29,124 bases of DNA from a virus. Positions within the stretch are counted from its first letter, which is position 1. Each line of letters begins with the position of its first letter. Shown here piece by piece: positions 1-29,124 of the stretch. A model generated the notes under the pieces. The model searched no databases and was not told where the DNA came from. It saw nothing but the letters and a program-made list of their open reading frames with translations. The DNA is taken from positions 1-29,124 of IMG/VR virus record IMGVR_UViG_3300046516_001926. The stretch is one strand, 5' to 3'. The position numbers and the translations under genes are program-made.

Positions 1-1391
1 GAGGCGCTCGGCGTGTGGACGACCGCGACCTGCTTGCTTGGGTCAGCGCACGTGACCTGTCCGATTCCGAAAAGTTCGAGGAGCCAATTGACCGAGGCCT
101 GGCGGAACCAGTCGGCCCCGTCCATCATGACGCCGCGGTTGTACGGGTACCCCTCCTTGGAGTGCCGGAACTTGTACTTCGTCATGTCGACCATCCAGGA
201 GACGTTGCTCTGGCAGGCCCAGTCCGGGACCACCGCGATCGTCCGTCCGCCGTACTGGCTGAGGGTGATGGCGTCGAACCCGAAGCGGGCCGCGTCATTC
301 GACTTCAGCTTCATGCCGGCCGGCATCGCCGCCGTGCCCCGCTGTGGTGCCGTGCCCGGGACGTACCGCTTGGCGTCCTGGAGCTCGTTCACCAGGTCGT
401 TGAAGCGGTCCGGGTGACAGAGGATGTGCGTGGTCTTCGCGCCACGGAGCATCGCCTTGTTCCCACCGGCGATGAAGGCCTCGTGGACCGAGCTCACCGA
501 GAGGACGCGCTGTCCCGCCCGGGAGATCGTGTTCACGCTGCGATCGACGCCACCGAACGTGGTGAGCGCCCCCGCGGCGGTCGTCGGGGTCCAGCTCGCG
601 AGTCCCGCGAACGAGGCCACGACGCTGGTGCCCGAGAGCTGGTTCTGGGCGTCGCCCTTGGCGTAGATGAACGCCGAGCCCGTGATCATGACCGCGCCGA
701 CGAGGGGAGAGACCGTGAACGAGGTGTCACCGATCGAGGTGACCACCCAGTCGCCCGCCTGGATCGGGCCCTGGGGACCGGCCGCGATGCCGATCGCCCC
801 ACCCGCCGAGAAGTTCAGGATCGTGCCGCCGACCGTGCCCGCGCCGGCCACGAGGGCCGTGCCGTTGGTCTTGATCCGCTGCAGGACGTTCACCGAGGTG
901 TCCGCCGTGCAGGTGATCGTCATCGACGGGGTCGTCCAGCTCGGACCGTTCGTTCCCGAGGCGACCTGGCCGATCGCGCCGTCGCTGGCCCGGAAGAACT
1001 GGTAGTTCGTGCAGTCGTTGAAGTGCGAGCCCGCGGAGCGGATCGCGAGCTCCTTCGCCTGGATGAATCCACCGCGGTTGGTGGTCGTCAGGCGGGCGAG
1101 CTTGTCGTCGACCAAGGCGCCTTGGTAGCGGTTCACCCAGGGGAGGGCGAAGGCGACCTGGGAGCCGGCCGTGATGCCGGCGATCGCCGAGGCGTAGTCG
1201 CCGGAGTTGCCGGCGACCTGGCCGTCGAGCAGCGGCTGCTTGCACTGGTCGCCCTGGGCGTCCGCGAGCTTCGGGATGAGCTTCAGGAGGTTGTTGTCGT
1301 ACGTGTCGCTCTCGAAGAGCGCGCCCTCCTCCACGAAGTAGACCTTCGTGATGGCGAGCGCCTGGGAGATGGTGAGTGCCTGTCCGGCCAT
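1..1391 (-). CDS. Major capsid (coat) protein, 3' end cut by window edge
   Basis: Leftward frame open from ATG at 1391 to base 1, giving 463 codons with no stop, so the C-terminus lies outside. The protein begins MAGQALTISQALAITKVYF and has the even, Gly/Ala/Thr-rich composition of phage coat proteins. Late segments such as 'CHPDRFNDLVNELQ' and 'FRHSKEGYPYNRGVMMDGADWF' look like the P and A domain regions of HK97-fold coats. It is the first gene after a scaffold-like gene and the portal, where a coat gene is expected. An AAGGA Shine-Dalgarno lies nine bases before the ATG. The coat would form the icosahedral shell on the scaffold. The call rests mainly on gene order and overall look; no family signature is diagnostic by eye. 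Confidence 0.8.
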   Translation of the reverse strand, partial: MAGQALTISQALAITKVYFVEEGALFESDTYDNNLLKLIPKLADAQGDQCKQPLLDGQVAGNSGDYASAIAGITAGSQVAFALPWVNRYQGALVDDKLARLTTTNRGGFIQAKELAIRSAGSHFNDCTNYQFFRASDGAIGQVASGTNGPSWTTPSMTITCTADTSVNVLQRIKTNGTALVAGAGTVGGTILNFSAGGAIGIAAGPQGPIQAGDWVVTSIGDTSFTVSPLVGAVMITGSAFIYAKGDAQNQLSGTSVVASFAGLASWTPTTAAGALTTFGGVDRSVNTISRAGQRVLSVSSVHEAFIAGGNKAMLRGAKTTHILCHPDRFNDLVNELQDAKRYVPGTAPQRGTAAMPAGMKLKSNDAARFGFDAITLSQYGGRTIAVVPDWACQSNVSWMVDMTKYKFRHSKEGYPYNRGVMMDGADWFRQASVNWLLELFGIGQVTCADPSKQVAVVHTPSA

Positions 1392-1440
1392 GTTGGTGGT
1401 TCCTTAGAGTCAGATGCTGAGGGCGTGTCTGGTGTCGTGT

Positions 1441-2616
1441 CTAGCGGTTCCGTTGGGCGGCCCTCGCCGCCCGCTCGATCCGCTCGGCCAGGGAGAGGCG
1501 TCCGCCGTCCCCATCGCCGCTGTCGTCGGGTGTGCTCGGTCCGGCCGCGCCGCGACCTCCCCCACCCCTCGTGCTCCTCGCCGGGGCCCGAGTCCTGCCG
1601 TCACCGCCCGCGCCGCCCCCTGCCCTAGAGGGGGTCCTCCCCGACGTGGCCGCCGCACCGCTCGATCTACCGCCCGCATTACGGACATCTAGGCGTCCCG
1701 CGGGCTTAGCCGCCGTCCGGGCGGAGAGTCGCTCCCCGAGTCCGCGGTAGTGCTCCTCCATGTTCGCGATGATCAGGCCGTAGAGCCGGGACAGCTGCGT
1801 CTGGTCCGTGGGGTCGGGGGCCTGGCCGGTCCGGACCATCTCGACGGCCGTCGCCATGACGGCCTGGGCCAGGTCCGGGACGTCACCCGCCTCGACAGCG
1901 GCGCCGAGGAAGGGGGTCTTGGTCGACTGGGCCGCGACCACCTGGGCGGCGTGGGCCTTGTACCCGGCGACCCGGGCCTCGTCCTCGGCACGCTGCCGGG
2001 CGGCCTCCATCTGGCCGATCCGCTGCTCGTAGGAGCGGAACCGCCCGGCCTCCTCGACACGGCGGCGCCTCTCCTCCCGGCGCTGGCGGAGCCCGTCCAC
2101 CCCCTCGGAGGCCTCGAAGGCCTCGGCGGTCAGGTCCGTTGTCGCCTCCCGGAGGAGCTCCATGACCCGGGGGTCTGAGGACTGGGCCGTGGTGAGGCCC
2201 AGGCGCCGGGTCGCCCAGTCCCTCAGGAGCTCGACCGGGTCGTCCCGGTCATCGGGTCCCTGCCGGGACTCCAGCTGGGACCGGAGGCGGGCCAGCTCCT
2301 GCTGCTCGACCCGGCGCTCCTGACGCTCCCGGGCCAGCTCCCGCTCCTTGTTGGCGACCGACCGGACGAGCCGGCTCATCGAGGGCGCGGGGGCCTGGGA
2401 CTCGATCTGTACGGGGTCGGGGGCCGGCTCCCCGCCTTCCTCCCCATCCGGGTCGCCCGGGTCCCACCCAGAAGTCCCGGTGGGCTCCCGGTCACCGGTG
2501 GGGTCCTCGATGAGGTCGATCCCCCCGTCATCATTACCGCCGTCGTCTCCCGTGTCGTCCCCATCGACCGTCGGTACCCCGAGCAGCCTCTCCTCGAGCG
2601 TCAGCCTGTCTCCCAT
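1441..2616 (-). CDS. Capsid scaffolding protein
   Basis: 391 residues. The first ~70 residues are extremely acidic (runs of D, G and E), followed by a long charged helical region (about 80-230) with R/E/Q heptad-like spacing. The C-terminal tail (about 310-391) is basic and Gly/Ser/Arg-rich and ends in a short amphipathic helix. Scaffolds usually pair a disordered or acidic region and a coiled coil with a basic C-terminal helix that binds coat, and they lie between portal and coat genes, as here. The start is preceded by GAGGGAG. Stop is TAG. An odd feature is that the N-terminal RLTLEERL (residues 4-11) is almost repeated near the C-terminus as RLSLAERI. No protease motif was seen, so no sign of a fused head protease. 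Confidence 0.75.
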   Translation of the reverse strand: MGDRLTLEERLLGVPTVDGDDTGDDGGNDDGGIDLIEDPTGDREPTGTSGWDPGDPDGEEGGEPAPDPVQIESQAPAPSMSRLVRSVANKERELARERQERRVEQQELARLRSQLESRQGPDDRDDPVELLRDWATRRLGLTTAQSSDPRVMELLREATTDLTAEAFEASEGVDGLRQRREERRRRVEEAGRFRSYEQRIGQMEAARQRAEDEARVAGYKAHAAQVVAAQSTKTPFLGAAVEAGDVPDLAQAVMATAVEMVRTGQAPDPTDQTQLSRLYGLIIANMEEHYRGLGERLSARTAAKPAGRLDVRNAGGRSSGAAATSGRTPSRAGGGAGGDGRTRAPARSTRGGGGRGAAGPSTPDDSGDGDGGRLSLAERIERAARAAQRNR

Positions 2617-2646
2617 GTCCGTCTCTCCCTCGTCCTGAAGTCCGTG

Positions 2647-4566
2647 TCACTGCTGCGATGGCGTCGGTGGGCCCGATGGCCCGGGCGCCGGTGTCTGTGG
2701 CTGTGGCTGTCCCCCTGTGGGTGCCACGGCCTGCTGGAGGCCCTGCTGGTACTCCGCCACGTCCGCGGCGGCCTGCCTCAGGCGGTCGACCACCGTCGAT
2801 GGGCGACGGAGCCTCACGCTGGCCAGCACCTCTCGGCGGAGGCGGTCGATGAGCATCGGGGCCGCGACCTCGTCCATCGGGACCTCGGGCATCGGGCGGC
2901 GGGGGTCCAGGAGCTCGGTGACGATCCAGTCCACGAACTCCACGTCCTCCTTGGAGTTCAGGCGGTCGGCCCACCAACGGTCGGGGTCCTCGAGCAGACG
3001 GAGCATGTACTCGGCGGAGACCCCGCCCGAGGCCTGGAGCTCCTGGAGGTCCTGGATCCGGCCCGCCATCGTGTCCGGGACCGGGGAGGACTCCTCGAGC
3101 TCGAGGACGAAGGAGTCGCGGTCCATGTCGACCTCAGACCAGCGGACGACGTCGAGGGTCGGATGACGGACCTCCCAATCGGCCTGGGCCTCCCCGGAGC
3201 GTCCGTAGTGGGCCTTGGCGGCGTCGATGACCCGGTCGACCACGTCGACACAGAAGCGACCGATCCGCTTCATCACGTCGACGTGGCCCTGGCTCTGGAA
3301 GTCATGGTATGTGCGGATGGCGACCCCCGAGGCGTTGGGCCCGAGGGGGGTCTGGGACCCGACGGCGGACTCGTCCGTGGCCGCCATGGCATAGATGTCG
3401 GACTTCAGGGCGGACATCACGGACATCACCTCGGGTCCGAGGACCGGGGGGTTGATGAAGGAGGGTGGTCCGCCACCGGGGCCCGCGTTGTAGCGGTAGA
3501 TCGTGATGCCGTCGGGGTCGGTGTCCGTCAGGGCGGCCTCGGTGATGTCCGAGCCGTCGGGGAGGAGCCCGATCGTGTTGCTGAAGCGCATCTGCCGGCA
3601 GACGTGTCTCCAGAGGTCGTCGACCTCCAGCTGGGAGGGGGTCAGGCGCTCCATGAGGCCGCGGCCGTAGAAGCCCGTGCTCGCGGTGGGCTCCCAGGCC
3701 CGGAGCATCGACACCGGGAAGCGGGGGACCTCCCAGGGCTCATCGAGCAGCGGGGCCCCGGTGTCCAGGCAGCGGACGTGCCGGCCCGGGGAGTCCCCCG
3801 AGGGGAGGAGCCAGGCGTCGATGAGGTCCACGCAGTTCGAGACCCGTCCGGTCGAGGAGCCGACGGTCCAGTCACCCGGCCGGCCGACCTGGGAGGCGTC
3901 CCGGTAGGAGGCACAACCGGCGGCCTGGATGTCGGCCGCGCGGTCGGGGTACATGGCGACCACGGCCTCCCGGTCCTGGGGGGAGACCCGGTAGAGGGCC
4001 CGGGGGTCGCCGTGGAGGGCGTCGTCCGGGTCCACGAGGAGCTCCCGGGGGTGGAAGACCTCCACGGCGGGCTCCCCGTCCCGGACGTGGGAGAGGCAGG
4101 CCCCAGTCCCGACCCGGAGGGCACAGTGGATCGCCCGGGGGAGCTCGGTGTCGAGCTCCAGGGCCTCCCACATGCCGACGATGAAGCGGCTGAGGTCCTG
4201 GGCCCGGAGGTGCTGCTCGTAGTCCGCCCCATGGCCCGTGGCCCGGACGGCGGGGAGCTCGGCCGAGACCCGGCTCATGACCATGTCGAGGGCCCGGGCG
4301 GCGTAGTTGAAGACGGACTCCCCGGTCATGCCACGGACCATGTCCGAGGTGCCCACGCCGCGGTCGACCATCGAGTCGCCGTCGTACATGAGGTCCCACA
4401 GGCGGTAGAGGGTCCGCCGGGTGGCGTCCCCCGAGCGGAGCTCCGTCACGAGGCCGGACAGCGTCGAGGTGACGGAGTCGTCCCCGGGGACGCAGTCCCA
4501 CCAGGAGACCTTGGTGGCATACGTCCCCGGGGACCCGTCCTCAGTGTCTTGTCGACCCATCGTCAT
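2647..4566 (-). CDS. Portal protein
   Basis: 639 residues. The portal forms the dodecameric ring at one capsid vertex through which DNA is packaged and ejected. The N-terminal half resembles podovirus portals: a helical start, then 'AVEVFHPRELLVDPDDA' (about residues 165-185), which matches the family's usual 'P.....DP.A' segment before the crown/wing region. The C-terminal third is helical (stem and crown) and the last ~30 residues are a P/Q/G-rich disordered tail. It follows TerL directly; its ATG overlaps the TerL stop in an ATGA, with a second in-frame ATG two codons on. Length fits portals of about 500-750 residues. Gene order TerL-portal-scaffold-coat supports the call. Confidence 0.86.
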   Translation of the reverse strand: MTMGRQDTEDGSPGTYATKVSWWDCVPGDDSVTSTLSGLVTELRSGDATRRTLYRLWDLMYDGDSMVDRGVGTSDMVRGMTGESVFNYAARALDMVMSRVSAELPAVRATGHGADYEQHLRAQDLSRFIVGMWEALELDTELPRAIHCALRVGTGACLSHVRDGEPAVEVFHPRELLVDPDDALHGDPRALYRVSPQDREAVVAMYPDRAADIQAAGCASYRDASQVGRPGDWTVGSSTGRVSNCVDLIDAWLLPSGDSPGRHVRCLDTGAPLLDEPWEVPRFPVSMLRAWEPTASTGFYGRGLMERLTPSQLEVDDLWRHVCRQMRFSNTIGLLPDGSDITEAALTDTDPDGITIYRYNAGPGGGPPSFINPPVLGPEVMSVMSALKSDIYAMAATDESAVGSQTPLGPNASGVAIRTYHDFQSQGHVDVMKRIGRFCVDVVDRVIDAAKAHYGRSGEAQADWEVRHPTLDVVRWSEVDMDRDSFVLELEESSPVPDTMAGRIQDLQELQASGGVSAEYMLRLLEDPDRWWADRLNSKEDVEFVDWIVTELLDPRRPMPEVPMDEVAAPMLIDRLRREVLASVRLRRPSTVVDRLRQAAADVAEYQQGLQQAVAPTGGQPQPQTPAPGPSGPPTPSQQ

Positions 4567-6152
4567 CGGTGGATACCTAGCCTGTCGCGGCGGTCCCGGC
4601 CATCGCGGGATCGGGTCGGGGGCGCCAGGGCCTGGGCCCGCATCCGGGCGGCGTCATGGAGCGCGGACTGCTCCCGGGAGAGCGGGGGCTCGGGGAGCCT
4701 GACGTGTCGGGTGCGGACCATGCGGAAGAGGTACCGCCAGGCGTCGAAGGCGTGGTCGGGCTGACCGGGGACCGGGCGGACGTGGCCCCGCTCGAGCTCC
4801 ACGGGGTCCCGGAGCAGCGACTCGAGCTGCCCATGGAGGACCGAGCCCTGGAGGACCTGCATCGTCCCCTGGTTGAGGGCCGAGCGCCTCTCGGAGTGCC
4901 AGAAGTCCTCGTCGGTCCCCTCGGCGTCCCCCTTCAGGGCGTTGTCGACCGGGAGTCCATAGGTCCGGGCCATGTCCTTGACGCTGAGCTTCCAGGCCGG
5001 GTCGAGGTAGAAGTTGCGGACGCCGAAGCGGTCGCGGAGGCCCCGGAGGCGGGAGCCCACGGAGTCCGAGTCCGCGGCATAGAACTCCTCGCTGTGGACC
5101 TCGCGGAGGACGCCCTCCTCCCGGGAGACCGAGCCGATGACCACGGCGCAGGGGTCCCCCGAGCCCGGCCCGTCGCCGCCACCGAAGTCGAAGCCGCCGT
5201 AGTGCTCGAGCTCACCGACCCGGGGGACCAGCGGGACCTCACAGACGCAGCGGATGTTCAGGTGTCCATGCTCCGGGCAGCGGGTGCGGACGGTGGCCGG
5301 GAGCCGGCCGTCCCAGAGGGAGCGGTCCGTCAGGTGGTGGACCAGGCCCCGCTCGTCCCGGACCCAGACCCCGGCCTTCTCCCGGAGCCAGTCCGGGTCG
5401 GCGGTGGTGTCGATGCCCATGGCCCCGGCCCAGGCGACCTGCTCGTCCCAGACGGGGGTCAGGTGCCGGAGCTCCCGGGCGGTCCAATGGAACGACCGCC
5501 AGCCCGGGGGGGTCTCCCGGTTCAACTCGTACCAGACCCCGCGGAGGGCCCGACCGACCGTGCCCAGGCCCACGAAGCGTCCGCGGCGGGCCATGAGGCA
5601 GTCGGGGACGTCCTTCCGGAGGGCCTGGCGGAGGTGTTCCTGCTCCTGTCGCTGCATCTCGTCGGCCACGATGAGGTCGATCTTCCGACCGCGGAAGCCC
5701 GCCCAGGCCCCTCGGTCCGCGCCCTGGAGCTCCACGAAGCTCCCGTTGCGGAACGTCACCCGGAGCTGGGAGAGGTTGATGCGGAAGTCCCCGGAGTCCT
5801 CGGAGAGTCCCAGGGACCCGAGCACCGCGGGGAGGCCGTCGGTCTGGTCGTCCCACATGGCCTCCCGGGCGTGACGGAACGTGTCCGAGACGTAGACCGA
5901 GATGCGGTCGGGGGCGGCCAGGGAGACGTCGACCAGGAGGCGGGCCGCGACGTAGGTCTTACCCGACTGCCGGGAGCAGCAGACGGCGTCCCAGCGGTTG
6001 TCGTCCTCGAAGGGGGCCAGCTGCTCGGGGACCAGGCCGGCCCGGAGGTCATGGCGGACCCGGGCCACGGTATTGAGCCAGGAGTCGTCCGCGTCCGTGC
6101 CTGATGCGGCGTCGAGGTCGGAGGCCCGGCGGAGGAGTCTCCCCAGTGACAT
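4563..6152 (-). CDS. terL: Terminase large subunit (packaging ATPase/nuclease)
   Basis: 529 residues. This motor pumps DNA through the portal and cuts concatemers. The Walker A-like loop is CCSRQSGKTY (residues 58-67, Lys65), and Walker B is IDLIVADE (158-165) with catalytic Glu165. The 'VGLGTVG' that follows (about 194-200) fits the coupling motif. The RNase H-fold nuclease shows acidic residues at FDFGGG (Asp322), YLDPA (Asp384) and DHAFDAWRY (Asp466/Asp470), in the family's usual order. The length is typical. A CxC/CxxH cluster (RCPEHGH...CVC, about 291-304) between the domains may bind zinc, which is less usual. The ATG shares one base with the upstream stop (TGATG), so translation is probably coupled to the candidate small subunit. 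Confidence 0.95.
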   Translation of the reverse strand: MSLGRLLRRASDLDAASGTDADDSWLNTVARVRHDLRAGLVPEQLAPFEDDNRWDAVCCSRQSGKTYVAARLLVDVSLAAPDRISVYVSDTFRHAREAMWDDQTDGLPAVLGSLGLSEDSGDFRINLSQLRVTFRNGSFVELQGADRGAWAGFRGRKIDLIVADEMQRQEQEHLRQALRKDVPDCLMARRGRFVGLGTVGRALRGVWYELNRETPPGWRSFHWTARELRHLTPVWDEQVAWAGAMGIDTTADPDWLREKAGVWVRDERGLVHHLTDRSLWDGRLPATVRTRCPEHGHLNIRCVCEVPLVPRVGELEHYGGFDFGGGDGPGSGDPCAVVIGSVSREEGVLREVHSEEFYAADSDSVGSRLRGLRDRFGVRNFYLDPAWKLSVKDMARTYGLPVDNALKGDAEGTDEDFWHSERRSALNQGTMQVLQGSVLHGQLESLLRDPVELERGHVRPVPGQPDHAFDAWRYLFRMVRTRHVRLPEPPLSREQSALHDAARMRAQALAPPTRSRDGRDRRDRLGIHR

Positions 6153-6763
6153 CAGGGACTTACGTCCGGTTCTGAGGGAGGGTCTGTGGCGGTGGGGGTG
6201 GTTGCAGGCCCCTGACGGGTGTCCGCCTCCTCAGACGAGGTGGTGAGGGTGATCAGGTCCTCGACCCCCCGGATGCCCTCGGTGAGCTCCGACTCGAGCT
6301 GGTCGTAGTGGGCCCGGAGGTGACTGAGGACGGGCTTCCGCTGGGCCTCGATCTTTCCCGGGGGGATGACCTGGTCTACGAGGAGGTGGGCGGCGTCGGG
6401 GGAGGCCCCACGCTCGATGAGGTAATCGACGGCATTCTGCCGGATCCTCACGACGGACCGGAAGCCCCGACGCTGGGCCGCCTTGATCAGGAGTCCCTCG
6501 ACCTCGTCATTGGTCATTCCGTCGAGCTCGATCTTCCGGAGCTCGGCGACCTCCCGGCGGACCTTCATCTCCGTGTGTAGGGTCTCCCGGACCTCGCGGT
6601 TGGCCTTGAGCTCATAGTCCACGAGGGCCAGTTGGGCCGCGACGTCATCGTCCTGCAGCTTGGCCCGGACGGCGTCGAGGGCCCTGAACGTGCGCCTCAG
6701 GCGGGGGATGGCCCGGCGCCAGAGGTTGAAGGAGGACTCGACGGGTCCCTTCTTCTTGGCCAT
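6152..6763 (-). CDS. Candidate terminase small subunit or packaging-associated protein
   Basis: 203 residues, not recognised by motif. It is mostly helical and highly charged: a basic start (MAKKKGP), helices rich in R, E, L and A through about residue 165, and an acidic/Thr/Pro-rich tail. The segment LDGMTNDEVEGLLIKAAQRRGF (positions about 80-101) could be part of a small helical DNA-binding domain. The reason for the call is position: it lies immediately upstream of TerL and is joined to it by a TGATG overlap, where the small subunit normally sits, and the length is right (typically 100-200). The start ATG has GGAGGA nine bases upstream, inside the end of the preceding gene. A different accessory role cannot be excluded. 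Confidence 0.42.
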   Translation of the reverse strand: MAKKKGPVESSFNLWRRAIPRLRRTFRALDAVRAKLQDDDVAAQLALVDYELKANREVRETLHTEMKVRREVAELRKIELDGMTNDEVEGLLIKAAQRRGFRSVVRIRQNAVDYLIERGASPDAAHLLVDQVIPPGKIEAQRKPVLSHLRAHYDQLESELTEGIRGVEDLITLTTSSEEADTRQGPATTPTATDPPSEPDVSP

Positions 6764-6768
6764 CGCGG

Positions 6769-7161
6769 TCAGTCCTCCGGGAGGCCGTCGGCGTCCGGGT
6801 ACTCGTCGAGGTCCGGGTCGGGGGCCAGGCGGGCGTCCACCACCTGGAGGAGGTCCGGTCGCTGGGCCTCGATCAGGTCCCGGCGGAGTCGGGGGACGTC
6901 CGTGTAGTGGAGGAGCAGGAGGTCGACGAGCTCGTACCAGTGCTGGAGATACATCGGTGGCGTCTTGGGAGGGGCCTGGCCGACCGGTCGGGACATCAGG
7001 TCCCGGAGGTCATGGACTGTCAGGGAGTCGATCCGTTCCGCGAATGACTGCCGGGAGGCGAACTTCTCCCGATAGGCCTCGGCGGGTCCCTTGGTGTAGT
7101 CGCAGGTCTTGGCCGCGAGGTTCATCTCCTCGATCGCCGCATGGTAGTCTCCGCTGCTCAT
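6769..7161 (-). CDS. Hypothetical protein (130 aa)
   Basis: Not recognised. It is a soluble, mainly helical protein with a Tyr/Trp-containing middle (MYLQHWYELVDLLLLHY, about residues 69-85) and an acidic Asp/Pro-rich C-terminus. No cysteine cluster or catalytic motif is visible. Its ATG overlaps the stop of the upstream 58-residue gene (ATGA), and its own stop lies five bases before the candidate small terminase. It therefore belongs to the operon feeding the packaging genes and could be a packaging or head accessory protein, but only position argues for that. Third-position GC matches its neighbours. Confidence 0.7.
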   Translation of the reverse strand: MSSGDYHAAIEEMNLAAKTCDYTKGPAEAYREKFASRQSFAERIDSLTVHDLRDLMSRPVGQAPPKTPPMYLQHWYELVDLLLLHYTDVPRLRRDLIEAQRPDLLQVVDARLAPDPDLDEYPDADGLPED

Positions 7162-7334
7162 CTCTTGTTCTCCCTCGTCCCGTGTGTCTCGTCTGTCGTC
7201 TTCTTGGCCCGATGGGTGGGCCCAATGGTGAGGTAATTGATCGCTCGCTGCAACAGCCTCGGATGTCCGAACAGATCGATCACGCTGCCGCAGTTCTCAC
7301 AGCTTCCCTGGCGTTCCGTGCGGCCGACCCTCAC
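7158..7334 (-). CDS. Small CxxC protein (58 aa)
   Basis: A small gene starting with GTG at 7334. This start is chosen because the GTG overlaps the upstream gene's TGA in a GTGA, as at many junctions here, and the 3' end overlaps the next ATG in an ATGA. A longer reading of this frame, up to 7442, would lie inside the upstream gene and is Pro/Gly-rich shadow sequence. The protein has one CENCG pair (residues 12-16), then a helical stretch and a basic, polar tail (THRAKKTTDETHGTRENKR). A single CxxC could be half of a zinc site in a dimer. Function unknown. Confidence 0.6.
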   Translation of the reverse strand: MRVGRTERQGSCENCGSVIDLFGHPRLLQRAINYLTIGPTHRAKKTTDETHGTRENKR

Positions 7335-7840
7335 GCCGTCACCGAGCCGGTCCGTGGGGTGACCATCGTCAGGTCCCAGTGGGGGTTGTGGAGGAGGCCG
7401 ACGGGGTGGTCCCGACCCTCCCGCTCCCGGATGAGGTCCCACGTCGGGAACTCCACCAGGGTCGGGACCCCGTGGGTGATCCCCAGGAGGGAGGCCAACA
7501 GCGTGCCGAGGCCGAGGCCCCGGAAACCCCCACGGACGTGGAGGTAGGTGAGGACCGGCGGGGAGTCCCCGGCCGACGGCATCCCCAGCACGAGGCCCAT
7601 GATGAGCCAGGGGTCTGACGGGTCGAGGGCCACGAGGGCGTCGACGGACGGGTCGTCCCAGCGGGACTCGAGGACCGCGACCAGGTCCCGGAACTCCCGG
7701 TGTCCGAGGTCCCGCGGTCCGGGGACCGTGTGGAGCTGGCGGACCATCGATGACAGGGCGAACGACCGGTGGGCGGCCGACGGCACGTCCACGTCCACCT
7801 CGAGTCCCGAGCGGGTGACCAACCGGTGTCCCACGGTCAC
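7331..7840 (-). CDS. GNAT-like acyltransferase domain protein (169 aa)
   Basis: The segment LTYLHVRGGFRGLGLGTLL (residues 97-115) matches GNAT motif A: a beta strand followed by the R/Q-x-x-G-x-G/A acetyl-CoA pyrophosphate loop (here RGLGLG, 107-112) and the start of helix 3. The strand before it (WLIMGLVLGMP, 78-88) would be beta 4. The C-terminal part is short for a full GNAT fold but adequate. GNAT domains occur next to packaging and head genes in some podoviruses; the substrate is unknown here. The start is GTG at 7840, overlapping the preceding TGA in a GTGA. An ATP or DNA role is not suggested. Confidence 0.6.
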   Translation of the reverse strand: MTVGHRLVTRSGLEVDVDVPSAAHRSFALSSMVRQLHTVPGPRDLGHREFRDLVAVLESRWDDPSVDALVALDPSDPWLIMGLVLGMPSAGDSPPVLTYLHVRGGFRGLGLGTLLASLLGITHGVPTLVEFPTWDLIREREGRDHPVGLLHNPHWDLTMVTPRTGSVTA

Positions 7841-8268
7841 TCCCTGATCGATCGTGGGACCAGGCCCATGGCCCGGAGCTCCCCGCCGCGACGCCTCAGC
7901 TCGGCGATCCGGCCCTCGACGTTCCCACGGACGACGTCACCGCAGAAGCCATCGAAGTGGGCCATGGACTTGACCATCGGCCAGGGCTTCCCATGCTCCA
8001 GCAGCCTGACCATGTGGTCGAGGACGTGTCGGGCCGCGACCCGCTCGTTCCCCTCACAGACGTCGAGGGTGTTCCGGTATTGGATTGGGTTGGCCAGGTA
8101 CTCGGCCTCGAGGGCCTTGAGCAGCCGGTCCTCGGGGGAGGCCGCGGCCATGTCCGTGACCCGGAGGAGCTCACCGACGGCCAACTCGGCACGCCCGGAG
8201 CTCGTTGAGCGGAGGGCCTCATCCCGGAGTCCCTCGATCTCGATCAGCTGTGATTTATCGGCCGGCAT
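7837..8268 (-). CDS. Hypothetical protein (143 aa)
   Basis: Not recognised. It is all-helical in appearance, with alternating charged and hydrophobic residues (for example LAVGELLRVTDMAAASPEDRLLKALEAEYL, about residues 29-58), and no TM segment or zinc site. The ATG at 8268 has GAGGGA very close (about two bases), so initiation may be weak or reinitiated from upstream. A different in-frame start is not obvious. It lies between the holin-like gene and the GNAT-like gene and overlaps the latter's start by four bases. It could be a structural accessory or regulator; nothing decides between them. Confidence 0.65.
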   Translation of the reverse strand: MPADKSQLIEIEGLRDEALRSTSSGRAELAVGELLRVTDMAAASPEDRLLKALEAEYLANPIQYRNTLDVCEGNERVAARHVLDHMVRLLEHGKPWPMVKSMAHFDGFCGDVVRGNVEGRIAELRRRGGELRAMGLVPRSIRE

Positions 8269-8307
8269 CTTCCCTCGTCATCTACTGACTAGGCGGCCGG
8301 ACGGGAA

Positions 8308-8505
8308 TCAGGCCGCGGGTGAGACGGCCGTCGAGGCCTTGAAGTACAGCGTGTTGAGGAGCGCCCCGAGGTACCCGACGAGGTGGTATGGGAGGGTGTC
8401 ACCCCCGATGAGGCCCGAGGCGAGGGAGACGCAGGCCAGGGCCACGAGGCCGGCGACCAGGGAGGACAGGCGGACGTGGCCACGGAGGTATGAGATGACG
8501 GACAT
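8308..8505 (-). CDS. Small two-TM membrane protein, holin-like
   Basis: 65 residues starting at ATG 8505, five bases downstream of the glycosyltransferase stop, with the AGG of CCTAGGTAACC as a weak Shine-Dalgarno. Two hydrophobic segments are visible, about 14-34 (SSLVAGLVALACVSLASGLI) and about 39-56 (PYHLVGYLGALLNTLYF), with a basic N-terminal arm (RGHVR) and a short polar tail. Size and two-helix layout fit a class II holin or an antiholin, but no endolysin gene lies next to it, so lysis is only a guess. It could equally be a membrane anchor for the neighbouring glycosyltransferase. Confidence 0.55.
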   Translation of the reverse strand: MSVISYLRGHVRLSSLVAGLVALACVSLASGLIGGDTLPYHLVGYLGALLNTLYFKASTAVSPAA

Positions 8506-8509
8506 GCGG

Positions 8510-9295
8510 TTACCTAGGCCAATCGGTCGCCATCGATGCCAGGTCCGCCGGGCCCTCCGGGAGCGACCGGTCCAACCAGGTGCTCCGGTCATGTCCGAGG
8601 TGCCTGATGAGGCCCGGGACCACGACGCAGCAGCGACCGGTCCTCTGCACGGAGCCCGGGTGGTCCCGGAGGAAGTGCCAGTCGACGGACGATCCGATCC
8701 CATCGTTCGGACGACCGCGGACCCGGCCGGTCTCGACATCGAACCTCGGGATCGGCCACATCGACATCCAGTACTCGATCCGGGCCATCATCATCGTGGC
8801 CCGGATGCTCTGCGTCAGGAAGGCCGGACCGCCGTCGAGGAGTCCCATCCGCGGGTGCTCCACCGCCTCATGGCCCGTGACGAACCCGATCCGGCCGCCA
8901 CAGGCGTCTGAGAGGGCGTGTGACGCGAGGGTGGGCAGCCAGTCCCTCGAGTAGAGCACGTCGTCCTGGGCCATCGTGACCAGCGGGGCGAGCCACCCTG
9001 GATCGGGACAGCGGGCGTCCGACGCGAACTGGTGGACCGCGGCGAAGTGTGCTAGGGCGGAGTTGATCGTCGGACCGAGCCCATGGGCCGTCGTCATGGC
9101 CCTATGGATCCAATGGGCATTCCCCTCGATCAGGTCCCAGAATGACCGTGGTGCGAACAGGCCACCGTCGATACAGACCAATAGCCGGTACTGTGATGGC
9201 TCGGTGCTGTCAAGGAGGGACCTGATCGACCTCTCAGCTAGGTCGAAGCGGTCCTTGACCGTGACGAACAGGTACGTCAGCGGGGGGTCAGACAC
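8510..9295 (-). CDS. GT2/GT-A-fold glycosyltransferase
   Basis: 261 residues from GTG at 9295. This start is chosen because longer readings run back inside the preceding gene (Arg/Ser-rich shadow), and the GTG overlaps its stop by eight bases. The N-terminal strand-helix pattern LTYLFVTVKDRFDLAERSIRSLL (about 6-28) is the usual GT2 beginning. RLLVCIDGG (37-45) gives the first Asp (Asp43), and VTMAQDDVLYSRDWL (106-120) holds the metal-binding DD at 111-112 in place of DxD. SSVDWHF (about 192-198) and IRHLGHD (about 230-236) fit the late Asp and His motifs of this fold. It would transfer a nucleotide-sugar to an unknown acceptor: phage DNA, a virion protein or a host surface glycan. It is an ordinary length for a single-domain enzyme. 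Confidence 0.78.
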   Translation of the reverse strand: MSDPPLTYLFVTVKDRFDLAERSIRSLLDSTEPSQYRLLVCIDGGLFAPRSFWDLIEGNAHWIHRAMTTAHGLGPTINSALAHFAAVHQFASDARCPDPGWLAPLVTMAQDDVLYSRDWLPTLASHALSDACGGRIGFVTGHEAVEHPRMGLLDGGPAFLTQSIRATMMMARIEYWMSMWPIPRFDVETGRVRGRPNDGIGSSVDWHFLRDHPGSVQRTGRCCVVVPGLIRHLGHDRSTWLDRSLPEGPADLASMATDWPR

Positions 9296-9578
9296 CGGTC
9301 GACGACTTGGCCTTTGGCTTTGACGACTTGGCCTTGAGTTCCGCGATGACCCCCTGGAGCCTCTCGATCTCACCGTCCCGTTTCAAGACCTCGGCGTTCG
9401 CCTCGTGGAGCCTCCGGGTCAGCTCCGAGACCGAGTCCGAGAGGACCGAGAACGTGGCCGACGTCGTGCCCACGAACCCAGGGGTCTCCGAGACCTCGAG
9501 GCGTCGCTCCGGGTGACATGACGGGCAGTCGACCGGCTGCCAGGGTGAGGGCAGGTGCCCGTGGTAGGAGCAGGTCAT
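9288..9578 (-). CDS. Zinc-finger-like coiled-coil small protein (96 aa)
   Basis: Starts at ATG 9578, overlapping the upstream TGA (ATGA); longer readings of this frame lie inside the neighbour. Cys3, His6/His8, Cys18, Cys21 and His22 (MTCSYHGH...VDCPSCHPERR) could form one zinc site. Residues about 45-80 form a clear heptad-like helix (VSELTRRLHEANAEVLKRDG and onward), and the C-terminus is a Lys/Ser repeat (KAKSSKPKAKSSTG). The basic tail could bind nucleic acid. Function is unknown. It sits directly before the glycosyltransferase gene and overlaps its start. Confidence 0.62.
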   Translation of the reverse strand: MTCSYHGHLPSPWQPVDCPSCHPERRLEVSETPGFVGTTSATFSVLSDSVSELTRRLHEANAEVLKRDGEIERLQGVIAELKAKSSKPKAKSSTGV

Positions 9579-9814
9579 GGCCCAGTCGACCCTTCCGTCG
9601 GGAGGTCCTTGATCCATGCAGTGGCATCGAGCTGTGAGGTGCTGGTCAGCCCTAGGGACTTCAGATATGCACCCATGGAGTTGTTTATCCAATGAACAAA
9701 CCCACGTCGTAATTCCTCCCTGAATTCCTCGGGTACAACTCCATTGCAACCAAACATCTCCCAGATATACTGCTCTTGGGCCAGTGCCTCAGAATACCCA
9801 AAACCTGTCGACAT
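9575..9814 (-). CDS. Hypothetical protein (79 aa) with atypical composition
   Basis: ATG at 9814 follows the previous stop by one base, with AAGGTGG upstream; a longer reading would overlap the previous gene in another frame. It is a soluble, aromatic-rich protein (YIWEMFG, FVHWINN) of mixed alpha character with no recognised domain. The DNA is visibly poorer in GC than its neighbours and uses AT-ending codons (TTT, AAT, TAT, CAA) that are rare elsewhere. This suggests recent acquisition or relaxed constraint. It is coupled by an ATGA to the zinc-finger-like gene. Confidence 0.6.
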   Translation of the reverse strand: MSTGFGYSEALAQEQYIWEMFGCNGVVPEEFREELRRGFVHWINNSMGAYLKSLGLTSTSQLDATAWIKDLPTEGSTGP

Positions 9815-9815
9815 C

Positions 9816-10019
9816 TCAATCCACCTTTCCGATCTCATGATCAGTCCCGACCACCCGTCGACGGACATCGGCCATCGAGCGCTCGAGTCGGTCGGCCCGG
9901 GACTCCATCCGCCGGAGGACGGCGAGGAACCCCTGAAACATCTGGTCGTCATATGCGTCCGGATCGGGGTCGTCCGGGGCCTTGATCTGCTCGTCCACCA
10001 GGTCCATGTCCATGTTCAC
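9816..10019 (-). CDS. Hypothetical small charged protein (67 aa)
   Basis: Starts with GTG at 10019, overlapping the upstream TGA (GTGA); ATG at 10013 or 10007 is an alternative. The N-terminus is acidic (DEQIKAPDDPDPDAYDD). It is followed by one long amphipathic helix (FLAVLRRMESRADRLERSMADVRRRV, about residues 31-56) that looks like a dimerising coiled coil. Function unknown. It is part of the tightly coupled small-gene operon. Confidence 0.6.
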   Translation of the reverse strand: MNMDMDLVDEQIKAPDDPDPDAYDDQMFQGFLAVLRRMESRADRLERSMADVRRRVVGTDHEIGKVD

Positions 10020-10258
10020 TTGGACACCGCCGTGATGATCTCCGAGGTGTTCAGGCGGTCGACGACGCGGGACAGGTGGTCCGCGATGGCCTGCCTGACT
10101 CGCTGGTCTTGGGCATCCCGATTGTACAACGGGTTCAACACGCTCCGGTAGTCGATGAAGCCATCGAATAGGACGTCGATGACGAACTCAAAGTCCATGA
10201 TGGCCTGGAGGCCCGGGTCAATGACGGTCGGGGCGCTGGTGTTGTTTGTGGTTGTCAT
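10016..10258 (-). CDS. Hypothetical small protein (80 aa)
   Basis: Starts at ATG 10258, overlapping the preceding TGA as ATGA. A 14-residue upstream extension would lie inside the previous gene. A Thr/Asn-rich N-terminus precedes an acidic, hydrophobic middle (IMDFEFVIDVLFDGFIDYRSVL, positions about 19-40) and a helical C-terminal half. No TM segment, since charges interrupt the hydrophobic stretch. Not recognised. Both of its ends overlap neighbours by four bases. Confidence 0.6.
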   Translation of the reverse strand: MTTTNNTSAPTVIDPGLQAIMDFEFVIDVLFDGFIDYRSVLNPLYNRDAQDQRVRQAIADHLSRVVDRLNTSEIITAVSK

Positions 10259-10536
10259 GGTGTCTCTCTCTTGTCCCTGAGTGTCTTGAGTGCGTTCCAA
10301 ATGTCAAATAACATGGTCGATGACAGCCGGGACATCCCGGACCGCACCGCGGAGTGATTGGCCTCCCCTGGGGAGCCCTCTGTCCCGTTCTCGACCCAGC
10401 CGCGGGAGTCCCGGGCGCTCCAGCGGTGGAGGCCGTCGGCGGAGGTCCAGGTGGCCAAGACGACGTCTGTCCCGGGGATGGCGGTCTCCCGGGTCCCGTC
10501 GGGGAGGTCATGGCCGGTGAGGGACTCGGTCCTCAT
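10255..10536 (-). CDS. Hypothetical protein (93 aa)
   Basis: ATG at 10536 overlaps the upstream stop as ATGA. The first ~55 residues suggest a small beta-rich domain with aromatic residues at regular spacing (VLATWTSADGLHRWSARDSRGWVENG, about 26-51). The C-terminal ~30 residues are helical and basic (MLFDIWNALKTLRDKRE). It could be a small accessory DNA-binding or assembly factor; nothing in the sequence decides. Confidence 0.6.
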   Translation of the reverse strand: MRTESLTGHDLPDGTRETAIPGTDVVLATWTSADGLHRWSARDSRGWVENGTEGSPGEANHSAVRSGMSRLSSTMLFDIWNALKTLRDKRETP

Positions 10537-11054
10537 ACGGCCTTGTCTGGGCGGGCCTTGGCGTACCGGATGGCCGCCAACTCATACCCGACCGGACGGG
10601 GGCGCCCAGACTCCCCGTGGGGCTCGTGGTCCCTCCTGTCCCTCACCCGCCGGTACATCTCCCTCAGCCGGGTCGGGTCCCCGCCGAAGGACTCCCCGAG
10701 GGCCGGGGGGATCGCCCCGATGACCGCCTCAGCGACCGACATGGCCCAGGTGGCCGAGCGGACCGAGTCCGTGAGCCAGGAGACCGTCATGACGGCGGGC
10801 TGTCCGTCGATGTGGAGGGAGACCCGCTCCCAGCCATCGGTAGGTTCCACCGACCGGACCTCATGGATGAGGCCGGAGGCCGTGACCAGTGCCAGGGCGT
10901 CAGAGGCCTCCGGGGAGCCGGTACCCACGACCGAGACCCGGCGGACCTGCTCCGGGGCCATGCCGTGGTGACCGAAGGTCGGACGGACGACCCGCCTCTT
11001 CCAGCGGGTGAGGCCGGTGGAGGGTGCCCGGTAGAACAGGGGGACCGGGTTCAC
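10533..11054 (-). CDS. Hypothetical protein (173 aa)
   Basis: GTG start at 11054 overlaps the upstream TGA (GTGA). The N-terminus is basic (RWKRRVVRP). A beta-rich central region (about 38-95, e.g. DALALVTASGLIHEVRSVE) is followed by helices and a basic tail (REMYRRVRDRRDHEPHGESG). No catalytic motif stands out. The arrangement could suit a nucleic-acid-binding protein, but this is a guess from charge only. Its GC and codon use match its neighbours. Confidence 0.62.
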   Translation of the reverse strand: MNPVPLFYRAPSTGLTRWKRRVVRPTFGHHGMAPEQVRRVSVVGTGSPEASDALALVTASGLIHEVRSVEPTDGWERVSLHIDGQPAVMTVSWLTDSVRSATWAMSVAEAVIGAIPPALGESFGGDPTRLREMYRRVRDRRDHEPHGESGRPRPVGYELAAIRYAKARPDKAV

Positions 11055-11416
11055 TTGGGGAGCTCGTATCGATCCAGGACGGCCCGATCCATGGCGTCGA
11101 GGCGCTTGATGACGTCCTCCGGCATATCATCATATCGCATGCCCCTGACCGGATCATGGACCGCCGTCCACTCCGGGGACCGATGGAGGACCTCGAGGTC
11201 CCGCTGGACTAGGACCCAGGCGGCCCTCTCGACATACCGACGGGTCTTGGCCTTGATGGCGTCCTCCTTGGCCTGGCTCTTGGCCCTCTCCATGGCCCGC
11301 TTGGCCTCCCTGGCAGCACGTCTCTCGGCCTCGTCGGCGATGAGGGCCGCCTGGCGGATGTCACGTGGCTTCAGGCCGATCGAGGCCGCGAGCTCCCTGA
11401 TGTATCCCTCGTTCAC
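11051..11416 (-). CDS. Hypothetical coiled-coil/HTH-like protein (121 aa)
   Basis: GTG start at 11416 overlaps the stop of the RHH gene (GTGA). Residues 2-27 (NEGYIRELAASIGLKPRDIRQA) could form a short helix-turn-helix. They are followed by a strongly charged Arg/Lys/Glu/Ala helix (about 30-66), then a compact C-terminal part. The mix suggests a DNA- or protein-binding accessory factor. It is the second gene of the leftward operon that begins at the RHH gene, so a regulatory role is possible. Confidence 0.58.
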   Translation of the reverse strand: MNEGYIRELAASIGLKPRDIRQAALIADEAERRAAREAKRAMERAKSQAKEDAIKAKTRRYVERAAWVLVQRDLEVLHRSPEWTAVHDPVRGMRYDDMPEDVIKRLDAMDRAVLDRYELPK

Positions 11417-11586
11417 GGTCGCAGTCCCATCGTCGAACGGATGAACGCCGGCATCTTCATCCCGACCTTCGCGGCCCGCAGGAGGACGTCCTCGAACTCC
11501 TCCACGGTCACGGCGGCGAGCAGCCTCATCGTCCGACCCTTCCTCGTCTTGGGGCCTGGACGCCCCGGCTTCTGATCTTCACTCAT
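11413..11586 (-). CDS. Ribbon-helix-helix small protein (57 aa)
   Basis: A short leftward gene from ATG 11586 to TGA 11413. A basic, Pro/Gly/Lys-rich arm (SEDQKPGRPGPKTRKGR) precedes a typical RHH unit: strand TMRLLAAVT (19-27), helix VEEFEDVLLRAAKVG (28-42) and helix MPAFIRSTMG (45-54), with the usual 'G..MPAFIR' turn. RHH proteins dimerise through the strand and bind DNA; CopG, ParG and MobC-type proteins are relatives. No Shine-Dalgarno is present. Instead TAGTTATCC lies two bases before the ATG, the same as at the other RHH gene on the opposite strand. It probably controls this region or takes part in replication or partition. Confidence 0.72.
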   Translation of the reverse strand: MSEDQKPGRPGPKTRKGRTMRLLAAVTVEEFEDVLLRAAKVGMKMPAFIRSTMGLRP

Positions 11587-11594
11587 GTGGATAA
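11586..11594 (-). promoter_or_regulatory. Perfect DnaA box (TTATCCACA)
   Basis: On the minus strand the bases read TTATCCACA, the strong consensus DnaA box, ending at the A of the RHH gene's ATG. It lies about 20 bases from an AT-rich inverted repeat and directly downstream of the replicase operon. It may be a replication origin element, or it may be chance overlap with a promoter and start codon. A related but imperfect box (TTATCCGTA) lies at 13501-13509. Confidence 0.4.
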
Positions 11595-11597
11595 CTA
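11589..11597 (-). promoter_or_regulatory. TAGTTATCC element before RHH start, possible leaderless promoter -10
   Basis: The 9-mer TAGTTATCC sits two bases before the ATG at 11586, with no Shine-Dalgarno. The same 9-mer at the same distance precedes the RHH gene at 13509. A -10-like element so close to the start would give a leaderless mRNA. It may instead be an operator for the RHH proteins. Confidence 0.4.
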
Positions 11598-11611
11598 GTG
11601 GCCTGTTGTGC

Positions 11612-11636
11612 TTTTTAGATCACTGTGTGAAAAAAT
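11612..11636. repeat. AT-rich imperfect inverted repeat
   Basis: TTTTT-aga-TCAC-tgt-GTGA-AAAAAA, where TCAC and GTGA are exact complements and the outer T and A runs can pair around a small bulge. It lies in the 58-base gap between the 216-residue gene and the RHH gene, in about 32 bases that are roughly 78% A+T, exceptional for this genome. Candidate operator, terminator or DNA-unwinding element. Confidence 0.45.
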
Positions 11637-11644
11637 AATTCATG

Positions 11645-12295
11645 TCAGTTGAGGCTGGGGTCGTCAGGGACCATCCCCGGCCCCGCTGAGCTCGAGGAGC
11701 CGCCGGACGACGGGGTCTGATTGATCCAGCAGGAGTCCCGGAGGAAATGCACCCGGTCGCGGACGGTGAGGTAGACCTTGGAGCCGGCCTTGGCCCGGAA
11801 GACCACCGGTATGTGTCCCTCCCTGGTCGGGATCGCGAAGGCCTCCGACAGCTCCCCATCCCTCTTGACGAAGGCCACCGGCTCCAGCATGGAGACGTGT
11901 CCCTCCTCCAGGACCGCCCCCCACCGCTCCCCGCCCGGGATGTCCGGCTCCCTGTTCAGGGGGAGGTTGGCGTCCGTCGTGACGTATGCCAGCGTCGTCC
12001 GCTCCCGACGTGACAGCCCCGGGATGTTCGTGATCACACACCTCGCGATGATCGCCAGGTCCCCCGTCACGGTGACCAAGGCGACGGCCGTCGTCCTGCC
12101 GGACGTCCCGGTGTAGCGGGTCCACTCCGTCGGGACCCCCGTGCACCTGAGCCTCGGCAGGATCCCGATCAGCTCCCGGAGGAGTACCTGTGACCCCGGA
12201 CACTCCCCCGTGACCGGTGTCCACTGCGACCATCGTGGTCCCGACGGACGTAGGCGACCGTCCGCCAGCGTGATCCTCTCCGCGTATACCTTCAT
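11645..12295 (-). CDS. Hypothetical protein (216 aa) nested in the replicase reading frame
   Basis: ATG at 12295 (MKVYAERITLADGR), with AAAGG about nine bases upstream. Codon use is typical of this phage, with G/C third positions and a balanced amino-acid mix. The fold looks beta-rich (AVALVTVTGDLAIIARCVIT; VVFRAKAGSKVYLTVRDRV), ending in a Ser/Gly-rich linker and DDPSLN. No catalytic motif is recognised. A nucleic-acid-binding beta-barrel with a flexible acidic tail is imaginable but unproven. The whole gene lies inside the open frame of the upstream replicase, shifted by +1. The stop is TGA at 11645. Confidence 0.75.
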   Translation of the reverse strand: MKVYAERITLADGRLRPSGPRWSQWTPVTGECPGSQVLLRELIGILPRLRCTGVPTEWTRYTGTSGRTTAVALVTVTGDLAIIARCVITNIPGLSRRERTTLAYVTTDANLPLNREPDIPGGERWGAVLEEGHVSMLEPVAFVKRDGELSEAFAIPTREGHIPVVFRAKAGSKVYLTVRDRVHFLRDSCWINQTPSSGGSSSSAGPGMVPDDPSLN

Positions 12296-13442
12296 TCCGA
12301 TTGGCCTTTCTCCTCTGGGTCCTCTTCGCGCATGCCGACGTGGCATACCTCTTCACCCGTCCGCGTCCGCCGACCTGGTCCACCTGGACCCCACAGCCAC
12401 AGGCACAGTGGTAGGTCTCGAACTTCGCCGTGCACCTGTTATGCTCCGAGAGTCCCCCCGCCTCGGCGGGGTCCCATCCGGTGGCATACCTCTCGACGTT
12501 CCTCACCTGGCGGTCGATGTCGGAGTCGGGCCACGGCGGCATGCACCTCGGATTATAGCACCGCTTGATAAGGTCGCCGAGGAGCCCCAGCCGGCCTGAG
12601 GCATGGAGCACCCGACCGAGGTTCATCATCGTGTTGAAGAGCCGGGCATTCCCACCACGTCCCGAGACCGCGGGGGGACGACGGGACAGCCAGGACTCGA
12701 TCTCAGCGACGGTCTCCTCCTGTCCTGGTTTCCGTATACCATAGCGGGTGTGTGTTTCTCGTAGAGAGACGGAGTTGGGGACGGTTGATCCCGTGTCCTG
12801 GGATGTGCCCGTGTGTTTTGAAGGACTTACCTCACTCACACCCTCCTGTCCTCTTTTCCGTATACCAGCGGGCGGCTCTCTGCACACGGGGGAGACGTAG
12901 TTGAGGACGACGGCCGGCACGCCGGCCGTCAGGTCCGACCAGAGGACCCTACCGGAGAGAGGGTTCCCTCTCTTCCGTCGTGCCTTGAGGAAGTCCACGG
13001 CGTCGCAGACCGCCCGGTCGCCACCGAAGACCCCGCACCAGTGGAGGTGGGTGGCCCGATGCATGGGCTCCGTGGTCATCGGCCTCTCCGGGACGATGAC
13101 GAGGGTGTAGTTCCCCAGCCGCCGGCCGTTCAGGAGGAACCCCCGGAGCCGGTGCTCCCCGATGAGGGAGAGGACGCGGTCGAGGTCGATCGGTGGACCG
13201 TCCTTCGGGGCGTCGAGGTCCACCACGATCAGGGAGGACCCGGCGAACAGGGCCTTCCGCCTCTTGACCCTACCGTCGGCGTCGGGACCCCAGCTGATGT
13301 GGCTCCAGCGTCGGGCCCCGGCGAGCTTCACCAGGGAGGAGAGGGGGACCCTCTCCGTACCACATGGGGAGAACCCCCTGATGAGGGATATCGGGAACAT
13401 CTGCTCCCCCTCTGCTCCCTGCTTGGTGTCGATGACCGGCAT
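11664..13442 (-). CDS. Plasmid-type replicase: AEP primase-like domain, PriCT-like domain and zinc-binding end
   Basis: Frame from ATG 13442. Residues 70-78 (SLIVVDLDA) give the hhhDhD metal site of archaeo-eukaryotic primases (Asp75, Asp77). Residues about 105-168, ending in GNPLSGRVLW, follow the RepA/Replicase family layout ('NPL...W'). About 262-322 (GGNARLFNTMMNLGRVLH ... MPPWPDSDIDRQVRNVERYA) match a primase C-terminal (PriCT) helical domain. CACGC (346-350) and C371 within a basic end resemble a zinc ribbon. It probably starts DNA replication. Real-looking protein ends near residue 383, but the frame stays open for about 210 more codons across the next gene, so the true C-terminus is uncertain (see findings). 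A linker (about 190-245) holds a duplicated GIRK-R/P-GQE motif. Confidence 0.68.
   Translation of the reverse strand: MPVIDTKQGAEGEQMFPISLIRGFSPCGTERVPLSSLVKLAGARRWSHISWGPDADGRVKRRKALFAGSSLIVVDLDAPKDGPPIDLDRVLSLIGEHRLRGFLLNGRRLGNYTLVIVPERPMTTEPMHRATHLHWCGVFGGDRAVCDAVDFLKARRKRGNPLSGRVLWSDLTAGVPAVVLNYVSPVCREPPAGIRKRGQEGVSEVSPSKHTGTSQDTGSTVPNSVSLRETHTRYGIRKPGQEETVAEIESWLSRRPPAVSGRGGNARLFNTMMNLGRVLHASGRLGLLGDLIKRCYNPRCMPPWPDSDIDRQVRNVERYATGWDPAEAGGLSEHNRCTAKFETYHCACGCGVQVDQVGGRGRVKRYATSACAKRTQRRKANRNEGIRGEDHAGGRSPTSVGTTMVAVDTGHGGVSGVTGTPPGADRDPAEAQVHGGPDGVDPLHRDVRQDDGRRLGHRDGGPGDHREVCDHEHPGAVTSGADDAGIRHDGRQPPPEQGAGHPGRGAVGGGPGGGTRLHAGAGGLRQEGWGAVGGLRDPDQGGTHTGGLPGQGRLQGLPHRPRPGAFPPGLLLDQSDPVVRRLLELSGAGDGP
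12716..12741. repeat. Direct repeat, copy 1 (26 bp)
   Basis: Matches 12842-12867 at 24 of 26 bases; the shared core is TTTCCGTATACCA, which contains the palindrome GTATAC. The spacing is 126 bases, an exact multiple of three. It lies inside the replicase gene and encodes part of the repeated GIRK-x-GQE motif. It may be an iteron-like binding site or only a duplicated peptide. Confidence 0.6.
12842..12867. repeat. Direct repeat, copy 2 (26 bp)
   Basis: Second copy of the repeat at 12716-12741, differing at two adjacent bases. The two copies flank a stretch noticeably poorer in GC than the rest of the gene, with TG-rich runs, which is the linker between the AEP-like and PriCT-like domains. Confidence 0.6.
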
Positions 13443-13508
13443 GTCCTGATTAGTTAGGCACTCACATACACATCTGGTTAAAAAGACATCGGGTGCATAG
13501 TTATCCGT
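13443..13508. promoter_or_regulatory. Divergent control region between replicase and RHH genes
   Basis: Sixty-six bases, AT-rich for this genome, between the leftward replicase start (13442) and the rightward RHH start (13509). Rightward, TAGTTATCC (13498-13506) ends two bases before the ATG, without a Shine-Dalgarno; TGGTTA 17 bases before TAGTTA is a weak -35 candidate. Leftward, TAACTAATC then AGGAC precede the ATG. It is the likely transcription switch of the window: everything left of it reads leftward, and the early cassette reads rightward. Confidence 0.5.
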
Positions 13509-13676
13509 ATGAAGAAGAGGAACAGCGGATATACGGTAGGCGGCAAGCCCGCCCGGTGGGCGATCACGGTGACGGCGGACGAACAGTTACAGCTCCGACG
13601 GAAGGCGAGGCTCCTCGGGATCTCAGTGGCCCGGCTGATCAGGCAGCGGCTGGGGTTCGAGGCCAGTGTCAAGTGA
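13509..13676 (+). CDS. Ribbon-helix-helix small protein (55 aa)
   Basis: Rightward from ATG 13509 to TGA 13676. A basic arm (MKKRNSGYTVGGKPAR) precedes strand WAITVT (17-22), helix ADEQLQLRRKARLLG (23-37) and helix SVARLIRQRLG (39-49), a classic RHH DNA-binding fold. It faces the leftward replicase across a 66-base divergent control region, which is the usual place for a copy-number or transcription repressor. The upstream TAGTTATCC at two bases before the ATG is identical to that of the other RHH gene. Its TGA overlaps the GTG of the next gene. Confidence 0.72.
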   Translation: MKKRNSGYTVGGKPARWAITVTADEQLQLRRKARLLGISVARLIRQRLGFEASVK

Positions 13677-14305
13677 GGACAGCCAGGTCGAATGAGATGA
13701 AGAGGAGGGACGTCCTTGAGGAGCTGTCGAGACCCGGTTCGGAGCTGCTCTCTGAGCGGGAGATCGCCAGGCGGGTCGGGGTGTCCCATGCCATGGTATC
13801 GAGGCTTCGAGCGCATACATCGAGCGGGGTACAATCGCTCTATGTGATCATGCCGGTGGTCGGTGATTCCATCAAGGTCGGGATGTCCATGGATGCCTCT
13901 GATAGGCTCCGACAGCATCAATTGAATTCGCCGGTCCGCCTGACGCTCGTCTGTCACCTGGATGTCGTCGGGTTCAACCATGGACAGATGCGACGTGTTG
14001 AGAAGAGGGTACATGCGATGCTTGAGGGACATCACCTCTGGGGAGAGTGGTTCCGTGACTGCCCGGACTCACGGGCTGCCCTGGACAGGTACCTCGGCCT
14101 GGTCTCAGATGACTTTGCCGGACATCCATCCGTCTCGGTCACCTGGACGAATGCAGCCGACCACTGGTCCATCCCCTCATCTGAGACGAGGCCGGTCACT
14201 CCCGTGACCCATCCACCGATCCCCAACGGGGGTCACATCTCAGAGGAATCCGGTCCCCCTGCCACCGACTCCGATGGCCTCGAGTACGGCCGGGACGTCC
14301 GGTAG
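13673..14305 (+). CDS. HTH + GIY-YIG (T5orf172-type) fusion protein
   Basis: 210 residues from GTG 13673, chosen because it overlaps the RHH stop (GTGA); ATG 13697 is an alternative. Residues 27-47 (SEREIARRVGVSHAMVSRLRA) form a helix-turn-helix. Residues 55-141 look like a T5orf172/MUG113-type GIY-YIG domain: LYVI (56-59) for GIY, IKVGMS (67-72) for YIG, then RLRQHQ with Arg79, the catalytic-type Glu110 (RRVEKRVH) and HLWGEWF (121-127). The C-terminal ~65 residues are Pro/Thr/Ser-rich and disordered. It is likely a sequence-specific nicking or homing-like nuclease, or a regulator that keeps the nuclease fold. The 3' end overlaps the convergent HTH gene by 73 bases. Confidence 0.78.
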   Translation: MRTARSNEMKRRDVLEELSRPGSELLSEREIARRVGVSHAMVSRLRAHTSSGVQSLYVIMPVVGDSIKVGMSMDASDRLRQHQLNSPVRLTLVCHLDVVGFNHGQMRRVEKRVHAMLEGHHLWGEWFRDCPDSRAALDRYLGLVSDDFAGHPSVSVTWTNAADHWSIPSSETRPVTPVTHPPIPNGGHISEESGPPATDSDGLEYGRDVR

Positions 14306-14580
14306 GCCTCCACCAGCCCCCTCAGCTCGGCGGGGTCGATCCCGAGCTCCGCGGGCGTCTGCTGGCCCCGCCTCACGGGGCCGGACCTGACCGGGGTCCC
14401 ACCCCGCGGACCGCACCGGTAGGCCCTCAGCGACACCCCGAGGTCCCGCAGGCGTCCGGCCCTTGATCGTGCCGTGGCATACGGGATGTCGAGGCGGTCG
14501 GCCACCTCCGAGACCGAGTCGCAGGCCTCCCAGGTGGCGGCGAAGAGGTCGGCGTCGAAGCGGGGACTGATGGGGTTCAC
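14233..14580 (-). CDS. Helix-turn-helix protein (115 aa)
   Basis: Leftward from GTG 14580. The segment LFAATWEACDSVSEVADRLDIPYATARSRAGRLRDLGVSLRAY (about 12-54) is a familiar phage HTH pattern: a Trp-led helix, then 'S..EVA..L....A..RA.RLR..GV.L'. The rest is basic (CGPRGGTPVRSGPVRRGQQ) and then helical. It is probably a small DNA-binding regulator. It is the only leftward gene within the rightward cassette. A tiny upstream ORF (14577-14606) with its own AGGA ends in a GTGA at this start. The last 73 bases overlap the 3' end of the GIY-YIG gene on the other strand. Confidence 0.68.
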   Translation of the reverse strand: MNPISPRFDADLFAATWEACDSVSEVADRLDIPYATARSRAGRLRDLGVSLRAYRCGPRGGTPVRSGPVRRGQQTPAELGIDPAELRGLVEAYRTSRPYSRPSESVAGGPDSSEM

Positions 14581-14606
14581 CGGGATGGGTAGGGGTCCAT
14601 CCGCAC
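14577..14606 (-). CDS. Possible 9-residue leader peptide upstream of the HTH gene
   Basis: GTG at 14606 with AGGA seven bases upstream, reading MRMDPYPSR and then a TGA that overlaps the HTH gene's GTG in a GTGA. The HTH gene has no other clear Shine-Dalgarno, so it may be translated only by coupling to this peptide. The call rests on layout alone. Confidence 0.3.
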   Translation of the reverse strand: MRMDPYPSR

Positions 14607-14654
14607 GGCGTATTCCTAGGGAAAAACCTTAGGTACATCGTCATGTGGAAGTTA

Positions 14655-14660
14655 TATAAT
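14655..14660 (+). promoter_or_regulatory. Candidate -10 (TATAAT) for the rightward genes at 14716-15732
   Basis: A perfect TATAAT in the AT-rich 135-base divergent gap 14581-14715. GGTACA 17 bases upstream is a poor -35 candidate. A start near 14667 would give a leader of about 50 bases. The gap otherwise contains two GGAATTC/GAATTC sites and the small leader ORF near the HTH gene. Confidence 0.5.
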
Positions 14661-14715
14661 GAATTCAAGAAGTTAGGGCAGTAAAAGGAATTCAGGAACC
14701 ACGGAGAAGACGCCC

Positions 14716-15042
14716 ATGAAGCTCACCATCGGAGACCGGACGGTACCCCTCGCCACCGATCATCTCTTACATCCCACCCTCTCGGCCCTCAGCGGGTCCA
14801 CCGTGGAGGTGACGGGGGTCAAGGCGGACGGAAAGACCGGGTACGTCGAGCGGAGGTTGGAGAACGTCTCATATAAGCGAGTGTCTGGTGATGTCTTTGT
14901 GATTGGTTTTGACCCCCAGGCCAATGGGGTCAGACAGTTCCCGCTCACTGGGATTTCACTGATGAGAGTCACATACCCGATCACCCAAGAGATATCCTCG
15001 GATGAGCTGAGGGAGATAAATGCCGCCGTCTCCCTCCATTAG
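14716..15042 (+). CDS. Small beta-rich protein, possibly WYL-like (108 aa)
   Basis: ATG 14716 with GGAG nine bases upstream. The protein is a run of short strands: LTIGDRTVPL; TVEVTGVKADGKTGYVERRLENVSY; DVFVIGFDPQANGVRQFPL; ISLMRVTYPI. The order 'G.....R.......F.IGFDP...GVR.F.L..I..MRV' is reminiscent of WYL domains, which sense ligands in regulators, but no HTH is attached and the WYL triad is not visible. The role is unknown. GC is lower than in the virion genes. It overlaps the endonuclease VII gene start by 23 bases. Confidence 0.55.
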   Translation: MKLTIGDRTVPLATDHLLHPTLSALSGSTVEVTGVKADGKTGYVERRLENVSYKRVSGDVFVIGFDPQANGVRQFPLTGISLMRVTYPITQEISSDELREINAAVSLH

Positions 15043-15517
15043 AAACAAGAGGATGGACACGATATGCACTGACGTTCGCTCATTGAGGAGCGTCCTACGA
15101 CATCAGATGCGTCTACGTCCAAAGATGTTTGGACGGTTGCTGGTTGTCAGTGGCGGACGGGTCTATTCCAGGATCGCTTGTGATTCCTGCGGGCAGGACT
15201 ACGTGGTGAACAGGTGTGGGAAGACGAGGTTTTGCTCTGAGTGTCTTGGCAATCCTACCAGTGAGTCTGAGAGAGGACCTCGTCTGCACCGTCTCATGCG
15301 ATATGGCATGACGCACAGGGAATATCTGAGAATGCTGGAATCACAGGAGGGCAGGTGCAGGCTCTGTCCAGAAAAGGCCGTGTTTGTCGATCATTGCCAT
15401 GAGAGGAATGTCGTCAGGGGCCTGTTATGTCCGGCATGTAATACCGCACTCGGACGTATAGACAAGGTTCCCGGATGGACTGACCGTGCCCTGGAGTACG
15501 TGGAGTCTTTCCGATGA
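15020..15517 (+). CDS. Recombination endonuclease VII-like (HNH) with extra N-terminal zinc ribbon
   Basis: 165 residues from ATG 15020, with GAGGGAG close upstream. The C-terminal ~70 residues match endonuclease VII: HREYLRMLESQEGRCRLC (Cys113, Cys116), VDHCH (Asp124, His125, His127), and RGLLCPACNTALG (Cys137, Cys140, Asn141). This family resolves branched DNA before packaging. The N-terminal part has a second set, Cys54-x2-Cys57 and Cys72-x2-Cys75 (plus Cys66), a probable extra zinc ribbon absent from the T4 enzyme. Codon use includes many A/T-ending codons, unlike the virion genes, suggesting acquisition. It is coupled by an ATGA to the next gene. Confidence 0.85.
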   Translation: MPPSPSIRNKRMDTICTDVRSLRSVLRHQMRLRPKMFGRLLVVSGGRVYSRIACDSCGQDYVVNRCGKTRFCSECLGNPTSESERGPRLHRLMRYGMTHREYLRMLESQEGRCRLCPEKAVFVDHCHERNVVRGLLCPACNTALGRIDKVPGWTDRALEYVESFR

Positions 15518-15732
15518 CCGCCATCGTGGTCCGCACCCGGACGGGGGTCCCCGACGTCTACGTCAGCACGTTGTCCGTGGCCCACGGCCTGGCGGTGGCC
15601 GACGCCGTCCACCTCGGGTGTCCCGTGCCCCCGGAGCAGGCGCTCGTGGAGTGGCTCGAGGAGGGCCGGCCGTGGCGGATGGTCGGGGGCGATGGGTCGG
15701 AGGCGACCTACCGGCTCGAGCCTCTGCTCTGA
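15514..15732 (+). CDS. Hypothetical protein (72 aa)
   Basis: ATG 15514 overlaps the endonuclease VII stop (ATGA). A short beta-alpha pattern is visible: strands TAIVVRTRTG and DVYVSTL, helix VAHGLAVADAVH, then PEQALVEWLEEG and a final strand pair. High GC, unlike the gene before it. No recognised domain. It is the last gene of the rightward operon and converges on the leftward virion block. Confidence 0.6.
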   Translation: MTAIVVRTRTGVPDVYVSTLSVAHGLAVADAVHLGCPVPPEQALVEWLEEGRPWRMVGGDGSEATYRLEPLL

Positions 15733-15767
15733 GGGGAGATGCCCCCGCGGCCTCCGGCCCTTTATTT
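15733..15767 (+). terminator. Candidate terminator at the convergent junction
   Basis: Right after the TGA lie two small hairpins: GGGG-agatg-CCCC (15733-15745) and GGCC-tcc-GGCC (15749-15759). They are followed by CTTTATTT, the only T-rich stretch near. It would end the rightward operon, while the leftward gene's TAA overlaps the T-rich part. The stems are short and the T tract is interrupted. Confidence 0.35.
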
Positions 15768-16064
15768 GGGCGATGACGCGAGCGCCGTGGCCACGGAGGT
15801 CACGAGCCCCGCGAGGCCCAGGAGGGTGCTGAGGAGGAGGGGGACCCAGACCGAGCGGGGCATGGCGCGGTGGGCGGTCTCCGCGGAGCGGGCCCCCTCG
15901 ATCGCCGAGACCCGCTCGTCCAGGCGGACGGCGGCCTCGATCAGGCCCGGTCGGCCGTTGCCCGTCAGGGCGTGGGAGACGTCCTCCATCAGGGCCTCGA
16001 CCCGCTCGAAGCGGCCCTCGATCCTCACCAGGGAGACGTTCAGCTCCTCGTTCGTCAGCGGCAT
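15762..16064 (-). CDS. Coiled-coil protein with C-terminal TM segment (100 aa)
   Basis: ATG 16064 with GGGAG six bases upstream. Residues 5-60 form a charged helix with heptad-like spacing (VSLVRIEGRFERVEALMEDV; LIEAAVRLDERVSAIEG). Residues about 72-94 (VWVPLLLSTLLGLAGLVTSVATA) are one TM helix with a very short tail. This shape resembles XhlA-like or lysis-associated phage membrane proteins and some tail-fibre-associated anchors. As the last gene of the virion block it may act in lysis, but no endolysin was seen in the window. Confidence 0.6.
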   Translation of the reverse strand: MPLTNEELNVSLVRIEGRFERVEALMEDVSHALTGNGRPGLIEAAVRLDERVSAIEGARSAETAHRAMPRSVWVPLLLSTLLGLAGLVTSVATALASSPK

Positions 16065-16077
16065 GCGGTACTCCCAT

Positions 16078-17277
16078 TCACCAGGCGGTGACCTTCCATC
16101 CGAGCTGGGTCAGCATCGAGCGGACGGCATTCGTGGACATGGTCTCGGCGATCGAGCCCGTCCAGGCGGCGGCGAAGACGTGGGTGGAGTCCACCATCGA
16201 GCCGCCGGCGAGGGCCCCGAAGACCGGGCCGATCGCGATGCCGGTCCCCGTGAGGTCCGCGAAGGTCCCGACCATGTGGTCCCCGTCGGTGTACGCGTCG
16301 GTCGTGCGGTGGGTCCGGTCCCAGACGAGGACGAAGGGGTGGACCGAGCCCGTGACCGGGAGGAGGCCCTCGGTCATCTGCCCGCCCGATGACCGGAGGT
16401 GCGGCGTGGGGGCGTTGACCGTCCCTCCCACGAGGACGGAGCTCGAGAGCTCGATGCAGGTGGAGGCGGCCGTCGCGTTGACGGCGTTCAGCTGGAGGTA
16501 GGAGAGGAACGCCACGGACGAGCCCGGTTGGTCGAAGGCCACGGCCTGGGCCGTGTTGAAGAAGCCGCCGACCTTCCCGAGGCCCGTGGCCGTGTTCCCG
16601 ACGCCGACCTGGGACCATCCCGGGACGAGGCGCTGGTAGGCGACCAGGGACCCGGAGGGGGAGAGGTTCAGGACGCCGTTCTGGTCCCCGAGGGTCCCCG
16701 TGAGCTCCTGGAGGGGCCAGATGGACGTCGGGGCGGTGATGCCGAGGGACGTCCACTCCGCGTTCGTCATCGGGACGTACTTGAGGGAGGTCCCGTCGGT
16801 CTCGGCGATGGTCTTCAGCGTGATGGCCTTGGTCGCGGTCGAGACCGGGGCCAGGACCCCCGAGGCCGCGAATGTCGCGGTGAGGGCGGTCCCTCCGATG
16901 ATGCTCGTGGGGGAGGTCACGTTGACCGTCACGGTCGGCGCCAGGGCGTTCCGGGCCAGCGACGACGTCGTGATTGAGACCGTGCCGTCGCCGTTGTTCA
17001 CGACGGTCCAACCGCCGGAGGTGTTGGAGGAGACGAAGGACGAGCTCACCGGGAGGGTGAGCAACCCAGTGACATTGGCGACGTCGACGGTGAAGGAGTT
17101 CCGCACGAGGGCGCCGTAGGCATACCCCGTCGCGGTGTTCACCGACGAGACCGAGGCCGAGATCCCCGCCACGAGCCCCTGGGCCGCGACAGCGTGGTTG
17201 CTGAGGAAGTCCCCGGCCAGTCCCTGCCTGGTGGCCTGGCGGGTCCCCTGCTGGAGCCCCTGGCGGAGGCCCTGCAT
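16078..17277 (-). CDS. Virion protein with LamG/ConA-like C-terminal domain (399 aa)
   Basis: The N-terminus carries GLRQGLQQGTRQATRQGLAG (residues 3-22), a short repeat found at the start of many phage surface proteins. Residues about 30-165 are a Thr/Ser/Val-rich beta region, possibly Ig-like. About 185-399 resemble a LamG/concanavalin-like jelly roll: IWPLQELTGTLGDQNG, then LVPGWSQVG, FLSYLQLN, FVLVWDR, FAAAWTGSIAE. Such domains bind sugars or line the particle surface. The ATG shares a base with the upstream stop (TGATG), so it is coupled to the 133-residue gene. Likely a minor tail or head-decoration protein; the exact place is unknown. Confidence 0.66.
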   Translation of the reverse strand: MQGLRQGLQQGTRQATRQGLAGDFLSNHAVAAQGLVAGISASVSSVNTATGYAYGALVRNSFTVDVANVTGLLTLPVSSSFVSSNTSGGWTVVNNGDGTVSITTSSLARNALAPTVTVNVTSPTSIIGGTALTATFAASGVLAPVSTATKAITLKTIAETDGTSLKYVPMTNAEWTSLGITAPTSIWPLQELTGTLGDQNGVLNLSPSGSLVAYQRLVPGWSQVGVGNTATGLGKVGGFFNTAQAVAFDQPGSSVAFLSYLQLNAVNATAASTCIELSSSVLVGGTVNAPTPHLRSSGGQMTEGLLPVTGSVHPFVLVWDRTHRTTDAYTDGDHMVGTFADLTGTGIAIGPVFGALAGGSMVDSTHVFAAAWTGSIAETMSTNAVRSMLTQLGWKVTAW

Positions 17278-17678
17278 CAGCCCTTCCGGTTGATCTGGAC
17301 GACGACGTCGCCGCCGGCCACCGAGGGGACCAGCACCTTCATCGCCCGGGCCCCGACGTTGCCGAGGTTATAGAGCGAGGAGGTCACGAAGGACGAGGCG
17401 GGGACGATCGTCCCACTGAAGGCCAGGTCCTGGGCCCAGACGTAGGCGTGTTGGGAGGAGGTCACGGGGGTATTCGCGTCGCCCGGGATGCTCGCGTCCC
17501 AGTCCTTGGGGCCCACGTTGGACCAGAAGAGGATCGGGGCCTGGACGTCCGTGGTCCCGAGGACCGGGACGGTCTGGACGGCCATGTACGGCGTCGCCAC
17601 GTCCGTGAAGAAGTAGCTGCCGGTCCCCGTCGCCGGGATCGTCTTCCGCTGCCACTGGTTGTCGTTCGGTACCGCCAT
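17277..17678 (-). CDS. Small virion-type protein (133 aa)
   Basis: ATG 17678 with GGAGG six bases upstream. It is Thr/Ser/Val/Ala-rich with regular beta strands (SYFFTDVATPYMAVQTVPV; ATGDVVVQINRKG-type ending) and no Cys, typical of small capsid- or tail-surface proteins. It is coupled to the LamG-like gene by a TGATG. Not recognised beyond that. The 62-base gap upstream holds three adjacent palindromes (CGATCG, GGGCCC, CTAGCTAG). Confidence 0.58.
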   Translation of the reverse strand: MAVPNDNQWQRKTIPATGTGSYFFTDVATPYMAVQTVPVLGTTDVQAPILFWSNVGPKDWDASIPGDANTPVTSSQHAYVWAQDLAFSGTIVPASSFVTSSLYNLGNVGARAMKVLVPSVAGGDVVVQINRKG

Positions 17679-17740
17679 CGTGTCCTCCGCTCGTAACGTG
17701 TCCGTGTCGTGCTGACTAGCTAGGGGCCCACGTCGATCGG

Positions 17741-20071
17741 CTACCGATAGGCCCCGGGGTTCGCCGCCCGGACCGCGGGGGTCGGGGCGGGAGGCCTCGC
17801 GGGGACGTGGGGCGGGGCGGTCGTTCCGGGACCGGCGGCCGGGGTCACCGCCCGGGCGGCGGAGGCCGCCATCGCCGAGGAGTAGGCACCCGAGCGTCCG
17901 GGACCGACCACGTCCGGACCGAGGATCGCCTCGACGGTCCGCCGTTGGGTCGGGGTGAGGCGGTCGCCCGCCCCGGGCTCCGAGAGCCGGGAGGTGAGCT
18001 CCGCCCGGGCCCGGGAGACGGTGGCCGGCCAGAGCGTCCCGGCCTTGGCCATCATCCCGGGCGTCAGGCGTCCGTGGAGGCCCGCCACCACGAAGTTCGT
18101 CGGGCTCCCGGCCATCCGGACCAGGTCCGCGACCTCCCGGGCCGCGGCGACGGAGGGGAGCGGCCGGCCGAGGGCCTGTTGGCCCGCCGTGGTCGCCCGG
18201 GGGTCGACCCGATCGAGGAGGGCCAGGAGCTGGGAGTGGCGGTTGGCGGCCGCCTGGCCGGCCGCGGCGAGGGCCAGCGGCGATGACCCCGCCACGTGGG
18301 CCAGGGAGGCGACGGCGGCACCCGAGGCCTGCCCTGGGGTGACGGACCTGGTCCGGTCCGCGAGCTCCCTCAGCGCCCGCCGGGGGTCCGTGGAGGACGG
18401 CGGGGGCGAGCCCCGGAGGACCCCCGTGGAATTCAGGACCGCGGGGACGTTGGCCGCGATCAGTCCCCCGACGTGGGGGTCCCGGAAGGCCGCCTGGACC
18501 ACCTTGGCCCCGACCCCCGCCGCGACCGCGGGGAGGACGGCGTGGCCGACGATGCCCGCGATCCCATGGGAGATGATGTGTTCGGCCACACCCACACCGG
18601 TGGCCGCCCCGAGTCCCGAGGAGAGGAGTCGACCGCCGGGGACCCGATCGACCAGGGAGCGGGCCATCCGACCCAACAGCGAGCCCGCGACGTCTGCCTG
18701 GTCCGCCGGGGCCTTCCCCACCGAGAGCTGGGCGGAGTACCTCACGGCGTCCTCCTCGGCCTGGGAGACCGGGAGACCCCGGGCCCTCCTCGCTTCGAGC
18801 TCGTCGAGGGCCTTGTCCCGGGTGGCGATCGTCTGGGCCCGGAGCTCCGCGTCGCCCCAGCGGGGCGGGAGGCGGTCTGTGACCTCCGAGAGCCGGCTCC
18901 CGACGAGGTCATTGGTGTGGGCGTCCTCCGCCAGCCGGGAGAGCGGGGCGTCCCCGAAGCGGGAGAGCGAGCGGAGGCCCGCCAGCTCCCGCTGGACCGT
19001 CCCCTGGGCCTCCCGGAGGTAGGCCGCGGAGAGCCCACCGCGGTCGGCGAGGACGGGGGCGTCTGAGAGGGACTCGAGGGTGCGCCCCAGGGACTCCAGG
19101 TCCCGGGTCCGGGAGCCCACCGCGTCGATCATGGTGGCGTTCCGGGGGTCCGAGAGCATTGGGGCCAGTGGGGGCCTCCCACCGGGGGTGGGGTCCGCGG
19201 CCTCATCGTATGGACGGGGCGTCCGGGCCGAGGCCCGCTCGGAGAACTCCGTCGGGGTGAGTCCCTCGGACGCCAGCGACGTCGTCCGCCGTCCGAGCCG
19301 CTCCCCGAGGGCCGTCAGTCCCTCCGAGGCCGCGGAGCCCAGTCCACCGAGGAGACCCCCGCCGACGGCCCCGGCGAGGGTCGAGCCCAGGAGGTTCTCC
19401 CCGCTGAAGCCGGCGTCCGGGTCGAGCATCTGGTGGGAGAGCTCGGTGCCCAGACCGATCGCCCCGCCACCCGTGGCCCCGATGGCCGCGGAGCGACCGA
19501 CCCGGGAGAGGACCCCGGTCCCCCCGATGAGGTCCCCGGCGGCCTCCCCAAGCCTCGTGGCCTGGCCGAGCGGTGTGTATTCCGCGGCCCGTCCGACGGC
19601 CTGGGCCAGGCGGGACTCCCGGAGCCCGGAGAGGAGTCCCCTTCCGGCGGTCTCCCCGGCCCGGGCCAATTCGGCCTCCCCGGCCCCGGGGACCAGCAGC
19701 GTGGCCGCGATGCCCCCGATCCGACCACCGGTCGCGTAGTTCGGATGGAACTCCTGGTCCTCCTGCCACGGGTTGGCGAACCCGAGGGAGAGGGCGTCCG
19801 CGGCCCCACCGAGGGTCGAGCGGACGCGGGAGCCCAGCGTGTCATGGACGAGCTCCCCGTGGACCCGATGCTCATACTCCCCGGACTCGGCCGGGGTCAG
19901 CGCCCGGGCGTTGGGGTCGGCGGAGACCGCCCCACCGGTGAATCCCGTCCGGGGGGCCACCGCGACGTCACCGAGGACCTCGAGGTCCGGGTTCCCCCGG
20001 GCCATGGCCACGGCATCGGCGTCTGAGACGTCGTAGGTCTGTCCGGTCTTCCTGTCGCGTAGCTGTCCCAT
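17741..20071 (-). CDS. Large internal virion/ejection-type protein (776 aa)
   Basis: It begins with a short N-terminal module (GQLRDRKTGQTYDVSDADAV) seen in several phage virion proteins. Residues about 115-260 contain several Gly/Ala-rich hydrophobic stretches (GGRIGGIAATLLVPG; SAAIGATGGGAIGLG; LAGAVGGGLLGGLGSAA). These resemble the membrane-inserting parts of podovirus ejection proteins. The middle (about 330-470) is charged and helical, more Gly/Ala hydrophobic segments follow (about 505-560), and the end is Pro/Ala-rich and disordered. No transglycosylase or protease motif was seen. It would leave the capsid with the DNA and help form a channel in the host envelope. GAGGAG lies four bases from the ATG. 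Confidence 0.62.
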   Translation of the reverse strand: MGQLRDRKTGQTYDVSDADAVAMARGNPDLEVLGDVAVAPRTGFTGGAVSADPNARALTPAESGEYEHRVHGELVHDTLGSRVRSTLGGAADALSLGFANPWQEDQEFHPNYATGGRIGGIAATLLVPGAGEAELARAGETAGRGLLSGLRESRLAQAVGRAAEYTPLGQATRLGEAAGDLIGGTGVLSRVGRSAAIGATGGGAIGLGTELSHQMLDPDAGFSGENLLGSTLAGAVGGGLLGGLGSAASEGLTALGERLGRRTTSLASEGLTPTEFSERASARTPRPYDEAADPTPGGRPPLAPMLSDPRNATMIDAVGSRTRDLESLGRTLESLSDAPVLADRGGLSAAYLREAQGTVQRELAGLRSLSRFGDAPLSRLAEDAHTNDLVGSRLSEVTDRLPPRWGDAELRAQTIATRDKALDELEARRARGLPVSQAEEDAVRYSAQLSVGKAPADQADVAGSLLGRMARSLVDRVPGGRLLSSGLGAATGVGVAEHIISHGIAGIVGHAVLPAVAAGVGAKVVQAAFRDPHVGGLIAANVPAVLNSTGVLRGSPPPSSTDPRRALRELADRTRSVTPGQASGAAVASLAHVAGSSPLALAAAGQAAANRHSQLLALLDRVDPRATTAGQQALGRPLPSVAAAREVADLVRMAGSPTNFVVAGLHGRLTPGMMAKAGTLWPATVSRARAELTSRLSEPGAGDRLTPTQRRTVEAILGPDVVGPGRSGAYSSAMAASAARAVTPAAGPGTTAPPHVPARPPAPTPAVRAANPGAYR

Positions 20072-20088
20072 GGGGCTCCTCGGTCAGT

Positions 20089-22935
20089 TCACGGGAAGAC
20101 GGTCGGGTTCCTGAGTGGGTCCTGGGCGGCGTCCACGGTGGACTTCATCGAGGCCCGCTCCCGGTCCGTCTGGGTCTTCTTGGACCGGACCTCCGCGATC
20201 TGGGACTTGATCGCGTCGGCGATCACCTGGAAGGCGTTGGCGCCCTTCCGGTCCCCGGCCTGGGTGGCCTTCAGCCTGTTGCCGAGGGCCTTGGTCATGA
20301 TCGTCTTCAGGGACTCCACCAGGGCGTTCGTGTCCCCGATGTTGTTGTCGAGGTAGCTCGTGACATACTTTCCGAGCGCCCCCCGGTCGGTGGGGTCTGA
20401 CCCGCCGCCGACGGCATTATGGACGAAGTCCGCGCCCTGGCTCCCGCCCTTGACGTAGTCCCCCACGATGTCCCGGGCGTATATGTTCACGTTTCCCGGC
20501 TCGGCGGTCGTCGGGCGGTCGCTCCTATAGGTCCCGTTGTAGCCGTACTGGTGCATGGCCTTGTTGTACTGGCGGTCGCTGGTGTCCCGGAGGGAGCGGA
20601 TGACGCCCTCGACGTTGTTCGCCTCCCACATCCTCGCCAGGTCCGGGAACTCCTCCTGGACCTCCTGCATGGTGAACTTCCCCGGGGGACGTCCGTGGAG
20701 GACCCGGGCGGCGACCTGGGCGCCATTGATCAGGGCGTTCTTGTAGCGTGCGTCGTTCTCGGACTTCCACCTGTCCCAGGCCTGTCCGCCGAGGCTCTTG
20801 GCCCCCTGGACCTCCCTCGCGATGACCTGCATGTCGTTCAGTGAGTCATCGAGTCGGATGTACTCCTCCCCGGCCTCGGTGGCCTTCTTCGCGGAGTCCT
20901 CGTCCTTCGCCTGCCAGTACCCTCCCGGCCTCCCACCGCGGTCGGGCTCCCGGACGCCGGACTTCCCGAAGGGGTTCGTCGGGGAGGCCACCACGCCGCC
21001 GGGAGGACCTCCCGGCCCACCAGCGCCCCCACCTCCGTTGTCCCCGAACATCGAGACCCAGCGGTGGAGCTTGGAGTCGTAGTGCATCCCCTTCATGGCC
21101 AGCTGGGACTCCCTGAGGTCCCGGTTCGCCATCTGGGTCGCCAGGGACCCGAGGTCCTTGGTGTATGAGGCCCGGATGTCCGCGGCCATCGACTGGTACT
21201 TCGCCTGCAGCGCCTGGTCCGCCGTCTGGGCGGCGATCGTGTCGAACTGGGAGGCGACCCGTTCCTTGGCCGCCGCGAGGATCGCGTTGGAGGTCTGGGT
21301 CTCGAATCCGGCCTCCCGTCCGGCCTCCTCGGCGTTCCCGAGGGCGTCGGAGGCCCGCTGGCGCTCCCGGTTGTATCGGGCGCCCTGGCCGGCCGCCTGC
21401 ATCTCGAGGGCGTTGTTCACGAGGGCCGCCCCGGTCGGGCCCCCACCGGCCGCGATCCCAAGGGCCAACGCCCGGCCCCAGGAGCCCCGGCCACCGAGGA
21501 GGTCGTCGGGGTTCGGATAGGCGGCGTCCGCCCGGGCCTGGGCCCGACGGGCCTTGTCCCAGAAGTCCCGCCGCATCGCGACGTATTTGGAGAGCGCCCG
21601 GGCCTGCTCGGCGGTCACGTCGTCCGTCAGGGCCGTGAGCTGCTCCTGATGGGGGAGCCGCTGGCGGGCCCGCTCCTCCTCGACCGCCCGCTCCCGGGCC
21701 ATCGCCTCGACCCGGTCCTGGAACGTCTGGTCCATCGCCATCGACTGCTGGTAGGCCAGGTCCTCCTCGGACGGCGGGAGGGCGTTCCCCTGGGCGTCGT
21801 AGCGGGTCACGGGCCCGGCCCGGTCGATCGCATCGACGGCATACCGCCGCGTCAGGGCATCGATCGCCATCGGGTCCGGCCTGGTGGACTCGACTTGGAC
21901 CGTCTCCCCGGGCATCCCGGCCGCCGCCTGGGCCAAGTCCCTGACGCCGTTGACCTGTCCGCCACGCTCGGCCTCGATCTCCTTGGCCGTCTTGTTCCGG
22001 GTCTCAGGGCCCTCGAACGTCGAGCCGACGAACCCGCGGTGACCCGGAGACCCTGTGATCCTCGCCTGGGCCCGGGCCTCATCAGCCTGCAGCCGGGCGT
22101 CCCGGTCGGGGTCACCGGTGCGGTAGACCACCCCGCCGCTGGCATCGAAGTACTGCCCGGGCCGGAGGGTCGTGGCATCGGGACCGGTCCCCTGGGTGGA
22201 TGTGAGGCCGGGTGGGGGTGCCGCCGGGGGACTCCAGGTCGTGGTGTCCAGGTCGTGGGCGAGGATCTCATCATCGACGGTCCCCGGCCTCACGGAGTCG
22301 TTGCCCCGTCGACCGATGTCCGTGTTCCGGTACGCCAGCTGCTGGTCCTCCGGACGGGTGGCCATGTGGGCCTCCAGTCGGGTCGGGGGGAGCGGGGAGA
22401 TCCCGGGGTTCGGGACGATCCCCTGGGCGCGCAACAGGCGGCCGAGCGTCGTGTCCTGGTACTGCGGGGGGACGACGTCTCCCGAGGGGGCCTGGATGGT
22501 CTGGGAGGTGTTTGGTTGCGTGGCCTGGTCGCCAGGTGCCTGAGGCACCGGAGGGTTGCCCAGGGGGACCGGCGTCCCCGGAGAGGTGTCCTGGGGGACG
22601 ATCGGGCCGGCGCCGCTGGTGGCATCGGGGCTCGGACCGGGCGGTGATGGTGGGGAGACCACGTTCACGGTGACCGGGGGTTGGGGTGATGCCTGCCCCT
22701 GGGCCGCGAGGACATCGGCATACTGGCGGGCCTGCCCGGTCCGGGGATCGACGGCCGGGCCGCGGGAGTCCGCGTAGGCCGGAGAGCCCGCCAGCTCGTC
22801 TGAGACCGGCGGGGTCGGGGCGGGGGCCTTGGCACCCCCACCGTCATCGGGGATCAGGCCCTGGGCGTGTAGCAGCCTCCGGAGCCACTGGTCCGCGGTC
22901 AGGGACTTGGGATCCGTCGTGGTGGACTCCGGCAT
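20089..22935 (-). CDS. Very large internal virion-type protein with Pro-rich N-terminus (948 aa)
   Basis: The first ~230 residues are Pro/Gly/Thr-rich and disordered. They contain two copies of a short motif: LRRLLHAQGLIPDD (18-31) and LGRLLRAQGIVPNP (164-177). Residues about 330-650 are mostly helical (e.g. QLTALTDDVTAEQARALSKY; RERQRASDALGNAEEAGREAG) with one Gly/Ala hydrophobic patch (ALALGIAAGGGPTGAAL). A Gly-rich break is followed by a charged helical C-terminal part (about 720-948). Similar long helical proteins in this position are podovirus internal core or ejection proteins. The ATG shares a base with the previous stop (TGATG). The exact family is not recognised. Confidence 0.6.
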   Translation of the reverse strand: MPESTTTDPKSLTADQWLRRLLHAQGLIPDDGGGAKAPAPTPPVSDELAGSPAYADSRGPAVDPRTGQARQYADVLAAQGQASPQPPVTVNVVSPPSPPGPSPDATSGAGPIVPQDTSPGTPVPLGNPPVPQAPGDQATQPNTSQTIQAPSGDVVPPQYQDTTLGRLLRAQGIVPNPGISPLPPTRLEAHMATRPEDQQLAYRNTDIGRRGNDSVRPGTVDDEILAHDLDTTTWSPPAAPPPGLTSTQGTGPDATTLRPGQYFDASGGVVYRTGDPDRDARLQADEARAQARITGSPGHRGFVGSTFEGPETRNKTAKEIEAERGGQVNGVRDLAQAAAGMPGETVQVESTRPDPMAIDALTRRYAVDAIDRAGPVTRYDAQGNALPPSEEDLAYQQSMAMDQTFQDRVEAMARERAVEEERARQRLPHQEQLTALTDDVTAEQARALSKYVAMRRDFWDKARRAQARADAAYPNPDDLLGGRGSWGRALALGIAAGGGPTGAALVNNALEMQAAGQGARYNRERQRASDALGNAEEAGREAGFETQTSNAILAAAKERVASQFDTIAAQTADQALQAKYQSMAADIRASYTKDLGSLATQMANRDLRESQLAMKGMHYDSKLHRWVSMFGDNGGGGAGGPGGPPGGVVASPTNPFGKSGVREPDRGGRPGGYWQAKDEDSAKKATEAGEEYIRLDDSLNDMQVIAREVQGAKSLGGQAWDRWKSENDARYKNALINGAQVAARVLHGRPPGKFTMQEVQEEFPDLARMWEANNVEGVIRSLRDTSDRQYNKAMHQYGYNGTYRSDRPTTAEPGNVNIYARDIVGDYVKGGSQGADFVHNAVGGGSDPTDRGALGKYVTSYLDNNIGDTNALVESLKTIMTKALGNRLKATQAGDRKGANAFQVIADAIKSQIAEVRSKKTQTDRERASMKSTVDAAQDPLRNPTVFP

Positions 22936-24380
22936 CAGCGCCTGCCCTTCCCGTTCCCACCCTCGAGGCGGGACATCCGGTCATTGAGGTCGCTGAGGGA
23001 GGCGAAGGCCGCCGGGAGGCCCTTCAGGTAGTCCACCGTGTGGTAGCCGGTCTCGGGCTCCCGACCGCCGTCCATCCGCCTCCCGGCGGGGGTCCGCTGG
23101 AGGTCGTCCCACATGACGGAGACCTGCCGGCCCTCGGGGGCCCCGACGTCCCGGGCATCGGGCTTGTAGAAGTAGCTGTAGGCCGGGGCCTCCTCGAACA
23201 TCTCCCGGGCCGCCACCTTGGAGACCGGGCGGACGTCCTCCTTGGAGCGGGGGTCGGAGAGGGCCGCCCCTCCCGCCGCGGCACCCCCACCGCCCCCACC
23301 GAGGAGTCCCATGAGTCCCCCGAGGAACCCGGACGACGATGCCCCCGCGGACCCATCGGCCCCGGACGCCGCGTCCGACTTGCCCTTCCCGAGGGACTCG
23401 AGGCCCTTTGACATCAGGACGGACATGCCGACCCGACCGAGGACGTCCCCGAAGCTCGAGGGGGAGGTCACGTACCAGTTCGGGGCCTCCCGGGAGTTCG
23501 GTCCGATCGTTCCCGGGTGGGCCGCGAAGGGGTCGGGACCCTGGCCGCCCCCGAGCTGGGGGAGTCCCATGGTCGCCGGTCGGATGTCCGTCTTCGCGTC
23601 CACCGGGCTGAGGGCCCGGCCGTAGGTCCCATCGACCCGGTGGCGGTCCTCCTTGGCGGAGGGGTCGGAGATCGCCGACATCGCCCCCTGGATCAGGCCC
23701 GGTGAACCCGGTTGGAGGTTGCTGTAGCTCAGGCCCTCCTGGCGGGCCCGCTGTTGGAGCTCGGCGTTGGAGATCCCGAGCTGGGCCTGCTGGTTCTGTA
23801 GCGCCGCGTTCTGGGCCAGCCCCGCGTTGAACTGGGAGTTCCCCTGTCCGAGGTTCGCGTTGAACTGGGAGTTCTGTTGGGCCATGTTCGCGGCGTTGAG
23901 GTCATTCCCCGCGACCTGGCCGAGCAGGCCCACCTGCTGCCCGCGGGCGGTGGCCATCTCATTGGCCTGGCCCGCGGCCTGGGCCTGGGAGGCCTGCTGG
24001 TTCCCGGCGACGACCTGGTTCCCGGCGACCCGGATGCCGACCCCGGCCCCCTGCCCACGTCGACCTCCCTGCAGGGCCGCCGCCTGGGCGAGGTTCGCGT
24101 CCCGCTGGGCGTTCCCGGCCTGGACCGCCGCGGAGGGACCGTTCCCCGAGGCGGCGGAGCCGAGGTCCCCCAGGAGGCCCTGCTGCTGGACCCGGGAGCC
24201 CGCGACGTTCGTCATGTCCGTCGGGCCCGAGCGGGCTCCCGCGGCCTGGGTGGCACTCACGTCATAGGTGTGCTGCGGACCGCCCAGCGTCCGGGCCGCC
24301 TTGGCCTGGTCCGAGTTTGGGTCGTACTTCTGGGCGGCGGACCCGCCGAAGAAGTCGCCGACGTCTGATAGGAATCCCAT
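22935..24380 (-). CDS. Virion protein with S74-like intramolecular-chaperone C-terminus (481 aa)
   Basis: N-terminus MGFLSDVGDFFGG. Residues 60-215 are Gln/Asn/Ala/Gly-rich with an 11-residue repeat (NSQFNANLGQG / NSQFNAGLAQN). The C-terminus (about 374-475) follows the Peptidase_S74 chaperone layout: LSDPRSKEDVRP, APAYSYFYK, GRQVSVMWDDLQRTPAG, HTVDYLKGL and a final helix LNDRMSRLE. S74 domains trimerise fibres and cut themselves off with a Ser-Lys pair; Ser375 and Lys380 have that spacing. Ser238/Lys243 (SDPSAKED) and Ser258/Lys263 (LSPVDAKTDIRP) repeat it upstream. AGGAGG precedes the ATG. Its place among internal proteins, not fibres, is odd. Confidence 0.68.
   Translation of the reverse strand: MGFLSDVGDFFGGSAAQKYDPNSDQAKAARTLGGPQHTYDVSATQAAGARSGPTDMTNVAGSRVQQQGLLGDLGSAASGNGPSAAVQAGNAQRDANLAQAAALQGGRRGQGAGVGIRVAGNQVVAGNQQASQAQAAGQANEMATARGQQVGLLGQVAGNDLNAANMAQQNSQFNANLGQGNSQFNAGLAQNAALQNQQAQLGISNAELQQRARQEGLSYSNLQPGSPGLIQGAMSAISDPSAKEDRHRVDGTYGRALSPVDAKTDIRPATMGLPQLGGGQGPDPFAAHPGTIGPNSREAPNWYVTSPSSFGDVLGRVGMSVLMSKGLESLGKGKSDAASGADGSAGASSSGFLGGLMGLLGGGGGGAAAGGAALSDPRSKEDVRPVSKVAAREMFEEAPAYSYFYKPDARDVGAPEGRQVSVMWDDLQRTPAGRRMDGGREPETGYHTVDYLKGLPAAFASLSDLNDRMSRLEGGNGKGRR
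23824..23874. repeat. Two 18-bp direct repeats, 33 bp apart
   Basis: GCGTTGAACTGGGAGTTC occurs at 23824-23841 and 23857-23874, encoding the repeated NSQFNA segments of the 481-residue virion protein. The 33-base period (11 codons) suggests growth by tandem duplication. Confidence 0.8.
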
Positions 24381-24421
24381 GTTGCCCTCCTGAGTAGGTG
24401 TCCCGACGGGTCATCGGCCTC

Positions 24422-27400
24422 TCAGCCGCGGACCTTCCGTGTCGCCAGGCCGGGCCTGGCCGTGTCCGTGGCGACCAGCAGCCGCATCTCAGTGAGGGAG
24501 AACGACCGGCCGTCCTCCGCGGAACCCGACGTGGCCTGGTCCACGTCCGAGAACCGGAAGCGGACGGTCTGGAACCGCTCGATCGGGAGCCGGAACTCGA
24601 ATTGGTAGACCGGGTCGAGTCCGCCGTAGTTCCCCACGCCGTAGGACCCGTCCGAGCCCGTGGCCGAGCCCGTCAACGGACCGCCATAGGGCACGACGGC
24701 GAGGGCCGTCCGGGTGTCCACCTCCCGGACCACCCGGAAGCTGTCCCGGTAGTCCACCGCCATCTCCACCCTCAACCTGTGGTGCGAATGGAAGTCCCCG
24801 AGGACCAGGAGCCGGCGGACCCGGGAGAGCCCCTGGAGACCCTGGAGGGGGAGCCACCCGGTCGTCATCCGCATCGAGTATGGGCTCGCGTTGTCCAGCC
24901 AGGTCCCGGGGCTCTCGACCCGGACCCGTCCGTCGGAATCCGTGAACGCCGCGTGTCCCTGCCAGCTACAGGCCCCCACCGAGACCTGCTCAGGGAACGT
25001 CGACCACTCGTTGTACCGGGTGTTCATGGCGAGGGTGCTCCCCTCGGAGGTGTAGAAGCGGACCTCCTCGGAGTCCGTCGGGGAGAGCCCCGCCACGACG
25101 TGGAGGCCGTCGAAGGCCCGCATCCGGGCCCCGATGTCGACCATCGTGATCCCGCGCTGGAGGAGCCGGAACCCCCGGGAGCTCCTGAAGACCAGGCCCT
25201 GGAGCTCGGGGTCCGAGCCCGCCGAGGGGACGATGACCGAGGGGGTGACCGCCCCGACGTCCGAGCTGATCAGCTGCGGTGGGGGGTACGGGGTGGCGTC
25301 CGTCAGCGTGTTGTCCGGGCCGTCGGCCACGGTGTGGAACACCCGGGTGGACTTGAAGACCGCGATGTCCGAGTCGATGGCCCCGATGCCGGTGATCGCC
25401 CCGCCGTCGGAGTCCACGGAGAACGAGGCCCCGTCCGCGAAGGCGACAGGACCCCCGAGCCTCAGCTTGGAGGGGGCGACGTCGAGCGGTCGGCCCTCGA
25501 GTCCCGTCAGGTAGAGCCGGTCCCCGGCCCCGGCCATGAACTGGCAGGCGGGCGTCGGGGCGTTGGTCGGGGAGAGCTGGGTGTAGGAGACCTCCCCGAG
25601 GGCCTGGACCGCCGTCGGGACGTTGTCCGTGAAGGTCACCGTGTCCGAGCCCGTCTGGTTCACGACGGGGTGGGCCGGGTCATCGATCCGCTGGCGGGTC
25701 GTCAGGGGCCCGCCGTTGAGGAAGCCCGTCCGGAAGACCTTGAAGCGGATGTCCGGGGCGTCGTCCCCGTTCCGTCGGGTGTGGGCGATCGTGTTCCACG
25801 TCAGCGACGCGGTGTTCTGGACCCCGACCATGCTCGAGGTCAGGTAGAGCTGGAGGAGCTGGACGCAGCCGCCCTGCTCCTCATTGCCCATCGCGTCGTA
25901 GGCGACCGGGAGGACCTCATAGACGAACGAGGCGGAGGCGAGCGGCCCGTTCCCGGAGAACGTCCCGAACTGGGAGCCCGACTGCAGGACCCCGAGGCCC
26001 GCCGCGAGTGACGCCGAGCCGACGGAGCCGCTGAGGCCCTCGACCTGGAGGAGCAGCCCGTTCTCGGTCACCGAGGAGCCGTCGTACTTCCCGAGGTACC
26101 CACCGGGCATGTAGAGGACCCCGCCGACGTCCGCGGTCCGCCAGGAGGCGCTCGGGTGGTACGTCAGGGTCATGAGCTCCGGGTGGCGGTCCCCGAAGGC
26201 CGAGAGCCCCCCGGAGACCGAGACGAATTGGTCCCGGCTGGTGACGGCCCGACGGGCGACGCAGCCCTGGACATCATCATGGCGGACCTCGACCCGACCG
26301 AGGGATGCCGAGACGACCTGATAGGCCTCGGAGTACCGGGAGACCGCGTCGACGTTCCCATCGTGCCGGACCAGGAAGTCCGTCGACTGCCGCGGGCTGA
26401 CCTGGGTGCCCCAGACGTAGGCATTGTCCCCGAGCCTGAAGGGCTTGGTCGTGAGGTCGGTGTGTCGGACGAGGTTCCCGGACCCGAGGGTCCGCGGGGT
26501 CGGTTGCCCGAGGTCGACGGAGCCGAAGCGGAGCATCCGGAGCGAGGGGTCCGAGGCCGACATCGAGGTGAAGACCCCGAGGAACGTCCCCGAGCCCGGG
26601 CCATAGAACGTGGCCCCGATCGCGTCGACGGTCGTGTCCGAGGCGATGACGACGGAGCCCGTGTCGAGGGACACCGAGGAATTCAGGACCGCGAACCCCG
26701 TCGAGTCATAGACCCGGGCGTAGACGTTCCGGGAGTGGTTCACGTCGCCCTTGACGACGACGGCGACCTTGGAGCCGTCCGGGGAGACCGCCACGTCCGG
26801 GGGGACCGTCGACACGTCGAAGTCCACAGGATTCGGCCAGGAGGGGGCGGAGCCCGAGGTCCCGATCGTCCCGTCCTCCCGGACCACGGCCAGCCGGGTG
26901 CTCCCCGAGATGCTGATGGCGATCCGGGACGTCGACCAGGCCGGAAGGGTGTCCACGGCGAACGAGGGGTTCGTGGGACTGAGGGCCGAGTGGAGCTGGA
27001 CGAACGAGGCGCTGGTGCTCGTCGGGTTCCCAGGGTTCAGCACGCCGACGTTCAGGGTGTTCGCGGTCCCGCTGACGAAGTAGAGGTGGAAGCTGTGGCC
27101 GACGGTCAGGGCCACGGGCGAACGGCCGGTCGAGCCCCCGATCGGGAACTCCGGGCCGTAGGCGACCCCCGTCCGGAGGTTCCGCATCCGACCGCGGATG
27201 CCGCCCCGGAGGTCCTCCCAGGCCCAGAGCTGGACGGTGCCCGAGCTGCAGGCGGTCGCGTCCCAGCCCTCATTGGGACCCCGGGCCGGCCGCTCGAGCT
27301 CCACGGAGAGGACGGGCCAGTCCCCCCGCCTCACCCACTGGTCGTTCGACCCGTCGTAGGAGTAGAGCTCGTCGGTCGGGGAGACGAGGACGAGGTCCCC

Positions 27401-27658
27401 ACCGGGGCCCTGGGAGACGAGGCCCCCATCGGTCCGGGAGGCGAGGCCGAGGGCCCCGGAGAGCTGGGAGTACCCCGAGGGGGTGGACACCCGGCGACCG
27501 AGGGTGACATGGCCCTGGCGCTTGACGAGGGTCACCTGCTCGGTGAAGACGCAGTTCGAGGCCTCGGTGAGGGTCCCGGGGATGACGGTCTTCTCGTTGT
27601 GTGAGGTGTCCACCCCGTGTGCGAATTGGATGGGGATCCATCGTTCCCTGAGCGCCAT
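24422..27658 (-). CDS. Podovirus tail nozzle/stabilisation-type protein (1078 aa)
   Basis: The N-terminus IQFAHGVDTSHNEKTVIPGTLTEASNCVFTEQVTLVKRQG (about 10-49) follows the usual podovirus opening: 'G.d......l.pG.l....N......g.l.KR.G'. Most of the rest is beta strands in short repeats, consistent with a beta-propeller platform (e.g. VAVSPDGSKVAVVVKGD; DVGGVLYMPGGYLGKYDG; DRLYLTGLEGRP). The last ~250 residues include long strands (RRLLVLGDFHSHHRLRVEMA; YQFEFRLPIERFQTVRFRF) and end near the particle interface. Length fits large nozzle proteins (T7 gp12-like are ~800; relatives reach 1000). It would close the tail tube. GGAGGAG precedes the ATG. Confidence 0.74.
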   Translation of the reverse strand: MALRERWIPIQFAHGVDTSHNEKTVIPGTLTEASNCVFTEQVTLVKRQGHVTLGRRVSTPSGYSQLSGALGLASRTDGGLVSQGPGGDLVLVSPTDELYSYDGSNDQWVRRGDWPVLSVELERPARGPNEGWDATACSSGTVQLWAWEDLRGGIRGRMRNLRTGVAYGPEFPIGGSTGRSPVALTVGHSFHLYFVSGTANTLNVGVLNPGNPTSTSASFVQLHSALSPTNPSFAVDTLPAWSTSRIAISISGSTRLAVVREDGTIGTSGSAPSWPNPVDFDVSTVPPDVAVSPDGSKVAVVVKGDVNHSRNVYARVYDSTGFAVLNSSVSLDTGSVVIASDTTVDAIGATFYGPGSGTFLGVFTSMSASDPSLRMLRFGSVDLGQPTPRTLGSGNLVRHTDLTTKPFRLGDNAYVWGTQVSPRQSTDFLVRHDGNVDAVSRYSEAYQVVSASLGRVEVRHDDVQGCVARRAVTSRDQFVSVSGGLSAFGDRHPELMTLTYHPSASWRTADVGGVLYMPGGYLGKYDGSSVTENGLLLQVEGLSGSVGSASLAAGLGVLQSGSQFGTFSGNGPLASASFVYEVLPVAYDAMGNEEQGGCVQLLQLYLTSSMVGVQNTASLTWNTIAHTRRNGDDAPDIRFKVFRTGFLNGGPLTTRQRIDDPAHPVVNQTGSDTVTFTDNVPTAVQALGEVSYTQLSPTNAPTPACQFMAGAGDRLYLTGLEGRPLDVAPSKLRLGGPVAFADGASFSVDSDGGAITGIGAIDSDIAVFKSTRVFHTVADGPDNTLTDATPYPPPQLISSDVGAVTPSVIVPSAGSDPELQGLVFRSSRGFRLLQRGITMVDIGARMRAFDGLHVVAGLSPTDSEEVRFYTSEGSTLAMNTRYNEWSTFPEQVSVGACSWQGHAAFTDSDGRVRVESPGTWLDNASPYSMRMTTGWLPLQGLQGLSRVRRLLVLGDFHSHHRLRVEMAVDYRDSFRVVREVDTRTALAVVPYGGPLTGSATGSDGSYGVGNYGGLDPVYQFEFRLPIERFQTVRFRFSDVDQATSGSAEDGRSFSLTEMRLLVATDTARPGLATRKVRG

Positions 27659-27682
27659 CGTCTCCTCCGTCTCTCTGAGGGG

Positions 27683-27707
27683 GTCACCGGCCCCCGGCCG
27701 GGGTGAC
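27683..27707. terminator. GC-rich hairpin between two tail genes
   Basis: In the 81-base gap 27659-27739, GTCA...TGAC closes a stem of CCGGCC/GGCCGG with a GGG loop and a two-base bulge. No T-run follows. It could be a partial terminator, an RNA-processing site or a stability element between the fibre-like and nozzle-like genes. Confidence 0.35.
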
Positions 27708-27739
27708 AGGCCACCACCCGAAATGCCAGTCCCCTCAGA

Positions 27740-28762
27740 TCAGGAGATGAGCTTCCGCATGCCCGTGGTGTACACCGAGTAGACCCCGAGCGGGGACCCG
27801 GACCCCGGTTGGAGGTTCAGCTGGAGGCTCCCGGTCCCGGGTGGGGTGAATGGGAGGGTGCCGGTGAGGGTCGCGGCCCCGGCCGCCATGGTCCGGAGGC
27901 CGGCCGAGACGCTGTTGAAGGAGAGTCGGGCGATCACGGCGTTCCCACCCGTGTCTGAGACGTGGACGAGCGTCCCGGTGACCGGGTTGTTCGCCCCGAA
28001 CAGGACCGAGTCGATCCGGTCCCCGACGGTGTATGGGATGCCGATCGAGAGGACGTCGCCGGTGCCGAATGACCAGCCCTGGAGCTGGGAGTAGCTGAGG
28101 CCGCCGGCGGAGACCACGGGGGTCCCGTTCGAGACTGGGACCGACTCGGTGAACGAGGCGCTGAGCCGGTAGTTCAGGCCGCCCGTGATGTCGCAGGTCA
28201 CCAGCGACTGCTGGCCCGCCGGGAGGGCCCCGGGGAGCGTGAGCTCATAGGTCGTCAGGGACGACGGGACCTTGAGCCCGACGGAGTTCGCCGAGGACCC
28301 CGCGTGGACCTTCAGCTCCCCGTGCTCGACGGTGGCATAGGTCGTGCCGCCGGTCGTGGTGAACGTGAAGGCCCCCGTGGAGTTCGAGAAGCTCGCCCCG
28401 TTCTGGTTCGAGGAGGCGTAGTCCCCGCCGAAGCCGCCGGAGCCCGCCACGTTGACTACGCCCCCGGAGGTCAGCTGGACCGCCCGGTTGGAGCCGTCCC
28501 GGACGAAGAGCTCCCCGCCGGCGCTGTAGTAGATGCTGTTGGCGACCCCCGGGTCACCGTTCGTGACGAACTCGATGGCCGTGGCGTCGACCAGGGCGTG
28601 GCCCTGCATGTCGAGGGCCGCGGAGACGTTCAGTCCGTCGACCGTCACCCGCTGGGCGAGGACGTCGATGACCTGCTGGAGGAGGTCGTTCAGGGGCCCG
28701 TCCCAGCTGACCTGTCCGGCCGTCGGGAGGGGGAGGACGATGGAGACTCCGTATGATGCCAT
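27740..28762 (-). CDS. Tail fibre-like / surface virion protein (340 aa)
   Basis: The N-terminus MASYGVSIVLPLPTAGQVSWDGPLNDLLQQVIDVLAQRVT is the common opening of phage fibre-associated proteins: a short beta-strand then a trimerising helix. Residues 75-105 (SIYYSAGGELFVRDGSNRAVQLTSGGVVN) are the familiar 'GEL...DG....QLT..G' knob-stem element. The rest is Gly/Ser/Thr-rich beta structure, ending with TTGMRKLIS. GGAGGG lies about ten bases before the ATG. It is likely a fibre or adhesin subunit next to the glycine-rich partial gene at the right edge; no catalytic motif was seen. Confidence 0.65.
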   Translation of the reverse strand: MASYGVSIVLPLPTAGQVSWDGPLNDLLQQVIDVLAQRVTVDGLNVSAALDMQGHALVDATAIEFVTNGDPGVANSIYYSAGGELFVRDGSNRAVQLTSGGVVNVAGSGGFGGDYASSNQNGASFSNSTGAFTFTTTGGTTYATVEHGELKVHAGSSANSVGLKVPSSLTTYELTLPGALPAGQQSLVTCDITGGLNYRLSASFTESVPVSNGTPVVSAGGLSYSQLQGWSFGTGDVLSIGIPYTVGDRIDSVLFGANNPVTGTLVHVSDTGGNAVIARLSFNSVSAGLRTMAAGAATLTGTLPFTPPGTGSLQLNLQPGSGSPLGVYSVYTTGMRKLIS

Positions 28763-28780
28763 GGTGTTCTTTCCCTCCGC

Positions 28781-29124
28781 TCAGGTCCACTCGTCGACGA
28801 TGATGGCGCCGGGCCCACCCGGGCCGCCCGTGATGCTCGTGTTGTCCGCCGTCCCGGAGGTCCCCCCGGCCCCGAAGCCCGCCGGGGCGGAGGGGACGAC
28901 GTTGATCGAGGCCCGGGGGGCCGGACAGCCGAGGACCGAGCCGGCCCCGATCCCGGGGAAGCCGAGGCCACCGGCCGAGGTGCTGTAGATGAGGCCGTTC
29001 ATCCCGACGAAGCCCGTCTGGGGGACCGTCGCCGGGGTGGATCCGGCCTGGGGATTCCCACCCGCGGCCCAGCCGACCTGTCCGCTCTGGCCCCCGGCCC
29101 CGCCGCCGACCCCGCCCTTGGCCA
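28781..29124 (-). CDS. Glycine-rich tail fibre/adhesin C-terminus, 5' end outside window
   Basis: The leftward frame is open from the right edge to a TGA at 28781, so only the last ~113 residues are visible; an internal ATG at 29002 is probably not the start. The visible part is Gly-rich (KGGVGGGAGGQSG, GFPGIGAGS, GFGAGGTSG) and ends with GGPGGPGAIIVDEWT. This matches the glycine-rich receptor-binding ends of phage fibres and adhesins, whose loops vary between strains. It is followed after 18 bases by the 340-residue fibre-like gene. Confidence 0.62.
   Translation of the reverse strand, partial: AKGGVGGGAGGQSGQVGWAAGGNPQAGSTPATVPQTGFVGMNGLIYSTSAGGLGFPGIGAGSVLGCPAPRASINVVPSAPAGFGAGGTSGTADNTSITGGPGGPGAIIVDEWT

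Follow-up and report, generated by a model that had tools for sequence, protein, structure and literature searches.

A phage replicase frame that stays open through the next gene: a probable missing stop where two genes meet closely, with a shadow frame left open by chance

Introduction

When the frame of a phage replicase gene stays open across the gene downstream of it, is one long protein made, or has the gene lost its stop? The question arises in a single virus record of 29,124 bases (the window, by which we mean that whole stretch of DNA), which carries a tailed-phage terminase and a P22-like portal on its minus strand. The ORF list places a replicase ORF of 592 codons on the same strand (13442..11664), with zero internal stops and a normal TGA at its end. 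This ORF overlaps by 632 nt a second minus-strand ORF, in the +1 frame, that begins at ATG 12295 and ends at 11645, and the overlap is far longer than is usual in this genome, where genes overlap by 1 or 4 nt. A TGA at 12294-12292 in the third (-1) frame shares the tetranucleotide ATGA with ATG 12295, and the nearest upstream stops in the stop map are at 12441 in the -1 frame and at 12355 in the +1 frame. The ORF and stop maps thus confirm the layout given in the original prediction for this locus (a 592-codon frame open across the next gene, with an ATG at 12295 and a TGA at 12292-12294), which had offered an indel, a programmed -1 frameshift and a true dual-coding protein as explanations.

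Results

Coding signal changes frame at the start of the next gene

The third-position GC content (GC3) of the replicase frame is above 0.8 across most of its length to about position 12300, with a dip over a linker at about 12721-12890, and beyond that point there is a clean switch to the +1 frame. Codon scores, calculated from codon frequencies taken from the phage's other genes, place the best single change-point between frames at 12295, that is, at the next gene's ATG, and positions from 12304 to 12185 score within 3 nats of it. The replicase therefore codes in its own frame to about 12300 (382 codons, 12295..13442 on the minus strand) and the next gene codes from ATG 12295. The continuation of the replicase frame beyond the junction (209 codons, 11664..12293, minus strand) scores -99 nats, against +31 for the 216-codon gene that it crosses. 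Per codon the tail has a log-odds of -0.467, which falls inside the span of -0.38 to -0.89 that leave-one-out scoring gave for the corresponding shadow frame in each of the other genes. The 216-codon gene itself (11645..12295, minus strand; a 216-aa product of unassigned function) has ordinary codon use, with a GC3 of 0.889 and a log-odds of +0.152 per codon, and shows no trace of double constraint; codon scores gave no sign that both frames of the overlap code. The tail thus looks like a meaningless shadow of a real neighbour gene and not a second protein. These measurements bear out two expectations in the original prediction, namely that the replicase frame resembles a shadow frame past about residue 383 and that an ordinary gene begins at ATG 12295.

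A frame-path model of the whole window gave a similar picture. The replicase is the only gene in which coding signal ends hundreds of bases before the stop, apart from gene 1441-2616, whose end shows the next largest shortfall, 270 bases. Elsewhere in the window the model showed no clear frame break. The assembly as a whole thus does not look prone to errors, which counts against the missing-stop reading preferred below.

The length of the open continuation is not above chance

We made synonymous shuffles that keep the protein of the 216-codon gene and either permute or resample its codons. Of the permuted sequences 23%, and of the resampled ones 26%, keep the replicase frame open over 205 codons or more. 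Elsewhere in the window, genes contain runs of 385-399 open codons in this relative frame, and hypothetical loss of the stop would extend four of the window's other genes by at least 200 codons (228, 237, 401 and 1105). Since the shuffles and these extensions show how readily such frames are open by chance, it is no surprise that a replicase with no stop at its end should gain a tail of some 200 codons. The run length is not above chance, composition alone explains the openness, and to describe the locus as a hidden 200-codon overlap, as had been done, is to overstate it. Long open frames are well known in GC-rich genomes (PMC3454372), and under neutrality higher GC is tied to longer phase-1 overlaps (PMC3887535; PMC2542354).

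The replicase is a predicted Prim-Pol-like primase with a PriCT-like domain

Judged by its sequence, the replicase is a putative divergent Prim-Pol-like primase, with a Prim-Pol-like N-terminal region, a linker, a PriCT-like domain and a zinc-ribbon-like end. The PriCT-like domain is seen in an alignment and in tblastn matches that carry the motif NPRC-x-PPW (E values of about 1e-9 to 1e-3 among the candidates), and is shared with Prim-Pol primases encoded by phages and by planctomycete and other genomes. A profile of the relatives, in which this protein is itself one of the rows, matches 12432-13394 at 5e-39, and the relatives' profile matches ORF904 of plasmid pRN1 at 4e-12. Direct comparison of the replicase with Pfam gave no match, PF08708 (PriCT-1) included. 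Two aspartates, D75 and D77, which would form the D-x-D motif of an AEP catalytic domain, are aligned in more than 90% of relatives; the N-terminus has no Pfam match, and the structure model has low confidence over much of it.

A single-sequence AlphaFold model was unusable (pLDDT 36.7). An alignment-based model is good only around PriCT (pLDDT above 90 at residues 250-319), and a Foldseek search with it returned only weak polymerase-domain matches, with LigD polymerase at E 0.23. The model places a zinc-ribbon-like segment with a C-terminal helix after the PriCT-like domain, and a segment of this kind is usually found at the end of a protein. We infer that the functional replicase ends near residue 383, after the zinc-ribbon-like helix. 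At its other end the protein probably starts at the second ATG of the ORF, 13400 (13398-13400, minus strand), where the Shine-Dalgarno energy is -11.1 as against +0.7 at ATG 13442.

The junction between the two genes

ATG 12295 has a Shine-Dalgarno energy of -8.8, a value matched by 3.3% of background ATGs. ATG 12346 was also considered as the start of the 216-codon gene, and was rejected on its weaker Shine-Dalgarno and poor codon score. The other well-supported junctions in the window have gaps or overlaps of 1 or 4 nt, and the two longer overlaps listed there, of 46 and 230 nt, concern ORFs that are small or have poor support. At seven other starts the start codon is followed by an A, and at five of these (4566, 7840, 10536, 11054 and 11416) the TGA is the stop of the upstream gene, which makes them true 4-nt overlaps. 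The ATGA at 12295-12292 on the minus strand, a candidate remnant of such a junction, thus modestly favours an original replicase stop in the -1 frame. The argument from ATGA, which formed part of the original prediction, gains some weight from these counts; a three-segment path that includes a shift to the -1 TGA is better than the simple path by 0.9 nats, which is neutral. If the junction is of the ATGA type, the stop map requires a net frame change within 12294..12440 (minus strand; the preceding -1 stop is at 12441), probably in the last 20 or so bases of that interval. A substitution that removed an in-frame stop is another possible route to the loss.

Relatives of the replicase

Among viral contigs, phages and plasmids we found no homologue of either the replicase or the 216-aa product that covers the junction, and in viral contigs none of the zinc-ribbon segment that does so. 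The zinc-ribbon-like end was not found in any relative, and a homologous stop near residue 383 could for that reason not be shown; none of the relatives is close enough to cover the junction. A search led by the terminase turned up phages whose portal and terminase are about 25% identical to those here. Seven of these phages were checked: a Prim-Pol relative is encoded in one, and the replicase has a match in none. Pfam, PHROGs, NCBIfam and phage genomes contained no convincing match to the 216-aa product. A helicase fused behind the primase was considered and rejected, since no helicase match came from the tail or from the 216-aa product.

Candidate origin features and neighbouring genes

The hexamer GTATAC has three copies in the window, all in or near the replicase gene (12842-12866, 12716-12740 and 12279-12290, minus strand). 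Two of them lie within a 25-nt direct repeat, GGTATACGGAAANNAGGACAGGAGG, whose copies are 126 nt apart in the low-coding replicase linker, and the third, a shorter repeat copy (12279-12290), begins just after ATG 12295. By analogy with lambda O, these repeats could bind the replicase or form an origin within its gene. Two DnaA-box-like sites, TTATCCACA and TTTTTCACA (11586-11594 and 11626-11634, minus strand), are the only matches in the window, where 0.08 are expected; they lie in a short AT-rich gap downstream of the 216-codon gene and form a candidate replication origin. Together, the GTATAC repeat set and the DnaA-box-like sites may mark an origin of replication.

Two plus-strand genes, 13493-14305 and 15020-15517, stand between two minus-strand blocks. 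They encode a MUG113/T5orf172 (GIY-YIG-like) protein and a recombination endonuclease VII-like protein, and are possibly homing or mobile nucleases.

Discussion

The explanation that we consider likely is that a Prim-Pol/PriCT-type replicase gene lacks its own stop at a tight junction, and that its frame runs on passively through the next gene. The original stop would have disappeared through a small change close to the junction, of which an indel, now hiding an ATGA-type 4-nt overlap, is the most likely kind and a substitution a less likely one; an indel or lost stop is also the best supported of the options first proposed for this locus. Such a change could be either an error in the single virus contig or a real mutation in the virus. 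If the mutation is real, ribosomes would add a passive tail of at most 209 residues that is probably without function.

An alternative that we regard as unlikely is that both ORFs belong to a single gene for a replicase of about 600 residues, split by a small indel in this sequence or by +1 recoding, with the 216-codon frame as its C-terminal part. In nearly all of the relatives found, the ORF continues past PriCT with another region of several hundred residues, and the +1 frame here is open from 12355, both as would be expected of a single gene. However, a strong Shine-Dalgarno of its own serves the 216-codon ORF, whose ATG coincides with the change-point, the 216-aa product lacks matches, to helicases as to other proteins, and the zinc-ribbon-like helix resembles the end of a protein.

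It is very unlikely that the phage makes a genuine 592-residue replicase with a functional C-terminal stretch of 209 residues nested with the 216-codon gene, in the manner of phiX174 A/B though in a tailed-phage-like virus. If true, a functional 209-codon tail would be an unusually large nested overlap for a double-stranded DNA phage. The frame is literally open as sequenced, up to a normal TGA; against this, the tail scores at the level of non-coding shadow and the gene it crosses has ordinary codon use, with no sign of double constraint. In addition, among relatives too distant to cover the junction, no homologue extends into the tail, which has no homologue in phages and no match in Pfam, PHROGs or NCBIfam, and the long overlap is missing from relatives: of 77 related primase ORFs that have a stop, none reaches more than 17 nt into the following ORF. 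The dual-coding protein first proposed thus finds no support here.

A programmed -1 frameshift during translation of the replicase mRNA, which would end at TGA 12294 or, if it began at GGGGGGA 12459, at TAA 12441, is likewise unsupported and extremely improbable. In its favour, that GGGGGGA is an in-frame X-XXY-YYZ heptamer, the single one in the replicase. It was rejected as a frameshift site, such heptamers being common in the genome (38 in 7732 in-frame positions); a slip there would stop at 12441, not 12294, and remove the zinc-ribbon end, and 12440-12294, the interval in which a -1 slip reaches TGA 12294, contains no in-frame slippery heptamer. An Rfam search gave no match.

With a missing stop as the preferred reading, the replicase overlap is ordinary: the stop expected at a compact junction is missing, and an accidental open shadow frame follows. 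In GC-rich phages, one lost stop can give overlaps of hundreds of codons that seem deliberate. At such loci a gene caller may report the 592-residue replicase and drop the real 216-codon gene, or the reverse.

The replicase resembles the Prim-Pol (PF09250)/PriCT-1 (PF08708) primase-helicases of phages and mobile elements, and ORF904 of pRN1, in having the conserved PriCT-like core with NPRC-x-PPW. It differs from these primase-helicases in that no helicase is fused behind PriCT, and from the Prim-Pol/PriCT relatives found in that it alone has the zinc-ribbon-like end. The overlap has its closest parallel in long phase-1 same-strand overlaps formed by upstream stop loss; in simulations, loss of the stop of gene 1 leads to extension to the next in-frame stop within gene 2 and so to long overlaps of this phase (PMC3887535; PMC2542354). 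Although the replicase case is possibly a sequence error and not an evolved overlap, it is like those overlaps in both respects: the upstream frame enters the next gene and closes at the first in-frame stop there, with the downstream gene one nucleotide out of frame (PMC3887535; PMC2542354).
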